Positions 1 to 64,000 of a DNA stretch of 64,000 nucleotides are shown piece after piece. The translations under genes and the position numbers were made by a program. Every line of letters starts with the position of its first letter. Within the stretch, counting starts at the first letter, position 1. Source of the stretch: Marinitenerispora sediminis. Its GTDB lineage: Bacteria > Actinomycetota > Actinomycetes > Streptosporangiales > Streptosporangiaceae. The notes under the pieces were generated by a model. It was not told where the DNA came from, did no database searches, and saw nothing but the letters and a program-made list of their open reading frames with translations. Location: positions 1-64,000 of the forward strand of contig NZ_QEIO01000004.1 in assembly GCF_003336425.1 (NCBI RefSeq), written 5' to 3'.

Positions 1-30
1 CATCCCCACCGACCGCCCCTCGCCCGCGCG

Positions 31-170
31 ACCGCCGCGCTACCGTCGCTGGAATCGGTCGCGACCGCGTATCCCCTGCTCGGCCGGAGACAGGGAGGGG
101 CGGTGGCTCAGCCGGTCAGAGCGGGGAACTCACCATCCCCGGGGCGCGGGTGCGAGCCCCGCCCGGCCTG
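31..170. repeat. 140-bp direct repeat, left copy (with decayed tRNA)
   Basis: Aligns without gaps to 7139-7278. By eye there are 19 mismatches in 140 positions: 8 in the 66 bp upstream of the tRNA and 11 in the 74-bp tRNA itself. The upstream part shares the stretch around ATCGGTC and CGTATCCCCTGCT, so promoter and tRNA were copied together. The two copies bracket a 7-kb gene module. Confidence 0.9.
97..170 (+). pseudogene. degenerate tRNA (pseudo-tRNA, CAT-type ancestor)
   Basis: The full tRNA length and D-arm are kept, but the fold is damaged. The acceptor stem has a G-G mismatch. The anticodon stem has an A-C mismatch. The anticodon position reads CAC instead of CAT, and the conserved TTC of the T-loop is TGC. 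It is the left copy of the intact tRNA at 7205-7278. A functional tRNA-Val(CAC) is possible but unlikely given the lost T-loop base and mismatches. Confidence 0.75.
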
Positions 171-246
171 TTCGGAGAAAGTGCGAGGCGGCCGCGCCAC
201 CTCAGATGCCCGGGCCGCCGGATCGCACCGATCACACCACGCCCGC

Positions 247-1215
247 TCACTCGGCCGGTACCAGGATCGGGGAGGGGACCGGGATACCGGTGAGCACGGC
301 TTCCACGTTCTCGACGGCCAGGGCGGCCATCCGCGTGCGTGTCTCGGTGGTGGCGGACCCCAGGTGCGGCGCCAGTACCACGTTGTCCATCTCGACCAGC
401 TCGGGCTGCACGGCCGGCTCGTCTTCGTACACGTCCAGGCCCGCCCCGGCGATGCCACCGGAGCGCAGTGCGGCCACCAGCGCCTTCTCGTCGACCACGG
501 GGCCACGGGCGGTGTTGATCAGATAAGCGGAGCTCTTCATGCGCACCAGGGCGTCGGCGTCCACCAGGTGCCTGGTCTCGGGAGTGAGGGGGCAGTGCAG
601 GGAGACCACGTCGGAGGAGGCGAGGAGTTCGTCCAGCGGTAGCCGTCGGCTCGGGCCCGCGGCGTCGAGGCCGCGCCGGGAGAAGTGCACGATCTCCATG
701 CCGAACGCGGCCGCTCGCTGCGCGACGGCCTGCCCGATACGTCCCAGGCCGACGATGCCCAGTCTCTTGCCCCGGAGGCCGGTCCCCAGCATGAACGAGA
801 TGTCCCACTCCCACGGGGTCCCCGATCGGATCAGCCGGTCGCCTTCCGACACCCGCCGGGTGACGTCCAACAGAAGTGCCATGGTGAGGTCCGCGGTGGC
901 GTCGACCAGCACGCCCGGCGTGTTGGTGGCGATCACCTGGTGCGCGTTCGCTGCGCGCAGATCGAGGTTGTCGTAACCGGTGGCGACGTTGGCCACGACC
1001 CGCAGCTGCGGCCCGGCGGCCTTGAGCACACCTTCGTCGATGCGGTCGTTGATCGTCGCGATCACCGCGTCGGCACCCCGGACGGCCTCCCGCAGTTCTC
1101 CCGGGGACAGCGGCCGCTCGTGCGGTGAGACCCAGACCTCTCCCAAGCGCTCAAGGGGGGCGAGGACCTGGCCGGGCAGGGCCCGAGTGACAACAATTCG
1201 AGGATTCGGACTCAT
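247..1215 (-). CDS. D-2-hydroxyacid dehydrogenase (glyoxylate/hydroxypyruvate reductase type)
   Basis: A 322-residue NAD(P)-dependent oxidoreductase that should interconvert a 2-keto acid and the D-2-hydroxy acid in the cytoplasm. The Rossmann motif LGIVGLGRIG lies near residue 145. The family signature NTARGPVVDEKAL is present, and the catalytic histidine lies in APHLGSATTETR near the C-terminus. Length matches the family. It is the last gene on the minus strand of the segment between the tRNA repeats, 141 bp downstream of the PucR-type regulator, so the two may be co-transcribed. The physiological substrate cannot be read from sequence. Its place beside a mevalonate-type module suggests carbon-acid catabolism, which is inference. 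Confidence 0.88.
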   Translation of the reverse strand: MSPNPRIVVTRALPGQVLAPLERLGEVWVSPHERPLSPGELREAVRGADAVIATINDRIDEGVLKAAGPQLRVVANVATGYDNLDLRAANAHQVIATNTPGVLVDATADLTMALLLDVTRRVSEGDRLIRSGTPWEWDISFMLGTGLRGKRLGIVGLGRIGQAVAQRAAAFGMEIVHFSRRGLDAAGPSRRLPLDELLASSDVVSLHCPLTPETRHLVDADALVRMKSSAYLINTARGPVVDEKALVAALRSGGIAGAGLDVYEDEPAVQPELVEMDNVVLAPHLGSATTETRTRMAALAVENVEAVLTGIPVPSPILVPAE

Positions 1216-1356
1216 CGATTATCCCGCTTTCTTCCTTGGGGCGGAGAGCTTCGAATGGTTTACCGGATCAGAAGTCACGTGACCAGGTGTCGCGACGCGG
1301 CCTGTGCTCCCGTCAGGCGATCAGAGACGCAAGCGGAAGGGGATCGCCGAAAACCG

Positions 1357-3399
1357 TCAGGAGTCCTGGATCCGCTGCGAAGCGCTGGAGTCTGTCGCCG
1401 AAAGAGCCTGCAGGCGCACCGCCACCGAGATGCGGAAGAACGGCTCCGGTTCGCGCCACGCATGGCCGAGCAGCCGCGTGATCCTCTCCAGGCGCTGGAG
1501 CACGGTGTTGGTGTGCACGCCCATCAGCCGCGCCGTGCGGGCGGGACTCGCGTTGCAGTCCACGAACCGGTGGAGGGTGGTGAGCAGGTCTGTCCTGCGT
1601 TCGGTGTCCCAGCACCGGATGGGACCGATCGTGTGGTCGATGAACCGCCGTACGCTGGTCGGGTCGTGGGCGAACATGGCGGTGTAGGGCAGGTAGGCAT
1701 CAGCCGCGACCGCAGCGGATTCGATCCCGAGGGCGACCAGCACACGGCCGCAGTCCCGCACCGCGGAGAAGCGGGCGCTCAGTTCGTCGAGGGTGTCGGC
1801 AGGGGCCGCGGCCACCGTCAGCACTTCGCTGGTACCTGTTCCGGCACACACGCGGTCGCGGGCGGCGGTCGCGGCATGCCGCGGGTCGGTCTCCGGAACG
1901 ACGAGTGTGATGAAGCCGTCCACATCGCCCGCCAGGCCGCCCCGTGCGGCCGCTGCCTGTGCGGCGCGCAGCGCTGCACGGCGCTGCGCTGGCGCCACCA
2001 CGGTGATGACGAGGGTGCGCAGGTCCTCCGGGCGCAGCCCGCGGGCACGCAGCCGGGCAGGCAGATGGGAACGGCGTCGGACGTCTGGGCTGACCAGGTC
2101 ACCGAGGAGTTCGCCGCGCACCCGGCCTTCGGCGTAGACGACCGCGTCCTGGTTCAGGGTGAGCAGCGCGGTGATCTGTGCGGCCCGTTCGATGGTGCGC
2201 TGCTCCACCGCGCCGAGCTCCACCGCGCCGTCGCCGATGAGCAGGCCGCCGAGCATCGTCTCCCCGGCGAGGACGGCGACCGCGGCGTGGACGTCGTCCA
2301 CCGGTGGGTCCAGCAGAGTGCAGCGTCCGGAGCGCCGACTGGCCGTGATCGCCGACCGGACAGCGGGCGGGTCGATCACGGCGGCCGTGGTCCGGTCGTC
2401 GGATGAGGCGAGCACGGCGTAGTTCTCATCGAGGATCACGACGGGCCGCTCCAGGGAGGCTCCCAAGGTCCGCGCGACGTCGGCGGCTCCGCCGCCGCGC
2501 AGAATCGCCGCGGTCAGCTCCGCGTGCACCCGGCTGGAGCGTTCCATCGCCTCGACGTGCTCGGCCAGCGCGGCATACGCCAACCGCGCCTCGTTGGCGG
2601 CCTCGCGGGTCTGGGTGAGCAGGCGGGCCGACTGCAGCACGACGGCGACGTTGTCGGCGAAGGCCGACAGCAGTGCCACCTCCTCCGGGGAGAACGCGTG
2701 CTCGTCGCGGTTCGCGGCGAACAGCACGCCCAGCACCTGTTCGCCGGCGATCAGCGGAACACCCAGGAGGGAGACGAGGCCTTCGGCGCGGACCGCGCTG
2801 TCGATGCTCTCGGAGCGCGGCACATCGTCGAGCTGTTCGTAGCGCGAGGTCCACTGCGGAGCGCGGGACTCAACGACTTTGCTGGCCAGGCCGATGTGGG
2901 GCGGCACCCTCAACCGCTGGAAGGACGGGGCGACCGCCCCGGCAGTGGAGCGTACCCGCAGCTCGCGCGTCGTCTCGTCGAACTCCGACAGATAGGTGAC
3001 GTCGGTTCCGGCCAGGTCGTGGGCACGCCGCACCAACCGGGCGATCAGCAGATCGACGTCATGCAGTTCGGCGAGTTCCCGCGCACTGGAGAACAGCGCG
3101 GACAGTTCCCGTCCGCGCCGGTGCAACCGGGCCATCGCCCCCTGGAGCTCTCGGACCCGCCGAGCCACCTGCGTCGCCGTGGCGACGTCGAGCCGCTCAG
3201 CGAGCAGCAGGTCGACCACGGCGTCCTGCTCGTCCGGGCGGCCCTTGGCCGCGAGGTCGAGCAGCGCCAGTACAGCGGCCACCGAGACACCGGGTTGCCG
3301 TGCCGGCTCGGTATGCCGGGGCGTCGCCGCAGCGACCGGCGGATGGTGCGCAGCCCGAGCGTCGTCCGGGTCGCCGATCGGCGGTGGGGGAGCGCTCAT
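1357..3399 (-). CDS. PucR/CdaR-family transcriptional regulator with GAF domain
   Basis: About 680 residues. A GAF-like sensor domain (about residues 75-220, with the stretch around LIAGEQVLGVLFAANRDE) is followed by a long linker. The C-terminal PucR helix-turn-helix contains NASPARTARLMGVHTNTVLQ. Proteins of this architecture activate catabolic genes in response to a metabolite. The ATG at 3399 was chosen; a GTG at 3426 is also open, and neither has a strong ribosome-binding site. The gene is divergent from the HMG-CoA reductase operon, with an inverted repeat just upstream, so it is the likely regulator of that operon. The ligand is unknown. Confidence 0.82.
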   Translation of the reverse strand: MSAPPPPIGDPDDARAAHHPPVAAATPRHTEPARQPGVSVAAVLALLDLAAKGRPDEQDAVVDLLLAERLDVATATQVARRVRELQGAMARLHRRGRELSALFSSARELAELHDVDLLIARLVRRAHDLAGTDVTYLSEFDETTRELRVRSTAGAVAPSFQRLRVPPHIGLASKVVESRAPQWTSRYEQLDDVPRSESIDSAVRAEGLVSLLGVPLIAGEQVLGVLFAANRDEHAFSPEEVALLSAFADNVAVVLQSARLLTQTREAANEARLAYAALAEHVEAMERSSRVHAELTAAILRGGGAADVARTLGASLERPVVILDENYAVLASSDDRTTAAVIDPPAVRSAITASRRSGRCTLLDPPVDDVHAAVAVLAGETMLGGLLIGDGAVELGAVEQRTIERAAQITALLTLNQDAVVYAEGRVRGELLGDLVSPDVRRRSHLPARLRARGLRPEDLRTLVITVVAPAQRRAALRAAQAAAARGGLAGDVDGFITLVVPETDPRHAATAARDRVCAGTGTSEVLTVAAAPADTLDELSARFSAVRDCGRVLVALGIESAAVAADAYLPYTAMFAHDPTSVRRFIDHTIGPIRCWDTERRTDLLTTLHRFVDCNASPARTARLMGVHTNTVLQRLERITRLLGHAWREPEPFFRISVAVRLQALSATDSSASQRIQDS

Positions 3400-3427
3400 C
3401 CATCCCAACCTGTGTGAACCGTCCACT

Positions 3428-3450
3428 GAGTACGCCCACTACATGTACTC
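3428..3450. promoter_or_regulatory. candidate operator in the PucR/mvaA divergent region (3400-3839)
   Basis: GAGTAC (3428-3433) and GTACTC (3445-3450) form an inverted repeat with an 11-bp spacer directly upstream of the regulator start. The rest of the 440-bp divergent region holds no recognisable gene. It ends with a ribosome-binding site TAAGGA at 3831-3836 for the reductase. The operator role is inferred from position and symmetry only. Confidence 0.4.
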
Positions 3451-3839
3451 ATCGTACGTGGTCGGTGCCACAGGAAGTGCCTAGAGTCTGGGGTGTGACA
3501 GCGGCGCCACGCAGACGGCATTCACAGGTCGCAAAGCCCCACGACGCGTCCGGCCCGTCTCGGACCGCCCTACCCTCCCCGGCGAAACGGGGGCGTCCGA
3601 TCCGGTAGCACCGCTTCGGTCGCTGCCGCCGGCTGCCCCCCGAGGCGGCGTTCCACCACGCCGCCAGCCTGGCGTCCCTCAACGGCATGGTGCGGCCGTA
3701 CCGCGGAACCTGGTCGTCGCCGAGACCGTCCGGGTGCCCGTGAGCGGACGTGCCCGCCACTGACCCTCCATCCCAACGAATCAGACCAACCGCTCGCGGG
3801 GCTCCCGCACGGCCGATCACTGGAAGTAGGTAAGGATCC

Positions 3840-5125
<1,286 letters not shown>

Positions 5126-5129
<4 letters not shown>

Positions 5130-5587
5130 GGCCAGCCGAGCCCCACCCCGGCCACCAGGACGACCAGTCCTACGTCGAGGTGTGGAACGACACCGTCGAC
5201 CTGCGCCACCTGGCCGCGTCGCTGGTGATCGGCGTGGTCGGCGGGCTGCCGCTGTTCCTCCTCGCCCGCGCCGTGCTGCGCGGGTGGCTGGACACCCTGG
5301 CCCTCGCCGACGGCTACGCACTACTGGCAGGGCTGGCCGGCTGCCTGGCGGCGGGTGCCGTCTGCGCCCGGCGGTTCCCGCCCAAGCGCGTCTTCACCGA
5401 CGACGCCGAGACATCCGCGGCACTGCGGCGCGCGGCCTTGGCCGAGCTGGCCCGGGACACCGACACCACGACGCCCGACCTGCTGCCCGCCGCTGTGCGG
5501 AGCGAGCTGGCGGAACTGGACCTGCTGGAGGACCGAGCGGACTCCGAGACCGGGGCCCAGCGTCCGGAAGGAGCCGGATCACGGTGA
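5126..5587 (+). CDS. small membrane protein, TctB-like position
   Basis: A 153-residue protein with two predicted membrane helices (about residues 28-50 and 60-82) and a charged, acidic C-terminal tail. It overlaps the reductase by ATGA and the following permease by GTGA, so all three are translationally coupled. Tripartite tricarboxylate transporters use a small membrane subunit (TctB, normally four helices) with the large TctA. This protein sits where TctB would be but is shorter and shows no recognisable TctB signature. A role as accessory subunit is inferred from gene order. Confidence 0.7.
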
Positions 5588-6942
5588 TCACCGACCTGAT
5601 ATGGGCCCTGGGCATGGGCCTGACCGGTGCCCTCGTCTTCGCCGGGATCGGCCTGGTCTCCGGCACGGACGAGACCTCGACGCTCGGCCCCCTCACCCTG
5701 CTGGTGGTACTGCTCGGTGTCCCGCCCGCCGGGGTGATCACCTTCTTCCTCGCCGGCGCGGTGGCCAAGCACATGACCCACGCGATCCCCACCACGCTGC
5801 TCGGGATCCCCGGCGACACCACCGCCGTGCCGCTGCTGGAAGACGCCCGGGCGATGCGCCGCATCGGCGCCCCGCACATCGCCCTGCGCAAGGCCCTGGC
5901 CGGCGGCCTCCTCTCGGCCGCGATCGCCGTCCCGGTCTCGGTCGGCGTCGCCTCGCTCCTGGCACCCTTCGCGGAGCCGGTGCAGGAGGTCATCCCGTAT
6001 GTGTTCGTGGCCGTCGCCCTGCTCGTCGCGTACTTCTCGCCGGGCCGGTGGGCCGCCGTCGCCGGGCTGGCCCCGTTCACACTCGCCATCGCCGCGCTGA
6101 GCGGCTTCGCCCAAGGCGTGCTCGACAAGCCACTGAGCATCAGCTTCTTCCTCGGCATCGCGATCGGGCCACTGGTGATCGACCTGCTCATCGCCGGGTC
6201 CCGCTCCGGCCGCGGAACGCTGCCACGCAGCGCGGGCAAGGCGTTCTCACTGGCCCCGGAAGCCGTCGCTTCGTACAGATGGTTCCCCAACCCCTTCCGG
6301 GTACTGACCCGGCGGCAGGCCGGTACCACCGCGGCCGTCGCCGCGGTGACGTCCACGACCTTCATGCTCAGCCCGGTGGCCACCGCCGTCATGGCAGGCG
6401 AGGTCGTCGGCGCCCGTATCAAGCATCCCTACCAGCGGCTGAGCACCCTGATGTCGGTGAAGAACGGCACCACGGAGTCGACCTACATCGCCGAGACGCT
6501 CATCCCCCTGATCGCCTTCGGCCTGCCGCTCAGCCCCGTTGCCGCGGGCCCCGCCGCCGCTCTGTTCAACGCGCCCCCGGTCTTCACCGTGGAGGGCCGC
6601 GTACACAACCTGCACACCCTGCTGTCCACCTGGCAGTTCCTGGTCTTCGGTCTGCTCGCCGTCGCCATCGCCGCGCTCGTCGTCTACCCCCTGGCGATGC
6701 GGCACGCCCGCACCGCCAGCGCCTGGGTCGCACGCAGGATCAGTCACGAGGCGCTCATCGGGGCGTTCGCCGGGCTGATCTGCGTGGTGGCCTGGTACGA
6801 GGGCGGAGTGCTGGGGCTGCTCGTCACGGTCGCCGTCGGCGCACTGGCGGGAGCCTTCCACCGCCTGCTCGGCATGACATCCGGCGCGCAGTACATGGCC
6901 TTCTACGTGGCCACCCTCTTCGTCCCCCTGCTCACCACCTGA
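5584..6942 (+). CDS. TctA-family large permease subunit
   Basis: 452 residues with many hydrophobic segments. It resembles the large subunit of tripartite tricarboxylate transporters, with the glycine/proline-rich motif TTLLGIPGDTTAVPLL at residues 70-85 and a second related motif near GLPLSPVAAGPAAALFNAPP. The family imports carboxylates using an extracytoplasmic binding protein (TctC). No TctC is present here, so it either works without one or borrows one. The GTG start overlaps the upstream stop (GTGA). Context with a class II HMG-CoA reductase points to mevalonate or a related C5/C6 carboxylate as substrate. That substrate is inference. Confidence 0.82.
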   Translation: MITDLIWALGMGLTGALVFAGIGLVSGTDETSTLGPLTLLVVLLGVPPAGVITFFLAGAVAKHMTHAIPTTLLGIPGDTTAVPLLEDARAMRRIGAPHIALRKALAGGLLSAAIAVPVSVGVASLLAPFAEPVQEVIPYVFVAVALLVAYFSPGRWAAVAGLAPFTLAIAALSGFAQGVLDKPLSISFFLGIAIGPLVIDLLIAGSRSGRGTLPRSAGKAFSLAPEAVASYRWFPNPFRVLTRRQAGTTAAVAAVTSTTFMLSPVATAVMAGEVVGARIKHPYQRLSTLMSVKNGTTESTYIAETLIPLIAFGLPLSPVAAGPAAALFNAPPVFTVEGRVHNLHTLLSTWQFLVFGLLAVAIAALVVYPLAMRHARTASAWVARRISHEALIGAFAGLICVVAWYEGGVLGLLVTVAVGALAGAFHRLLGMTSGAQYMAFYVATLFVPLLTT

Positions 6943-6960
6943 CAGGCGCCATCGCGCCTG
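6943..6960 (+). terminator. hairpin after the permease
   Basis: CAGGCGC-CATC-GCGCCTG follows the TGA stop at once. A 7-bp perfect stem with a 4-nt loop is the likely end of the reductase-permease transcript. There is no U-run, as is common in actinomycetes. Confidence 0.55.
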
Positions 6961-7138
6961 GGAGGGACCGTCCCCGCTGCACGGCGTCGCGCCGGGCCGG
7001 AGGGCGATGCCGCTGATCGACGCCGCACAGCTCGACGACCGCGCGCACTGTGCGCGGGCGTGGCCCCGGCTGGTCCCGGCGTCGGGCCCCTGGGTACCGC
7101 TTACCGAGATGTTCGGTGACCGAATCCTCCGCCGTGCT

Positions 7139-7278
7139 ACCGCCGTGCTACCGTCGCTAGAATCGGTCACGACCGCGTATCCCCTGCTAGACCGGGGATA
7201 TGGAGGGGCGGTAGCTCAGCTGGTCAGAGCAGGGGACTCATAATCCCTGGGTCGCGGGTTCGAGCCCCGCCCGCCCTA
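7139..7278. repeat. 140-bp direct repeat, right copy (with intact tRNA)
   Basis: Right partner of 31-170. It contains the functional-looking tRNA and 66 bp of upstream sequence shared with the left copy. Confidence 0.9.
7205..7278 (+). tRNA. tRNA with anticodon CAT (Met or lysidine-type Ile2)
   Basis: A complete cloverleaf. The acceptor stem GGGGCGG pairs with CCGCCCT (one G-U), the D-arm is GCTC/GAGC, and the anticodon stem GGGGA pairs with TCCCT around loop CTCATAA (anticodon at 7239-7241). The T-arm is GCGGG/CCCGC with loop TTCGAGC. CCA is not encoded. Whether this is elongator tRNA-Met or tRNA-Ile2 cannot be settled by eye. Confidence 0.92.
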
Positions 7279-7290
7279 CTGCGCACGAAA

Positions 7291-7329
7291 AAGCGCCGCC
7301 GGCCTGTGAAGACAAGGTCCGCGGCGCTT
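7291..7329 (+). terminator. hairpin downstream of tRNA
   Basis: AAGCGCCGC (7291-7299) and GCGGCGCTT (7321-7329) form a 9-bp stem with a 21-nt loop, just after the tRNA and before the convergent nuclease remnant. The A/T ends give it a run of U on either strand, fitting a bidirectional terminator. Confidence 0.6.
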
Positions 7330-7348
7330 GGCGTGTCAGGCCGACTAA

Positions 7349-7792
7349 TTACGACTGCATCTGGCCGACCGCAGATGGCTGCGGGGGGAACACGCTGAAG
7401 TTCTGCGGCTGCCGAATCCACGGGGTCGGGGGCGCGATCCGTTCGAAGTTCGACGGTGTTGTCTCGTAGACGCAAGCGATGCCGAGGTCCGTGAGTAGCT
7501 CTATAAGATCTTCTGGCGGACGTGCGGGCAGGAGCAAGGCGAGCTGCAGGCCCTCAATGTCGAGATGGCGGCTGTAATCAAGAAGCTGCCCGATCCCCAT
7601 CCGGACGGCTTCGCGGGTCGCTGTCCCTTTGGCTTCCAGCAGTTCCTTCGCCTGCTCGTCGTAGAGATCAGTAAGCAGTGGTCTCGATACGCCGGGAGGT
7701 ACGATCTTCCATCGCTTTGCTGTGTGGTTCAGTCGTTCGAGATGAGTGGTATAGCGAGTTGACTGCTGGGTATGGTCGCTGGCTCGATGCAT
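7349..7792 (-). pseudogene. PD-(D/E)XK nuclease-like fragment
   Basis: 147 residues. The stretch from residue 42 reads like a PD-(D/E)XK nuclease core: D42/D45, then E53-A-K55 and Q69-x3-Y73 (GQLLDY), the last resembling motif IV of RecB/Cas4-type nucleases. Nucleases of this type are normally domains of larger proteins. Here only about 40 residues precede the motif, so this is probably a truncated C-terminal remnant, although an ATG is present. Base composition is visibly less GC-rich than its neighbours, which suggests transfer. It sits directly beside the intact tRNA, a usual place for island remnants. A short intact nuclease is the alternative. Confidence 0.55.
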
Positions 7793-8033
7793 GATCAGCT
7801 AAATCGAGCCAGTGAGCGTGGGGAACGCGGCAAAGCCCTGCTCAGCGTGCCGACGTGCGAGGCGGAGCACGTGCCGTATGTCGTGCGGTCGAAACTGGGA
7901 CACGCCACTGTCCCGACTCCGGGGAGGGACCGCAGCCGTCGGGGCTCTGCCTTCAGGTGTGCGGCGTGGTGGCGCCGTCGAGGAAGCGGGCACCTCCCGC
8001 GGAACCCGTGCGCGTCCCCCGAGGGGGCGGCGG
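7793..8033. other. intergenic region upstream of the macrolide-transferase leader
   Basis: No convincing gene is seen. The open frames here lack ribosome-binding sites and family features. The region separates the nuclease remnant from the glycosyltransferase leader. Confidence 0.5.
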
Positions 8034-8071
8034 AAAATGCGGTGCCTGGGGGCCGGGGGCCGGGCTAGAGT
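8034..8071 (+). promoter_or_regulatory. promoter of the leader ORF, possibly WhiB7-type
   Basis: A TAGAGT -10 element (8066-8071) lies 7 bp before the ATG of the 8-codon ORF, so the transcript would begin at or next to the start codon. The short A/T block AAAAT at 8034-8038, just upstream of a poor -35 region in otherwise GC-rich DNA, resembles the AT-rich element of WhiB7-dependent promoters. The WhiB7 link is inference. Confidence 0.45.
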
Positions 8072-8078
8072 CGCGGGC

Positions 8079-8105
8079 ATGTGTTTCTACCTGATCTGCG
8101 GCTGA
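8079..8105 (+). CDS. leader peptide MCFYLICG (upstream ORF)
   Basis: An 8-codon ORF with no Shine-Dalgarno sequence, placed 7 bp after a TAGAGT -10 box and therefore probably leaderless. It ends 135 bp before the start of a macrolide-type glycosyltransferase. Its TGA is the 5' foot of a strong hairpin (8105-8139), so a ribosome stalled in or near the stop would change folding of the downstream RNA. Short hydrophobic leaders that stall drug-bound ribosomes control many macrolide-resistance genes (for example erm). This one is a candidate of that class. Translation is not proven. Confidence 0.55.
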   Translation: MCFYLICG

Positions 8106-8165
8106 CGCGGGTCGGGGCGGCGTTGCGCCCCTTACGCGTGACTGGGTGCGTCCCCGGTGACCGGG
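8105..8165 (+). promoter_or_regulatory. candidate attenuator hairpins in glycosyltransferase leader RNA
   Basis: Hairpin 1: outer stem ACGCG (8105-8109)/CGCGT (8135-8139) and inner stem GGGGCG (8114-8119)/CGCCCC (8126-8131) with loop GCGTTG. Hairpin 2: CCCGG (8153-8157), loop TGA, CCGGG (8161-8165). Hairpin 1 begins in the stop codon of the upstream ORF, so translation and folding would compete. Confidence 0.5.
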
Positions 8166-8240
8166 TTCTCTACCGGAGAGGGCGGCGTACCGGCTTGCCG
8201 TGTGTTCCCGCTGCCGTAGACCTGAAGTGAGTGATCTCCC

Positions 8241-9416
8241 GTGAGTCGTCGCCGTGCCCATATCGCGATGGTCGGTGTCCCCGCTGTCAGCCATGTCCTG
8301 CCGAGCCTGGAGGTCATCCGCGAGCTGGTGGCCCGGGGCCATCGGGTGACCTATGCCAACGACCCGGCGGTGGCCGACCTGGTCGCGGGGGCCGGGGCCG
8401 AGCTCGTGCCGTGTGCCTCCGTGCTGCCGGTCGCCGACAACAACTGGCCCGACGACCCCATCGCCGCCATGGGGCTCTTCCTCGACAACGCCATCGAGGC
8501 GCTTCCGCAGTTGCGCGCCGCCTACGACGGCGATCCCGCGGACCTCTACCTGTACGACATCGGCGGCTACGCCGCGCGCGCCCTCGCCGAGTCGCAGGGG
8601 CGGCCCATCATGCAGCTGTCCCCGACGTTCGTGGCCTGGAAGGGCTACGACGAGGAGGTCGCGGCGCACCTGTGGCAGCTGCCGGGGGCCGCCGAGTACC
8701 GGGCGAAATTCACGCGGTGGCTCGCCGGCAGCGGGGCGGCCACCACCGACGTGGACGCCTTCTCCGGCCGTCCCGAACGGGCCCTGGCACTGATCACCCG
8801 GGCGATGCAGCCGCACGCCGACCAGGTCGACACCGACGCGGTGACGTTCGTCGGGCCCTGCGTCGACGCACGTGCCGCCGAGGAGGACTGGGCCCGTCCG
8901 GCCGACGCGGAGAACGTGCTGCTGATCTCCCTGGGCTCGGCCTACACCCGTCAGCCGGAGTTCTACCGCCAGTGCCTGGCGGCCTACGGCGGCCTGCCCG
9001 GGTGGCACGTCGTCCTCCAGATCGGCAGGCACACCGATCCGCGGGAACTGGGCGACATCCCGGCCAATGTCGAGGTGCACTCCTGGGTCCCGCAGCGGGC
9101 GATCCTGGAGAAGGCGGACGCCTTCGTCACCCATGCCGGCATGGGCGGCTGCGGTGAGGGGCTGCTGGCAGGCGTCCCGATGATCGCCGTTCCGCAGGCC
9201 GCCGAGCAGTTCGTCAACGCCGACCGGCTCGTGGAACTGGGCGTGGCCCGCCGCATCGACACCCCGGACGCCACCGCCGAGACCCTGCGGGCGGCCCTGC
9301 ACGACCTCGTCACCGACGCGGAGGTCGCCCGCCGCTCGGCACTGCTGGCCGCCGACGCCAGAGCCGAGGGTGGCACCATGCGGGCCGCCGACCTCGTGGA
9401 GGAGATGCTCGGCTGA
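8241..9416 (+). CDS. macrolide-inactivating type glycosyltransferase (GT1)
   Basis: 391 residues, the usual length for GT1 enzymes such as OleD/Mgt that transfer a sugar from UDP-sugar to a macrolide hydroxyl in the cytoplasm. The N-terminal acceptor half starts HIAMVGVPAVSHVLPSLEV. The C-terminal donor-binding half has HSWVPQRAILEKADAFVTHAG followed by GEGLLAGVPMIAVPQAAEQ, the nucleotide-sugar motif. The GTG start follows GAAGTGAG. The gene stands alone on the plus strand behind a 160-nt structured leader with an 8-codon ORF, which fits drug-inducible resistance. It converges with the SDR gene. Glycosylation of another natural product is the alternative. Confidence 0.85.
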   Translation: MSRRRAHIAMVGVPAVSHVLPSLEVIRELVARGHRVTYANDPAVADLVAGAGAELVPCASVLPVADNNWPDDPIAAMGLFLDNAIEALPQLRAAYDGDPADLYLYDIGGYAARALAESQGRPIMQLSPTFVAWKGYDEEVAAHLWQLPGAAEYRAKFTRWLAGSGAATTDVDAFSGRPERALALITRAMQPHADQVDTDAVTFVGPCVDARAAEEDWARPADAENVLLISLGSAYTRQPEFYRQCLAAYGGLPGWHVVLQIGRHTDPRELGDIPANVEVHSWVPQRAILEKADAFVTHAGMGGCGEGLLAGVPMIAVPQAAEQFVNADRLVELGVARRIDTPDATAETLRAALHDLVTDAEVARRSALLAADARAEGGTMRAADLVEEMLG

Positions 9417-9535
9417 GCTCCCCCCGCCGCGGCCCGGAACGGTGCGGCAGCCCTCCGCTGCCCACCGTCCCTCCGCCGCGGCCTCGGCCCGCCGGGCGGC
9501 GCTCCTGATCCGGCGGGCACCGGGGCGGCCGGGTG

Positions 9536-10276
9536 TCAGGTGAAGTGGAAGCCGCCGTTGACGACGATCCGCTGGCCGGACACGAAGCCGGCTTCCTCGG
9601 AGGCGAGGTAGGCGACGGCGCCCGCCACGTCGTCGGGAGTGCCCCAGCGGCGGACGGCCTGCCGTCCCAGCCAGTGCTCCGCCACCTCCGCGGGGATGGT
9701 GCCGTGCCGCTCGACCGGGATCCATCCCGGGGCGACCAGGTTGACCGTGATGCCGTCCCCGCCGAGTTCCAGCGCCCATCCGCGGGTCAGACCGAGCAGG
9801 GCGCCCTTGGCGGCCATGTACGCCGACCAGCCCGGATCCGCCCGGTCGAACAGGTCGCTGCCGATGTGGACGACCCGGCCCCATCCCGCGGCGCGCATGT
9901 CCGCGACGGCCGCGTGCAGCAGGGCGAGGGGGCTCTTGGTGAAGAACTCGAAGTGGCGGAGCATGTACGTCCACGACAGCTCCTCGACGGGCACCTCGCC
10001 CTGCGGGCCGGAGGCGTTGGCGACCGTCACCAGGACCGGCCCGAAGCGCTCGCGGGCGGCCTGGACCATCGCGGCCACCTGCTCCGGGTCGGTGGCATCG
10101 GCGCTGATCGCCACCGCCCGACCCCCGGCGCGCGCGATGCCGCCGGCGGTCTCCTCGGCCGCCACCGGGTCCAGGTCGTTGACGACCACCGGCCGCCCTT
10201 CGGCAGCCAGCCGGCGGGCGATCGCCGCGCCCAGTCCGCGCCCGGCGCCGGTGATCACCGCGGTTCCCGTCTTCAT
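9536..10276 (-). CDS. SDR-family oxidoreductase (FabG-like)
   Basis: 246 residues, classical short-chain dehydrogenase length. The cofactor motif TGAGRGLGAAIA starts at residue 10. NDLD near 37 suggests NAD(H) preference. The catalytic Ser is in HIGSDLFD and the catalytic Y-x3-K is in SAYMAAKGAL. An NADP-binding arginine pattern is not obvious. It lies 50 bp downstream of the MFS exporter and is probably in its operon, under the divergent LacI-type repressor. The substrate is unknown; sugar alcohol or keto-ester reduction are both possible. Confidence 0.88.
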   Translation of the reverse strand: MKTGTAVITGAGRGLGAAIARRLAAEGRPVVVNDLDPVAAEETAGGIARAGGRAVAISADATDPEQVAAMVQAARERFGPVLVTVANASGPQGEVPVEELSWTYMLRHFEFFTKSPLALLHAAVADMRAAGWGRVVHIGSDLFDRADPGWSAYMAAKGALLGLTRGWALELGGDGITVNLVAPGWIPVERHGTIPAEVAEHWLGRQAVRRWGTPDDVAGAVAYLASEEAGFVSGQRIVVNGGFHFT

Positions 10277-10325
10277 CTCTGCTCTCCTTGGTATCGGGCC
10301 GACCCGCGTCCGGGGCGGCGGGGGT

Positions 10326-11513
10326 TCACAGCAGGTTCCTGCGCCGCAGCGCCGGCAGTACCGGCACGAGGGCGACCAGCACCGCGGTCAGCGCCGCGAC
10401 CCCCAGGAACGCCTGCCGCACGCCGGAGGCGTCGGCGAGGAGGCCGAAGTAGGCCGGGCTGACGAGGAATCCCAGGTAGGCGACCGAGGTGATGGCGGAG
10501 GTGGCTCGTCCCCGGGACCGGTCCGCAACGGAGCGGAGCCCGTAGGACACCAGGGTCGGGAAGATGACGGCGGTTCCCACGGCGGCCGCCGCGATCCCGA
10601 GCAGCGCCGTCCACAGGGAGGACGCGACCATGACGACCACCCCTCCGGCGGTCGCCGACACGGCCCCCAGGACCACCGCCGCCACCGGTCGCGCCTGCGC
10701 GGGCCCGGCGGCGAGGAAGCGGGTCAGCGCCGCCAGGGCCGCGAACGCGGCCGGCGCCAGCGCGGCCAGCGCGGGCGGGGCGAGGTACTCGTCGGTGAAC
10801 AGCACCGCGCCCCACGACTGGTAGGCGTTCTCGGAGGCGAAGGCCAGGGCCCCGATGACGCCCACGGCCAGCAGCGGGACCGTCCGGACCGCCAGCGGGC
10901 CGCGGCCGGTGCGGCCGGCGCCGTGCGGTGCCGGGGACGGCGCCGGGCGGGCGCCCGCCCAGGCGTAGACCGTCCGCGCCAGCACCACCGTGATCACGGC
11001 ACCCGCGGTGAAGTTGACGAACAGGTTCCCCGTGACGCTGCCGAGGCCGCCCGCTCCCAGGCTGACCACCGCGACGGTGAGGGAGAACGCTCCGTGCGAC
11101 CGCGAGACCACGGGGCGCCCGGTGCGTCTCTCCACGGTCGCGGCGAGAGCGTTGATCGCGACGTCCGTCGCCCCCGAGGACGCCCCCACGAGGAAGATGG
11201 CGGCGCACAGGGCGGCGAAGTTCGCCGCCGCGCCGGCCACGAGCACACCGGAGAGCCCCAGGGCCGCGAGCAGCACACCCGCGACTCTGAGGCCGAGCGC
11301 GTCGATGAGCCGCCCGGTGGCGAGCATCGCGGGCAGCGCGCCCGCGCCGACGAACAGCAGGGCGATACCGAACTCGCCGTCGGTCACGCCGGCCCGCTCC
11401 CGTAGCAGCGGCAGCGTGGCGCCCCAGATGCCCCAGAAGGTGCCGAGGCCCGCGAATGCCAGATACGGCGCCGCGCTCCGCGGAGGGGCGGAGAGCGTCT
11501 GTGAGACCGTCAT
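10326..11513 (-). CDS. MFS transporter
   Basis: About 395 residues with around 12 hydrophobic segments, consistent with a single-polypeptide major facilitator in the cytoplasmic membrane. The first helix region is FAGLGTFWGIWGATLPLL, a pattern found in inner-membrane sugar or drug MFS proteins. The ATG at 11513 was chosen because a palindrome (11514-11529) lies directly upstream, where a ribosome-binding site would otherwise be. TATCGT plus 6 bp precedes the ATG, so the mRNA is probably leaderless. A GTG at 11528 would place the palindrome inside the gene. The first gene of an operon with the SDR, it is likely repressed by the divergent LacI protein. Confidence 0.85.
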   Translation of the reverse strand: MTVSQTLSAPPRSAAPYLAFAGLGTFWGIWGATLPLLRERAGVTDGEFGIALLFVGAGALPAMLATGRLIDALGLRVAGVLLAALGLSGVLVAGAAANFAALCAAIFLVGASSGATDVAINALAATVERRTGRPVVSRSHGAFSLTVAVVSLGAGGLGSVTGNLFVNFTAGAVITVVLARTVYAWAGARPAPSPAPHGAGRTGRGPLAVRTVPLLAVGVIGALAFASENAYQSWGAVLFTDEYLAPPALAALAPAAFAALAALTRFLAAGPAQARPVAAVVLGAVSATAGGVVVMVASSLWTALLGIAAAAVGTAVIFPTLVSYGLRSVADRSRGRATSAITSVAYLGFLVSPAYFGLLADASGVRQAFLGVAALTAVLVALVPVLPALRRRNLL

Positions 11514-11529
11514 TGTGTAACGATACACA
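11514..11529. promoter_or_regulatory. palindromic operator between MFS and LacI genes
   Basis: TGTGTA-ACGA-TACACA is a perfect 6-bp inverted repeat abutting the MFS start codon and overlapping its presumed -10. On the other strand TAGGCT (11532-11537) stands 6 bp before the lacI-type GTG, giving a leaderless start there too. The site is well placed for joint control by the LacI-type protein. It is less GC-rich than the surroundings. Confidence 0.7.
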
Positions 11530-11543
11530 GATAGGCTCGGTCT

Positions 11544-12602
11544 GTGGTAGGCAATCGCAGACGCGTGACGCTGAAGGAAGTGGCGACCCGTGCCGGGGTG
11601 TCACCGATGACCGCGTCCTACACCTTCAGCAAGCCGGGCCGGGTCGCACCCGCCACCCGGGAGCTCGTGCGGGAGGCGGCGGCGGAACTGGGGTACCGGC
11701 CCGACGCCGTCGGCCGGGCGCTGAGGTCCGGCCGCACGCAGCAGCTCGGGGTCGTCTTCGGCGAGCACCTCTCCTACGCCTTCGACGACCCCCAGGCGGC
11801 GCAGTTCCTGGCCGGTGTCGCCGAGGTGTGCGTGGCGGAGGTCTTCGGGGTCACACTCATCCCCACGCGGGGTGACACCTCCGACGTGGACCGCGTCCTG
11901 TCCGCCGCGGTTGACGGATACGTGCTGTGGACCACCGCCGAGGACGACCCGGTACTGGACGCGGTCGGCGGCGACCCGCGCCCGGCGGCCATCCAGGGCG
12001 GTCCGCGGCGCGACGGCATCGCCTGCGTCACCCAGGACGACTACCAGGCCGCCTTCGCCGTCGCCAGCCAGGCGCTGGGGGAGGACCGCGCGCCGGTCGT
12101 GCTCTCCTTCCCGGCCGACCGGTCCCGCCGCAGCGCCGTCGCCACCGGAGCGGACCTCCCCGCAGACGTGCTCTTCCCCGTGACCGCCGCCCGGCTGCGC
12201 GGGTACCGCGACGCGATCGAGGCCAGCGGCAGGACCTGGGCCGAGACGCCCGTGGCCGTCGCGCCCAGGAACACCAGGGGCGAGGGCGCCGCGGCGGCCC
12301 GCCGCCTTGCCCCCGGGCTGCCGGCCAATACCCTGGTCATCGCCATGAGCGACGAACTCGCCCTCGGCGCCTACGAAGCCCTCCACGCGACCCACCCGGA
12401 CACCGCCTACACCGGTTGGGACGGATCCCGGCCCGCGCTGGAACTCGGGATGTGGTCGGTGACCAACCCGCTCCGCGAACAGGGACGGCGCTGCGCACGG
12501 ATCGTGGTCGGCGGAGACGGCGGCGGGGACGCGGACGCAACCGCCGGCCGCTTCGTCCCGTGGAGCGTGCGGCGGGGCCCGCTGCCGCGCGAGCACCGCT
12601 GA
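11544..12602 (+). CDS. LacI-family transcriptional regulator
   Basis: 352 residues. The N-terminal HTH, VTLKEVATRAGVSPMTASYTFSKPGRV, is the LacI signature with the hinge helix near 50-60 (PDAVGRALRSGRT). A periplasmic-binding-protein-like effector domain follows. The DNA-recognition segment reads SPMTASYTF, a slightly unusual variant (normally VSxxTVSRVLN). The GTG start is 6 bp after a TAGGCT -10 box, so it is probably leaderless. It is divergent from the MFS-SDR operon over a palindrome, so it is the likely repressor of both and of itself. The effector, probably a sugar, is unknown. Confidence 0.9.
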   Translation: MVGNRRRVTLKEVATRAGVSPMTASYTFSKPGRVAPATRELVREAAAELGYRPDAVGRALRSGRTQQLGVVFGEHLSYAFDDPQAAQFLAGVAEVCVAEVFGVTLIPTRGDTSDVDRVLSAAVDGYVLWTTAEDDPVLDAVGGDPRPAAIQGGPRRDGIACVTQDDYQAAFAVASQALGEDRAPVVLSFPADRSRRSAVATGADLPADVLFPVTAARLRGYRDAIEASGRTWAETPVAVAPRNTRGEGAAAARRLAPGLPANTLVIAMSDELALGAYEALHATHPDTAYTGWDGSRPALELGMWSVTNPLREQGRRCARIVVGGDGGGDADATAGRFVPWSVRRGPLPREHR

Positions 12603-13060
12603 GGGCCGTCCGCGCCGGCTCGGCGTGCTGGGGGCGGCTTCGGGCCGCGGTCCCGCGCCGGTCCGGCCCGGGCTCCCTCGCCCGCCGCCCCGGCGGCCCG
12701 CCCCGGCGCCGCGAACCCGACGCCTGCCGACCTTCGTTCACGCGGCTACCCGCGTGAACGGGGGATCGGCGGCGGCTGGACTTGGCTCCTGGCCCCGGAG
12801 CGGAGCCGGCGGGCATGTCCTGCCACGCCCGAAGGGCGCGGGCGGGCCTCCGGCGGTCCCGCCGGCGGGCCGCCACGTCAGCGCGTCCCGAAGCTCTCCC
12901 GGCGGTCCGGGAACGCTCTCGGCGGGACCGGGCGGCGTCCCCTCCGGCCCCCGTTGCCTCCGGGACCCCGGGCGCGGAGCCGGCCGGGCCCCACCCGGGC
13001 GTTTCGAGCCGTTGCCGGCGCAGCCCCACCAGAACCGCTCCGAGGCCGGAAGTTCCGACG
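12603..13060. terminator. convergent intergenic region with bidirectional terminator
   Basis: Between the lacI-type and helR stop codons. It holds a perfect 11-bp stem, CGTTCACGCGG (12735-12745)/CCGCGTGAACG (12750-12760), with loop CTAC, well placed to stop both genes. Nothing gene-like is seen in the rest. Confidence 0.65.
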
Positions 13061-15211
13061 TCAGGAACTCGTGAGGACGACGAGCTGGCGGGTCGCCCGG
13101 GTCATCGCGACATAGCGGTCGACCGCCCCTTCGATCCCCTCGCCGAACGCCTCCGGGTCGACGAGGACGACCAGGTCGAACTCCAGCCCCTTCGCCAGCT
13201 CCGGGGTCAGCGACCGGACGCGCGGCGTCGCCCGGAACGCGGGATCGCCGACAACGCAGGCGGTCCCCTCCGCGTTCTCGGTGAGCCAGGTGTCGAGGAC
13301 CGCGCCCAGGTCCGCGGCGGATCCGTGCACGACGGGCACACCGGCGCTGCGGATGGAGGTCGGCACGTTGGCGTCCGGGAGCGCCGCCCGGATGACCGGC
13401 TCGGCCTGTGCCATGACCTCCTCCGGCGTCCGGTAGTTGATGCTCAGGGAGGCCATGCTGATCCGGTCGAAGCCGGCCCGTTCGAGCCGCTCCCGCCACG
13501 ACTCCGTGAACCCGTGCCTGGCCTGGGCGCGGTCGCCGACGATGGTGAAGCTCCGGGACGGGCACCGCAGCAGCAGCATCTGCCACTCCGCGTCGGTCAG
13601 CTCCTGGGCCTCGTCCACGACGATGTGCGCGAACGGGCCGGCGAGCAGGTCCGGATCGGGGCCGGGCAGCGCGGCCTCGTCGACCAGGCTGTCCTGCAGG
13701 TCGCGGCCGCGCAGCATCGTCACCGCGCCCTCGCCGTCGTCGTCGGCTTCCAGCAGGTCGTCGATGACGGTGGCCATGCGCTCGCGTTCGGCGGCGACGG
13801 AGGCCTCATACCGGCGCCTGCGCCGCGACGCCCGCGGGTCGCCGAGCCGCTGCCGTGCCGCGTCCAGCAGCGGCAGGTCCGACACCGTCCACGCCTGGGC
13901 GTCCTCGCGCCGCAGCTTGCGGATCTCGTCGATGCTGAGCCACGGAGCGCACTTGCGCAGGTAGGCCGGTACCGACCACAGGTCCCCGACGAGGTCGGTC
14001 GGTTCGAGCATCGGCCACGCGCGGTTGAGGGTCCTGGTCAGCTCCGCGTTCCGGCGCAGCGACATCCGGAGCACGTCGGGTGAGATGTCGTCATCGTCGT
14101 GCTTGTCGGCCAGGATCGCGACCAGCTCCGCCAGGATCTGCTCCCGCGCTTCGTTGTGCGGCGTCCCCGGTTCGACGGCGTCGAAGGCCTCGGCCCAGTC
14201 GTCGGCGCTCAGCCAGATGTCGGACCAGTCCGTCATAACCGTCATCCCCTGCGTGGGCGGCTGCTCGTAGAACCGGACGGCCGGTTCGATCGCCTTCACC
14301 AGGTCCGCGGACGACTTCAGCCGGGCCACCTCCGGGTCGGCCTCGACCGCCGCCGCGGCCCCTTCGGGGACGAGGTCCCGCAGCGTGCAGGTCTGCACAC
14401 CCTCCTCTCCGAGGCTGGGCAGGACGTCGGCGACGTAGGCCAGGTAGGGCTGGTGCGGGCCGACGAACAGCACGCCGCCCCGACGGTGGCCGAGGCGGGG
14501 GTCGGAGTAGAGGAGGTGGGCGGTGCGGTGCAGGGCGACGACGGTCTTGCCCGTACCGGGACCGCCGTCGACGACGAGGGCGCCGCGGGACCCCGCGCGG
14601 ATGATGGCGTCCTGGTCGGCCTGGATGGTGCCGAGCACGTCGCGCATCCGGGCCGACCGGTTGGCGCCCAGGCTGGCGATGAACGCGGACTGGTCGTCGA
14701 GTGCGGCGTGGCCTTCGAAGCCGTCCGCGGTGAACACCTCGTCCCAGTAGTCGCTGATCCGGCCGCGGGTCCAGCGGTACCTGCGGCGGCTCGCCAGCCC
14801 CATCGGGTCGGCGTGCGTCGCCGCGAAGAACGGCTCGGCCGCGGGGGAGCGCCAGTCGAGGAGCAGGCGGCGCCCCTCGCTGTCGGTGAGGCCGAGCCGT
14901 CCGATGTACACGGGCTCGGGGTCGTCCGCCCTGACGATACGCCCCAGGCACAGGTCCAGACCGAAGCGGCGCAGGGCGCGCAGCCGAGCGGCCAGCCGGT
15001 GGATCTCCAGGTCGCGGTCCAGCGCCTCCCGGCCCTTGCCGCCGGGCGTCCTGCGCCTGGCGTCGAGGCGGTCGGACAGGTCGGCGATCGCCTGCTCGAG
15101 GCTCTCCGAGATGGCCGCGAAGTGCCGCTCGTCGTCGGCGATCAGCGCGGGGTCGGCCTTGGCGGAGAGGGTGTCGGGAAGGCCGAACGCGCTGGTGGCC
15201 TGCGGGTTCAC
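13061..15211 (-). CDS. helR: HelD/HelR-type RNA polymerase recycling ATPase
   Basis: 716 residues from the GTG at 15211, which has GGGAG 6-8 bp upstream. A coiled-coil N-terminal arm (about 20-90) is followed by a UvrD/Rep-like helicase core. Walker A is GGPGTGKT (about 216-223), Walker B HIVVDEAQE, then SINYRTPEEV and a C-terminal VAMTRATRQLVVL motif. Proteins of this family (HelR in Streptomyces) pull stalled or rifamycin-bound RNA polymerase off DNA and confer rifamycin tolerance. The rifamycin-associated element at 15266-15285 in its promoter supports the HelR subtype. The longer frame from 15280 would run through that element and is not favoured. Confidence 0.9.
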   Translation of the reverse strand: MNPQATSAFGLPDTLSAKADPALIADDERHFAAISESLEQAIADLSDRLDARRRTPGGKGREALDRDLEIHRLAARLRALRRFGLDLCLGRIVRADDPEPVYIGRLGLTDSEGRRLLLDWRSPAAEPFFAATHADPMGLASRRRYRWTRGRISDYWDEVFTADGFEGHAALDDQSAFIASLGANRSARMRDVLGTIQADQDAIIRAGSRGALVVDGGPGTGKTVVALHRTAHLLYSDPRLGHRRGGVLFVGPHQPYLAYVADVLPSLGEEGVQTCTLRDLVPEGAAAAVEADPEVARLKSSADLVKAIEPAVRFYEQPPTQGMTVMTDWSDIWLSADDWAEAFDAVEPGTPHNEAREQILAELVAILADKHDDDDISPDVLRMSLRRNAELTRTLNRAWPMLEPTDLVGDLWSVPAYLRKCAPWLSIDEIRKLRREDAQAWTVSDLPLLDAARQRLGDPRASRRRRRYEASVAAERERMATVIDDLLEADDDGEGAVTMLRGRDLQDSLVDEAALPGPDPDLLAGPFAHIVVDEAQELTDAEWQMLLLRCPSRSFTIVGDRAQARHGFTESWRERLERAGFDRISMASLSINYRTPEEVMAQAEPVIRAALPDANVPTSIRSAGVPVVHGSAADLGAVLDTWLTENAEGTACVVGDPAFRATPRVRSLTPELAKGLEFDLVVLVDPEAFGEGIEGAVDRYVAMTRATRQLVVLTSS

Positions 15212-15265
15212 GTCGTCTCCCGTGCGGTGGGTGGTGGTCACGGTCGACGATTGTGCGGCATGACC

Positions 15266-15285
15266 GGGGTCTTGCCGCAAGCCCC
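15266..15285 (-). promoter_or_regulatory. rifamycin-associated element (RAE) upstream of helR
   Basis: On the coding strand: GGGGCTTGCGGCAAGACCCC. This is the dyad known upstream of rifamycin-inactivating genes and helR, with one mismatch to the symmetric form. It contains a TTGCGG -35-like hexamer. A CACAAT -10 candidate lies further towards helR. Confidence 0.85.
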
Positions 15286-15617
15286 CGGGTGCGCTATAAG
15301 TTCAAAGTGGAGGGAAGTCTCCGGAATCCTCGCCCTCCGTGCCCCCTTGAGCGCCTACAGTGGACAGCACCGTCGACGGCGCGATCGGAGGTCCGCCCCG
15401 CTCCAGGTCGGCGGCCCTGCGCACGGCGCGGGCCGCGGCGTCAGATCGCGCGAGTCGACCGGGGCGACGCACCCCGCTCCACTCGGCGGCAGCCACCCAG
15501 CACCCCACACGCAGGTGTCGCCGACGGCGCCCGTACCGGCGCGGCGCTGCACCCGGGGCGTGCGGCGGGCGGTGCCGGGGCGGGGCACGGCCTGCCGGCC
15601 GGCGCCTGCCGGCTCCG
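15286..15617. other. intergenic region between helR promoter and arsC remnant
   Basis: No credible gene. The open frames are GC-rich background. It may hold the rest of the helR promoter. Confidence 0.5.
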
Positions 15618-15829
15618 CTACGGCAGGACGGACCGGACCGACTCCGGGGACCGGCCCACCACGGCGGTGCCGTCGTCCGCGGTGATGATCGGCCGCTGGA
15701 TCAGCACCGGGTGGGCGGCCAGGGCCTCGATCCACCGGCCGCGCTCCGCCTCCCCGCGCGCCCATGCGTCCATGCCCAGCTCCGCCGCCACGGGCTCACC
15801 GGTGCGGGCGATGTCCCACGGCTCCACCC
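15618..15829 (-). pseudogene. arsenate reductase (ArsC/glutaredoxin type) C-terminal remnant
   Basis: About 69 codons that read like the last third of an ArsC-family protein: VEPWDIARTGEPVAAELGM, then HPVLIQRPIITADD and AVVGRSPESV, ending in a proper TAG. The N-terminal part with the catalytic cysteine is absent. Instead, at about 15828-15831, the frame runs straight into the folE remnant in another reading frame. The two halves were joined by a deletion. No intact arsC is seen in the window. Confidence 0.75.
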
Positions 15830-16102
15830 GTGGGCGGTTCCGACGAAGGGCAGGAGGTGGTGCTCGCACACCGACCGGAGCGGGATGCCGCGGGCGAGGA
15901 CGAGTTCGTCGTAGCCCTCGTCGTTGGGGAAGGTCGTCAGGTCGAAGGGGCGGGGGCTGAACAGCTCGGCGTAGGCGCGGGCCATTCTGCCGGGCGTGCC
16001 CCGCAGGCTCTCGGAGTCGGTACTGATGCCCAGGGCCTGCAGGAACTGCCCGGCGGCGAGCTCGGCGGCAGCCAGGTCCACTTCCCCGGCCGGCCGGGCC
16101 AC
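15830..16102 (-). pseudogene. folE: GTP cyclohydrolase I (FolE) N-terminal remnant
   Basis: From a GTG at 16102 the frame reads as FolE: an N-terminal helix, RGTPGRMARAYAELF, then the zinc/active-site motif CEHHLLPFVGTAH. Homology ends at that histidine, and the following bases belong to the arsC remnant in a different frame. The second half of FolE, including its other zinc ligands, is missing, so it cannot be active. A second folE elsewhere would be needed for folate synthesis. The shortness suggests a paralog rather than the housekeeping gene. Confidence 0.8.
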
Positions 16103-16358
16103 GCGGACGGGGCCGGCCCCGAGGCGCCGGGGATCCGCGCGGGACGCGGGCCGGACCGGTCCGCACTACCCCGGGCGGAGCGGCCCCGAGCATCCCGGCC
16201 GAGTGCCCCCGGGCCGTCGGCGGCGGCCGGGGCCCGGCCGCGTACCCTGCTACGAGGCGCCCGGAGGGAGCCGCCTGCCGGCGTGCATCGCGGCCGATGC
16301 GCGCCGGCGGCAGGCGAGCGGCTGCCGCTGCCCCCGCCCCCAGCCGTAGGAAGGTCAT

Positions 16359-17282
16359 GTGGAGCGAAAGCATCTCGAGTACTTTCTCGCGATCGCGAGC
16401 CACGGAAGCTTCACCAGCGCGGCGAGCTCGCTGCGGATCGCGCAGCCGTCGCTCTCCTACGCCATAGGCGTCCTGGAGCGGGAGGTGGGGTCACCGCTCT
16501 TCCGGCGCGTCGGCCGCGGGGTGGTGCTGACCCCGCTCGGTGAGGCACTGCTCGCGCCGGCCCGGCAGGTGATCCACGACTTCGCACTGGTGCGGACCGC
16601 GGCCCGGCAGGTGTCCGGTCTCGTCTCGGGCCGCCTCGACATCGTCGCGGCCACCACCCTGGCCGTCGACCCGCTCGCCTCGTTCGTCGGCGCCTTCCGG
16701 CGCCGGCACCCGGGGGTGACGTTCAACATCGTGGACGCGGAGAACGCCGCCGCGGTCGTCGACGTCGTCCGGCGGGGCCAGTGCGAGGTGGGACTCACCG
16801 AGCACGGCACCGCCGCGGCGGGGATGCACCAGCTCGACCTGCCCGAACAGGACCTCCTGGCCGTGTTCCCGCCCACCGCCGCCACGCCCGAGGACCCGCT
16901 CCGGCTGGAGAAGCTCGCGGACCTCGACTTCGTCACCACTCCCAGCGGCTCCACCACCAGGAGCGCGCTCGACAGCGCGCTGGCCCTCGCCGGGGCGTCT
17001 CCGCGGATCGCCGTCGAGACCACCCACCGCGCCGCGATCGTGCCGCTGGTGCTCGGCGGCGCCGGGGCGGCGCTGCTGCCGCGCCGGCTCGCCTGGGAGG
17101 CCGGCAGGCTCGGGGCCGTGGTCGTGGCCCTCAGCCCCCCGCTGACGCGCCGCGGGGTCCTCGTGTGGCCGCCCGACGGGCTCTCGCCGGCGGCCCAGGC
17201 CTTCGTCGACCTCGTGCGGGCCTGGCCCCCCGATGGCGGTGAACCGGAGGAGGGCCAGGACCTGGGAGCCGGACAGGGCTAG
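16359..17282 (+). CDS. LysR-family transcriptional regulator
   Basis: 307 residues. The N-terminal winged HTH (EYFLAIASHGSFTSAASSLRIAQPSLSYAI, residues about 7-36, split here as HGSFTSAASSL and AQPSLSYAI) is followed by a periplasmic-binding-like effector domain starting GRLDIVAATTLAVDPL. The GTG start has AGGAAGG about 6 bp upstream. It converges with the formylglycine-generating enzyme and their stop codons overlap by 4 bp. Divergent from the folE/arsC remnant, it may have regulated that region before the deletion. The effector and targets are unknown. Confidence 0.88.
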   Translation: MERKHLEYFLAIASHGSFTSAASSLRIAQPSLSYAIGVLEREVGSPLFRRVGRGVVLTPLGEALLAPARQVIHDFALVRTAARQVSGLVSGRLDIVAATTLAVDPLASFVGAFRRRHPGVTFNIVDAENAAAVVDVVRRGQCEVGLTEHGTAAAGMHQLDLPEQDLLAVFPPTAATPEDPLRLEKLADLDFVTTPSGSTTRSALDSALALAGASPRIAVETTHRAAIVPLVLGGAGAALLPRRLAWEAGRLGAVVVALSPPLTRRGVLVWPPDGLSPAAQAFVDLVRAWPPDGGEPEEGQDLGAGQG

Positions 17283-18340
17283 GCGTCCCGGGCGCAGCGG
17301 AAACCGGTGTTGCCCATCGACGAATCGGGGGCGATCCCCTGACGCGCGCTGACGCGGTACCGGCGGCAGTAGGAGTCGTGGCACAGGTAGGAGCCGCCCC
17401 GTGCGCTGCGGCGGATCCCCTGCTCGGGTGCGCGGGGCGGCCGCGGGTCTTCCCGCTCCGCAGCCGCTCGGGCGTCTTCCCGCTCCGCAGCCGCTCGGAC
17501 CTCCACCCGCTCCGCAGCCGCTCGGACCTCCACCCGCTCCGCAGCCGCTCGGGCTGGACCCCCTCGTCGGGGCCCGGGGGAGAAGCGGTCGCGGCACCAC
17601 TCCCACACGTTGCCGGTCATGTTGTGCAGCCCGAAGCCGTTCGGCGGGAACGCCCCGACGGGGCAGGTTCCGTACCAGCCGTCGTCGCGGGTGTTCTCCC
17701 GGGGGAAGGCCCCCTGCCAGACGTTCATCCGGTGCTGCCCGCCGGGCTCGCGCTCGTCCCCCCACGGGTAGGCGCACCCGGTGAGCCCGCCGCGTGCCGC
17801 GAACTCCCATTCGGCTTCCGTGGGCAGCCGCAGGCCCGCCCAGGCGCAGTACGCTTCGGCGTCGTTCCAGGACACGTGGACCACCGGATGGTCCGCGAGG
17901 CCGTCCAGGTCCGACCGCGGCCCCGCGGGCCGGCGCCAGCTCGCGTCCTCGACCTGGCGCCACCAGGGCGCCGCCGCCACGCCGCGGGTGGGCGGGAAGT
18001 CGTCGGGGAGCAGCCCGGCGAAGACGAACGACCATCCGAACCGCTCCGCGTCCGTCCGGTACCCCGTGGCGCCGGCGAACGCGGCGAACTCCGCGTTGGT
18101 CACCGCCGTCGGGCTGATCCGGAACGGGGCCAGCCCGACCCGCCGGACCGGTCCCTCGCCGTCCTGCGGGTAGGCGTGCTCGTCGGCGCTGCCCATGAGG
18201 AAGTCGCCGCCGGGCAGCAGGACGAGCCCGTCCGGGCTGGTCGCGCCGGCACCGGAGGCCGGCGCGGCCGGCTGGGGGCGGGCGCCCCGCCGGCCGGCCG
18301 ACGGGGCGCAGCACCCGCCGCGCGGGCGCTGCTCAGTCAT
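17279..18340 (-). CDS. formylglycine-generating enzyme (SUMF1/FGE family)
   Basis: 353 residues from the ATG at 18340, which overlaps the sulfatase stop by 8 bp. It should oxidise the sulfatase CxPxR cysteine to formylglycine using copper and oxygen. The family motifs are intact: PVVHVSWNDAEAYCAW, RLPTEAEWEFAARGG, NVWEWCRD, and the redox/copper pair C320 and C325 in GGSYLCHDSYC, ending MGNTGFRCARD. An odd insertion of four 9-residue repeats (pattern RAAAERxxx) lies between the EWC and GGSYLC motifs, where related enzymes have a short loop. The partner sulfatase directly upstream is the obvious substrate. Confidence 0.92.
   Translation of the reverse strand: MTEQRPRGGCCAPSAGRRGARPQPAAPASGAGATSPDGLVLLPGGDFLMGSADEHAYPQDGEGPVRRVGLAPFRISPTAVTNAEFAAFAGATGYRTDAERFGWSFVFAGLLPDDFPPTRGVAAAPWWRQVEDASWRRPAGPRSDLDGLADHPVVHVSWNDAEAYCAWAGLRLPTEAEWEFAARGGLTGCAYPWGDEREPGGQHRMNVWQGAFPRENTRDDGWYGTCPVGAFPPNGFGLHNMTGNVWEWCRDRFSPGPRRGGPARAAAERVEVRAAAERVEVRAAAEREDARAAAEREDPRPPRAPEQGIRRSARGGSYLCHDSYCRRYRVSARQGIAPDSSMGNTGFRCARDA
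17445..17552. repeat. 4 x 27-bp tandem repeat inside the FGE gene
   Basis: Four consecutive 27-bp units share the core CCCGCTCCGCAGCCGCTCGG at 17452, 17479, 17506 and 17533. The period is a multiple of three, so the enzyme stays in frame and gains nine residues per unit. Units 1-2 and 3-4 differ in the 7-bp linker. Confidence 0.95.
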
Positions 18341-20693
18341 GGGCGGCCCGGAAGAGCTGGCGTTCGTTCTCACTCTGGACGTCGCTGTACAGGTCGTCGG
18401 AGAGGTCGAGGCGGACCTGCCGCAACCGCCCCGTGAACGCGTTGTCCGCGGTGGGGTAGTCGTCCGTCACCGGCGATGCCCGGTCCACCCCGATGTCGAA
18501 GGTCTCGTCGAAGGCGAAGTAGTAGGGGATGGTGGCGTCCACCCGGCCGGCCGCGACCTCCGCTCCGTCGACGTGCAGCGTCACGGTTGCTCCCCTGCCG
18601 ACACCCCCGCCGTCGTAGCCGAACTCCAGCCGGATCTCATGGGCTCCGGGCGGCAGGACGCCTCCGCCCGCCACCTTGTGCACCCGCAGGCCGAAGTAGT
18701 TGTAGGCGTAGGCCGGCCGCCCCTCGTGCACGTACAGGGACCAGCCGCCGAAGCGGCCGCCCTGTGCCGCGATCACCCCCTCGGCGCCCCCGGCGGGCAC
18801 GTCGACGCGCGCGGTGATCGTGTGCGAGCGGTTCTTCACGTTCGGCGCGGTCTCCTCGGTCAGGCGCAGCCCGGGGCCGTGGAACGTCACCGTGCGGCGG
18901 TCGCCCAGCAGGTCGAGCCGGCCCGCCTCCCTCGGGTTCTCCCGCTCGGTCATCCGGTCGTCGAGCGGGAACACGTTGTGCCGGCCGGCCTCGACGAGGA
19001 ACAGCTGCTGCAGCTGGCGCAGCCTGCCGGGGTGCTCGGCGGAGATGTCGCGCGCCTGGGACCAGTCGGCGTTGGTGTCGTAGAGCTCCCAGACGTCGTC
19101 GTCGAAGTAGCGGCGCCCGGTCTGCACCATCTCCCACGGGGTGCCGTGCCGGGTGACCGCCATCCAGCCGTCGTGGTAGATGCCGCGGTTGCCGACCATC
19201 TCGAAGTACTGCAGCCGCCGGCGGTCCGGGGCTCCGACATCGTTGAAGCTGTAGAGCATGCTGGTGCCCTCGACGGCCTGCTGGGCCACACCGTCCACCG
19301 TGGCGGGCGCGGGGATGCCGGCGGCTTCCAGGACCGTCGGCATCACGTCGATCACGTGGTGGAACTGGTGGCGGATCCCGCCGCGCTCCTCGATCCCGTT
19401 CGGCCAGTGCACCACCATCCCGTCGCGCGTCCCCCCGAAGTGCGAGGCGACCTGCTTGGTCCACGGGTAGGGCGTGTTCATCGCGAGGGCCCATCCGACC
19501 GGGTAGTGGGCATGGGTCGTGGCGTCGCCGAGCGCGTCGGCGTTGGCGTTGATGTACTCGGCGGTGTCGGGGATGCCGCTCGCGAAGCGGTGCTCGTTGA
19601 GCGTTCCGCCCAGGCCGCCCTCCGCCGAGGCGCCGTTGTCGCCCAAGACGTAGATGAACAGCGTGTCGTCCAGGGCGCCGGCGTCGTCCAGGGCGTCGAC
19701 CAAGCGCCCCACCTGGTCGTCGGTGTGCTCGGCGAACCCCGCGTACAGCTCCATCAGCGACGCCGCCGCCCTGCGCTCGGCGTCGGAGAGCTCGTCCCAG
19801 TGCGGCACCCCGTCGGCCCACGGCGCCAGTTCGGCGTCCTGCGGGACGACGCCGAGCTCCTTCTGGCGCCGCAGGGTGATCTCCCGCTGGCGGTCCCACC
19901 CGTGGTCGAACCTGCCCCGGTAGCGGTCCCGGTACTCGCGCGGCACGTGGTAGGGCGCGTGCGTGGCGCCGAACGGGAGGTAGAGGAAGAAGGGCGTGTC
20001 GGGCCGGAGGCTCCGCTGGGTATTCATCCACTCGATCGCCTGGTCGACGAGGTCCTCGGAGAGGTGGTAGCCGTCCTCCGGCCGCCGGTCCGGCTCGACC
20101 GGCGTGGTCCCGTCGAACAGCACCGGATGCCAGTGGTTCATCTCGGCGCACAGGAAACCGTAGAACTTCTCGAAGCCCTCGCCGGTGGGCCAGCGGTCGA
20201 AGGGGCCGACCGGGCTCACCTCGCGCGCGGGCGTCTGGTGCCACTTGCCGAACGCGGCCGTGCTGTAGCCGTTGGCGCGCAGGACCTGGGCCAGCGGCGC
20301 GGCGCTGCGGGGCCGGATGCCGTCGTAGCCGGGAGCCGCGCTCGCCATCTCGGTCGTGACGCCCATCCCCACCGAGTGGTGGTTGCGGCCGGTGAGCAGT
20401 GACTGCCGGGTCGGCGAGCACAGCGCGGCCACGTGGAAGCGCGTGTACCGCAGGCCGCCCGCGGCCAGCCGGTCAGCGGCAGGCATCCGGCACGGCCCGC
20501 CGAACGTGCTGGGCGCGCCGAAGCCCATGTCGTCAAGGAGGACGAGCACGACGTTGGGGGCGCCCTTGGGCGGCCGCAGCGGCTCGGGCGGGGTGTGCGG
20601 CGGGTCCTGGTCGCGCACGTCGATCGACGCGGCCCGCGGACGCGGCCGGTCCCCGATCGGCAGGTTGTACCTGTTGACGTGCGGATCGGTCAT
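18333..20693 (-). CDS. arylsulfatase (type I, formylglycine-dependent)
   Basis: 786 residues, the long AtsA/AtsD-like class of sulfatase. Metal-binding start NVVLVLLDDMGFG (D54, D55). Catalytic C92 lies in LCSPTRQSLLTGR and is converted to formylglycine by the adjacent FGE. GKWH and the later region around GDNGASAEGG also fit the fold. No signal peptide is visible, so it is probably cytoplasmic. The 3' end overlaps the FGE gene by 8 bp, and it lies 76 bp after a betaine/choline-type ABC importer. Hydrolysis of an imported sulfate ester is suggested. It is longer than, and unlike, the choline sulfatase BetC, so the exact substrate is open. Confidence 0.92.
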   Translation of the reverse strand: MTDPHVNRYNLPIGDRPRPRAASIDVRDQDPPHTPPEPLRPPKGAPNVVLVLLDDMGFGAPSTFGGPCRMPAADRLAAGGLRYTRFHVAALCSPTRQSLLTGRNHHSVGMGVTTEMASAAPGYDGIRPRSAAPLAQVLRANGYSTAAFGKWHQTPAREVSPVGPFDRWPTGEGFEKFYGFLCAEMNHWHPVLFDGTTPVEPDRRPEDGYHLSEDLVDQAIEWMNTQRSLRPDTPFFLYLPFGATHAPYHVPREYRDRYRGRFDHGWDRQREITLRRQKELGVVPQDAELAPWADGVPHWDELSDAERRAAASLMELYAGFAEHTDDQVGRLVDALDDAGALDDTLFIYVLGDNGASAEGGLGGTLNEHRFASGIPDTAEYINANADALGDATTHAHYPVGWALAMNTPYPWTKQVASHFGGTRDGMVVHWPNGIEERGGIRHQFHHVIDVMPTVLEAAGIPAPATVDGVAQQAVEGTSMLYSFNDVGAPDRRRLQYFEMVGNRGIYHDGWMAVTRHGTPWEMVQTGRRYFDDDVWELYDTNADWSQARDISAEHPGRLRQLQQLFLVEAGRHNVFPLDDRMTERENPREAGRLDLLGDRRTVTFHGPGLRLTEETAPNVKNRSHTITARVDVPAGGAEGVIAAQGGRFGGWSLYVHEGRPAYAYNYFGLRVHKVAGGGVLPPGAHEIRLEFGYDGGGVGRGATVTLHVDGAEVAAGRVDATIPYYFAFDETFDIGVDRASPVTDDYPTADNAFTGRLRQVRLDLSDDLYSDVQSENERQLFRAAHD

Positions 20694-20769
20694 CGGGTCC
20701 TCCTTCTGGTCGCGCGCCCGATGCGCGGCGGTCCGGACCTTGGCTGGTCGGCTCCTGCGGTGGCGGCCG

Positions 20770-21687
20770 TCAGGCGGCGGCGTGCTCGGGCTCCCGGGGC
20801 GCTTCCTCCCGCGCCCGCCGGCGGAGCAGCGTGTCCAGGGCGGTACGCGTCCGCCGGCCGGACGACCGCGGCCGGCCGAGGGCGCCCGTCACCCGGTCGA
20901 GGAAGATGGCGAGGACGACCACGGCGATGCCTCCCTCGAAGGCGAGGCCGATGTCGAACTGGGTGACCCCGCTCACGACGACCCCGCCCAGCCCCTCCGC
21001 CCCGACCATGCCGGCGACGACCACCATGGACAGCGCGAGCATGATCACCTGGTTGACGCCCGCCATGATGGACGGCAGCGCCAGCGGGAGCTGGACCTCG
21101 CGCAGCACCTGCCCGGGGCGCGGCCCGAACGCCCGGGCCGCCTCCACGATCTCGGCGTCGACCTGGCGGAGGCCGAGCTCGGTGAGGCGGACCGCCGGCG
21201 GTATGGCGAACACCGTGGTGGCGACGATCCCCGGCACGACCCCGATGCCGAAGAAGAACACCGAGGGCACGAGGTAGACGAACACCGGCAGGGTCTGCAT
21301 GAAGTCGAGGACCGGCCGGACGCAGACGCTCACCCGCGCGCTGTTCGCGGCCAGGATGCCGACCGGCACGCCGACGAGGACGGAGATGACGGCGGCCATG
21401 ATGACGACCGCGAGGGTCTCCAGCGTCTGCGTCCACAGCCGCATGCCGTCCACGAGCAGGAACGCGAGCACGGTGAACACGGTGAGAACGGCGCTGCGGG
21501 TCGTCACGGCGGCCACCAGGCCGAAGACCGCGATCAGCACGAACGGCAGCGGCGAGACGAGCGCGGTGTAGACGGTGTTCACGGCGAACAGCAGCACCGC
21601 GGAGACGCCGTCGAAGAAGCCGCCGGCGTGGTCCACCAGCCACTGCAGCGACGACTCGACCGCTGTGCCGACCGGGATCCTAGGCAT
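20770..21687 (-). CDS. proW: glycine betaine/choline ABC transporter permease (ProW type)
   Basis: 305 residues from the ATG at 21687. It has six or seven hydrophobic segments and the inner-membrane-component motif EAARAFGPRPGQVLREVQLPLALPS (EAA loop, about residues 175-200) that docks the ATPase. The order NSARVSVCVRPVLDFMQTLPVFVYL-VPSVFFFGIG, broken here at the hyphen, is typical of the ProW/OpuAB group. It overlaps the ATPase gene by 8 bp and is followed by the sulfatase. It forms the channel of the importer with the CBS-ATPase and lipoprotein encoded upstream. Confidence 0.9.
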   Translation of the reverse strand: MPRIPVGTAVESSLQWLVDHAGGFFDGVSAVLLFAVNTVYTALVSPLPFVLIAVFGLVAAVTTRSAVLTVFTVLAFLLVDGMRLWTQTLETLAVVIMAAVISVLVGVPVGILAANSARVSVCVRPVLDFMQTLPVFVYLVPSVFFFGIGVVPGIVATTVFAIPPAVRLTELGLRQVDAEIVEAARAFGPRPGQVLREVQLPLALPSIMAGVNQVIMLALSMVVVAGMVGAEGLGGVVVSGVTQFDIGLAFEGGIAVVVLAIFLDRVTGALGRPRSSGRRTRTALDTLLRRRAREEAPREPEHAAA

Positions 21688-22876
21688 GCTCGCTCCTGTC
21701 CTCGGCGGCGGAGGCGATGGCGTCGAGGACGCGGGCCCTGGGCACGACGCCGACCAGGCGCTTGTCGCGGTCCACGACCGCGAGCGGGACGGCGTGCCCG
21801 CCCGTGAGATGGCAGAACTCCACGAGCGGGGTGTCGTCGGGGACCGCGGTGTAGTCGCCGCCGAGGCAGTGCTCCAGGTCGGCGCGGCGCTCGGCGGCCG
21901 CCGCGGACAGCGCCTCGGGGGTGGCCACACCGGCGATCCCGCCGTCCGGCGCGGTGACGTAGGCGCCGCGGGCGCGCGACCGCTCCAGCCGGGCCAGTAC
22001 GGCGGCCGGGTCCTCGCCGAGGGCGGCGGTGACCCACGGGGGCCGCATGACCGCGGCCGCGGTGAGGACGCGCGTCCGGTCGACGTCGGAGACGAAGTCG
22101 TGGACGTAGCCGTCCGCCGGCCGGGCGATGATCTCGGGTCCGGTGCCGAGCTGGATGGTCCGGCCGTCCCGCATGACCATGATCCGGTCGCCGAGGCGCA
22201 TCGCCTCGTTGAGGTCGTGCGTGACGAAGATGATGGTCTTGCGGAAGTCCCGTTGCAGTTCGAGGAGCTGCTCCTGCATCGAGCGGCGGGTGAGCGGATC
22301 GAGCGCGCTGAACGGTTCGTCCATGATGAGGACGTCGGGGTCCGTCGTCAGCGCGCGGGCGAGTCCGACGCGCTGCTGCATGCCCCCGCTGAACTCGTCG
22401 GGGTAGGCGCCGCCGCGCTGGCCGAGCCCGACCTGCTCCAGGGCGCGGTCGGCGCGCCGCAGCCGCTCGCGCCTGGGCACGCCGCGCGCCTTCAGCCCGT
22501 AGGCGGCGTTCTCCCGGACCGTGCGGTGCGGGAAGAGCGCGAAGTGCTGGAAGACCATGCCGACGCGCTCGTTGCGCAGCCCGCGGAGCTGCCGCGGCGT
22601 CATGCCGCCGACATCGGTCCCGTCGTACAGGACGCTCCCGGTGGTCGGCACCACCAGCCGGTTGATCATCCGGATGACCGTGGACTTCCCCGAACCGGAC
22701 AGGCCCATGATCACGAAGAGCTCGCCCCGCTCCACCGAGAAGGACACGTCGTCGACGGCGAGCACTCCGCCGGCCTCCCGCACCGCGCGGGCGCGGTCGG
22801 GCCCGGCGTCCAGGGTGCGGCGGGCCCGCGCCGGGGAGAGGTCGAACACCTTGGTGAGATGCCGGGCCTCAATCAC
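21680..22876 (-). CDS. proV: glycine betaine/choline ABC transporter ATPase with CBS domains (ProV/OpuAA type)
   Basis: 398 residues from a GTG at 22876, with CGGAGG upstream and an 8-bp overlap with the binding-protein stop. Walker A GLSGSGKST, signature SGGMQQRV, Walker B VLIMDEPFSALDP and THDLNEAMRLGD are present. The C-terminal 130 residues resemble two CBS modules. In OpuA-type importers these sense ionic strength and gate uptake. It powers import of a quaternary amine or related osmolyte. The long form starting at 22915 lacks a ribosome-binding site. Confidence 0.92.
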   Translation of the reverse strand: MIEARHLTKVFDLSPARARRTLDAGPDRARAVREAGGVLAVDDVSFSVERGELFVIMGLSGSGKSTVIRMINRLVVPTTGSVLYDGTDVGGMTPRQLRGLRNERVGMVFQHFALFPHRTVRENAAYGLKARGVPRRERLRRADRALEQVGLGQRGGAYPDEFSGGMQQRVGLARALTTDPDVLIMDEPFSALDPLTRRSMQEQLLELQRDFRKTIIFVTHDLNEAMRLGDRIMVMRDGRTIQLGTGPEIIARPADGYVHDFVSDVDRTRVLTAAAVMRPPWVTAALGEDPAAVLARLERSRARGAYVTAPDGGIAGVATPEALSAAAAERRADLEHCLGGDYTAVPDDTPLVEFCHLTGGHAVPLAVVDRDKRLVGVVPRARVLDAIASAAEDRSEHA

Positions 22877-23849
22877 GCGGGGCCTCCGCGGGCTCGCCGT
22901 CCACGGTCTCGACACCCGCCAGCCAGGCGCCCACCGCGTCGGGGTTGTCCGCGATCCAGGCGCGGGCGACGTCCTCCGCCGCCGTGTTCTCCTGGCTCAC
23001 CGCGTGGACCCAGTCGGAGGCGGTGCCGCTGTCCACCTCCATCTGGGACAGCAGCCGCGCCACGTTGGGGTTGTCGGTACCGAAGTCCTCGCGGGTGGCG
23101 ACGCGGATCTCGCCCGCACCCGGCCAGGCCTCCTCGGGGTCGTCGAGGTAGACGAGGTCCCACTCGACGTTCATCCAGTGCGGCTCCCAGGCGAGGAAGA
23201 CGACCGGCCGCTCGTCCGCTACGCGCTGCTCGACCTCGGCGAGCATGGCCGGGGTGCTCGACTCCACGAGGTCCCAGTCGCCGAGGCCGTAGGCGTCGGC
23301 GTCGATGGCGTCCTGGATGCTCTGGTTCCCGGGCGCTCCGGCCTCGATCCCGAGGAACTCGTTGCCGAACGCCGCGGCGTTGGGTGCCAGGTCGGCGAGT
23401 GACGTCACGTCGTAGCGCTCCGCCACATAGCGGGGGACGGCGGGTTCGAAGGACGCCTCCGTGACCAGTGTGCCGAGGACCTCCACGCTGCCGGTGTCGA
23501 TGTGCTCGGCGAAGACGTCCTCCTGGCTCGGCCACCAGTTGCCGAGGTAGACGTCGGCGTCCCCGCTGGCCAGGGCCTGGGCGCCGAGCGGAACAGAGAG
23601 CTCCTCGATGCTGACGGTGTATCCGAGCTCCTCCAGGAGTTGGCTGACGATCGCGTTCTCGACCATCAGGTCCTCCCAGGGCTGCTCCACCAGCGTGATC
23701 GCGGTCCCGCCCGCGCCGCCGGAGTCGAAGCCCCCTTCGGGTGCACTGCACGCGGTGAGGGCGAGTGCGCTGAGCGCCGCGACGGAGGCCGCCAGGGCGC
23801 GGCCTGGCCGCAGGTACCCGGCGGGTCCTTCCGGCCGGCCGCCGGCCAT
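22869..23849 (-). CDS. proX: substrate-binding lipoprotein, betaine/choline type (ProX/OpuAC)
   Basis: About 326 residues from the ATG at 23849 (GGAAGGG just upstream). A longer start at 23903 also has a fair ribosome-binding site and would add 18 residues. A lipoprotein signal ends in LTAC. The mature domain has VEQPWEDLMVENAIVSQLLEE and GNWWPSQED, the aromatic choline/betaine cage region of the OpuAC family, and later FLAWEPHWMN. It captures the substrate outside the membrane for the ProV/ProW pair. First gene of an operon that also encodes a sulfatase and its maturase, so the ligand might be a sulfated choline-like compound. Confidence 0.88.
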   Translation of the reverse strand: MAGGRPEGPAGYLRPGRALAASVAALSALALTACSAPEGGFDSGGAGGTAITLVEQPWEDLMVENAIVSQLLEELGYTVSIEELSVPLGAQALASGDADVYLGNWWPSQEDVFAEHIDTGSVEVLGTLVTEASFEPAVPRYVAERYDVTSLADLAPNAAAFGNEFLGIEAGAPGNQSIQDAIDADAYGLGDWDLVESSTPAMLAEVEQRVADERPVVFLAWEPHWMNVEWDLVYLDDPEEAWPGAGEIRVATREDFGTDNPNVARLLSQMEVDSGTASDWVHAVSQENTAAEDVARAWIADNPDAVGAWLAGVETVDGEPAEAPRD

Positions 23850-24907
23850 GGACCCTTCCGAGTCGCGGCGCTTTCGCGTGAGGTGGGAGTCCCTAATTCT
23901 CATTCCACCCCTCTCGGATCGTGCTCGGTCCGAGTTTGCGTTTGCTGTGGAATTCTGGCTCGCTGCCCGTGGCGCATGTCGCTTGATACTGGTTCAGAGG
24001 TATGTGTTCGTTCAATACCTGATGAAATGCAAGCTATACCAATATTTGTTAGTGTTTATAGATGCCTTCTATGATGACAGAAATGTTACAGAAATATTGC
24101 GTGGTATCCCGCGCGCGGGCGGCGCCGCGCGGGATGGGGGAGAGGGTGGAAAAGCGCAAGTGGGCAGGTCGGCGGGGCTGTGGAATTCGCGGTGCCCGCG
24201 AGACGGTGGCCGCCCGCCGGGCAAGCGATTCCGGCGCACTGGGCGAATCCGTTCACAGTAACGTGCACGGACAGCGGCGGCCGGCGGCCTCCTGCGTGTC
24301 GGCGGCGCAGGTCGCGCCCGCCGGCGGACGCGGGCCCGGCCGGTCGCGGGTCCGGCGCGGCCTGGCGGGCGGCTCCGGGGGAATTCAGCTCCTCCGTCCG
24401 GCGCCGCGGAAAGGTTCTCTGTCGAATTCGGGAATGTCGTCGATTATGGCGGTCGCGACCTTTCTCGGACATGAGTGGAATCCGAGCGTGATTCGCTCCG
24501 GCAGGTCGGCGAAAAGGGCGGTGCCGGCGACGGGGAGCAATGGGCCCGGTGCGGTGTTTCCCCCGGTCGGTGGGCCTGGCCGCGGACGGCCCGCTTTCCC
24601 GGTGGGGGCGGGGAGGGGGTTTCCGGGTCGGCCGGCTGGACGGCCGATTCCGGCGCCGGACGCGGTGGAAAGGAGTGCCGTTTCCGGGCCGCGCGCCCAC
24701 GGCGCCGTGCGGCGGCCCTTTCCTGCCGCGGTCCGAGCGAGCTGGTCGGCACGGCGGAAGACGGTGCCTCCGTGCGCCGCCGCGGTGCGTCCCGCCCGAC
24801 CGGTCCCGGCCAGCCGCGCGCCCGCGGCACACCCGGCAGGAGCACGGGGCCGTGCTCGCAGACACCCGGTCCGGCGACGTGGCGACTCCGGATCCCGCTC
24901 AGCCGCG
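23850..24907. other. 1-kb intergenic region with AT-rich inverted repeats (operon promoter)
   Basis: Upstream of the importer-sulfatase operon. A patch at about 23985-24105 is strikingly AT-rich for this genome. It carries two inverted repeats: AGGTAT (23998-24003)/ATACCT (24015-24020), and CAATATTT (24040-24047)/AAATATTG (24092-24099). This is the likely regulatory region. The rest (24106-24907) shows scattered lower-GC stretches but no gene I can defend. Confidence 0.55.
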
Positions 24908-25720
24908 TCACAACGCCGACACCGCCATCGCCGCCGTCACCGCGACGAGCAGCAGCAGGTAGCTCCACGCGTGCACCCGGTCCGGGATCCGGGGCGGTCG
25001 GCGGCGCAGGGCGACGATGACCGGCAGGGCCCCCGCGAGCAGCGCGGCCCCGGCTCCCACGTCCACCGCGCCGAGCAGGAGCACGGTCCCCGGGGAGCCG
25101 GCACCGGGTGCGGCGTGGTCGAGCAGGAACACGGCCGTCGCCGGCGCGGCGATCACCAGGGTGAGCGGGTTGGCGAGGGCGGTGGCGGTCCGCATGGGGT
25201 GGCCGGACCGGCGCAGCAGCGGCACGGTCATCACGCTGCCGCCGACGCCCAGGAACGCGGCGAGCGCACCGATGGGCAGGCCCAGCACCCGGGGGATGCC
25301 CGAGGCCACGTCCGGCGCGGCGGGCCCGTCGGAGGGCTGGCGGCCCAGGAACCCCGGCCGCGCGAGCAGGTCGCCGATCGTGAGGACGAGGTAGCCGACG
25401 AACGCCCACTGCGTCACGGGGCTCGGCACCCACCGGGCCGCGAGCGCGCCCAGCACCGCTCCGCAGCCGAGCAGCGCCACCAGGGCGGCGCTGCCGCGCA
25501 GCGCCCCGAGGACGTCCCGCCGCGTCGCCGCCGTGGCGATCCCGGCGTTGACCACCATGACGATCGCGGAGGTGGCGACCGCCGTGTGCATCGCGTCCGC
25601 TCCCAGAGCGGCGTTCACCCAGACGATCACGGGGACCGTGACGAAGCCGCCGCCGAACCCGAACAGCACCGTTGTCAGGCCCGTGAGGACCCCGATCGCG
25701 ACCAGCACCACAATGCTCAC
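24908..25720 (-). CDS. TauE/SafE-family sulfite/anion exporter
   Basis: 270 residues, eight or so hydrophobic segments. The family repeat FGFGGGFVTVPVIVW (N-terminal half) is echoed by LGVGGSVMTVPLLRR in the C-terminal half. Members export sulfite or organosulfur anions or act as uncharacterised permeases. The GTG start at 25720 has no clear ribosome-binding site. It is divergent from an AraC-type gene, 86 bp apart. Location near a sulfatase operon makes sulfur-anion export attractive, but that is inference. Confidence 0.85.
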   Translation of the reverse strand: MSIVVLVAIGVLTGLTTVLFGFGGGFVTVPVIVWVNAALGADAMHTAVATSAIVMVVNAGIATAATRRDVLGALRGSAALVALLGCGAVLGALAARWVPSPVTQWAFVGYLVLTIGDLLARPGFLGRQPSDGPAAPDVASGIPRVLGLPIGALAAFLGVGGSVMTVPLLRRSGHPMRTATALANPLTLVIAAPATAVFLLDHAAPGAGSPGTVLLLGAVDVGAGAALLAGALPVIVALRRRPPRIPDRVHAWSYLLLLVAVTAAMAVSAL

Positions 25721-25794
25721 GGATGGTCAGTCCATCAGTCCGGGACCGCCGCCGGCAATCGAAGATCGGCATGGTTCCTTCGAGACCCGGCCGC

Positions 25795-25806
25795 TATCGT
25801 GGCGAG
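25795..25806 (+). promoter_or_regulatory. -10 element of a leaderless AraC gene
   Basis: TATCGT at 25795-25800 stands 6 bp before the GTG at 25807, the spacing of actinobacterial leaderless promoters. It supports choosing 25807 over the upstream ATG and GTG codons. Confidence 0.55.
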
Positions 25807-26571
25807 GTGCGCAACATCCGCCTCGCCGAGGTCGACCGTGTCGCCCGTGCCGTCCTGCCCATCGGAACCGACTACGCCAGCGGCCACCTCCTCGACTGGC
25901 ACGAGCACCGGCGGGCCCAGTTCCTCTACGGGGCAACCGGCGTCATGGTCGTGGAGACCGACACCGGCACATGGACGGTGCCCACCGACCGCGCCGTGCT
26001 CATACCGGCGGCGACCCGGCACCGCGTCCGCATGCTCGGCGTGAGCACCCGCAGCCTCTACATCGAGCCCGAGGCCGTCCCGTGGTGGCCCGCCGCCTGC
26101 ACCGTCGTGGACGTCACGCCCCTGCTCCGCGAACTGCTGCTCGCCGCCGTCGAGTTCGACGCCGACTACGACCTCGCGGGGCGCGAGGGCGCCGTCGCCA
26201 AGCTGCTGCTCCACGAGATCGCGGCGCTCGCGCCGCTGCCCCTGCACGTGGACCTGCCGTCCTCGCCCGACCTCGCCGCGCTGTGCCAGGACTACCTCGC
26301 GCGCCCCGACGCCCGGCTCACCAACCGCGACTGGGCCGCGCGGCTCGCCATGAGCGAACGCGCGTTCACGCGCCGCTTCCGGCAGGAGGTGCACGTCAGC
26401 CCGGCGGTCTGGCGGACGCGGGCGCGGCTGCTGGCCGCCGTGCCGCTGCTGCGCACCCACCCGGTCACCCGGGTCGCGGCCCGTCTCGGCTACGCCTCGC
26501 CCGCCTCGTTCACCGCCGCGTTCTCCCGCGCGTTCGGGATCGCCCCGTCGAAGCTGGTCCGCCCGGGCTGA
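25807..26571 (+). CDS. AraC-family transcriptional regulator
   Basis: 254 residues from the GTG at 25807, probably leaderless. An N-terminal cupin-like arm (DWHEHRRAQFLYGATGVMVVE, given here as DWHEHRRAQ then LYGATG) is followed by two C-terminal helix-turn-helix motifs: WAARLAMSERAFTRRFRQE and VAARLGYASPASFTAAFSRAFG. The domain order is typical of regulators that bind a small ligand. Divergent from the TauE/SafE exporter, it is the probable controller of that gene. Longer starts at 25723 or 25771 would add a basic stretch with no family features. Confidence 0.85.
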   Translation: MRNIRLAEVDRVARAVLPIGTDYASGHLLDWHEHRRAQFLYGATGVMVVETDTGTWTVPTDRAVLIPAATRHRVRMLGVSTRSLYIEPEAVPWWPAACTVVDVTPLLRELLLAAVEFDADYDLAGREGAVAKLLLHEIAALAPLPLHVDLPSSPDLAALCQDYLARPDARLTNRDWAARLAMSERAFTRRFRQEVHVSPAVWRTRARLLAAVPLLRTHPVTRVAARLGYASPASFTAAFSRAFGIAPSKLVRPG

Positions 26572-26970
26572 GCGGCACCGGCCGGCCGGGGCGCACGTCG
26601 GAGCCGGCGGGCCCGCCCGGTCCGGTCAGCCGTCCGAACGTGCTCCGGTGCTCGCGCCGTGCCGGCACCGCCGGAGCGGGCCGGCAGGTGCGCAGGTTCC
26701 GCCGCCCTGGGTGCCGCCCCCGTCACTCGATGCGACATTGGGAATATTTCGGACGCCTGTTCGACTACTTAACGAAGCAGGGCCGTCACAGCGCAGCGGG
26801 AGTGGGATCACCGGAGGTTCGGGAAGTAAAGCCGGGCGAAGGAACTGGCCGCCTCCCGGGGAGCGCGGACCGCTGCGCCGGAATCGGAGGTCGCGCATGC
26901 CGGACGCCCCCAGCCGGTCTCCGGCAGAGGGGCGAGCGGCCGCCCAGGTCAGCTGGAGGGAACGCGCCCG
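26572..26970. other. intergenic, no gene seen
   Basis: Upstream of the broken AraC gene. There is a short lower-GC stretch around 26738-26775. No open frame with family features and no clear operator found. Confidence 0.5.
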
Positions 26971-27878
26971 ATGATGGAGAAGGTGTTCGACAGCCGGGAC
27001 CTGCCCCCGGCTGAGCGGATCCCGGTATGGCGGGAAGCCACGGCGAGCGCCCTGGTGCCGAACGAGTTCGATATCGACCCCGAGGCCGACTTCCTGGCCT
27101 CCATCCGCGCCGTGCACCTGGGCGAGGCGCAGGTGACCTCCCTGACGTACTCGACGCTGAGCTCCCGGCGGACTCCGGAGCTGATCCGCAGGTCCGACCC
27201 GGGCATGTACGCGGTGGGGCTCATCCTCGGCGGCCGGCAGCAGATCATCCAGGGGCGGCGCACGTCCTCCCTGCGTGCGCGCGAACTGGTGGTGTACTCC
27301 ACCTCGCAGCCCTACCAGGGCGTGGTGGACGCGCCGTGCGGCAGCGCGGCCTCCGTCGTGGTGCAGGCTCCGTACCACACGCTGCCGCTCCCCGCCGACC
27401 GCGTACGGGCGCTCATGGCGACCCGGCTGCCCGGGCACGAGGGGATCGGCGTGCTCCTCGCGGGCTTCCTCACCCACCTCGCCACCGACGCCACCCCCTA
27501 CCGGGCCGCGGAGGCGCAGCGGCTCGGATCGGTGCTCCTCGACCTGATCGCCGCGTGGCTGGCCCACCACATGGAGGCCGAGGACCGGACCCCCACCGAG
27601 ACCCGCGAGCGGACGCGGTTCCTGGAGGTCCAGGCGTTCATCCTGCGCCATCTGGGTGATCCGGACCTGACGCCCGCGACCGTCGCCGCCGCGACCTGGC
27701 CGACCCCCGCGCGGCCACCCGCCCGGTCCAGGCGGTCGCCGCCCGCTGGGGCTACACCCGGCCCGCCGACTTCACCCGCGCGTTCCGCACCGCGTTCGGC
27801 GCGACCCCGACCGAGTACCGCCGCACCTGCCTGCCCGAGATCGGCGCGTCCCGCCGGGCAGCCGGTGCCGAGGGGTGA
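26971..27878 (+). pseudogene. AraC-family regulator disrupted by internal deletion and frameshift
   Basis: The first about 240 codons read as an AraC-type regulator with the AraC_binding_2-like N-terminal domain (RIPVWREATASALVP; YSTSQPYQGVVDAP; FLEVQAFILRHLGDPDLTP). At about 27693 the frame changes. The continuation RDLADPRAATRPVQAVAARWGYTRPADFTR, broken here as two motifs RDLADPRAATRPV and WGYTRPADFTRAF, is read in another frame to a stop at 27878. The first helix-turn-helix of the DNA-binding domain, about 30-35 residues, is missing at the junction. The deletion removes the recognition unit and shifts the frame, so the gene should be inactive. Confidence 0.8.
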
Positions 27879-28188
27879 CGGCGCCCTCTGGTGCCGCGGT
27901 GCCGGTGACCCGGACGCGGCGGCCGACCGCGCCCACGCGGCCCGGTCCGGCCGCCTCCCGTGGCAGGTCCGCCCGCGCAGCGCCGCCGGCCCGGACGCCG
28001 CGGCGGCCCGGACGCCGCGGCGGCCCCGGACGCCGTCACCAGCGCGCTTCCCCTTCCGGACGCCGCGCGCACCGGTCTATCGTCACCTCCAGAAAAAAGT
28101 TCCGTCGAGATGTCGATCCTGTCGCGCGCCGTTCGACGTCCAGATGAGAGGCGCCGAACGCGGCGCCGTCCGACGAAGGGGACCGGCC
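27879..28188. other. intergenic upstream of the DGPF/ECF42 pair
   Basis: 310 bp. A lower-GC tract AGAAAAAAGTTCC near 28091 and a TATCGT at about 28079 may belong to the promoter of the following pair. No gene is supported. Confidence 0.45.
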
Positions 28189-28611
28189 ATGAAGTACATG
28201 CTCATCATGCGCACCACGGAAGCGGCGATCGCGGCTGCGAAGGAGGTGCCGTTCGAGGAGATCATCAACGCGATGGGCGCCTTCAACGAGTCGATGATCA
28301 ACGCCGGCGTCCTGCTGGCGGGCGAGGGCCTCGCCGACGCCGAGGAGGGGGCCGTGGTCGACTTCACCGGCGAGGAGCCCATCGTCACCGACGGCCCGTA
28401 CGGCGAGACGCACGAGCTGTTCAACGGCTTCTGGATCCTGCAGGTCGCCAGCAAGGAGGAGGCCGTGGAGTGGGCCAAGCGCATCCCGTTCAGCAGCTGC
28501 TCCAAGGTGGAGGTGCGCCGGGTCACCGACGAGAGCGACTTCGCGGACTTCGCCGACAACGAGTACGTCAAGAAGGAAGAGGGCTGGCGCGAGCAGCTCG
28601 GCACGAAGTGA
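28189..28611 (+). CDS. YCII-related (DGPF) domain protein
   Basis: 140 residues. Starts MKYMLIMRTTE and contains DGPYGETHELFNGFWILQV, the DGPF/YCII signature. These small dimeric ferredoxin-like proteins are almost always encoded next to ECF42 sigma factors, as here. Their biochemical role is unknown; a ligand-sensing role is proposed for the family. AAGGGG precedes the ATG. The stop overlaps the start of the sigma-factor gene (GTGA), so the two are coupled. Confidence 0.93.
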   Translation: MKYMLIMRTTEAAIAAAKEVPFEEIINAMGAFNESMINAGVLLAGEGLADAEEGAVVDFTGEEPIVTDGPYGETHELFNGFWILQVASKEEAVEWAKRIPFSSCSKVEVRRVTDESDFADFADNEYVKKEEGWREQLGTK

Positions 28612-29837
28612 CCGACGACGCGCGCCGGACCGTCGAGGCGGTCTGGCGGATCGAGGGCGCCCGCGTCGTCGCGACGGTCGCCCGCATGGTCGGCGACGTG
28701 GGCCTGGCCGAGGACCTCGCCCAGGACGCGCTCGCCGACGCGCTCGCCCAGTGGCCGGAGTCGGGCGTCCCGCGCAACGCGGGCGCTTGGCTCACGGCCG
28801 TGGCCAAGCGCAGGGCGGTCGACGGCTGGCGCCGCCGGGAGCGCCTCGACGAGCGGTACCGGGCCATCGGGCGCGACCTGGAGGTCGCGGCGGAGGACGA
28901 GTGGGAGCCGATCGAGGACGACGTGCTCAAGCTCGTGTTCGCCGCCTGCCACCCGGTGCTGGCGCGTGAGGCGCAGGTGGCGCTGACGCTGCGCGTGGTC
29001 GGCGGTCTGACGAGCGAGGAGATCGCGCGGATGTTCCTCGTGTCGGTGCCGACGATGCAGCAGCGCATCGTGCGCGCCAAGAAGACGCTCACCGCGGCCC
29101 GGGTGCCGTTCGCGGTGCCCGAGCCGAGCGAGTGGGCCGAGCGCCTGGCCGGGGTGTTCGCGGTCGTCTACCTCGTCTTCACCGAGGGGTATGCGGCGAC
29201 CTCCGGGGACCGGTGGATCCGTGCCGACCTCGCGGCCGAGGCGCTGCGGCTCGGGCGCATGGTCGCGGCGCTGGCCCCGCGGGAGCCCGAGGCGCACGGC
29301 CTGGTCGCGCTGATGGAGCTGCAGGCCTCTCGCTTCGCGGCCCGCACCGGCCCCGGCGGGAGCCCCGTCCTCCTCGCCGACCAGGACCGCGCCCGGTGGG
29401 ACCGCGGGCAGATCACGCGCGGGCTCGCGGCCCTCGCCCGAGCGGACGCGCTGGGCCGCGGGCGGGGACCCTACGCGCTGCAGGCGGCGATCGCGGCGTG
29501 CCATGCGAAGGCGGGCAGCGTCGCGGAAACCGACTGGGAGCAGATCACCACGCTTTATGCGGCGCTGGAGCAGATCACGAGGAACCCGGTCGTCACGCTG
29601 AACCGGGCCGTGGCGGTGTCGATGGCAGCGGGTCCGGAGGCGGCGCTGCGCGTCGTCGACGAGGAGGTCGACGCCGAGCGCCTCCGCGGTGGCTACCTGC
29701 TGCCGAGCGTCCGCGGTGAACTGCTCGCCCGGCTCGGCCGCCGTGCCGAGGCCCGCGAGGAGCTGCTGCGGGCCGCCGAGCTCACGCGCAACGAGCGCCA
29801 GCGGGAGGTGCTGCTGGACAAGGCGGCGGCGTTGTGA
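28608..29837 (+). CDS. ECF42-type RNA polymerase sigma factor
   Basis: 409 residues. Sigma-70 region 2 is at about 10-75 (VGLAEDLAQDALADALAQW; NAGAWLTAVAKRRAVDGWRR) and region 4 at about 125-170 (LTLRVVGGLTSEEIARMFLV; TMQQRIVRAKK). A long C-terminal extension with TPR-like helices follows, in which the DQDRARW and NRAVAVSMA elements characteristic of ECF42 are present. No anti-sigma factor is encoded nearby, as expected for this group. The extension is thought to control activity. GTG start, overlapping the DGPF gene. It probably drives its own operon and a few targets. Confidence 0.93.
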   Translation: MTDDARRTVEAVWRIEGARVVATVARMVGDVGLAEDLAQDALADALAQWPESGVPRNAGAWLTAVAKRRAVDGWRRRERLDERYRAIGRDLEVAAEDEWEPIEDDVLKLVFAACHPVLAREAQVALTLRVVGGLTSEEIARMFLVSVPTMQQRIVRAKKTLTAARVPFAVPEPSEWAERLAGVFAVVYLVFTEGYAATSGDRWIRADLAAEALRLGRMVAALAPREPEAHGLVALMELQASRFAARTGPGGSPVLLADQDRARWDRGQITRGLAALARADALGRGRGPYALQAAIAACHAKAGSVAETDWEQITTLYAALEQITRNPVVTLNRAVAVSMAAGPEAALRVVDEEVDAERLRGGYLLPSVRGELLARLGRRAEAREELLRAAELTRNERQREVLLDKAAAL

Positions 29838-29961
29838 GGCCCGGGCGGGGTCCCGTCCGGGAGGTCCGCCCGGACCGCGCCGGCGGGCTCGGGGCCTGCG
29901 GGTGGCCCGCTCCGCGCGACCGCCGCGCGCCGGTCCGCGCCCCGAGCGGGCGGTTCCCGCC

Positions 29962-30552
29962 TCAGCCCCGCACGAGCCGCAGGGAGACGTAGTAGCGGAT
30001 GCCCGTCCAGCGGGTGTGGCGGACCCTGCGGCGCCGGTACTCGGTGAAGCCGAGCTTGCGGTAGAGGGACAGCGCGGCGGTGTTGGTGTCGGCGACGTCC
30101 GCCAGCACGTACTCGGTGTACCCGGGGAGCGCGAGCAGGTGGTCGAGGACGGCCGTGGCGACGCCCCTGCCCTGGTAGTCGGGGGAGGTCGCCACGAACT
30201 CGATGGAGGCGGCGCCGGGCCGGATGCCGGGCACTCCGCCCTGGAACTCCGACCGGAACGCGAGGTCGGCGATGGTGCCCCGCACCAGGCCGAGGTGCCG
30301 GCGGAGCTCCGCGGCGCTGTGCCGGGTGGAGGGCCGCACGCCGTCCGTGAGCGCGGCGATCCCGGCGGGCCGGCCGTCGACGAGGCCCACGTGGAACGTG
30401 TCCAGGACGAGCATGTGCTCGAAGGCGTCGGCGAGCCGGCGGGGGTCCTTCGAGAGAGAGGCGAAGTCCGGGCCGAAGCCCCCGACGAACACCTCGGTGA
30501 TCCGGCGCCGGTAGCCCTCGCCGAGCCGCGCGGCCGGGACGACCTCGATCAT
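29962..30552 (-). CDS. GNAT-family N-acetyltransferase
   Basis: 196 residues. The acetyl-CoA binding motif lies in VATSPDYQGRGVATAVLDHLLAL (the QGRGVA core), followed by the motif B region NTAALSLYRKLGFTEYRRR. The start ATG overlaps the TetR-family stop as ATGA. The natural substrate cannot be predicted; small amines, antibiotics and protein N-termini are all possible. Co-transcription with a TetR-type regulator whose operator lies upstream suggests inducible detoxification. Confidence 0.87.
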   Translation of the reverse strand: MIEVVPAARLGEGYRRRITEVFVGGFGPDFASLSKDPRRLADAFEHMLVLDTFHVGLVDGRPAGIAALTDGVRPSTRHSAAELRRHLGLVRGTIADLAFRSEFQGGVPGIRPGAASIEFVATSPDYQGRGVATAVLDHLLALPGYTEYVLADVADTNTAALSLYRKLGFTEYRRRRVRHTRWTGIRYYVSLRLVRG

Positions 30553-31154
30553 GGATTCCTCCCTGTCAGCAAGCCCGCCAGCACGTCCGCGCCGGGCGGG
30601 ACGAAATCGCGCCCCAAGGCGAGGCGCATAGTGACCAGCCCGCTGACGGCCGCGAGGTAGCAGGTCGCCAGCTGCCGGGCGTCCCCGGCCCGGAACTGGC
30701 CGAGCCGCTGCCCCTCTTCGACGAGCGCGACGACGGCCTCGACCACGGCGTAGTGCTGCCGGACGAGCTCGCGTACTTCGTCGGGCGGGTCCGGCATCGA
30801 GAACGCCTGCGTCATGAGCTGGAAGAACTCCGAGGCGCCGTCGTCGGCGGCGATGTCGGCCACCATGACGGCGCTGAACTCGCGGATCGCGGCCTGCGGG
30901 GACTCGGCGTCGCCGAACCTGCCGACCAGCCGCTCCAGCCCTTCGGCGCCCTGGGTGACCAGTGCGGCGAACAGGGCCTCCTTCGTCGCGTAGTGGCGGT
31001 ACATGAGTCCGGTGCTGACCCCCGCGGCGCGGGCGATGTCGCGCACGCTGGTCGCGGCGTAGCCCCGGCGGACGAAGAGCCGGACCGCCGCGCCCGCCAG
31101 GCGTTCGCGCGTGGCGGTGCGCAGTGCCTCGTTCTGCTTCTCGGTCCTCGGCAC
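30549..31154 (-). CDS. TetR-family transcriptional regulator
   Basis: 201 residues from a GTG at 31154, which has the strong site GGAAGGGAG upstream. The HTH reads AAVRLFVRRGYAATSVRDIA then AGVSTGLMYRHYATKEAL, the classical TetR N-terminus. The ligand domain is helical. The frame extends upstream to an ATG at 31193, but that would put the palindromic operator 31178-31193 inside the gene. It probably represses itself and the coupled acetyltransferase. Confidence 0.9.
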   Translation of the reverse strand: MPRTEKQNEALRTATRERLAGAAVRLFVRRGYAATSVRDIARAAGVSTGLMYRHYATKEALFAALVTQGAEGLERLVGRFGDAESPQAAIREFSAVMVADIAADDGASEFFQLMTQAFSMPDPPDEVRELVRQHYAVVEAVVALVEEGQRLGQFRAGDARQLATCYLAAVSGLVTMRLALGRDFVPPGADVLAGLLTGRNP

Positions 31155-31177
31155 CCGGCTCTCCCTTCCGTTTTTGG

Positions 31178-31197
31178 ATGAACGCTCGTTCATTATA
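31178..31197. promoter_or_regulatory. TetR-type operator and -10 box
   Basis: ATGAACG-CT-CGTTCAT (31178-31193) is a perfect 7-bp inverted repeat. A consensus -10, TATAAT on the coding strand (31192-31197), overlaps its edge, and the GTG start lies 24 bp downstream. Strong position for autorepression. Confidence 0.75.
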
Positions 31198-31664
31198 TGT
31201 GCGGCGGCGCCCGGGCGCCACCTCCGCACCCGGCCGCCGCCACCCCGCCGGAGTCCGGGGGCCGGACCGGGTCCGGGGCGGCCGCACCCAGCGGGGCTCG
31301 CGCCGGGCGGCTGCCGTGTACGCAGCGGCGCACGGCGGAGCGGCGCACGGCCGGAGCGGCGCACGCGCCGACGTCCGGCATCCGGCCGCACCCGCGCCGG
31401 TTCCCTCCCCGCATCCGCCTCCCCGGGCGCGCACGCCGCCCCGCGCGGCGGAGGCGGGCGGCCGCCGCCGTCCGCGCTGGTCGCGCCGCCGACCTCCCGC
31501 CCGGGGCGGCACCCGCCTCCTCCTTTGGTCGCAATCCGGTTGCCGACCTGTGCCCGATGCCCCGGCCCGGCGCTCCCCGGCATGCTCGGAGAGCGACGCC
31601 GGGCGGCACCTGAAACAGGCCGACCCAACGCCCGGCGCCTCCCACCAAGAGCAGGAGCACGTTC
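31198..31664. other. divergent intergenic region, no gene seen
   Basis: Between the TetR and serine-hydrolase genes. It holds short imperfect GC repeats around 31320-31370 (three GGAGCGGCGCACG-like units) and the TetR promoter at its left end. Nothing gene-like. Confidence 0.5.
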
Positions 31665-33662
31665 GTGACGACCAACGACCAAGCCACGCGGACCGACCGG
31701 GTGGAACCGGCGAGACCAGGACCCTCCCAGCGCGGGTCCCGCAGCCGGCGCGGCATCGGAGCGCGGATCACCGCGCTCGTGGCGGCCGGCCTCGCCGCCG
31801 CGGCCATCACCGGCTGCGGCGCCCCCGCCGCCGCGGGGGCGCCCGCCCCGCCGATCCCGGCGCCCGCGGCGGCCGGCGACCTCACCGAAGCCGACGTCAA
31901 CGCCTGGTTGGACGGCTTCATGCCGGCGGCGCTGGAAGACGCCGGTATCGCGGGCGGCGCGGTCTCCGTGGTCCACGACGGCGAGGTGCTCACCGCGCGC
32001 GGCTACGGCTACTCCGACACCGGGACCGGCGACGGCGAGCCGCGGCCGGTCGATCCGGAGGAGACGCTGTTCCGCGTGGGGTCGGTCTCGAAGCTGTTCA
32101 CCGCGACGGCGGTGATGCAGCTGGTCGAGAGCGGGGACCTCGACCTCGACGCCGACGTGAGCGAGTACCTCGACTTCGAGCTGCCCCGCAGGTTCGAGGG
32201 CGACATCACCCTCCGCCACCTGCTGACACACACGGCCGGCTTCGAGGAGCGGATCGGCGGCCTCATCGGCTCCGAGGGCGGCACCGTGGACCTGCGGGAG
32301 GCGGCCACCGCTGACCCGCCGGAGCAGATCTTCGAACCCGGCACGGTTCCGGCGTACTCCAACTACGGCAACATGCTCGCCGGGTACGTCGTCGAACGCG
32401 TCAGCGGGACGCGCTTCGAGGAGTACGTGCGGCAGAACATCCTCGACCGGACCGGCATGGCGTCCTCCACCTTCGAGCAGCCGCTGCCGGAGGACCTGCG
32501 GGAGCGGATGTCGAACGGCTACGCCGTCGACTCCGACCCCGCCGCGCCCTTCGAGACCATCGGGACCCCGCCCGCCGGCTCGCTCACGGCGTCCGCGACC
32601 GACATGGCGCGCTTCATGCAGGCGCAACTGGGCGAAACCGGCCCGGAGCAGGCGCTGCTCGACCGCGAGACGCTCGCCCTGATGCACGAGCCCGCCCTCA
32701 CCTCCGACACCCTCGGCACCCTCGCCGACGGCCAGCGCATGACCCTGGGGTTCTTCGACGAGAGCCGCAACGGCCGCCGCATCATCGGCCACGGCGGCGA
32801 CACCAACTACTTCCACTCCCACCTGCAGATCTACCCGGAGGAGCGGACCGGGATCTTCGTCACGCTGAACGGCGGCGGGAGTGCGGCCTTGGACTCCCTG
32901 ACCCTGCGCAGCTCCCTGCTGTCCGGGTTCGCCGACCGCTACTTCCCGTCGGAGGGCGGGCAGGCCCAGGTCGAGTCGACGGCGGCCGAGCACGCCGCGA
33001 TGGCCGAGGGGCGCTACGAGAGCTCGCGGTCGATGCAGAGCACGTTCCTCTCCGCCACCAGGGCCCTGAACCAGACGACCGTGACCGCCCGCGGCGACGG
33101 GACCATCCTCATCTCACCCGGACCGGAGACCGTGCACCCGACCGTCTACGAGGAGATCGCCCCCTGGGTCTGGCAGGAGGTGGGCGGTCAGCGGATCGTC
33201 ACCATGCGGGTGGCCGGCGGCCAGGTCCAGGAGATCGGCTACGCCTCCGCGTTCACGCTGACGCGCGTCGACCCGGTCCACGACTCCGCTGTCGTCCTGC
33301 CCATCCTGCTGTTCTCGGTCTCGGTCCTGCTGGTCAGCCTGCTGTCGCTGCCGATCGGCGCGATCGCCCGGCGGTGCCTGTCCGCGCCGGCCCACCGCCG
33401 TCCGGGCCGGGTGGCCCGGGTCCTGACCCGCCTCTGCTCGCTCGGCGCCGTGCTCGCCCTCGCGGGGTGGGCGGGGAGCATCGTCATGATCATGGGGCTC
33501 CAGGACGTGCCGGAGGCCGCGATCCGCGTCATCCAGGCCGCGCAGTGGCTCGGGGTCGCCGGAGTGCTCCCGGCGGCGGTCAGCCTGGTCGTGGACATCC
33601 ACCGCCGCACCGATTTCCGCCGATCCCGACTTCCTGATATCAACCACACAGCTCTCGAATGA
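31665..33662 (+). CDS. membrane serine hydrolase (class C beta-lactamase/PBP4 fold)
   Basis: 665 residues, GTG start. A lipoprotein-like signal has its lipobox cysteine at C51 (ITGC). A class C beta-lactamase domain follows with the catalytic S140-x-x-K143 in FRVGSVSKLF, Y231-S-N233 in AYSNYGN, and HGGD near 383. The last about 120 residues hold three or four membrane helices. The protein would act at the outer membrane face as a D-aminopeptidase, esterase or peptidoglycan enzyme; true beta-lactamase activity is less likely. It is followed after 48 bp by a sensor kinase and response regulator, which may sense the envelope state it affects. Confidence 0.88.
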   Translation: MTTNDQATRTDRVEPARPGPSQRGSRSRRGIGARITALVAAGLAAAAITGCGAPAAAGAPAPPIPAPAAAGDLTEADVNAWLDGFMPAALEDAGIAGGAVSVVHDGEVLTARGYGYSDTGTGDGEPRPVDPEETLFRVGSVSKLFTATAVMQLVESGDLDLDADVSEYLDFELPRRFEGDITLRHLLTHTAGFEERIGGLIGSEGGTVDLREAATADPPEQIFEPGTVPAYSNYGNMLAGYVVERVSGTRFEEYVRQNILDRTGMASSTFEQPLPEDLRERMSNGYAVDSDPAAPFETIGTPPAGSLTASATDMARFMQAQLGETGPEQALLDRETLALMHEPALTSDTLGTLADGQRMTLGFFDESRNGRRIIGHGGDTNYFHSHLQIYPEERTGIFVTLNGGGSAALDSLTLRSSLLSGFADRYFPSEGGQAQVESTAAEHAAMAEGRYESSRSMQSTFLSATRALNQTTVTARGDGTILISPGPETVHPTVYEEIAPWVWQEVGGQRIVTMRVAGGQVQEIGYASAFTLTRVDPVHDSAVVLPILLFSVSVLLVSLLSLPIGAIARRCLSAPAHRRPGRVARVLTRLCSLGAVLALAGWAGSIVMIMGLQDVPEAAIRVIQAAQWLGVAGVLPAAVSLVVDIHRRTDFRRSRLPDINHTALE

Positions 33663-33710
33663 CGTGACGACATGGGCGGGCGAACGCCCCAGCGGAGGGA
33701 AGGCCACAGC

Positions 33711-35156
33711 GTGGACGTCCGGACCGACACCGACGGGGCGCTGCCCGAGGCGGGGCCCTCCCCGCTCGGGGGCCGCCTCGACCGCCTGCTCACCCGGGTC
33801 GGGATCGCCGGCGAGTTCGCCCGCGACTGCGCCCTCGCCGGCGTCGTGGCCCTGTGCTCGGCCGCCATCCTGGTGCCGCTGCCGCGCATCGCCGAGGCGG
33901 AGGGCTTCCTGCTCACGCCGCTGTCGGTGACGGCGATCGGCGTCCTGGCCGCCGCGCAGTCGCTCCTGCTCGCCATCCGGCGCACGAACCCCGCCCTCTG
34001 CCTGGTCCTCGTGGCGCTGACCCAGATCGCGCTCGTCACCGCCGTCCCCACCGGCCTGTCCTTCCGGGGGCTGGCGCCCTTCATCGCCGCCTACACGTGC
34101 GGGACCCGGCTGGCCGGCCCTCCGATGCTGCGCTTCGTCGCGGCTGTCGCGGTCGTGGAGGGGATCGTGGCGGGAGCGGCTGCCAGCACCCTCACGGGGC
34201 TGATCGCACCGGAGCAGCCCGCGGAGGTGGCCGGCAGCCCGCTGGGGGACGGGCCCCTGGCGCTGTGGACGCTGCAGTTCGTCGCCAGCGTGCTCACCTA
34301 CCTGCCGGCGGCCCTGATCGGCGGCCACATGGCGACGCGCCGGCGCTACGTCGAGTTGGTGAAGGTGAGCGCGGCCGAGCGGGTGCGGGCCCAGCAGGAC
34401 CGGGCCGACTCCGCGATCCGGGCCGAGCGCGCCCGGATGGCCCGCGAACTGCACGACATCGCGGCGCACCACCTCTCCGGCATGGTGGTGCAGGCGGCGG
34501 CGGTGGAGCGGCTGATCGACCGGGACCCGCGGGCCGCCAAGGAGGCCACCGCGTGGATCCGGGGGCAGGGCAAGGAGACGCTGGACAACCTGCGCCTCGT
34601 GGTCGGGGCGCTGCGGGATCCGGCGGACGGTGCCGCCGCGAACGGTACCGTCGGCCGCGGAGGCCGCGACCTGGGCGGGGACGGCGCGCCGGTGCCGGGA
34701 CTCGCCGTCCTGGACCGGCTGGTCCAGACGGAGCGCGACCTCGGGGCGGACGTCGAGGCCGAGTGCGAGGGGGAGCGGTACGAGCTCGCGCCGGTCGCCG
34801 ACGTCGCCTTCTACCGGGTCGCGCAGGAGGCGCTGTCCAACGCCCGGGACCACGCACCGGGTGCCCGCGTGCGGGTCGGGGTCCGCTACCGGGAGTCCGC
34901 CGTCGCGCTTGAGGTGACGAACGAGCCCCGCCCCGGCAGCCGCCCCGCCGGGCCCGGTGCACACGGCCCCCGGGCCTCTGGCGCCCCCCGCGGCCACGGC
35001 CTGATCGGCATGCGGGAGCGGGCCCAGCTGATCGGGGCGGCCTTCGACGCCGGGCCGACGGAGTCCGGCGGCTGGCGGGTGTCCCTCGAACTTCCGGTCG
35101 ACCAGGACACGAAGGCGGCCGGCTCCCTCACCGCGGAGACGGGTGGTGCGGCGTGA
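33711..35156 (+). CDS. NarL-type sensor histidine kinase
   Basis: 481 residues from the GTG at 33711 (GGAGGGAAGG upstream). Five or six membrane helices are predicted in the first 205 residues, with no large extracellular loop. The HisKA_3 phosphoacceptor histidine H248 lies in MARELHDIAAHHLSG, and an HATPase domain has QEALSNARDHAPG and GHGLIGMRERAQ. It should sense an intramembrane or envelope signal and phosphorylate the coupled response regulator. The regulator start overlaps its stop as GTGA. Confidence 0.9.
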   Translation: MDVRTDTDGALPEAGPSPLGGRLDRLLTRVGIAGEFARDCALAGVVALCSAAILVPLPRIAEAEGFLLTPLSVTAIGVLAAAQSLLLAIRRTNPALCLVLVALTQIALVTAVPTGLSFRGLAPFIAAYTCGTRLAGPPMLRFVAAVAVVEGIVAGAAASTLTGLIAPEQPAEVAGSPLGDGPLALWTLQFVASVLTYLPAALIGGHMATRRRYVELVKVSAAERVRAQQDRADSAIRAERARMARELHDIAAHHLSGMVVQAAAVERLIDRDPRAAKEATAWIRGQGKETLDNLRLVVGALRDPADGAAANGTVGRGGRDLGGDGAPVPGLAVLDRLVQTERDLGADVEAECEGERYELAPVADVAFYRVAQEALSNARDHAPGARVRVGVRYRESAVALEVTNEPRPGSRPAGPGAHGPRASGAPRGHGLIGMRERAQLIGAAFDAGPTESGGWRVSLELPVDQDTKAAGSLTAETGGAA

Positions 35157-35806
35157 TCAGAGTCCTCCTCGTGGACGACCAGTCCGTCGTCAGGGCCGGG
35201 TTCCGCGTCATCCTGGAGCTCGCCGGCGACATCGAGGTGGTCGGCGAGGGCTCCAACGGCCCCGCCGCGGTCGAACTCGCCCGCCGCCTGAAGCCGGACG
35301 TCATCTGCATGGACGTCCGGATGCCGGGCGGCGACGGTCTCGCCGCGACCCGCGAGATCGTCGCCGCCGAGGAGACGCCGCCGGCCGTGCTCGTGGTGAC
35401 GACGTTCGACCTCGACGAGTACGTGTTCGGGGCGCTGGAGGCCGGTGCGAGCGGCTTCATCCTCAAGGACACCGAACCCGACGACCTCATCGACGCCGTC
35501 CGCAGGCTCGCGAAGGGCCACGGCCTGGTCGACCACACCGTGACCCGGCGGGTGATCACCGAGTTCGCGCGGCGCAGGTCACCGCGTCGCGGCAGCACGG
35601 AGGTCCTCGACCGTCTCACCGCGCGGGAGGTCGACATCGTCCGCCTGCTCGCCGAGGGGCTGTCGAACGCCGAGATCGCGCGGCGGCTCTTCATCGAGAC
35701 GAGCACGGTCAAGTCGCACCTGGGGCGGGCCATGGCCAAGATCGGCGTCCGCGACCGCCTGCAGACCGTGGTCTGGGCCTACCAGAACGGGGTGGCGCCC
35801 CACTGA
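35153..35806 (+). CDS. NarL/LuxR-type response regulator
   Basis: 217 residues. Receiver domain with D8, D9 and phosphoacceptor D54 (ICMDVRMPGGDG) and the conserved lysine in FILKDTEPDD. A C-terminal LuxR HTH (LTAREVDIVRLLAEGLSNAEIARRLFIETSTVKSHL, given here as LTAREVDIVRLLAEG and TSTVKSHLGRAM) follows. Partner of the kinase just upstream. Targets probably include the serine hydrolase of the same operon. Confidence 0.93.
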   Translation: MIRVLLVDDQSVVRAGFRVILELAGDIEVVGEGSNGPAAVELARRLKPDVICMDVRMPGGDGLAATREIVAAEETPPAVLVVTTFDLDEYVFGALEAGASGFILKDTEPDDLIDAVRRLAKGHGLVDHTVTRRVITEFARRRSPRRGSTEVLDRLTAREVDIVRLLAEGLSNAEIARRLFIETSTVKSHLGRAMAKIGVRDRLQTVVWAYQNGVAPH

Positions 35807-35838
35807 GGGGGTGTGCGGCCATCCGCTTATCGGAGCAC

Positions 35839-35884
35839 GGACCGGTCGGGCGCGGCGCCCACGGGCGCCGCGCCCGGCCGGTCC
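35839..35884. terminator. very long convergent terminator hairpin
   Basis: Two 22-bp arms (35839-35860 and 35863-35884) pair with a single T-G wobble. It lies between the converging response-regulator and secreted-protein genes and would stop transcription from both sides. Confidence 0.85.
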
Positions 35885-35908
35885 TGGTGAGTGGTGCGGT
35901 CAGTGCCG

Positions 35909-36493
35909 TCAGGCCCCGACCGGGGTGATCGCCGAGACGCGCGACGCGCCCAGTTCGGGGTTGGCGCAGACGCGGTCCCTGCCGTCCGTGGGGACGTACT
36001 GCGCTCCCTCGTCGTTCAGGAAGAACAGGTGCGCGCCCGCGACCTCGGTCGGCTGGCACTCCACCGGGTCGTAGTTCTCCGGGTTGGGACGGGCGATGGT
36101 CACCACGGCCTGGTCACCGGGGAAGAGGGCGAACGGCCCGGTGGTGACGCTGTCCTGCTCGGCGGACGCGCCGATCCGGTGGCCCTCGGAGTCGCCCCAG
36201 TACACCTGGGCCAGCTCGCCGTACATCACACAGGCTTCGTCGGAGTAGGGGGTGCGCGGGGGCAGCTTCTCGATGAGGAGGTCGACGTACACCGTGCCGG
36301 CCGCGCCCTGGCGGCTCTGCTCGGTGACCTCCAGGTCGGCCGCGGTGCAGTCCGCGACGCTCATCGTCCCGAACTCGGACGTGCTGTCCGCGAGGGCCGC
36401 CGGGGCGCCCATGGCGAGGGCGGAGGCCGCTACGGCGCCGACAGCGAGCGCCTGGGCGGCGCGAATACCCGTCGATTTCGACATTTCAGACAT
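35909..36493 (-). CDS. secreted DUF4232-like protein
   Basis: 194 residues with a signal peptide cleaved after APAALA (about residue 35). The mature domain has a pattern of conserved cysteines and the stretch DLEVTEQSRQGAAGTVYVDL followed by ACVMYGELAQVYWG, similar to DUF4232 secreted proteins of actinomycetes. Function unknown. AAGAAAGAG precedes the ATG. It stands alone, converging with the two-component system. Its AT-rich upstream region (TATAAA near 36516) suggests a regular promoter. Confidence 0.78.
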   Translation of the reverse strand: MSEMSKSTGIRAAQALAVGAVAASALAMGAPAALADSTSEFGTMSVADCTAADLEVTEQSRQGAAGTVYVDLLIEKLPPRTPYSDEACVMYGELAQVYWGDSEGHRIGASAEQDSVTTGPFALFPGDQAVVTIARPNPENYDPVECQPTEVAGAHLFFLNDEGAQYVPTDGRDRVCANPELGASRVSAITPVGA

Positions 36494-37179
36494 TTTTCTC
36501 TTTCTTGGTCAGGTTTATATGGGGTGCGCCAATGGGACGCCGGACCACGGGATGTGGTTGACAGGTGGAACGGAGATCGCCGGGCGCTCGGCCCCGTCGA
36601 AATCTCCTCTTCGGCGGTAGGGGAGGACGGAAATGGGCGCTGTTGCCGGGGGAGAGGTGTCTGGGGGGCGGCCTCGCCTGGCTCGCGATCCGTGCGGGGA
36701 GGGGGCGCCGCATTTCGATGAATAACAATATTTCGGACATTTGGTGTGGGGTGGTGGGAATGCGCCCTGCTTTCCTGCCCTCTTCCTGCCGTCCGGAATT
36801 CGGCGCCGCCAGCCGCCCCCCGTCGGAACGGCTGCTCCGGCGCGTCGAGGCATCGACCGCCTGGCGCCACGCGCCCTTTCGGTCACCGGTCCGGCCGGGT
36901 GCGCACGCAGGTACGCGGACCGCGTCGGAGCCGTCCCGGGTGATCGGGGCGTCCGAGGCGCCCCCGCGCCGTGCCGTCCCGACGGCCACGCGCCTGCGTG
37001 CGCACCCCGGTGGCGCGCGGTTCCGCGGTGGCCCGCGCGCCTCCTTCGAGGGAGTGGAGCGGCGTGCCAGCATGTTGCTCCGACCGCGCGGGCCAGGCCC
37101 CGGACGCGGCCGGTGACGGTGAGCGGCGGCCGGCCGCGCACCGGCTCCTGTTCGGCCGACAGAGGCGGGGGACACCGGA
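36494..37179. other. divergent intergenic region with low-GC patches
   Basis: 686 bp between the secreted protein and the cupin gene. Lower-GC patches near 36510-36530 and 36715-36745 (AATAACAATATTTCGG) are likely promoters. No open frame with recognisable content. Confidence 0.5.
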
Positions 37180-37869
37180 ATGCCCGACGACCGCGACCGC
37201 AGCGATCCCGGCGTCCAGCCGGACATGGACTCGGGCTTCCGGCACCGCCCCACGCCGAACGCCGGACGGGCCACCGGCACCCCGCAGCCGGGGACCGTCG
37301 TGCCGGGCCGCGACGCCGACCCGGCGGTCCCGCACAACTTCCCGCTGTCCCGGTCCGAGGCGCGGTCCTTCGACGGCGGCCGGCTGCAGGGAGCGCACGG
37401 CGCGAACTGGCCGATCCTCGTCGACCAGCAGGCCGCCGTCTACCTCATCACCCTGGGGCCTGGCGGCATCCGGGAACCGCACTGGCACCCCAGCGCCTGG
37501 GAGGTGAACTACGTCATCTCCGGCACCGTCCGCTGGACCTTCGTCGGGCCCGACCAGACCCAGGCCGCCTTCGAGGCCGGTACGGGGGACGTGGTCTTCG
37601 CCCCGCAGGGCCACTTCCACTACTTCGAGAACGCCAGCGACACCGAGGACCTCCGAGTCCTCGTGGTGTTCAACTCCTCCGCACCCGAACCGGGGGACGA
37701 CATCGGGATCGTCCACTCGCTCAGCGCGATGCCGCGGCACGTCCTCGCGTCGGTCTTCGGCACGGGGCCGGAGGCCTTCGACGCGATCCCGAAGCGGCTC
37801 GGCCGCGTCGTCATCTCCCGGCGCACGGGTCCGGCCGAGGAGGACGCGGCGCCGAGCGGCGGGAGGTGA
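37180..37869 (+). CDS. cupin-domain protein (germin/oxalate-decarboxylase-like single cupin)
   Basis: 229 residues with a single bicupin-like germin domain. Motif 1 EPHWHPSAWEVNYVISG (two His, one Glu) and motif 2 GDVVFAPQGHFHYFEN (His) give the full metal-binding set, so an Mn or Fe enzyme or binding protein is expected. Full oxalate decarboxylases carry two cupins. The N-terminal 40 residues are polar and no signal is seen. It is coupled by GTGA to a small protein and then to a DNA glycosylase gene. Function not assigned. Confidence 0.83.
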   Translation: MPDDRDRSDPGVQPDMDSGFRHRPTPNAGRATGTPQPGTVVPGRDADPAVPHNFPLSRSEARSFDGGRLQGAHGANWPILVDQQAAVYLITLGPGGIREPHWHPSAWEVNYVISGTVRWTFVGPDQTQAAFEAGTGDVVFAPQGHFHYFENASDTEDLRVLVVFNSSAPEPGDDIGIVHSLSAMPRHVLASVFGTGPEAFDAIPKRLGRVVISRRTGPAEEDAAPSGGR

Positions 37870-38195
37870 CCGGCGGCGGTCGAGGCGGCGGCCCCCGCAC
37901 CGCGGCCGCCGCCCGGGAGGGGGTCGAGGCCCTCGGAGCCGAGACTCCCTCCGGACGGCGGCTGGACGAGATGACGCGGTTCTTCGAACTGGTCAGCCGC
38001 GACATGGCGGAGATCGCCGAGCACTGGCACGCGGTGTTCTCCGCCCGGCGGGGCGATGACGGGACGCCGGAGGCCGGCGCTGCGGCCGCTCCGCCGGGGG
38101 CTGACCCGGGCCGCGGCGCACGTCCCGGGGCCGCGGAGCGTCTACCCTCGGACAGGCGCCCCGACGTCGCCCCGCAGGGAGGAAACCGCACATGA
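37866..38195 (+). CDS. small hypothetical protein between cupin and tag
   Basis: 109 residues. Starts at GTG overlapping the cupin stop (GTGA) and ends with TGA overlapping the tag start (ATGA). The central part, GRRLDEMTRFFELVSRDMAEIAEHWHAVF (best viewed as two motifs RLDEMTRFFELV and DMAEIAEHWH), is a short amphipathic helical region; the C-terminal half is low-complexity Ala/Gly/Pro. No family recognised. The double coupling argues that it is translated. Confidence 0.62.
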   Translation: MTGGGRGGGPRTAAAAREGVEALGAETPSGRRLDEMTRFFELVSRDMAEIAEHWHAVFSARRGDDGTPEAGAAAAPPGADPGRGARPGAAERLPSDRRPDVAPQGGNRT

Positions 38196-38833
38196 CCGCC
38201 GCCGAGAGCCAGGCGACCCCCGCCGCACCGCCCGCCGCGACCGGCGCGGTGCTGTGCGAGGACGGCCTCGCCCGCCCGCCGTGGGCGGCGACCGACCCGC
38301 TGCTGCGCGCGTACTACGACACCGAATGGGGCATGCCGGTGCGCGACGAGCAGGGCATGTTCGAGCGCATCAGCCTGGAGGCGTTCCAAGCCGGCCTGTC
38401 GTGGGCCACCATCCTGCGCAAGCGCCCCGCCTTCCGCACGGCCTTCCACCGCTTCGCCCCCGACACCGTGGCGGCCTACACCGAGGACGACGTCGAGCGC
38501 CTCATGGCCGACGCCGGGATCGTGCGCAACGAGAAGAAGATCCGCGCCACCATCACCAACGCCCGGGCCACCGTGGCGCTGCGCCGCGAGGGCGGCCTGG
38601 CCGCGTTCGTGTGGTCGTTCCAGCCGGAGGAGACCCCGGAGCCGCGGACGGTGGCCGACATCCCCACCCGCTCCGCCGAGTCGGTCGCGCTCTCCAAGGC
38701 GCTGCGCGCCAAGGGCTTCGCGTTCACCGGCCCCACCACCATGTTCGCGCTGATGGAGGCCACCGGCATCGTCGACACCCACCTCGTGGACAGCCACCGC
38801 CGCGGCAGCTCCGGGGTGTGGCCCAAGGCGTGA
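38192..38833 (+). CDS. tag: DNA-3-methyladenine glycosylase I
   Basis: 213 residues. Base-excision repair enzyme that removes 3-methyladenine. It keeps the Tag signatures: YYDTEWGMPV near the N-terminus, FEAF/SLEAFQAGLSWATILRKRPAF, and VGP-like FAFTGPTTMFALMEATGIVDTH with the C-terminal DSHRR histidine. The Zn-binding cysteine/histidine pattern is partly recognisable. Last gene of the cupin operon (ATGA overlap). Co-expression with alkylation repair is not obvious from the neighbours. Confidence 0.93.
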   Translation: MTAAESQATPAAPPAATGAVLCEDGLARPPWAATDPLLRAYYDTEWGMPVRDEQGMFERISLEAFQAGLSWATILRKRPAFRTAFHRFAPDTVAAYTEDDVERLMADAGIVRNEKKIRATITNARATVALRREGGLAAFVWSFQPEETPEPRTVADIPTRSAESVALSKALRAKGFAFTGPTTMFALMEATGIVDTHLVDSHRRGSSGVWPKA

Positions 38834-39503
38834 GGGGCGGAGCGCCCGGCACCGCCGGTGCGCCCGGTCTCCGGCACGGCCCACCGGCACGGCGCCGGCG
38901 GAGCGCGGCTCGGGCCGGACGCTCAAGGCCCGGATCCCGGTGACGGCCGTCGGGCGCGGAGCTCGGGGCGGCCGCACCGCGTTCGGCGGGCCGCGGCGGC
39001 CCGGTGCGTGCGTGCCGCGCGGGCGCCCCCGGACCGCCGGCGGGGCGGGGCGGGCACCGCACCCGGGGCGCTGCCCCGTGCACGAGGTTCGGCTGGGAGC
39101 GCCGGCGCCCGGCGTCATCAGCCGGAGCTGGGAGCGGAGGCGGGCGCCGGTGGCGGCGGCCACCACGCCGCGCGGCGGCGTTTCCGGGGACGTCGCGTCA
39201 GCGGCGGCCCGAGCCCGCCCGTCCGGACGGCCTGGCACGGCCGGCGCCGCCCCCGCGGACATCGTGGAGGTGAGTGCGTCGCGGTGGCGCGCCGCGACCG
39301 GGAGCGCTTGTTCGGTCCGGTCCGCGAGGCCGCCAGGTCGGCGGGTGGGATCCCGCGATGACGGTCGGGGCCCATGCGGGACCGGTGGCGACCGCAGCAT
39401 GCGGGGCCGTTCGACGACGCGGGCCACCCCGGGCGTCCGCCCGGGGCGCCGCATGGCCCCGGCTGGCGGCCCGGGGACGGTGCCGTCCGCGGGGGAGCGG
39501 CCG
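38834..39503. other. convergent intergenic region, no gene seen
   Basis: 670 bp of GC-rich sequence between tag and the FAD oxidoreductase. The long open frames here have no family features and no start signals. I could not identify a clear terminator. Confidence 0.5.
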
Positions 39504-40664
39504 TCACTGCTCCCCGGGTTCGCGGGCCGCGGTGACCGGGGGGAAGGGGCCCTCGGCGGCGAAGCGGCCGGGGCGGAAGGCGGCCAGTTCGGCGGCGGGC
39601 TCGCCGGTGACCAGTTCGTCCGCGGCGAGCGACCCGAGGAGCGGCGCCAGGGTGACACCGCTGTGGGTGGCCAGCACGTACACGGACGGATGGTCCTCCA
39701 GCGGGCCCGCGACGGTGAAGCCGTCCGCGGGGAGGACGCGCCGGCCGGTGCGGACGGACTCGATCCTCGGGACCGGGCCGCCGGCGAGCACGGCGGCCAG
39801 CCGGTCTTCGAAGACCGCCGCGAGCGACGCCTCCGGCTCCGCTCCGGGGTCGGCGCCGGAGTCGAGGTCGAGGGCCTGGACGAGCAGCCGGCCGCCGGGC
39901 CACGGCCGCAGGTTCACCCGGTCGGTCGTGACGACCCCGCGCACGCCGGCCGCCGCGGCGGCGCTCACCGCCAGGAACCCCACGGCCGCGTTGCCGCGGG
40001 CCGGCTCGACCAGCGGCACGGAGGCACCGATGGCGGCCAGAAGCCGCCCGGTGCCGTTGCCCGCGCAGCACACCACCCGGTCGGCGTCCAGCCGCTCGCC
40101 CGACTCCAGGACCGCCGCGGCGCCGGCGGGCCGCTCGACGAGCCCCGCCACCCGCGCGCCGAACCGCACGCGCGCGCCGAGCGACCCCGCCTCCGCCAGC
40201 AGGGCCTCGGCCAGCGCCGCGGGGTCGCAGTGCGCCTCCTGCGGGAACAGCGCCACGTCGGCGTCGGCCGGGACCAGCAGGTGCGGCTCGCGGCGGCGGG
40301 CCTCGGCGGGCGTGAGCCAGCGCGCCGGGTAGCCGCGCTCCGCCAGCCGTTCGACCCGCGCGCGCAGCTCTTCGCGGTGCGCCGCGTCCACGGCCCACTC
40401 CAGGTGTCCGGCGGGGTGGAACCACGACGCCGCGCGGCCGTGCCGGCGGGCGAGCTCGTGGTGGGCCGCGACGCCGGCGGCGTTGAGGCCGTGGTAGTCC
40501 GGGCGGACCTTCCGGTTGGCGTTGACCCAGGCGAAGCTGGTTGCGGAGGTCCCGGCCGCGGCCCGCGGCTCCGCCTCGACGAGGGTGACGGCGACGCCGC
40601 GGCGGGCGAGGGCCGCGGCCGCGGCCGCACCCGTGACCCCGGCGCCGATGACCAGGCAGTGCAT
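39504..40664 (-). CDS. FAD-dependent amine/D-amino-acid oxidoreductase (DAO family)
   Basis: 386 residues. FAD-binding GXGXXG (VIGAGVTGAAAAAAL) is at the N-terminus, with the ribose glutamate at VEAEPRA, and the second motif near the C-terminus is GVTLAPLLGSLAADE. ATSFAWVNANRK resembles the DAO substrate-proximal region. The reaction is oxidation of a primary or secondary amine, perhaps an amino acid or sarcosine-like substrate. It lies 54 bp after the RpiR-family gene, probably in one operon. The specificity is not readable. Confidence 0.86.
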   Translation of the reverse strand: MHCLVIGAGVTGAAAAAALARRGVAVTLVEAEPRAAAGTSATSFAWVNANRKVRPDYHGLNAAGVAAHHELARRHGRAASWFHPAGHLEWAVDAAHREELRARVERLAERGYPARWLTPAEARRREPHLLVPADADVALFPQEAHCDPAALAEALLAEAGSLGARVRFGARVAGLVERPAGAAAVLESGERLDADRVVCCAGNGTGRLLAAIGASVPLVEPARGNAAVGFLAVSAAAAAGVRGVVTTDRVNLRPWPGGRLLVQALDLDSGADPGAEPEASLAAVFEDRLAAVLAGGPVPRIESVRTGRRVLPADGFTVAGPLEDHPSVYVLATHSGVTLAPLLGSLAADELVTGEPAAELAAFRPGRFAAEGPFPPVTAAREPGEQ

Positions 40665-40718
40665 GTCGATCTCCGCTTCTGACTCGGCAGGCGGGCGCGA
40701 GGTGGTGGGCCCCGGCCC

Positions 40719-41636
40719 TCAGACGGCCCCGCCGCCGCCGGGGGAGGCGAGCGGCAGTATGTCGAGTGAGCTGCCCACGAGCTCCGCGCGCAGCCGGTTG
40801 ACCAGCTCCATCCGCTCCACCGCGGCCGCCCGGGAGTGCGCGGCGAGCGCCAGGACGAGCGCGTGGCTGATCACGAGGCCGCCGACCAGTTCGCTCGCGG
40901 TACTGATGGTGGACTGCGGGGTGGTCAGGGCCACGTGCACCCGTCCGGCCAGCGCCGTGCCCAGGGACTCGGTGACCAGCACGGTCCGGGCGCCGACCCG
41001 CTCGGCGTGGTCCAGCACCACGCCGGTCTCCCGGAACTGCCGGATCGGGGCGAACACGACGACCGCGTCGCCCGGCCGCAGGTTGACCAGGGCGTCGGCG
41101 GCCCGGAAGCCGGCGAGGGTGCTGCTCACCGCGTCGACGCCGATGCGGGTGAGGTTGAGGCTCAGGTGCTCGGCGAGCAGGCCGGCCGGCCCCAGCCCGA
41201 AGGCCAGCACGCGCTCGGCGGAGCGCAGCACGTCGACCGCGCGGTCCCAGTCCTGCGAGCGGAGGCGGCGCCGCATGTGCTCCAGCAGCCCCACGGTGTC
41301 GTCGAGGACGCGGGCGTAGTGCGATTCGGCGCCGGGGAGCCGGTCCAGGCGGTCGTCGAGGGTCGCGGCGAGGTCGCGCTGCCGGGTCAGGGCTCCGAGT
41401 AACTCTCGCTTGAGCTCCTTCAGGCCGGCGTACCCCAGCGCCTTGGTCGTGCGCACGACGGTGGCGTCGCTGGTGCTGGTCCGCCGGCCGAGTTCGATGG
41501 CCGACGCGGCCACGACCTCGGCCGGGTTCTCCGCCATGTACTCGGCGACGCGCCGCTCACTGGTGGAGAGTTCGGAGGTCAGCGCCGCGACACGTTCGTG
41601 GAGCGGCGGTTCGGTGGAACCGGGTGTCGTAGTCAC
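40719..41636 (-). CDS. RpiR-family transcriptional regulator (SIS domain)
   Basis: 305 residues, GTG start with GGAAG upstream. The HTH_6 domain (STSERRVAEYMAENPAEVVAASAIEL; STSDATVVRTTKALGYAGLKELK, shown as two elements) is followed by a SIS sugar-phosphate-binding domain with VLAFGLGPAGLLAEHLS and VVFAPIRQFRETGVVL. The ligand is usually a phosphosugar. It precedes the FAD oxidoreductase gene, so it probably controls its own operon through the inverted repeat at 41657-41670. Confidence 0.9.
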   Translation of the reverse strand: MTTTPGSTEPPLHERVAALTSELSTSERRVAEYMAENPAEVVAASAIELGRRTSTSDATVVRTTKALGYAGLKELKRELLGALTRQRDLAATLDDRLDRLPGAESHYARVLDDTVGLLEHMRRRLRSQDWDRAVDVLRSAERVLAFGLGPAGLLAEHLSLNLTRIGVDAVSSTLAGFRAADALVNLRPGDAVVVFAPIRQFRETGVVLDHAERVGARTVLVTESLGTALAGRVHVALTTPQSTISTASELVGGLVISHALVLALAAHSRAAAVERMELVNRLRAELVGSSLDILPLASPGGGGAV

Positions 41637-41656
41637 AACTTCCTTGACCTTCTTCC

Positions 41657-41670
41657 GTAGTGAAAACTAC
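41657..41670. promoter_or_regulatory. candidate RpiR operator
   Basis: GTAGT-GAAA-ACTAC, a perfect 5-bp inverted repeat 20 bp upstream of the regulator start, in a locally AT-rich stretch. The form resembles operators known for RpiR/MurR-type regulators. Confidence 0.6.
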
Positions 41671-41828
41671 CTTACCCTCGGCTTCGGGAGCCGGGTCGAC
41701 CGCAGGGGCGAAAGGACGTGCGCCCGGCCCGCGACGTGAGGGGCTCGGGGGCGGGCGCCATCGGAAGTATGGCCCTGTGGCGCCCCGCCCGGCGCGGGGC
41801 GCGCGCGGTGGGCGCCGAACGTGCCGCG

Positions 41829-43163
41829 TCACCAGGTGCAGAGGCGGACGGCGCCGTGCTGGGTGACGGGGTCGCCGTCGGAGGTCTCGGTGAGTGTCCC
41901 GGCCACCACCAGGTCGGTGGTCCCGGGCACCCGGACCACCGACGTGCGCTCCAGCGGGTTGGGGGCGGCGTCGTGGTAGACCCGGTCCGGCGGCGCCGCG
42001 GCGTCCACGTCGTAGGGCGTCATGGCACCGCCGGGACCGCGGTGCAGGAGGTCGCCGTCGATGGCCGGAGGCTCCGGGAGTATCCCGCCGGCACCCCGGG
42101 TGATCCACAGGCCGCCGGCGCCGTCGCCGGTCACGCTGAGGTAGGAGCGGTCCGGGTCGTCGAGGGCCACCTGCCACGCGGTGCCGTCCCAGTGCGCGAG
42201 GACCGCTCCGCGCACCGAGGAGAGCCCGTCGGAGTTGACCAGCCGCCCGACCGCCCAGACGTCGTCGGGGGCCTCGGCGTGCACGCCGGTGAACTCGTAC
42301 CGGTCGCGGCCGCCGGTGCCGGTGGGGAGCGGCTGCTCCGGTACCGGCATCGGCCGCCAGACCGCGCCGTCCCACCGCTCGGCGGTGAGCTGGCGGCCGT
42401 CGGTGCCCACCGCGATCACGTTGTCGGGGCCGAGGGCGGCGAGTTCGTATCCGGTCGGCGGGAGCGCCGCCCGGCTCCAGCCCGCTCCGTCGAAGTGCAG
42501 CACGTGCCGCGTCGCCCCGGGGCCGCGCGACCACACCTGCGTGCCCACCTCGGCGACCAGCCACACGTCGTCGGGGGCGATGACCTCCAGGTCGGTCACG
42601 ATGCGCGGCTCGGCGCCCTCCCCGGAGTGCAGGGCGGGGTCCAGCAGGTCGGTCAGGACGTACCGGCGCCACCGCGAGCCGTCGTGGTGCATCGCCGTGT
42701 ACTCGGCCGGATCTGCGACGAACCACTCGGCCCGCTCCACATCCGCGGCCTCCTCGCCGACGACCCACAGGTCGTCGGGGCCGGAAGCGGCGGCGGCCAG
42801 CGTCGCGTCCGGCCACGAGGCGGGGAGGTCGAGCTCGTGCCACGTCTGGCCGTCCCAGCGCAGGCCGCGCGGGACGGGATTCGCGTCGCCGCCGTACGGG
42901 TCGGTCCCGGCCGGATAGAAGGTTCCGAAGGCCCAGACGTGCCGCGGCCCGCCCGCGGCGACCGCGGTGAAACCGCCGTCAGCGTCCGCCGTCGGCGGCG
43001 GATCGATGCGGTCGCAGCGCGTACCCGCGGGGGGACCGGCGTCGGCGGCCAGCAGCGCGGCGACGGCGACCGCGGCCGTGACCGTCGCCGCCAGGCCGCC
43101 GGCCGTCCTCCGCCCGCGCCGTGCGGGCCCGCTCGGGGCGCCGTTCCGGGTGCGATCGGTCAT
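41829..43163 (-). CDS. exported beta-propeller-like repeat protein
   Basis: 444 residues. A basic N-terminus plus one hydrophobic segment (about 24-40) would serve as a signal or anchor. The rest contains repeated D-D-x-W-x-V-G blocks (DDLWVVG, DDVWLVAEV, DDVWAVGRL, GGLWITR), each followed by a W-containing strand, as in Kelch/WD-like propellers. About six blades are suggested by counting the repeats. It probably binds something at the cell surface. It precedes no operon partner on the same strand. Function unknown. Confidence 0.75.
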   Translation of the reverse strand: MTDRTRNGAPSGPARRGRRTAGGLAATVTAAVAVAALLAADAGPPAGTRCDRIDPPPTADADGGFTAVAAGGPRHVWAFGTFYPAGTDPYGGDANPVPRGLRWDGQTWHELDLPASWPDATLAAAASGPDDLWVVGEEAADVERAEWFVADPAEYTAMHHDGSRWRRYVLTDLLDPALHSGEGAEPRIVTDLEVIAPDDVWLVAEVGTQVWSRGPGATRHVLHFDGAGWSRAALPPTGYELAALGPDNVIAVGTDGRQLTAERWDGAVWRPMPVPEQPLPTGTGGRDRYEFTGVHAEAPDDVWAVGRLVNSDGLSSVRGAVLAHWDGTAWQVALDDPDRSYLSVTGDGAGGLWITRGAGGILPEPPAIDGDLLHRGPGGAMTPYDVDAAAPPDRVYHDAAPNPLERTSVVRVPGTTDLVVAGTLTETSDGDPVTQHGAVRLCTW

Positions 43164-43295
43164 GCTCGACGTTCCTCCTGACCCACGTGCCGTCCCCGCC
43201 CCCGACGCCGCGGGCCCGGGCGGGCGTGCACGGAACCGTACCGGTGACTCCGGACGCTCCCTTCCGCGGGCGGGTCCGGGCCTCGCCGGACACGG

Positions 43296-43314
43296 TGAGG
43301 TGAGGCTATCCTTA
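43296..43314. promoter_or_regulatory. iron box (IdeR/DmdR1-type) over a leaderless promoter
   Basis: TGAGGTGAGGCTATCCTTA matches 15 of 19 positions of the actinobacterial iron box TTAGGTTAGGCTAACCTAA. It overlaps a TATCCT -10 (43307-43312) that stands 6 bp before the ATG at 43319. Iron-loaded repressor would block transcription. Confidence 0.72.
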
Positions 43315-43318
43315 CTTC

Positions 43319-43849
43319 ATGTCGGACGTGTTCTGGTCACTGACCCTGCTGTACGCGCTCGGGTTCGGCGGCGCTTTCGTGGCGCTCGTCCTCACCGGGC
43401 AGCTCGTCGCCCGCGACGCCCTCCTGCACGGCTATCCCCCGGCCATCCAGCAGCGGTACGGTCCGCAGAGCGCACGGGGGCGCCGCGTCGCGCGGTGGAC
43501 GAGTGCCGGAACGGCGCTGCTCCTGGTGGCCACCCCACTGCTGGGGATGCTCTCCCTGGCGCACCACACCGGCGCCCTCCCGGGCTTCTGGGACGGCTTC
43601 GTGTTCGGCAGCGTCCTCTTCGCGACCCTGGCGGCGGCCGACCTCGTGATCCTCGACTGGTGGCTGTTCTGCACGCCCCGATCCCGGCTGTTCGTGCTGC
43701 CGGGCACCGAGGGGATGCCCGAGTACACGGACCGGGCCTTCCACGTCAGGGTGCTCGTCCCGGCTCCGGTGCCGTGGCCGCTGCTGGCGATCCCGGGCTA
43801 CGGATTGGCCGTCGGCGGCGGCGCGGCGCTGGCCGGCGTTCTAGTCTGA
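43319..43849 (+). CDS. four-helix membrane protein under an iron box
   Basis: 176 residues with four predicted membrane helices (about 4-28, 62-83, 90-112, 145-173), no known motif, and short polar loops. The sequence around HGYPPAIQQRYGPQSARGRR has no clear counterpart I know. The ATG is 6 bp after a TATCCT -10, with no ribosome-binding site, so the message is likely leaderless. The iron box in the promoter argues for derepression in iron starvation. Possible roles are iron or siderophore transport helper or cofactor handling, not established. It is followed by a gene in the same direction, 121 bp away. Confidence 0.75.
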   Translation: MSDVFWSLTLLYALGFGGAFVALVLTGQLVARDALLHGYPPAIQQRYGPQSARGRRVARWTSAGTALLLVATPLLGMLSLAHHTGALPGFWDGFVFGSVLFATLAAADLVILDWWLFCTPRSRLFVLPGTEGMPEYTDRAFHVRVLVPAPVPWPLLAIPGYGLAVGGGAALAGVLV

Positions 43850-43970
43850 GCCCCGGCGGCAACCGTCGCCGTCGCCGGCGCGCGCCCCGCTCCGCGGGAA
43901 CCCCGGGACCGCCGCGGGCGTCGAAGGCGACGCGCGGGCTGTTCCGCGCCGAAGAGCAGGAGTGTGCGAC

Positions 43971-44357
43971 ATGAGCTATCCCGGACCTCCGCCGCAGAGT
44001 CCGGGGGGCTGGGGGCCTCCTCCGCCTCCGCCCCCGCCGCCCCCTCCACCGGGAGGCTGGTTCCAGAGCGGGCCCTACGGCGGCTCGTCCGAACCGCCCG
44101 CGAGCACCGGGAGCGCCGTCGGCGCCCTGATCGCCAACATCCTCGCCCTCTGCCTCTGCTGGGTGTTCGCGGCGCCCGGCCTGATCCTGGCGATCGTCGC
44201 CCTGAGCCAGACGGCCAGCAACCCCTCCTCCGCGCGCACCTGCACGCTGATCTCCTGGATCCTCTTCGGAGTGGCCGTCCTGAGCGGTGCGGCGTACTTC
44301 GCCTACTGGTTGCTGGTGGGCGGCGCCCTGTGGTTCGAGACCCTCGACACTATGTGA
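43971..44357 (+). CDS. proline-rich two-helix membrane protein
   Basis: 128 residues. The N-terminal third is Pro/Gly-rich (runs of prolines between 17 and 30), followed by two hydrophobic helices (about 51-77 and 92-120). Similar DUF4190-type proteins are common in actinomycetes, with no defined function. GGAG 9 bp upstream of the ATG supports this start over the GTG three codons earlier. It lies downstream of the iron-regulated gene and convergent with the transporter operon. Confidence 0.75.
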   Translation: MSYPGPPPQSPGGWGPPPPPPPPPPPPGGWFQSGPYGGSSEPPASTGSAVGALIANILALCLCWVFAAPGLILAIVALSQTASNPSSARTCTLISWILFGVAVLSGAAYFAYWLLVGGALWFETLDTM

Positions 44358-44444
44358 GAGCGCGGCGCCCGCGGCGGGTACCGCGCGAGCCGGTCGTCCA
44401 AGGGCGTCATGCGGGGAGACCGCCAGACGCCCACGACGGTCGCA

Positions 44445-44480
44445 GCGCGGCGGACCCCGGGATCCCGGGGTCCGCCGCGC
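44445..44480. terminator. perfect 36-bp palindrome, convergent terminator
   Basis: A perfect palindrome of 36 bp sits between the converging proline-rich protein gene and the FtsX-like permease gene. The transcript from either side would form a very stable hairpin. Placement between convergent stops argues for termination rather than an operator. Confidence 0.8.
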
Positions 44481-44574
44481 CCAGGTCCCCGCACGGCTGC
44501 CGCCCCGCGGGGGTGGCGGCGCCAGCGCCGGCGTCCGGAACCGACCGGTCCCCGACGCCGGCGCCCCTCTCCCG

Positions 44575-45642
44575 TCAGCGGTTCTTGAAGTAGCCGAACA
44601 GGTGCTTCTCCCGGACCAGCAGCAGCGCGGCGACCGCCCCGACCTGCGCGGCGCACACCGCGGCCAGCGGGCCGCGGATGTCGATGAGGTACACCTCCAG
44701 CCGGTCCGCCGGATTGCCCACCGTGACGGTGAGGGCCAGCGCCCCGGCGCTCAGGGCGAGAGCCGCGAGCGACCACGCCGCCGTCTCGACCACCGTGCTC
44801 CCCAGCAGCGCCCGGCGGGAGACCCCCACGTGCAGGGCCCCGGCGTACTCCAGGCGGCGCAGCCGGACCGCGACGAAGCCGAGCACCAGCCCGGCGAGGG
44901 CGCAGGCCGGCAGCCCGTACCGGGTGGCCCGGCCGGTGAACTCGCCGACGCCGTCGAACGAGGCGCCGAACCGGTTGTTCAGCCGGCCGAGGGTCATGTT
45001 CGACGTGGTCCCCGGCCGCACCGCCGCGGCGGCGTAGACGAGCGCGTCCGCCGACTCCGACAGCGGCCAGACCTCCGCCCAGCACTCGTCGAACGTCCCC
45101 GCCGCCGGCCGCGGCACCAGCACCGCGTGGCGCAGCCGGCCGTCCCGCCCGTCCTGTGGGTAGGGGTAGGTGCCGGCGACGGTGAGCGGGCCCGCCGTGG
45201 TCGCCAGGGTCTCGCCCGCGCGCACGCCGAGGGTGCGCGCGAGGTCGGCCGGCAGCCACACCCCCTCCGCGGAGACCGCGCGCACCCGCAGGACGTCGGC
45301 AAGTCCGGGGGTGACCTCGTAGGCGGGGATGGGGTTGGCGAACATGGCCTCCAGGACCACCGGATCGGCGGGCACCAGGGCCCCTGCTCCGCGGACGCCC
45401 GCCACCTCGCCGAGCCGGTCGCACGACCGGCCGTCGGTCATCCCCTCGGCGTTGAGGGTGCGTACCGACGCCCCCGACTCGACGAACTCCACCGCCCGCC
45501 GCTCTAGGGCGACGATGGACCGCGCGTCGGCGACCGCCAGGCCGCCGCCGATGACGGCCAGGGCGAGCGCGAAGACCGCCGCCCGCGTGGTGCCCGAGGC
45601 GACGTTGCGCACCGCCTCGGAGAGCACGGATCTCCACCTCAT
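44575..45642 (-). CDS. FtsX/MacB-like ABC permease
   Basis: 355 residues, with one helix at about 15-37, a large extracellular domain (about 40-225), then three helices (about 232-255, 275-300, 315-338). This is the MacB/FtsX topology of mechanotransmission or bacteriocin-associated exporters. The start is coupled to the ATPase stop (4-bp overlap). Such permeases do not carry substrates through the membrane themselves; they drive a periplasmic or surface partner. Last gene of an operon with the ATPase, peptidoglycan-binding adaptor, lipoprotein and secreted peptide. Confidence 0.83.
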   Translation of the reverse strand: MRWRSVLSEAVRNVASGTTRAAVFALALAVIGGGLAVADARSIVALERRAVEFVESGASVRTLNAEGMTDGRSCDRLGEVAGVRGAGALVPADPVVLEAMFANPIPAYEVTPGLADVLRVRAVSAEGVWLPADLARTLGVRAGETLATTAGPLTVAGTYPYPQDGRDGRLRHAVLVPRPAAGTFDECWAEVWPLSESADALVYAAAAVRPGTTSNMTLGRLNNRFGASFDGVGEFTGRATRYGLPACALAGLVLGFVAVRLRRLEYAGALHVGVSRRALLGSTVVETAAWSLAALALSAGALALTVTVGNPADRLEVYLIDIRGPLAAVCAAQVGAVAALLLVREKHLFGYFKNR

Positions 45643-46277
45643 GGCGCCGTCCGATCGCGCACCGCGTAGTGCGCCATGTCGATGACCCGGCCGCAGGCGG
45701 CCCGCGTGTGCGGGTCGTGGGTGGCGACCACCACGATCGTGCCCTCCTGCGCGATCGCCCCCAGCGTCTCGTTCACCGTCGCCGCGGTCCGCAGGTCCAG
45801 CTGCGCGGTCGGCTCGTCCACGAGCAGCAGGTCGGGGGCCGAGCACACGGAGCGGGCCAGCATCAGCCGCTGGGCCTCCCCGCCGGACAGCTCCCGGAAC
45901 GGCTGGTGGACCACCCCGGACAGGTTGAACATCGCCATGACCTCGCGTGCGCGCCGCTCGGCGTCGTCACGGGTGAGGCCCCGGGCCAGCAGCGGCAGGG
46001 CCACGTGGTCCACGGCCGTGCGGGCGGGCACCCCGTAGGGGTTCTGGAACACCCACCCCGTGCGCTCGATGCCGACCTTCTCGATCCGTCCGGCGACCGG
46101 CTCCAGCCATCCGGCGAGAATGGACAGCAGCGTCGACTTCCCGCAGCCGGAGGGACCGCAGATGCCGACGATCTCCCCGGGCAGCAGCGTGAAGTCCAGG
46201 CCGCCGAACAGGTCGTCGGTGCCCGCGAAGCGGTGCCCGAGCCCGGTCGCCCGGACCAGTTTCGGCGCCTCTGTCAT
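45639..46277 (-). CDS. ABC transporter ATPase, MacB/lactococcin-972 group type
   Basis: 212 residues from the ATG at 46277, which overlaps the adaptor stop as ATGA. Walker A GPSGCGKST, Q-loop FQNPYG, signature LSGGEAQRLMLA, Walker B LLLVDEPTAQLD and the H-loop THDPHT are all present. The small size and sequence around VPARTAVDHVALPLL place it in the MacB/LolD group, which includes the ATPases of lactococcin-972-type loci. Partner of the following FtsX-like permease. Confidence 0.88.
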   Translation of the reverse strand: MTEAPKLVRATGLGHRFAGTDDLFGGLDFTLLPGEIVGICGPSGCGKSTLLSILAGWLEPVAGRIEKVGIERTGWVFQNPYGVPARTAVDHVALPLLARGLTRDDAERRAREVMAMFNLSGVVHQPFRELSGGEAQRLMLARSVCSAPDLLLVDEPTAQLDLRTAATVNETLGAIAQEGTIVVVATHDPHTRAACGRVIDMAHYAVRDRTAP

Positions 46278-47323
46278 GGTTCCCGACCGCATGACTGCGC
46301 CGTGATCGCCGGGCCGAGGTCCACCTCGGCCGGCGGATCGCCCTCCAGTTCGATGAGGGACGCCCCGAGGTTGGAGCCGACGATCTCCACCGGGTAGGCG
46401 TCGTCGCCGGACTCCACGCACCCGCTGCGGCCCTCGATGGCGAAGACCGCCGCGGGCGGCACCTTCAGCGTCCGCAGCGGGGAGGCGAGCCGGATCTCAG
46501 CGGTCACCGGGTCGGCGTCCTCGCTCGCGGTGACCTCCTGGAAGGCGGAGGTCGCCGCGAGCTCCGCCAGGAACTCCGGGTCACTCACCCGGCCGTCCTC
46601 GTCCATCGGGCCGGAGACGCCGAGCACGTCCATGGTCCGCTCGCCCGGTACCGCGCCGCCGGGCATCGAGGCGACGCTGACGGCGGTGAGCTGGTTGGAC
46701 ACGGTCCCGAAGGCCTCGCCCGCGGTGACGTTGCGGCCCAGCACGGCCTCGCAGCTCTCCAGCGTGACCGCGTCGGTCGGCAGCCACATGAACCGGTCGA
46801 CGTCGATCGCGCCGTCCGGCTCGCGGATCCCGGCGTCGTCCTGCAGCTCCCGGACGGCCGCCGCCGTCTGCCAGCCGTAGGTCCCGTCGGCCGCGGCCTC
46901 GTAGCCGAGCCGCGAGAGCGCGGTCTGCAGCGCCCGGACATCGCGGCCCCGGTCGCCGCGTCCGAGGTCGCGGTAGAGCGGGACCGACGTCGCCAGCGCC
47001 ACGAGCGGCGTGTTGTCGATCCGTGCCGCGACCTGGCCGGACCGGATCTCGGCCCCGACCTCGCAGCGCGTCGAGGTGACCCGGCCGGCGAAGCCGACCT
47101 CCAGGGCCAGGGCCTCGGGGATCTCGAACTCGACCTCGACGGTCCGCTCGTCGGCGAACTCCTCCACGCTCACGGGCGCGGAGGTCGGTTCGTCCGCTTC
47201 GGCCAGCCCGGTGGGCGGATCGGCGGGGCGCAGCAGGAAGCCGGCCGTTCCGCCGCCGGTCAGCAGGAGCAGGCCGGCGAGCAGGGCGGTGCCCGGTGAC
47301 TGCACGCGCACCCCGCCCCTCAC
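46274..47323 (-). CDS. exported adaptor with peptidoglycan-binding domain (HlyD-like)
   Basis: 349 residues from the GTG at 47323 (GGAGG upstream). It starts with an N-terminal signal/anchor helix (about 9-27). A beta-rich, acidic adaptor-like part follows, with a short region EFEIPEALALEVGFAGRV of HlyD flavour. A peptidoglycan-binding-1 domain follows at about 120-165 (GDRGRDVRALQTALSRLGYEA and YGWQTAAAVRELQDDAGI). This would tether the exporter or its product to the cell wall. It overlaps the ATPase gene by ATGA. The combination of adaptor, wall-binding domain and MacB-like pair points to a surface-delivered protein cargo. Confidence 0.78.
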   Translation of the reverse strand: MRGGVRVQSPGTALLAGLLLLTGGGTAGFLLRPADPPTGLAEADEPTSAPVSVEEFADERTVEVEFEIPEALALEVGFAGRVTSTRCEVGAEIRSGQVAARIDNTPLVALATSVPLYRDLGRGDRGRDVRALQTALSRLGYEAAADGTYGWQTAAAVRELQDDAGIREPDGAIDVDRFMWLPTDAVTLESCEAVLGRNVTAGEAFGTVSNQLTAVSVASMPGGAVPGERTMDVLGVSGPMDEDGRVSDPEFLAELAATSAFQEVTASEDADPVTAEIRLASPLRTLKVPPAAVFAIEGRSGCVESGDDAYPVEIVGSNLGASLIELEGDPPAEVDLGPAITAQSCGREP

Positions 47324-47390
47324 GCTGCCCCTCCCCGCGCAGCCCGGCGGACGCGGCCCGACCCGGGGTCCGGCCGCCGCGTAGCGCCGG

Positions 47391-48056
47391 TCACGAGGAC
47401 TCGTCCTGGATCTCGACGTTGTACCCGCCGCGGACCAGGCAGTCCTGGGCGGTCGCGTCCATGGGATCGAAGGGGGCGTCCTCGAACCCGTTCTGGAAGT
47501 CCTCGTGCAGCTGCTCCACGGTGTAGTCCGCGGGGACCAGGCCCGCCTCGACCAGGCACTGGAGGGTGACCTCGCGGCCGTCCTCCAGCAGGTCGGGGTT
47601 GCTGATCTGGGTCCGGTACAGGGCCTCGATCCGCATGGTGGTGCCGTCGGCGCACTCGATGCTGAGGTCCTGGTAGCGCTGGCTGGCGGTGTCGTCCTCG
47701 AACGGCGAGGGCTGGATCTGGTAGATGCCGTCCGGCTGCCGCTCGTAGGACTCCTCCAGGCCGGCGTCCTGCGCGCACTGCCGGTACCGGCTGAACGCCT
47801 CCTCGTAGTCGTCGGCGCTGATCTCGCCGTTCTCGATCGCGCGGTCGAAGACCTCGCGCTCGAAGTCCGAGGTGGCCGACGCCCGCGCCTGCTCGAACTG
47901 CTCCACGAGCGTGAGGTCCATGGTCGAGCCGGGGCCCTCCTCCCCCTCGGTCCGCTGGCCCTCCTGCCCGACTCCCGAGCAGCCCGACAGCAGCGCGGCG
48001 GTCGCAGCCAGGGCGGCGATCCGGGATTTCGTCCGGCGCGGTCTGGCAATCCGCAT
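47391..48056 (-). CDS. acidic lipoprotein of the peptide-exporter operon
   Basis: 221 residues from the ATG at 48056 (GGAG upstream). The lipobox LSGC follows a basic N-terminus. The mature part is acidic, with three conserved-looking cysteines (YRQCAQDAG, LSIECADG, LQCLVEAG, and DCLVRGG) and repeated EEAFSRY/LHEDFQNGF-type helical segments. No known family recognised. It lies between the secreted peptide gene and the adaptor gene, so it could be the surface immunity or docking component. Confidence 0.68.
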   Translation of the reverse strand: MRIARPRRTKSRIAALAATAALLSGCSGVGQEGQRTEGEEGPGSTMDLTLVEQFEQARASATSDFEREVFDRAIENGEISADDYEEAFSRYRQCAQDAGLEESYERQPDGIYQIQPSPFEDDTASQRYQDLSIECADGTTMRIEALYRTQISNPDLLEDGREVTLQCLVEAGLVPADYTVEQLHEDFQNGFEDAPFDPMDATAQDCLVRGGYNVEIQDESS

Positions 48057-48074
48057 TCTCAACTCCGATTCCAT

Positions 48075-48117
48075 GCCGGCATCGATGGCAGGCGTGTGTG
48101 GGCCATCGAATGCCGGC
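48075..48117 (-). promoter_or_regulatory. hairpin between peptide gene and exporter operon
   Basis: 48075-48089 pairs with 48102-48117 through 15 bp with a single bulged base and a 12-nt loop, in the 145-bp gap between the peptide stop and the lipoprotein start. It can act as a partial terminator or processing site that makes the peptide RNA more abundant than the exporter RNA. Confidence 0.5.
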
Positions 48118-48201
48118 CACGGCCGTCCAATTCGGAATCCACGCCTTCCCACGCGGCTCGGAATCGGAAATGGCCATGGCCGGTCACCCGTCACCGGTCA
48201 G

Positions 48202-48519
48202 CTAGCTCCACTGGTTCCAGGCGCTGTAACTCGTGGAGACGCCGGCGTCCGCGAACGCCCAGGACGATCCCGTGTACCAGGCCGACAGGGCGGCGACGTT
48301 GCCGTGCTGGGCGTAGGAGCGGACGTAGTTGTACGAGGCGCACGTGTCCACGTAGCCTTCGGCGTAGGAGTAGTTGTAACCTGCGTCGACGTAGCCGTAG
48401 CAGGCGGCCTCGGCGGGAGCCGCCGCGGCGACGCCCGCGGCCAGCAGGCCCGCGGTGAGGATCGCCGCTGCCGCCCCCGAGGACAGCTTGGCGGGAGTGG
48501 TGGCCGACATGATCGCCAT
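48202..48519 (-). CDS. secreted aromatic-rich small peptide, bacteriocin candidate
   Basis: 105 residues from the ATG at 48519 (GGGGA 6 bp upstream). A signal peptide is predicted to be cleaved after APAEA. The mature peptide of about 67 residues has 11 tyrosines, four tryptophans and two cysteines. It has an internal near-repeat (YGYVDAGYNY then EGYVDTCASYNY) and a C-terminus SSWAFADAGVSTSYSAWNQW. The W-A-x-A-x-x-G spacing near the end recalls lactococcin-972-family bacteriocins. It is followed on the same strand by lipoprotein, wall-binding adaptor, ATPase and permease genes, the arrangement expected for a bacteriocin locus. An adhesive or wall-binding role is the alternative. Confidence 0.68.
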   Translation of the reverse strand: MAIMSATTPAKLSSGAAAAILTAGLLAAGVAAAAPAEAACYGYVDAGYNYSYAEGYVDTCASYNYVRSYAQHGNVAALSAWYTGSSWAFADAGVSTSYSAWNQWS

Positions 48520-49055
48520 GATCATTCCCCAATGATCTAAAAAAAGCGACGAATAGGATTGGTTGCCCAGCCGGTTGGCCGGCCGGCAGGGCGCCGCGAG
48601 ACCGTCCGGATCGGTTCCGCGCCACCTCGAACGGCGCTCCGGATTGCCGTCGAAGTACCGAAAACATATAGCGGAATTGCGGCCGAGGGAAGTTTTTTAT
48701 AGTAAGTCGATAATAACGCTCGGTAGTGCCGGGTCTGTTTGCGCAGGTGTTCGGCAAAAGCAAATATTTGATTATCGGCACTGGCCGCATCGGGCCAGCG
48801 CAGGGCGGTGATTTCCATTCGCGCTAATGGGAAATCTGGGGCTCGTGTCCGGGTATACGGCATTTATTGTGATCGCTCAGCGTAGTGGAGCGTTCGGGGT
48901 GTGCCGACCGCCGAGGGGTGCGGCGGTGCTGGCGGTGGGGGTGCTGCCGCGCCGTTGCCGCCCGCCGGGCCGCCGCGGCGGTGAGTGAGCCCGGCGCGAC
49001 CTGGGCAGACCTGGCATGACGGCCCGTAGGGTGACGCGGGAGGACAGGGGGCGCA
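48520..49055. other. AT-rich intergenic region upstream of the secreted peptide
   Basis: Lower-GC DNA between 48530 and 48880, most marked at 48690-48780, with a perfect palindrome CAAATATTTG at 48761-48770 and an A-run near 48540. It probably contains the peptide promoter. A frame at 48563-48811 is open but lacks start signals and family features, so it is not annotated. Confidence 0.5.
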
Positions 49056-49349
49056 ATGAGACTCAGCGAGTTCGCGGCCGCGAAGATGCCGCCGGGGGCG
49101 CGCCTGGCCGCCTGGGCGGTGCGCTGGATCGAGCCCGAGGCCTTCCGCGGCCCCAACAGTCCGGTGAACCGCGCCAAGGACGAGCTGACCGTGGAACTGC
49201 GCGGCACCGCCCCCGGGGCGACACTCATCTTCGCGGAGGGGGACCCCCGTGCCCTCGACCTGCTGGACGAGGCGCCAGGATCGTTGCGCGCGGCCGCGAC
49301 GGGGGGCCGGGTCATCGTCGGCATCGCCTACGAGACGGAGCGCGGCTGA
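49056..49349 (+). CDS. small hypothetical protein
   Basis: 97 residues. A compact, apparently soluble protein with ELTVELRGTAPGATLIFAEG (shown in part) and GGRVIVGIAYE at the C-terminus. No known family recognised. GGAGG lies 12 bp upstream of the ATG, and TAGGGT at about 49026 could be the -10. The clear initiation region is the main reason to accept it. Confidence 0.58.
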   Translation: MRLSEFAAAKMPPGARLAAWAVRWIEPEAFRGPNSPVNRAKDELTVELRGTAPGATLIFAEGDPRALDLLDEAPGSLRAAATGGRVIVGIAYETERG

Positions 49350-50158
49350 GGCGCGGCGAGGAGGGCGTGATCCGGCGCCATGCGGGAGGGGCGGCCTCGC
49401 GGACGGGGTGCCGCCAGAGGCGACGCGGGTCCCGCGCCGCCGTGGCGTGGCGGAGCGGGACCCGGTGGCCCCTCGTGCCCGCTGGGGCCGGGGGGCGGAG
49501 CCTGAGCCTCATCCGGACCATGGACAGACACAGGGTGACACCGGATCAATCCGGGAACCCTCCGGTGTCGGGCTGCCTATCGTCCCCGTTGAGCCCTGTG
49601 TCCGACTTTTCGCCTTTTATGCGGCGAGTCGAACACAATAGTGACCTTACCTGAACGCGGCTGCACGCGGAACGTCTCTGGAGATATTCGAACGGCGGAT
49701 TGCATCTGTCGCCGCGCCCTCGAATCCGCGTCCCCGGCCTCCTGGGTGAGCTGTGGGTTTCACGCCGGGATCCGTCGAACGAAAACGAACGTGAAAGATA
49801 CCGGCTGTCCCGACTCTTCCTGTTCTTTTCGGATTTTTTCTCCCCAACGATGAAACGTCGTAGAGGGGGTAGTGTGAGGGAACTCCGCGGCCATCCGACC
49901 ATGACCTCGCGGTCGGAAGGCTCCGCCTCGTCCGCACAGCCGCCAGTTGCGCGGAAAGGCGACGGCCCGCGGTGCTTCCCGTGAAATTCATCCGGACCGC
50001 CTTTGCCGACCATGCAATCATTCCGACACAGGATGACGAAAGAGAACGTCCATGGCGACTGCTGCGCCGCCCCTCCCGGGAACCGCTACCACGTCCATCC
50101 CCGCCACGCCGCCGCCGGCCGCCGGAGCCGCGGAGGCGGGCGCCGGTGGGAGCGGCCG
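49350..50158. other. intergenic with hairpin and low-GC patches
   Basis: 809 bp. GACACCGGA (49537-49545)/TCCGGTGTC (49561-49569) forms a 9-bp stem, a possible terminator of the upstream gene. Low-GC patches at about 49595-49640 and 49790-49860 suggest promoter DNA for the gene at 50159. No gene is supported in between. Confidence 0.45.
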
Positions 50159-50698
50159 ATGACGCGCTCCGCCGGCCCCGCCCCCGACCTCCGTCCCGAC
50201 GCCCTCTACCTCGACCAGCTGGGGTACCGGCGGATCCGCGCGCTGTTCCGCGCCTCCCTGTACGCGCTCGCCCAGTACCCGCAGGGCCGCGGGGACATCG
50301 AGGAGACGCTGCGCCGCGTCGCCGTGGTGGTGCGGGTCCGTCCCACCGGCGCCGAGCGGCTCGCGGACTTTCCCCGCCCCGACCTGGCCGCCGACGTCGT
50401 CGGCTTCCGCGACCTGCTGAGACAGCTGCGGTTGGCGGCCGGGGAGCCGGCCTTCGCCGCCCTGGCCCGCCGGCCGCCGGTGGGCTCCGCCTCGACCATG
50501 TGGAACGTCGCGGCCGGCAGCGGTACCCCCACCTGGCCGGCCACCCGCAAGTTCGTGCGCGGCTGCCTGGAGGAGGCCGGCATCAACCCCGGCAGCTCCG
50601 AGGGGGAGGCCTACCTCTACGACTGGGAGTGCGCCTGGCGGCGGATCCGCTCCCAGCGCACCGGGCGGCCCGCGGAGTCCCCGCCGCCCGCGGGCTAG
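50159..50698 (+). CDS. XRE/HTH-like regulatory protein
   Basis: 179 residues from the ATG at 50159 (GGTGGGAG upstream). The last half has the layout of the actinomycete HTH domain often fused to NB-ARC or WD proteins: FRDLLRQLRLAAGEPAFAAL, then GSASTMWNVAAGSG and TWPATRKFVRGCLEEAGINP, and a closing W-x-x-xWRRI. The HTH is divergent from consensus. It probably binds DNA or a partner protein. Function unknown. Confidence 0.55.
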   Translation: MTRSAGPAPDLRPDALYLDQLGYRRIRALFRASLYALAQYPQGRGDIEETLRRVAVVVRVRPTGAERLADFPRPDLAADVVGFRDLLRQLRLAAGEPAFAALARRPPVGSASTMWNVAAGSGTPTWPATRKFVRGCLEEAGINPGSSEGEAYLYDWECAWRRIRSQRTGRPAESPPPAG

Positions 50699-51386
50699 CC
50701 GCACCTGCGGGGCGGCTCCGGGAGCCCGTCGCCGACCTCCTGGCGCGGTCCCGAGTCGCCGCGGTGCGGCGGCTTCCGCGGCACGCGGCGAGGACGGCGG
50801 GCCCCGTCGCCCGGACCCCTGCCCGCGCTCTCGTCTTCGACATCGGCATGGGGACGGGCGTGCCGCCCGCCGCCCACCCGCCGGGGTACGGCGCTCCGCG
50901 GCGGCCGGCCCCCGATTCGGGCGCGGCGGCCTGGGCGCACGAGCACCGCCCGCCTCGCCTCCACCGCCGGGGTGGCGACCGTCCGCGCCGCCCTATCCCC
51001 GCGCGGCCGGGCGCTTCGGGCGGTGCTCCCGCGCCGGCCCGCCTGCGGCCGCCGGCGTGGCCGGGCGCGGTCGCCGGCCCGCCCGAAGCCCGTCCCGCGG
51101 CTGGTCCGCGGCACCGCTGTTCCGCCGCCCGCGTCGCTCGCGCGACCGATGCGACCTCCTACGCCGGCGCGCCGACCGCCGATCTGGCCGGGGCATTGCC
51201 GGGATATGGGGTGAATTGGCTGGTAGCTGGCTTCCAAGAACTGATGCCTGGAACGTTCGCGGGTAGAACAGCCGAGACGGTCCCCGGAGTGGCCGACCCG
51301 CGTTCGCGGGCGTTCGCGGCCCGCGGCGGGGGCGGGCACACGCGCGACCGTCGGTCGTGGACCGATCGGCGAGGGGGAGAGGACAC
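50699..51386. other. intergenic region upstream of the P-type ATPase pair
   Basis: 688 bp. Mostly GC-rich and without a gene I can support. The lower-GC end (about 51195-51290) includes the palindrome GAACGTTC and probably carries the promoter for the ATPase operon. Confidence 0.5.
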
Positions 51387-51839
51387 ATGATCGAAGCGTG
51401 GAGGAACCTCGTCCGCAGAGGCGGCGCAGGACAGGCCGCGCCCCAGCCCAGACGCGGTGAAGCGTCGGAGAAGCCGGAAGGCGGGGACGGGCACCGGCGC
51501 GCCACCCTCACGGTTCCCATCATCGCCCCGGAGATGCGGGTCCACCGGATCCACGTGCCGGCGCCGTCGGTGCCGAGCGGTCAGGAAGTCGCGCGGGCGG
51601 GCCGGTCCGTCGCCGAGCACCTGCCGTCGCCCGGGCAGTGCGCCTACTACACGGGGCTCGGCGCGCTCGCCGTGTTCGGGGTCATCGAGTGGCCGGTGGC
51701 CGCCGCCATCGGCGTCGGAACGGCGGTGGCCCGGCGGGCCCGCGGCGGCTGGGCGGCCGCCACGCAGGGCGAGCCGGGCCGGAGCGAGCGGCCCGGGAAG
51801 GAGGCCGCCGCGGCCAAGGGCGCCGAACCCGCGTCGTGA
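51387..51839 (+). CDS. small membrane protein preceding the P-type ATPase
   Basis: 150 residues from the ATG at 51387 (GGGGGAGAGG upstream). A polar N-terminal half is followed by one or two hydrophobic helices (about 88-115) around YYTGLGALAVFGVIEWPVAAAI, shown here in part, and a basic/Ala-rich tail. Small partners of this kind precede CtpI-like ATPase genes in actinomycetes. Its function there is unknown; a regulatory or assembly subunit is a guess from context. Confidence 0.68.
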   Translation: MIEAWRNLVRRGGAGQAAPQPRRGEASEKPEGGDGHRRATLTVPIIAPEMRVHRIHVPAPSVPSGQEVARAGRSVAEHLPSPGQCAYYTGLGALAVFGVIEWPVAAAIGVGTAVARRARGGWAAATQGEPGRSERPGKEAAAAKGAEPAS

Positions 51840-51849
51840 CAGCCGCGCA

Positions 51850-51879
51850 GGAGCTGCGACCGGTACCGGTCGCAGCTCC
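51850..51879. repeat. perfect 30-bp palindrome upstream of the P-type ATPase
   Basis: Every base from 51850 to 51879 pairs with its mirror, 15 bp per arm with no spacer. The centre reads GGTACC. It is 10 bp after the stop of the small membrane protein and 53 bp before the ATPase start. In RNA it would form a 13-bp stem with a tetraloop; in DNA it could be an operator. Confidence 0.92.
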
Positions 51880-51932
51880 GCTGTGAGTACCCCCGGCCCC
51901 GCACCGCTCGATCCGATGAGAAGGCACGGTCC

Positions 51933-54900
51933 ATGCTGCTCGGTCACCTGCTCGGCGTCACCATGGAGATCACCAGGGCGCTGCCCGCGCTGCCCGCGCT
52001 CGGCACCGCCCGCTGCGGGGCGGACGCGCCGACGTCCACCAGCCGTTACACCGTCATCACGCCGGGCCGACTCGACGTCCGGCTGCGCGGTGCGCACCGG
52101 CCCGGCAGCGAGGAGGCCGCCCGGGAACTGGAACGCGAGCTGATGCGCGTCGGCGGGGTGCACCGGGCCGAGGTGAACGGCGTCCTGGGGCGCGTGCGGA
52201 TCGACCACGAGCCGGAGATCCGGCCGGAGGACCTTGTCGAGACCGTCAAAGAGCTCGAACGGCGCAACGGGCTGCACGGGGCCGGCTTCTCGCCCATTCC
52301 GCACCCGGGCGACCTGGGGACCGTGCGGACCGAGATGCGCCGGGTCGGCGCGAACCTCGCCGGCTGCGGGGTCGCCCTCGCCGCGAAGGCGCTGCGCCTG
52401 CCCGCGGTGCCTCCGGCGACCTCCACCGTGCTCATCCTGGCCGGCATGACCCCCGCCATCCGCGACGGACTGGGCCGGGCCGTGGGCCGCCGGGCGACGG
52501 ACCTGCTGTTCAGCGCGGGGATCACCGTCGCGCACACGCTGGGGCAGGAGCCGGTGGGCCTGGCGATCGACGCCCTCAACGGGGTGGTGCGCTGCGCCGA
52601 GGCCCAGGCGCACAAACGGGTGTGGGACCGCCGGGCGCCCGAGCTCGACGCCGACCTCGACGATTTCCGGGCGCGCCCGCTGGAGCACGAGCCGCGTCCG
52701 GTCCCGCTGCCGCCCGGCCCGGTCGAGCTGGCCGCCCGGCTGGCCCCGATCACGCTGGCCGTCGGCGGCGCCGCCTACGCCCTCACCCGCAACGCGGACC
52801 GCGTGCAGGGCATCCTGGTCGCGGGGCTCCCGCGCGCCGCGTGGCTCGGGCGGGAGATGTTCGCCGCCCTCTTCGGCGCGGCCGCCGCCGAGCGGGGCAT
52901 CGTCACCCGGGACATCCGCGTCCTGCGGCGGCTGGACCGCGTCAGCGCCGTGCTCGTCGACACCGCGGTGCTCACCAGCGGCGAGTGGCGGATCGACGAG
53001 GTGCTTCCCCTCTCCGCCGCCCTCACCGCGGAGGAGTGCTACGCGCAGGCGCTGGCGCTGGTCGACTCCCGTCGCCCCGACCGCCGCCGGACCCGGAAGG
53101 GGTGGTCGGTGACCCCCCTCGGCCGCACCCAGGTCCCCTCCGGCGCGCGCGACGCGGTCGAGGCGTGCCTGCGCAAGGGCGGCCACCCGATCGCGCTCCG
53201 CCGGGACGGCGAGCTCGCCGCGGTCGCCGCCGTGCTTCCCGAGCTCGACCCGCTGGCGGCGGCGCTGATCGCGGCGGCCCGCCGGGTCGGCCCGGTGGCG
53301 ATCGCGGGGGAGGGCACCGGGATCGAGGAGCGGCTGCCCGTCGACCGGGTGCTCCCCGGGGACGGGGAGCTGCGCGCGTCGCTCCGCAAGCTCCAGCGCG
53401 AGGGGTACGGTGTCGCGCTTATCTGCGACCGGCGGCCGTCCGCGCTCGCGGTGGCGGATGTCGGCATCGGGCTGCTCGGCCGCTCGCCCGGCACCCCCTG
53501 GGCGGCGCACTTCCTGTGCGGGCCCGACCTCGCCGGGGCCTGCCGGCTGCTCGACGCGGTGGAGGCGGCGCGGACCACGAGCCGGCGCAGCGCCCGTATC
53601 TCCAGCGTCGGCTCGGCCGCCGCACTGCTGCTCGCCGCGGCCGGCCCCGGGTTCGGCTCGTCGGCGCGGGCCGCCATGGCGGTGCACGCGGCGATGGCCT
53701 TCGCCATGGCCGACGGCGCCTGGGCCGCGATGACGCTCGCCCGGCGCCCCGACCCGGTGCCGGAGCAGCGCACCCCCTGGCACGCGTGGCCGGCCGAGGC
53801 CGTGCTCAGCTCGCTGGACTCCTCGGCCTCCGGCCTGGCCAGGGAGGAGGCGGCACGGCGCCGCGCCGCCGGCGAGGAGGAGCGCGGCGAGCCGGCGTCC
53901 CCCGGCTTCGGGCGGATCCTCCTAGAGGAGCTGGACAACCCCCTCACCCCCGCGCTGGCGGCCGGCGCCGGCATCTCCGCCGTGCTCGGCTCCGCCGTGG
54001 ACGCGGCGCTCATCGCCGCCGTCCTCGGGGTGAACGCCTCCATGTCCGGTGTGCAGCGCCTGGGCGTCGACCGGGCGCTGCGCCGGCTGGTCGACCTGAG
54101 CGCGGTGCGCACCCGGGTGCGCCGCCCGGACGCTGACACGCCTGTCCCGGTCTCCGGCGACGAGCTCGTGCCCGGCGACGTGATCGCCCTGACGGCCGGG
54201 GACGCCGTCCCCGCGGACTGCCGGCTGCTCGCCGCAGAGGACCTGGAGGTGGACGAGTCCAGCCTCACCGGCGAGTCCCAGCTGGTCGCGAAGTCCCCCG
54301 CTCCGAGCACCGCGGGTGCCGTGGCGGACCGGTACTCGATGCTGTACCAGGGCACGGTCGTGGCGGTGGGCGAGGGGATCGCGGTCGTCGTGGCCACCGG
54401 CGACCGCACCGAGATCGGCCGGACCACCCGTCTGGCACCCGAGCAGCGCCGCCCCGGCGGCGTGCAGACCCACCTGCGCCGGCTCACCGACGTCACGCTG
54501 CCGCTCTCGCTGGGGGCGGGTGTCGTCCTCATGGTCGCGCAGCTGCTGCGCGGCCGGACCCTGGGCCAGGCGCTCGGTCCGGCGGTCGCGCTCACGGTGG
54601 GCGCGGTGCCCGAGGGCCTGCCGTTCGTGGCCACCGCGGCCCAGCTCGCCACCGCGCGCCGGCTGTCCGCGCGCGGCGCGCTGGTCCGCGACCCCACGAC
54701 CATCGAGCCGCTGGGCCGGGTCGACGTGCTGTGCTTCGACAAGACCGGCACCCTCACCGAGGGCCGGCTCCGGCTGCGGCAGGTCTCCGACGGCGTCACG
54801 GCCCGCCCGCTGGACGACCTCACGCCGCGCACGCGGGAGGTCGTCGCCGCGGCGCTGCGCGCCAACCCCGACCACAACGGCGGCCGGCTGCCGCACCCCA

Positions 54901-56390
54901 CCGACCGCGCCATCATGCGCGGCGCCGAGCAGCTGGAGATGGCGCCCACCGAGGGGGTGGGGGAGTGGGAGCGGGTGGACGAGCTGCCGTTCGAGCCCAG
55001 CCGCGGCTACCACGCGGTGCTGGGGCAGGCCCCGGAGGGGCAGCTGCTCAGCGTCAAGGGCGCGCCGGAGATCCTGCTGGACCGCTGTTCGCGGTGGACC
55101 ACCGACGACGGCACCGCCGACTTCGACGACGCCGCGCGCGCCGCGGTGCACGAGGAGGTGGACCGGCTGGCCCGCACGGGGTACCGGGTGCTGGCCGTCG
55201 CCGAACGGCCCGCGTCGGACCGCGCCGACCTCACCGAGTCGCGCATCCGCGACCTGCGGTTCGTGGGGCTGCTCGGCATCGCCGACCCCATCCGCCCGAC
55301 CGCGGCCGACGCCGTGGTGCGGCTCTCCGCGGCGGGCGCGCAGGTCATCGTCATCACTGGCGACCACCCGAGCACGGCCGAGGCGGTCGCCGCGGAGCTC
55401 GGCGTGCTGGACGGGCGGGTGGCCACCGGCGCGGAGCTCGACGAGATCGCCGATGACCGGCTGGCCGAGGAGATCGCCGGGATCGCGGTGTTCGCCCGGA
55501 TGAGCCCCGAGCAGAAGGCCCGCGTCGTGCGGGCGCTGCGCGGCGCGGGCCGGGTGGTCGCGGTCACCGGCGACGGCGCCAACGACGTCCCCGCGATCCG
55601 GCTGGCCGACGTGGGGATCGCCCTGGGGGAGCGTGCCACGCCGGCGGCGCGCGAGGCGGCCGACGTGGTCGTCACCGACAACCGGATCGAGACGATCGCC
55701 GACGCGATCGCCGAGAGCCGGGCCATGTGGCGGTCGACCCGCAACGCGCTGGCGGTGCTGCTCGGCGGCAACCTCGGGGAGGTCGCGTTCACCGTGGGAG
55801 CCGGGCTGCTCAGCGGGCGCAGTCCGCTGAACGTCCGCCAGCTGCTGCTGGTGAACCTGCTCACCGACATGCTGCCCGCCATCGCGCTGGCGATCCGGTC
55901 GCCGGAGGGCGCGACCCAGGAGGAACTGCTCCAGGAGGGGCCGGAGCGCTCGCTCGGCGCGGTGCTCGGCCGTGACATCGCGGTGCGGGCGGCGACGACC
56001 GCCGCGGCGGCGCAGACCGCCTGGCTCCTGGCCCGTCCGCTCGGCACCCGCGGCCAGACCGACACCACGGGACTGGTCGCGCTGGTCGGGACCCAGCTCG
56101 CGCAGACCGTCGCGGCCGGCGGACGCGATCCGCTGGTCGTCGGCGCCGGCCTCGTCTCGCTCGCCGTGCTCGCCTTCGTGGTGCAGACACCGGGGGTGAG
56201 CCACTTCTTCGGCTGCCGACCGCTCGCCCCGCACGGCTGGGCCGTGGCGCTGGGGACCGCTGTGGCGTTCGCGCTGGTCGCGGCGGTCCTCACCCGCCGC
56301 CTCGGGGTGCAGAACATTGCCGATCGTTCACCTGGTCGTCACTCCGATGACTCCCACACAGCCGCCCAAGCGGCTACGAATGGGGTGTAA
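51933..56390 (+). CDS. giant cation-translocating P-type ATPase (CtpI-like)
   Basis: 1485 residues. The N-terminal 100 residues resemble an HMA domain without the CxxC pair. The actuator T779-G-E-S lies in SSLTGESQLVAKSP, the phosphorylated D936 in CFDKTGTLTEG, and the hinge in TGDGANDVPAIRLADVGIAL (G1213, D1214). The fourth helix carries VPEGLPFVATAA, the PEGLP pattern of P2-type (Ca/Mg-like) pumps rather than the CPx of heavy-metal pumps. The length and N-terminal half match CtpI-type mycobacterial proteins, whose ion is unknown. GAGAAGG precedes the ATG. Its leader contains the 30-bp palindrome. Confidence 0.9.
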   Translation: MLLGHLLGVTMEITRALPALPALGTARCGADAPTSTSRYTVITPGRLDVRLRGAHRPGSEEAARELERELMRVGGVHRAEVNGVLGRVRIDHEPEIRPEDLVETVKELERRNGLHGAGFSPIPHPGDLGTVRTEMRRVGANLAGCGVALAAKALRLPAVPPATSTVLILAGMTPAIRDGLGRAVGRRATDLLFSAGITVAHTLGQEPVGLAIDALNGVVRCAEAQAHKRVWDRRAPELDADLDDFRARPLEHEPRPVPLPPGPVELAARLAPITLAVGGAAYALTRNADRVQGILVAGLPRAAWLGREMFAALFGAAAAERGIVTRDIRVLRRLDRVSAVLVDTAVLTSGEWRIDEVLPLSAALTAEECYAQALALVDSRRPDRRRTRKGWSVTPLGRTQVPSGARDAVEACLRKGGHPIALRRDGELAAVAAVLPELDPLAAALIAAARRVGPVAIAGEGTGIEERLPVDRVLPGDGELRASLRKLQREGYGVALICDRRPSALAVADVGIGLLGRSPGTPWAAHFLCGPDLAGACRLLDAVEAARTTSRRSARISSVGSAAALLLAAAGPGFGSSARAAMAVHAAMAFAMADGAWAAMTLARRPDPVPEQRTPWHAWPAEAVLSSLDSSASGLAREEAARRRAAGEEERGEPASPGFGRILLEELDNPLTPALAAGAGISAVLGSAVDAALIAAVLGVNASMSGVQRLGVDRALRRLVDLSAVRTRVRRPDADTPVPVSGDELVPGDVIALTAGDAVPADCRLLAAEDLEVDESSLTGESQLVAKSPAPSTAGAVADRYSMLYQGTVVAVGEGIAVVVATGDRTEIGRTTRLAPEQRRPGGVQTHLRRLTDVTLPLSLGAGVVLMVAQLLRGRTLGQALGPAVALTVGAVPEGLPFVATAAQLATARRLSARGALVRDPTTIEPLGRVDVLCFDKTGTLTEGRLRLRQVSDGVTARPLDDLTPRTREVVAAALRANPDHNGGRLPHPTDRAIMRGAEQLEMAPTEGVGEWERVDELPFEPSRGYHAVLGQAPEGQLLSVKGAPEILLDRCSRWTTDDGTADFDDAARAAVHEEVDRLARTGYRVLAVAERPASDRADLTESRIRDLRFVGLLGIADPIRPTAADAVVRLSAAGAQVIVITGDHPSTAEAVAAELGVLDGRVATGAELDEIADDRLAEEIAGIAVFARMSPEQKARVVRALRGAGRVVAVTGDGANDVPAIRLADVGIALGERATPAAREAADVVVTDNRIETIADAIAESRAMWRSTRNALAVLLGGNLGEVAFTVGAGLLSGRSPLNVRQLLLVNLLTDMLPAIALAIRSPEGATQEELLQEGPERSLGAVLGRDIAVRAATTAAAAQTAWLLARPLGTRGQTDTTGLVALVGTQLAQTVAAGGRDPLVVGAGLVSLAVLAFVVQTPGVSHFFGCRPLAPHGWAVALGTAVAFALVAAVLTRRLGVQNIADRSPGRHSDDSHTAAQAATNGV

Positions 56391-56419
56391 CGCGTACGTA
56401 ATCCACCAAAGTCTGATAA

Positions 56420-56566
56420 ATGGGATTTTCTGTGCCTCACTTCCTGTCGACCCTGCTCGCGAAGGCCCTCGTCGTGATCGTCGAGGCCCTGGTTGCCGAG
56501 ATCGTCCTCATGGTGCTGAAGTCCGTGCGTTCCCGGATGGCAGCCACGGCCCCGGCCGCCGCCTGA
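56420..56566 (+). CDS. 48-residue hydrophobic helical peptide
   Basis: A short ORF 29 bp after the ATPase stop. MGFSVPHFLSTLLAKALVV is followed by IVEALVAEIVLMVLK and a basic, Ala-rich tail. It forms a single amphipathic to hydrophobic helix with two Glu and two Lys. There is no Shine-Dalgarno sequence, but the local DNA (56385-56440) is the least GC-rich for kilobases. It could be a small regulator of the ATPase, a type-I-toxin-like peptide, or a secreted helical peptide. I do not recognise a family. Translation is unproven. Confidence 0.42.
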   Translation: MGFSVPHFLSTLLAKALVVIVEALVAEIVLMVLKSVRSRMAATAPAAA

Positions 56567-57098
56567 CCTTCCGCGGCGGCCCAGCCGCCGCCACAACACC
56601 GCCGCCGCGGACGGAGCCGCCGGGGCCCACCAGCCGCCCCGCCGGCCCGTCCGCGTCCGTTCTCCCGGGCTCTTCCCGCTCCCGGCGGCCCGTCCCGCAC
56701 TCCCCGGCCCACCGTCCTCCGGGCCGCTGCTCCGGCCCCCGGGGGCGGGCACCGCGGGCGCCCCGCAGACCGGGCGCCCGCGACGCCGCGCCGTCCTCCC
56801 GGTCGCGCCCGCGATGCCGGCCGGATCGAGGTCCGGCGGCACCGCACATCTGATGGGGCGTGGCCGGACCCGGCCAGTGCGGCGGCTCGGTGTGCGCCGG
56901 CAGGACGTCCGCTGGCGGTTGGTCGTCGCTCAGGGGGCCGCCCGGCGCCGTGGGGGCGCTCGGGGGAGGGGTGCGGGTGCTGCCCGGTGAGTGCCGGCAC
57001 GGTGGTGGTGCCGTCGCGGGCCCGTTTCCGTTCCGCGGGCAGGGACTCGGACCAGCCGCTTCATATCGGGCCGGTGGCTGTCCAGGGCCGTTCGGCCG
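56567..57098. other. intergenic, no gene seen
   Basis: Long low-complexity GC-rich stretch between the small peptide and the cellulase promoter. It contains Pro/Arg-rich frames on both strands that lack any motif or start signal. Nothing functional was identified. Confidence 0.5.
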
Positions 57099-57155
57099 TT
57101 GACGCTGCGCGATGCGCTGTTAGCTTTTCGGGTGCCCGGCGGCCGAGCGCTCCGC
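57099..57155 (+). promoter_or_regulatory. cellulase promoter with CelR-like operator
   Basis: TTGACG (57099-57104), 16 bp, TAGCTT (57121-57126) form a recognisable promoter. About 15 bp downstream, 57142-57155 contains GAGCGCTCC, the core of the CelR repressor site TGGGAGCGCTCCCA (9 of 14 positions). The outer bases do not match, so CelR binding is only plausible. Confidence 0.45.
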
Positions 57156-57243
57156 TCGCGCCGTCGCCCCCGTCCGGCCACGGCCCGTCCGCGGACGGCG
57201 TCGCGGACGCGGCACCGCCCATCCCCCGACACCTGGAGCGAAG

Positions 57244-58323
57244 ATGGCCCGCTTCCATCCCACTCCCCGAACCGCGCTGCTGTCGACCGCCGTCGCGTCG
57301 GCGCTGATCCTGGCGCTGATCGCCGCGTTCGTGCCGTGGCGCTCGGCCGGCTCCGCGCCCGCCGAGCTGGCCGCCGCGGACCAGCCCGCCCCGGCCGCCG
57401 CCGGACCGGTCTCCGAGCACGGCCGCCTGGAGGTGTGCGGCACCAAGCTCTGCGACGAGAGCGGCCAGCCGGTCCAGCTGCGCGGCATGAGCAGCCACGG
57501 CCTCCAGTGGTACGAGCAGTGCCTCACCGACAGCTCGCTGGACGCCCTCGCCCAGGACTGGCGGGCCGACGTGCTGCGCATCTCGATGTACGTCCAGGAG
57601 GACGGCTACGAGACCGACCCGCGCGGCTTCACCGACAAGGTGCACCGGCTCATCGAGGAAGCCACCGAGCGCGACATGTACGCGATCGTGGACTGGCACA
57701 TCCTCACCCCCGGCGACCCCAACGCCAACACCGCGGCGGCGCGGACCTTCTTCGCCGAGATCGCCGAACGGCACGCCGGCAAGGACAACGTGCTGTACGA
57801 GATCGCCAACGAGCCCAACGGGGTCGGCTGGAGCGCCATCCGGAGCTATGCCGAGCAGGTCATCCCGGTGATCCGGGACCGCGACCCCGACTCCGTCATC
57901 CTCGTCGGCACCCGCGCGTGGTCCTCGCTCGGCGTCTCCGACGGCTCCAACGAGCAGGAGATCATCGCCGACCCGGTGCGCGCCGACAACATCATGTACA
58001 CCTTCCACTTCTACGCGGCCTCGCACGGCGACCAGTACCTCGCCACCCTGGAGCGCGCGGCCCGCCAGCTGCCGATCTTCGTCACCGAGTTCGGCACCGA
58101 GACCGCCTCCGGCGACGGCGCGCACGACTTCGACCAGGCCCAGCGCTACCTCGACCTGATGGAGCGCGAGCAGATCAGCTGGGTGAACTGGAACTACTCG
58201 GACGACTTCCGCTCGGGAGCCGTCTTCCGACCCGGCACCTGTGAGGCCGGCGGCCCGTGGAACGGGGCGTCCCTCAAGGAGTCCGGCCAGTGGATCCGGG
58301 ACCGGATCCGCGAGGGCCGATAA
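57244..58323 (+). CDS. secreted endo-beta-1,4-glucanase, GH family 5
   Basis: 359 residues. A signal or membrane-anchor helix (about 10-32) is followed by an Ala/Pro linker and a GH5 catalytic domain starting at about residue 60. The acid/base is E190 (YEIANEPNG) and the nucleophile E282 (FVTEFGTE). QWYEQCLTDSSLDALAQDW, YETDPRGFTDK and DDFRSGAVF are close in wording to the Thermobifida fusca Cel5A catalytic domain, but no carbohydrate-binding module is present here. The product cleaves cellulose outside the cell. The gene has its own promoter with a CelR-like site and a strong terminator. Confidence 0.93.
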   Translation: MARFHPTPRTALLSTAVASALILALIAAFVPWRSAGSAPAELAAADQPAPAAAGPVSEHGRLEVCGTKLCDESGQPVQLRGMSSHGLQWYEQCLTDSSLDALAQDWRADVLRISMYVQEDGYETDPRGFTDKVHRLIEEATERDMYAIVDWHILTPGDPNANTAAARTFFAEIAERHAGKDNVLYEIANEPNGVGWSAIRSYAEQVIPVIRDRDPDSVILVGTRAWSSLGVSDGSNEQEIIADPVRADNIMYTFHFYAASHGDQYLATLERAARQLPIFVTEFGTETASGDGAHDFDQAQRYLDLMEREQISWVNWNYSDDFRSGAVFRPGTCEAGGPWNGASLKESGQWIRDRIREGR

Positions 58324-58361
58324 CCGGAGGACCCGTCCTCCGATCCCCCGCGGCCCGAACC

Positions 58362-58396
58362 GGTCCGCCCCCGTCCGGCCAGGACGGGGGCGGACC
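58362..58396 (+). terminator. strong hairpin after the cellulase
   Basis: 58362-58376 pairs perfectly with 58382-58396 (15 bp) around loop GGCCA. It lies 38 bp past the stop. Confidence 0.8.
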
Positions 58397-58478
58397 CCGC
58401 AGTCGGAGGGAAGACGCTCGCCGGCGGAGGACCCGGCCGCGCGCCTGCCCTCCCATCCCCCAGCGAGGAGACACCTCC

Positions 58479-59390
58479 ATGCGATGGCGACGCCCTCGAA
58501 TCCCCGCCAAGAAAGCGCTTACCGTAGCCGCGGCGGCGATGCTGCTCGGTACGTCCGTGCTCGTCGCGGCGCCCGCCCAGGCCGAGACCTCGCCCGCCCG
58601 TGCGGTCGCGGCCCCGGCGGCGGCACCCGCCAAGGCGCCCGCCGCCGAGGACTGGAACCCGCCCGCCAACCTCGTCCAGCCCCTGGACCAGGTGTGGCGG
58701 CACGTCGAGTCGACCTACCCGGACCTGTACGGCTTCCGCAACTACGGGTGGGACCAGATCATGGCCAACGGCGGCTACATCAACTACTGCGTCCGCTGGG
58801 AGTCCGACACCCCGGTGACCGCGCAGACGCGCGACCAGATCCACGCCGCGCTGACCCGCCAGTTCACCAAGTGGATGGACGTCATGGCGGGCCACAACGA
58901 GTGGCCCTACCGCCAGGTCCCCGTGAACATCGTCGGCTGGGCCGTGCGGGACCGCAGCCTCCTGCAGTGGAACGACGACTCCGTCGATATCTACGTCAAC
59001 AACCTCGACGGCGGCGGCGCTCCGCAGTGCGCGCCCGCGTGCGGCCGGTTCTTCAACCAGAACGGCGACTACTCCCGCTGCCCGGGCGGCGCGGCCCGGC
59101 ACTACGACATGTCGCTGTGGCTCACCGACGGCTTCGGCGGCGGCGCCGGCGGCGACTGGGGCCAGCGGATGGGCCGCGAGTACTTCGTCAACGCGCGCAA
59201 CAGCGAGAACATCCACATCTTCCTGCACGAGGTCGGCCACAGCTTCGGCCTGGACGACTTCTACGACTGGACCCCGACCGGCGTCGGCGGCTTCCTGATG
59301 CGGGCGGGCAGCGCGTCGCAGATCACGGAGTTCGACGCGTGGATGTTCCGCGACTTCTGGCGGCACCTGAAGCCCAGGTACGGGTACTGA
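58479..59390 (+). CDS. secreted metzincin-like zinc metalloprotease
   Basis: 303 residues. A signal peptide is cleaved after APAQA (about residue 35), followed by an Ala/Pro linker and a catalytic domain with H250-E251-x2-H254-x2-G257-x2-D260 (HEVGHSFGLDD). This is the metzincin zinc motif with Asp as the third ligand, as in snapalysins, and a later GFLMRAG resembles the Met-turn. GAGGAG precedes the ATG. It is about twice the length of snapalysin. Why a protease should follow a cellulase is unclear; it may process secreted enzymes or belong to the same biomass-degrading regulon. Confidence 0.8.
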   Translation: MRWRRPRIPAKKALTVAAAAMLLGTSVLVAAPAQAETSPARAVAAPAAAPAKAPAAEDWNPPANLVQPLDQVWRHVESTYPDLYGFRNYGWDQIMANGGYINYCVRWESDTPVTAQTRDQIHAALTRQFTKWMDVMAGHNEWPYRQVPVNIVGWAVRDRSLLQWNDDSVDIYVNNLDGGGAPQCAPACGRFFNQNGDYSRCPGGAARHYDMSLWLTDGFGGGAGGDWGQRMGREYFVNARNSENIHIFLHEVGHSFGLDDFYDWTPTGVGGFLMRAGSASQITEFDAWMFRDFWRHLKPRYGY

Positions 59391-59434
59391 GGTCCGGGCG
59401 CACCGCGCCCGTGAAACACGCCCGTGAACGCGGA

Positions 59435-59463
59435 GCGGCCGGCACTCCCGAGGTGCCGGCCGC
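59435..59463. terminator. hairpin after the metalloprotease
   Basis: GCGGCCGGCAC (59435-59445)/GTGCCGGCCGC (59453-59463), an 11-bp perfect stem with a 7-nt loop, between convergent genes. Confidence 0.7.
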
Positions 59464-59651
59464 GGCGTGCGGCATGGAGGCGCCGCCGCGTCCGGTGGGC
59501 GCGCCGAGGGACCGTGTCAGCACCGACCGGGCACGTCGCCTCGCTCCGCCGCCTTCCGGCAGGCGCCGCCGCTGCCGCACCGTCAGAGGAGATGCCGGGA
59601 CCGGGCGACGCGGTGCACCTTCGTCCGCGGTCGCCTCGGTTGTTCGGGCGC

Positions 59652-60116
59652 TCAGGTGCGCCGGAGCAGGCGGACCAGGAGCCGGTGCAGGGTGGCGCGC
59701 TCGGCGGTGTTCAGGGGGGCGAGGAGCCGGGCGTCGGCGTCCCGGGTGAGGTGGGCGACGTGGTCGCGGTACACGGAGGTGCCCTCGCGGGTCAGCCGGA
59801 CCTCGTAGCGCCGCCGGTCGCGCGGGTCGCGGACGCGTTCGACCAGGCCCTTCTCCGTGAGGTGGTCGACCACGCCCACCATCGTGGTGCGGTCGATGCC
59901 CAGCGTCCGCCCGATCTCCTGCTGGGACCGGGGGCCGGCGGCGTCGATGTGCGCGAGGACCCGGGCGTCGCGGGGGCGCAGCCCGTGCGGGCGCAGCGCC
60001 TCGGCGAACTCGTCGGCGGCGAGGCGGGCGGCCTGTCCGAGTAGGGTGCCGGTGCCGGCGGGCGCGTCGGAGGCCGGGGCGTCGTCGGCCCTCGGGGGCT
60101 GGTCGCTCAGTCGCAC
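59652..60116 (-). CDS. MarR-family transcriptional regulator
   Basis: 154 residues, GTG start. Winged HTH with LRPRDARVLAHIDAAGPRSQQEIGRTLGI (in part) and TTMVGVVDHLTEKGLVERVRDPRDRRRYEVRLT (in part; the DxRxRR wing is clear). It is divergent from fabD and lies at the boundary of the polyketide genes, so it is a candidate regulator of the cluster or of an antibiotic-responsive gene. Ligand unknown. Confidence 0.88.
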   Translation of the reverse strand: MRLSDQPPRADDAPASDAPAGTGTLLGQAARLAADEFAEALRPHGLRPRDARVLAHIDAAGPRSQQEIGRTLGIDRTTMVGVVDHLTEKGLVERVRDPRDRRRYEVRLTREGTSVYRDHVAHLTRDADARLLAPLNTAERATLHRLLVRLLRRT

Positions 60117-60309
60117 TCGTCACCTTCGGTCAGGAGGCGCGGACCTGCCGCGTGCTCCGGGTGGCTTCGGCAATTGTCAGCATAACCAACGATTCGATGG
60201 CTGTCGGGGCAGCACGACGTGTTCGTCCGTGTCGGCCGTCCCGGTGCCGGGCCGTGCGCGGTCGTCCGCCTCGTACCGCGATTCGTCAGTGTCGCTGATT
60301 GATCCTGGG

Positions 60310-60327
60310 AGGATGATTTGTCATCCT
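60310..60327. promoter_or_regulatory. candidate operator between MarR and fabD
   Basis: AGGATGA (60310-60316)-TTTG-TCATCCT (60321-60327) is a perfect 7-bp inverted repeat. An additional half-site ATCCT just upstream (60302-60306) gives three alternating half-sites. It lies 57 bp before the fabD start. Confidence 0.55.
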
Positions 60328-60383
60328 GACGAAATGTTGGCCCACGTCCCGTGCGCGGGGCGTCAGGAACATGGGGGAGCGCG

Positions 60384-61346
60384 ATGTCCGTCCGGATCGC
60401 CTTTGTGTTTCCCGGCCAGGGCAGCCAGTTCGTCGGTATGGGTGCGGACGTGCTGGAACGCTCGCCGGCGCTGCGCCACGTGCTGCGCCGGGCGGGCGGG
60501 CGCGTCGGGCTCGACCTCGTCGACGTCATGCTGGCCGGCCCGCGGGACCGGTTGGACGAGACCGTCCCCACCCAGGTCGCCGTCTTCGCGCTCTCCGTGG
60601 CCCTGGCGGAGCTCGCCGTCCAGCGCGGCGCCCGCCCGGCGGCCGTGGCCGGGCACAGCCTCGGCGAGTACAGCGCCCTGGTGGCCGGCGGCTGGCTGGA
60701 CCGGGACGCGGCCACGGACGCCGTCGTGGAGCGGGCGCGCGCCATGGACCGCTGCACCGCGGCGGTCCCCGGCGCCATGGCCGCGGTCATCGGCCTGCGG
60801 CCCGATCTCCTCATGCGGCTGCTCCCCGCCGAGAGCGGCGTCGTCGTCGCCAACGTGAACACGCCGCGCCAGGTCGTGCTGTCCGGGCCGCGGGACTGGA
60901 TCACCCACCTCCGCCACACCGTGCTCGCCGCCGGGGCGGCCGAGTACCGAGTGCTGCCGGTGGCGGGCGCCTTCCACTCCCCGCTGATGCGGACCGCCGA
61001 GCGCGAGTACGCCGCCGTGGTCGACCAACTCCCGCTGCGGGCCGGGCACACGCCCCTGGTCTCCAGCGTGACCGGCGGGTTCGTGGACGACCCCGACGCC
61101 TACCGCGCCGACCTGCGCCGCCAGATCACCGCGCCGGTGCGGTGGGCCGACACCGCCGTGCTCCTGGCCGAGCACTGCCCCGACGGCGCCGTCGAGGTCG
61201 GGCCGGGACAGGTGCTGCGGGGACTGCTGCGGCGCGTCGACCGCGGATGGCCGATCGTCAACTGCCAGGCCGCGACCGCCCTGCCCGACGTGTCGGCCCT
61301 CTTCGCCGAACGCTACGTCGCCGCGAGCGCGGCGCGGTGGGGGTGA
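60384..61346 (+). CDS. fabD: malonyl-CoA:ACP acyltransferase (FabD-like)
   Basis: 320 residues from the ATG at 60384 (GGGGGAG upstream). It carries GQGSQ (residues 11-15) and the nucleophile S92 in GHSLGEYS. The histidine partner lies near GAFHSPLM, with the arginine at about 115-120 expected for malonyl specificity. First gene of a ketosynthase cluster and most probably the dedicated acyltransferase that loads malonate on the cluster's acyl carrier protein. A primary-metabolism FabD cannot be excluded, but the neighbourhood argues against it. Confidence 0.9.
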   Translation: MSVRIAFVFPGQGSQFVGMGADVLERSPALRHVLRRAGGRVGLDLVDVMLAGPRDRLDETVPTQVAVFALSVALAELAVQRGARPAAVAGHSLGEYSALVAGGWLDRDAATDAVVERARAMDRCTAAVPGAMAAVIGLRPDLLMRLLPAESGVVVANVNTPRQVVLSGPRDWITHLRHTVLAAGAAEYRVLPVAGAFHSPLMRTAEREYAAVVDQLPLRAGHTPLVSSVTGGFVDDPDAYRADLRRQITAPVRWADTAVLLAEHCPDGAVEVGPGQVLRGLLRRVDRGWPIVNCQAATALPDVSALFAERYVAASAARWG

Positions 61347-61403
61347 GTCGGCTCGCATCCGATCCGCCCGCCCGCCCCGCCGCACATACCGGAGGAAGTC
61401 GCC

Positions 61404-62648
61404 ATGCGTAGAGTCGCGGTCACCGGACTCGGAGTGCTGGCCCCCAACGGGGCGGGCGTGAAGGAGTACGCCGACGCGCTGTGGGAGGGGCGCGGCGCGG
61501 TGTCCCGGATCACCGCGTTCGACCCGAGCGGCCACCTCTCGCAGATCGCCGGGCAGATCCGGCATCCGATGCTGCCGGCCAGCGCCGCCGTCGATCCCGA
61601 GGGGGAGGACCGGGTGGTGCGGCTCGCGGAGCTCGCCGCCGAGGAGGCCCTCGCGAACGCCGGCCTCGACTCCGCGCTGATCGACCCGGCGCGCGCGGGT
61701 GTCGCCGTCGCCAACGCCATCGGCGGGACCACGTTCATGACCGAGCACTTCGCCGAGATCACCGGCGGCGGGGCCGGCCCCATCGACGTCGCCGCGGCAC
61801 ACCCGCGGCTGCACCGGTCCGCCACCTTCGCCACGCCCGGCAGCGTCGTCGCCGACCGCCACGGCTTCGAGGGACCGTGTGCCACCCTGACCACCGGCTG
61901 CACCGGTGGCAACGACGCCATCGGGTTCGCCCTCGACGCCATCCGGCGCGGCGACGCCGACGTCATGCTCGCCGGCGGCGCCGAGGCGCCCATCACGCCG
62001 TTCGTGGTGGCGAGCTTCGACGTCATCGGCGCGCTCTCGGTCCGCAACGGCGACCCGGAGCACGCCTCGCGGCCGTTCGACCGGGACCGCGACGGCTTCG
62101 TGCTGGCCGAGGGCGCCGGGATCGCCGTCCTGGAGGAGTGGCGGCACGCCCGGGCACGCGGCGCTCCGGTCCTCGGAGAGGTGCTGGGATACGGCAGCAC
62201 GTGCAACGCCTTCCACATGACCGACCTCGCCGCCGACGGCGTGGACCTCGCGCGCTCGTTCCGCCTGGCCCTCGACGACGCGCGGTGCGCGCCGCAGCGG
62301 GTCGGCTACGTCAACGCCCACGGCAGCTCCACCCCGCAGAACGACGTGTGCGAGACCAACGCCGTCAAACGGGTCCTCGGCCCCCACGCCCGGAGCACGC
62401 CGGTCAGCTCCACCAAGTCCATGGTCGGGCACGCGCTGGCCGCCGCCAACGCGCTGGAGTTCGCGGCGTGCGTCCTGGCGCTGCGCGACGGCGTCCTGCC
62501 GCCCACGATCAACCTGGAGGAGCCCGACGAGCGGTGCGACCTGGACTACGTGCCCGGCACCGCGCGGGAGGCGCGACCGGGGGTCATCGCCAGTCTGTCC
62601 AGCGGATTCGGCGGCATCCACTCGACCGTCGTCCTCGGCGCGGCATGA
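61404..62648 (+). CDS. type II polyketide ketosynthase, active (KS-alpha/FabF-like)
   Basis: 414 residues, GGAGG upstream. The catalytic triad is intact: C166 in TTGCTGGNDAIG, H306 in VNAHGSSTPQND and H343 in STKSMVGHALAA. The last two motifs are typical of the FabF/KS-alpha group, and SSTPQND rather than GTSTKLND distinguishes it from the classical aromatic KS-alpha. It extends an acyl chain on an acyl carrier protein. Encoded right after the malonyl transferase and before an inactive ketosynthase, so it is the alpha half of an alpha/beta pair. Confidence 0.9.
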   Translation: MRRVAVTGLGVLAPNGAGVKEYADALWEGRGAVSRITAFDPSGHLSQIAGQIRHPMLPASAAVDPEGEDRVVRLAELAAEEALANAGLDSALIDPARAGVAVANAIGGTTFMTEHFAEITGGGAGPIDVAAAHPRLHRSATFATPGSVVADRHGFEGPCATLTTGCTGGNDAIGFALDAIRRGDADVMLAGGAEAPITPFVVASFDVIGALSVRNGDPEHASRPFDRDRDGFVLAEGAGIAVLEEWRHARARGAPVLGEVLGYGSTCNAFHMTDLAADGVDLARSFRLALDDARCAPQRVGYVNAHGSSTPQNDVCETNAVKRVLGPHARSTPVSSTKSMVGHALAAANALEFAACVLALRDGVLPPTINLEEPDERCDLDYVPGTAREARPGVIASLSSGFGGIHSTVVLGAA

Positions 62649-62868
62649 GGGGCCGGTGCGGAGCCCGTCTGCCCGGCCGCCGGGGAGCACCGGCGGCGGC
62701 GCGGACCGCCGTGCGCCGGCCCCCGTCCGGGTACGCGGCGCCGAGGCCGGCCGCTCGGGAGCCCCGCACACGGGGCCGCCGCCGGGACCGGGCCGCGGCC
62801 GCGCCGCGCGCCGCCGCACCCAGCCGCCCGCGGCCCGCCCGGGCCCCTGAACCACGCACGGAGTGAGC
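62649..62868. other. intergenic, between ketosynthases
   Basis: 220 bp of GC-rich sequence with a ribosome-binding site GGAG for the next gene near its end. An ACP gene, often found in such clusters, is not encoded in this gap. Confidence 0.6.
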
Positions 62869-64000
62869 ATGCGCGAGGTCGTCATCACCGGAATGGGAGT
62901 GGCGCTGCCCGGTGCCGGAACGCCGGACGAGTTCTGGGAGCTGGCCAGCCGGGGCAGCAGCCGCGTCGCACCCATCGACCGCTTCGACACCACGGGCCAT
63001 CCGACCGACCGCGCGGGGGTGGTGCGCGACGACGTCCTGGCCGCGCTGCCCGGCCGCGCCCGCAAGCGCATGGACCGGTTCACCGCGCTGGCCGTGGTCG
63101 CCGCCGAGGCGGCCCTCGCCGACGCTGGACTGCGCGACGCCGGACCGCCCGGGGACATCGGCGTCTACCTCGGCAACATGTACGGCGGATGGGAGATCAC
63201 CGAGCCGAGCCTGCGCCGCCTCCACACGGAGGGCGGCACCGGCGTGAGCCCCTACATCGCGTCGGCGTGGTTCCCGACCGCCGCGCAGGGCCAGATCACC
63301 ATCGCGCACGGGCACAAGGGGTTCGGTAAGACCGTGGCGGCCGACACCGCCGGCGCGGCCCTCGCCATCGGCTACGGCATGCGCGCCGTGCGGGAGGGGC
63401 GGGCCCGCGTCATGCTGTGCGGCGGCGCCGAGGCGCCGGTCACCCCCTACAGCCACGTGTTCTGCGCCAAGGACGGCCGGCTCAGCACCGGCGGATACCT
63501 GCCCTACGACCGCCGGGCGAGCGGCTTCTGCGTCGGGGAGGGCGCCGTCGTCCTCGCCCTGGAGGACGCCGGGGCCGCCCGGGAACGCGGCGCCCGGGCG
63601 TACGGGCGGGTGGCCGGCTTCGCCGCGGGCCACGCCCGGCAGACGGAGGTCTTCGGGGCGGCCGGCCGCCGGGTGCTGGCCCGGGTGGTCGGCGCGGCCA
63701 TGGCCGAGGCCGGCGTCGGACCGGCGGAGGTCGACTACGTCGGCCTCGACGCCCAGGGCACCGTGCCCGCCGACGCCGGTGAACTGGCCGTCCTGGAGCG
63801 GGTCCTCGGCCCGCCCGGTGAGGAACGCGGCCAGACCACCGTCAAACCGGTCACCGGGCACCTGCTCGGGGCCGCGGCCGCCGTGGAGGCGGCCGGCGCG
63901 CTGCTCGCCATGCGCCACGGTGCCCTGCCGCCGGTCGCCGCGCCCGGCGGCGCCGAGGAGGTCGGCGTGTCCGGCGACCGGACCGGCCACGTGGTGCGCC
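62869..64000 (+). CDS. type II polyketide ketosynthase lacking catalytic Cys (KS-beta/CLF), partial
   Basis: At least 377 residues, running off the window. It has the FabF fold but the active-site cysteine is replaced: the region AADTAGAALAIG aligns with TTGCTGGNDAIG of the neighbour, giving Thr (T160) where the Cys should be. The first catalytic histidine is Gln (DAQG for NAHG), while the second is kept (VTGHLLGAA). This is a chain-length-factor type subunit that would dimerise with the neighbouring KS. Classical aromatic CLFs carry Gln at the Cys site, so Thr marks an unusual branch, as in some highly reducing type II systems. Confidence 0.88.
   Translation, partial: MREVVITGMGVALPGAGTPDEFWELASRGSSRVAPIDRFDTTGHPTDRAGVVRDDVLAALPGRARKRMDRFTALAVVAAEAALADAGLRDAGPPGDIGVYLGNMYGGWEITEPSLRRLHTEGGTGVSPYIASAWFPTAAQGQITIAHGHKGFGKTVAADTAGAALAIGYGMRAVREGRARVMLCGGAEAPVTPYSHVFCAKDGRLSTGGYLPYDRRASGFCVGEGAVVLALEDAGAARERGARAYGRVAGFAAGHARQTEVFGAAGRRVLARVVGAAMAEAGVGPAEVDYVGLDAQGTVPADAGELAVLERVLGPPGEERGQTTVKPVTGHLLGAAAAVEAAGALLAMRHGALPPVAAPGGAEEVGVSGDRTGHVVR

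Follow-up and report, generated by a model that had tools for sequence, protein, structure and literature searches.

Five genes in the window, the 64,000-nucleotide stretch of Marinitenerispora sediminis DNA analyzed here, are likely to form a bacteriocin-immunity cassette, in which a lipoprotein would provide specific protection and a wall-anchored ABC machine would remove the peptide from its producer. The product is probably a small secreted antibacterial protein, with presumed activity and target. Counted for this reading are the occurrence of lactococcin 972 in the peptide slot, peptide swapping, peptide-lipoprotein pairing, variability, patchy distribution, orphan lipoproteins and the peptide's own Sec signal. 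Counted against it are the lack of a curated-family match for the window-type peptides, co-inheritance of the block, a lipoprotein without a fold match, and the gene order in genomes G021 and G076. A bacteriocin locus had already been proposed in an earlier note on this DNA and is retained as the best reading.

Gene layout and cassette proteins

All five genes are in frame on the minus strand between positions 48519 and 44575 (Table 1), confirming the previously proposed order peptide-lipoprotein-adaptor-ATPase-permease. The adaptor and ATPase genes overlap by 4 bases, as do the ATPase and permease genes, and GC3 is 0.92 to 0.97 across all five. Of three in-frame ATG codons, that at 48519 was taken as the peptide start because GGGGA lies six bases 5' of it, in agreement with the end coordinate assigned earlier; the adaptor starts at a GTG behind GGGGAGGGG. 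A G+C hairpin separates the operon from a convergent gene. Scans of the locus for sigma-70 promoters and T-run terminators detected none, which is little informative because the sequence is 74% G+C.

Table 1. Features of the cassette and its downstream flank
Feature	Position	Strand	Characteristics
Secreted aromatic-rich peptide, candidate bacteriocin	48202..48519	-	105 aa, mature 67 aa; ORF, RBS GGGGA, Sec signal
Lipoprotein, proposed cognate immunity/specificity factor	47391..48056	-	221 aa; lipobox LLSGC
Membrane-anchored adaptor with peptidoglycan-binding domain	46274..47323	-	349 aa; PF01471, E 8e-12
PG_binding_1 domain within adaptor	46802..46951	-	Residues 124-173 of translated 46277-47320
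ABC transporter ATPase	45639..46277	-	212 aa; PF00005, E 4e-27
FtsX/MacB-type permease	44575..45642	-	355 aa; 4 predicted TMs; invariant extracytoplasmic C74, C187
Perfect G+C hairpin, possible terminator without T run	44446..44479		RNA fold -47.8 kcal/mol, z -4.6

The lipoprotein has four further conserved Cys residues besides the lipobox Cys, and its predicted structure is helical (pLDDT 89.3). It has no Pfam match, and a PDB fold search with the model gave no significant match, the NisI and SpaI folds included; as it matches no solved fold, an immunity role is proposed from context only. The peptidoglycan-binding domain claimed for the adaptor was found (PF01471), and its similarity to RND_mfp is sub-threshold (13.9 bits where 94.9 are required; E 0.019). 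The hydropathy profile of the permease, which had been assigned as FtsX/MacB-like in the earlier note, predicts a single TM near the N-terminus, an outer portion of about 200 aa and three C-terminal TMs, a topology that fits MacAB-type systems. PF02687 (FtsX) matches 6 of 20 permease relatives weakly (best E, 6.5e-4). A plasmid search with the permease gave no match.

The ATPase had been likened to that of lactococcin 972 loci, which its scores do not bear out: no NCBIfam model is above cut-off, and TIGR03608 (114 bits; cut-off, 255) is not its best family. Nor does the permease match TIGR01654, and the Microbacteriaceae cassettes likewise fall short of both models. At a classical lactococcin 972 locus in G076, TIGR03608 is the best family for the ATPase (218 bits) and the permease matches TIGR01654 at E 2.6e-6, both below cut-off. 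Lipoprotein and adaptor are absent from classical lactococcin 972 loci of the same bacterial family. Rather than additions to the classical locus, as the earlier note had it, they belong to the core of a separate cassette. Adaptor relatives occur at 75 of 80 loci examined, and 98 lipoprotein relatives are spread over 69 of the 80.

Relationship of the peptide to lactococcin 972

Read from the sequence, the Sec signal of the peptide is complete, with an AxA-type site ending PAEA, after which the mature protein of 67 aa begins. The composition of the mature part (11 Tyr, 4 Trp and 2 Cys) confirms the aromatic richness described earlier, and the internal near-repeat (GYVDAG-YNY-SYA / GYVDTCASYNYVRSYA) is also visible. 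Structure prediction, suggested previously, gave a confident all-beta model of six strands (AlphaFold2, pLDDT 95.2); a PDB fold search with this model found no significant match. Sixteen further members of the window-type family were recovered, all in homologous cassettes (17 in total), and no Pfam or NCBIfam family reaches cut-off with them.

Membership of the lactococcin 972 family was considered and is unsupported by sequence, whether from Pfam, NCBIfam, PDB sequences or profile-profile comparison; a fold search was also run. None of the 17 peptides matches PF09683 or TIGR01653, the HMM search that had been advised, whereas all nine same-slot peptides of Microbacteriaceae, the positive control, match both. 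The solved members 2LGN and 9HKJ are absent among matches to the peptide sequence up to E 10, in a search whose positive control recovers both. With full-length profiles, hhalign gave 80% probability for the peptide against lactococcin 972, mostly from the signal peptide; with mature regions only, the probability was 4%. The C-terminal resemblance that had been noticed is not significant after signal peptide removal. The link to lactococcin 972 is nevertheless real at the locus level, because homologous Microbacteriaceae cassettes hold true lactococcin 972 peptides; of the link drawn in the earlier note, this part stands (9/9 slot-mates) and the part concerning peptide sequence models does not (0/17).

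A very divergent lactococcin 972, sharing the beta-sandwich fold and the lipid II target, would be compatible with a bacteriocin-immunity cassette and is somewhat unlikely. Both peptide types occupy the same slot of homologous cassettes and are similar in length, aromatic content and Sec signal, and the window peptide is predicted to be all-beta with six strands, lactococcin 972 being described as a beta-sandwich (PMC11796350). Comparison of mature profiles scored 16.5, above the best of 30 column shuffles (14.4), with SAWYTGSSWAFAD aligned with TAWKTSGSWAEAD. Set against this are the hhalign and family-model results and the motifs GG-x-W-x-YG and Y-x-H, which all nine lactococcin 972 peptides carry unchanged and window-type peptides lack. 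Neither 2LGN nor 9HKJ is in the Foldseek top 50 for the peptide model, a comparison that had no positive control and uses a method weak on tiny beta proteins.

Distribution, peptide exchange and co-variation

The same five-gene order, which the earlier note had suggested looking for, was found in six other family genomes. Nocardiopsis trehalosi shows this order and has the closest peptide. Occurrence is patchy (8 of 251 family genomes; 9 of 299 in the order sample), and cassettes with differing, sometimes known, bacteriocins are found in scattered genomes across Actinomycetota; class-level sampling yielded no additional genomes. A first scan of genome contigs with the peptide gave no match, and the permease alignment was the bait that worked. 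A permease-independent, peptide-only search of 251 family genomes found convincing relatives only next to the permease. When 201 genomes were searched by profile, the peptide turned up in five, all with the full permease. The locus is therefore more than chance, and conservation of the peptide without the transporter, previously named as grounds for abandoning the bacteriocin idea, was not seen in either search. Six family genomes lacking the permease gave weak matches to the peptide alone (E 2e-4 to 9e-4), which were regarded as chance; the six short loci with such matches contain no comparable small secreted peptide, and two weak-match loci fetched at greater length (L134 and L135) contain neither a window-type peptide nor the cassette.

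The four partner genes of the cassette are retained, but the peptide slot is exchanged among several small secreted peptides unrelated to one another: in Microbacteriaceae its occupants are genuine lactococcin 972 peptides, and in other genera they are different small secreted peptides. Mapped on the lipoprotein tree, peptide type requires 13 changes (minimum, 12; shuffled mean, 31.5). The permease and ATPase trees require 14 and 15 changes and agree nearly as well, so the concordance of peptide and lipoprotein partly reflects co-inheritance of the whole block. In Curtobacterium salicis (L088), one transporter lies beside four tandem peptide-lipoprotein pairs, and among seven Curtobacterium pairs, peptide identity correlates with lipoprotein identity (rho 0.80; 9 of 5040 permutations as high). 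Peptide and lipoprotein are the most variable components, with mean identities across 12 window-type loci of 40% for the peptide and 43% for the lipoprotein, compared with 48% for the adaptor, 56% for the permease and 70% for the ATPase. The genes of G021 and G076 do not form two neat pairs but run peptide-lipoprotein-lipoprotein-peptide. Some lipoprotein copies have no adjoining peptide, which would be expected if they were orphan immunity genes.

Proposed mechanism and known systems

In the proposed mechanism, the signal peptide, which is evident in the sequence, would direct the bacteriocin out of the cell by the Sec route. The mature peptide is predicted to fold outside as a small all-beta protein, usually with one putative disulfide. 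It may then inhibit sensitive relatives at the cell envelope. Lactococcin 972 binds a cell-wall precursor, and by analogy such a precursor is a plausible target. The lipoprotein, fixed to the outer face of the producer membrane, would be the cognate specificity or immunity factor, as its pairing with the peptide suggests, and the adaptor would reach into and hold the peptidoglycan. Together with the ATPase and the FtsX/MacB-type permease, the adaptor may form a common machine that strips the peptide from the producer membrane and pushes it outward. The whole would be similar to NisI with NisFEG in nisin producers, except that it would serve unmodified beta-peptides.

The ABC genes were termed an exporter in the earlier note; given the peptide's own Sec signal, complete with an AxA-type site, that role is unlikely. 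A dedicated exporter across the thick wall, with immunity left to the lipoprotein alone, would account for up to four peptides per transporter in L088 and for the NCBIfam label of the related TIGR03608 ("putative bacteriocin export" ATPase), and a peptidoglycan-binding adaptor could guide cargo through the wall. However, the Sec signal already provides for secretion, and a protein of 67 aa would be expected to cross the wall by diffusion; ABC export of mediterrocin, which is also Sec secreted, has been argued against in the same way (PMC12345188). This arrangement is quite improbable. It is also improbable that the peptide is no weapon but a signaling, developmental or wall-structural product that the lipoprotein-adaptor-ABC set senses, processes or removes. 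Actinobacteria do secrete many small nonantibiotic peptides, the adaptor is predicted to bind peptidoglycan, and the window-type peptides are without known activity, but lactococcin 972 bacteriocins occur in homologous cassettes, and rapid swapping of unrelated peptides, tandem pairs and patchiness do not fit a conserved structural or developmental role.

More tentatively, the bacteriocin-immunity reading could extend to a widespread actinobacterial cassette class, in which one shared protective machine accommodates unrelated small secreted peptides, lactococcin 972 being one. A cognate lipoprotein of new fold would hand the peptide to a peptidoglycan-anchored, MacB-like complex for ejection across the wall, as tripartite efflux might look in a cell with a single membrane, and the window peptide would found a new bacteriocin family. 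The functions of the partner genes of any lactococcin 972 locus are stated to be experimentally unverified (PMC11796350). The cassette would separate this problem into a variable lipoprotein and a common pump encoded by distinct genes, and natural tandem peptide-lipoprotein pairs provide material for testing specificity. Permease or adaptor may also serve as a gene handle for small secreted antibacterial peptides that vary too much to be mined by their own sequences.

No description of the cassette, or of its adaptor in bacteriocin immunity, was found in the literature searched. The classical lactococcin 972, streptococcin B (scbABC) and mediterrocin loci resemble it in that ABC transporter genes follow the gene for an unmodified beta peptide of about 65 aa, rich in aromatic residues and secreted by Sec, and true lactococcin 972 members fill the homologous slot in Microbacteriaceae cassettes. 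In classical loci, however, the permease is large and of the TIGR01654/DUF1430 type, the ATPase is of the TIGR03608 type, and there is neither lipoprotein nor peptidoglycan-binding adaptor, whereas the window cassette has other transporter types and a peptide without a family-model match. NisI/NisFEG (LanI plus LanFEG) protects the producer of an envelope-active peptide by a surface lipoprotein and an ABC transporter, components also present in the window cassette. The five-gene operon, unlike LanI/LanFEG systems, contains no lantibiotic-modification gene; its lipoprotein differs from LanI in being predicted helical, with four conserved Cys residues and no significant PDB fold match, and an FtsX/MacB-type permease plus peptidoglycan-binding adaptor replaces LanEG. 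The actinobacterial operons of Brevibacterium encode a lactococcin 972-like peptide, two membrane proteins and an ATPase (PMC5719810); compared by description, they include no described lipoprotein or peptidoglycan-binding adaptor. MacAB-type efflux systems share the ATPase, a 4-TM FtsX/MacB-type permease with a large extracytoplasmic domain and a membrane-anchored adaptor, but in the window cassette ATPase and permease are separate genes, and the adaptor has a PG_binding_1 domain with RND_mfp similarity only sub-threshold. If adaptor and permease work as proposed, a cell with only one membrane would possess an efflux machine that is anchored in its wall.

Gene content of the operon

Five genes on the minus strand of the window, read in one direction from 48519 to 44575, form an operon that looks self-contained (see table). 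The lipoprotein, wall-binding adaptor, ATPase and FtsX/MacB-like permease claimed in the earlier note are all present, as judged by the lipobox, the PG_binding_1 domain and the transmembrane (TM) segments. The 67-aa mature part of the peptide, which follows a Sec signal ending in PAEA, has the composition stated in the note (11 Tyr, 4 Trp, 2 Cys). The match of the adaptor to RND_mfp is subthreshold, and FtsX is weakly matched by 6 of 20 permease relatives.

Features of the cassette and its downstream flank in the window
Feature	Position	Strand	Details
Secreted peptide, 105 aa	start 48519	-	ATG with GGGGA six bases upstream
Lipoprotein	48056-47391	-	lipobox LLSGC
Adaptor	start 47323	-	GTG start with GGGGAGGGG upstream; PG_binding_1 E 8e-12
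ABC ATPase	46277-45639	-	four-base overlap with permease gene
Permease	45642-44575	-	one N-terminal TM, ~200 residues outside, three C-terminal TMs
Perfect G+C hairpin	44446-44479		between operon and convergent gene
Small proline-rich membrane protein	43962-44357	+	convergent with operon; DUF4190 match subthreshold

AlphaFold2 confidently predicts a six-stranded all-beta fold for the mature peptide (pLDDT 95.2, pTM 0.81). A Foldseek search of this model against the PDB, run without a positive control, gave no significant match, and lactococcin 972 lay outside the top 50. The lipoprotein, with four further conserved Cys, is modeled as helical and had no PDB match in the fold search.

Distribution of the cassette

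The permease occurs in 8 of 251 genomes of the host's family, once as a fragment only. According to the earlier note, conservation of the peptide without the exporter would have spoken against a bacteriocin; when the peptide was searched alone as a single sequence in these genomes, convincing relatives were confined to permease-bearing contigs. A peptide profile found 5 of 201 family genomes, all with a full permease, but because it was derived from permease-bearing loci themselves, the single-sequence search is the unbiased evidence.

A search with the permease alignment recovered 76 loci in named genomes, from Nocardiopsis, Thermomonospora, Actinoplanes, Plantactinospora, Virgisporangium, Microbacterium, Cellulomonas, Sanguibacter, Leifsonia, Leucobacter, Curtobacterium, Mycetocola, Bifidobacterium, Propionibacteriaceae and others. 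The cassette, which the earlier note proposed to seek elsewhere, is real and conserved: among 80 examined loci (a set that takes in the window and three family genomes and counts one genome twice), 75 have the adaptor and 69 the lipoprotein, with 98 lipoprotein copies over those 69 loci, nearly all with a lipobox-like motif.

In Nocardiopsis sp. FIRDI 009 (L027:9244-11430, the same place as L098), no more of the permease than its last 84 residues remains, heading a 729-aa open frame with the other cassette genes absent around it, probably a cassette relic. The cassettes of Sphaerisporangium cinnabarinum ATCC 31213 (L052) and Cellulosimicrobium funkei (L046), from distant families, are almost identical; either the cassette was transferred recently, or one assembly is contaminated or carries the wrong name.

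Peptide slot and classical lactococcin 972 loci

The window-type peptide family (n = 17) shares the core GRSYAxHG...W.T.SSxAxAD...A..FR, with cysteines usual, not universal. The likeness to lactococcin 972 proposed earlier was not borne out by the HMM check, as PF09683 and TIGR01653 matched none of the 17, and judged from sequence the family stands outside current models. When profiles of the mature regions alone were compared, the match to the lactococcin 972 group was not significant (probability 4%), although it outscored each of 30 column shuffles; a distant common origin is possible.

The occupant of the slot varies, peptides being swapped between homologous cassettes. In Microbacteriaceae the open reading frame (ORF) in the same place encodes a lactococcin 972 peptide (9 of 9 tested), resembling in sequence the solved family structures 2LGN and 9HKJ, and further secreted peptides fill the slot in Curtobacterium, Mycetocola, Cellulosimicrobium, Propionibacteriaceae and others. 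Directly upstream of 50 of the 98 lipoprotein copies lies a small ORF with a crude signal peptide, by a simple filter that passed a few unconvincing ORFs (e.g., L064 and L069:3557). In a Microbacterium MAG (L038:3145-3495), a window-type peptide lies ~2 kb upstream of the lipoprotein. Bifidobacterium loci L057, L063 and L065 carry two to four lipoprotein copies with no recognizable adjoining peptide; these are possibly immunity-only arrays, or the filter may have missed adjoining peptides.

True lactococcin 972 genes occur in 14 of 201 family genomes. Six of these loci were examined, and the cassette lipoprotein, adaptor and permease were all absent, the one weak lipoprotein match (L131, E 0.009) being on the opposite strand. 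One genome (G076) holds both the window-type cassette and a classical locus (L127:4829-8280). In the latter, two lactococcin 972 genes in tandem accompany a large permease related to TIGR01654 and an ATPase that scores highest against TIGR03608. Neither the ATPase nor the permease of the window fits these models. Two architectures are thus found side by side within one bacterial family. In the available parts of their descriptions, the mediterrocin (PMC12345188) and Brevibacterium (PMC5719810) loci are given without a lipoprotein or PG-binding adaptor. According to PMC11796350, no lactococcin 972 locus has had the functions of its partner B and C genes verified.

Peptide-lipoprotein pairing and putative function

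Peptides and lipoproteins are paired. Peptide type, for which 13 classes were distinguished by eye and by model, changes 13 times on the lipoprotein tree (n = 51); the minimum is 12 and the mean after shuffling 31.5. Lipoproteins beside window-type peptides, from six named or coded families, form one group (support 99), separate from the lipoproteins that accompany lactococcin 972 peptides in other Microbacteriaceae. Concordance is nearly as good on the trees of the permease (14 changes) and the ATPase (15 changes), and therefore the cassette block is largely co-inherited. The correlation within Curtobacterium is a sharper test of pairing than the lipoprotein tree: peptide and lipoprotein identities among seven pairs gave a rho of 0.80, and 9 of 5040 permutations gave a value as high. 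In Curtobacterium salicis (L088:2160-6338), four tandem peptide-lipoprotein pairs, with peptides of ACYGSVS and ACWGQ types, precede one adaptor-ATPase-permease set.

Genomic context suggests a bacteriocin-immunity function and antibacterial activity; such a cassette is, as far as searched, undescribed, no paper on it being found in literature coverage that took in few subscription journals. The peptide may act on the bacterial envelope, the lipoprotein would confer immunity and the wall-anchored ABC machine would remove the peptide, which, being Sec secreted, does not need an ABC exporter. Nisin producers combine the lipoprotein NisI with the ABC transporter NisFEG, and MacB-type transporters handle substrates outside the membrane. 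Mean identities over 12 window-type loci were 70% for the ATPase, 56% for the permease, 48% for the adaptor, 43% for the lipoprotein and 40% for the peptide, the ranking that would be expected if a toxin and its immunity protein sat next to a shared machine.

The cassettes at L025:5165-7068 and L024:9217-11235 each encode a pair of peptides and a pair of lipoproteins; four Cys are present in the second peptide, and the match of the second lipoprotein to its family is limited to the C-terminal part.
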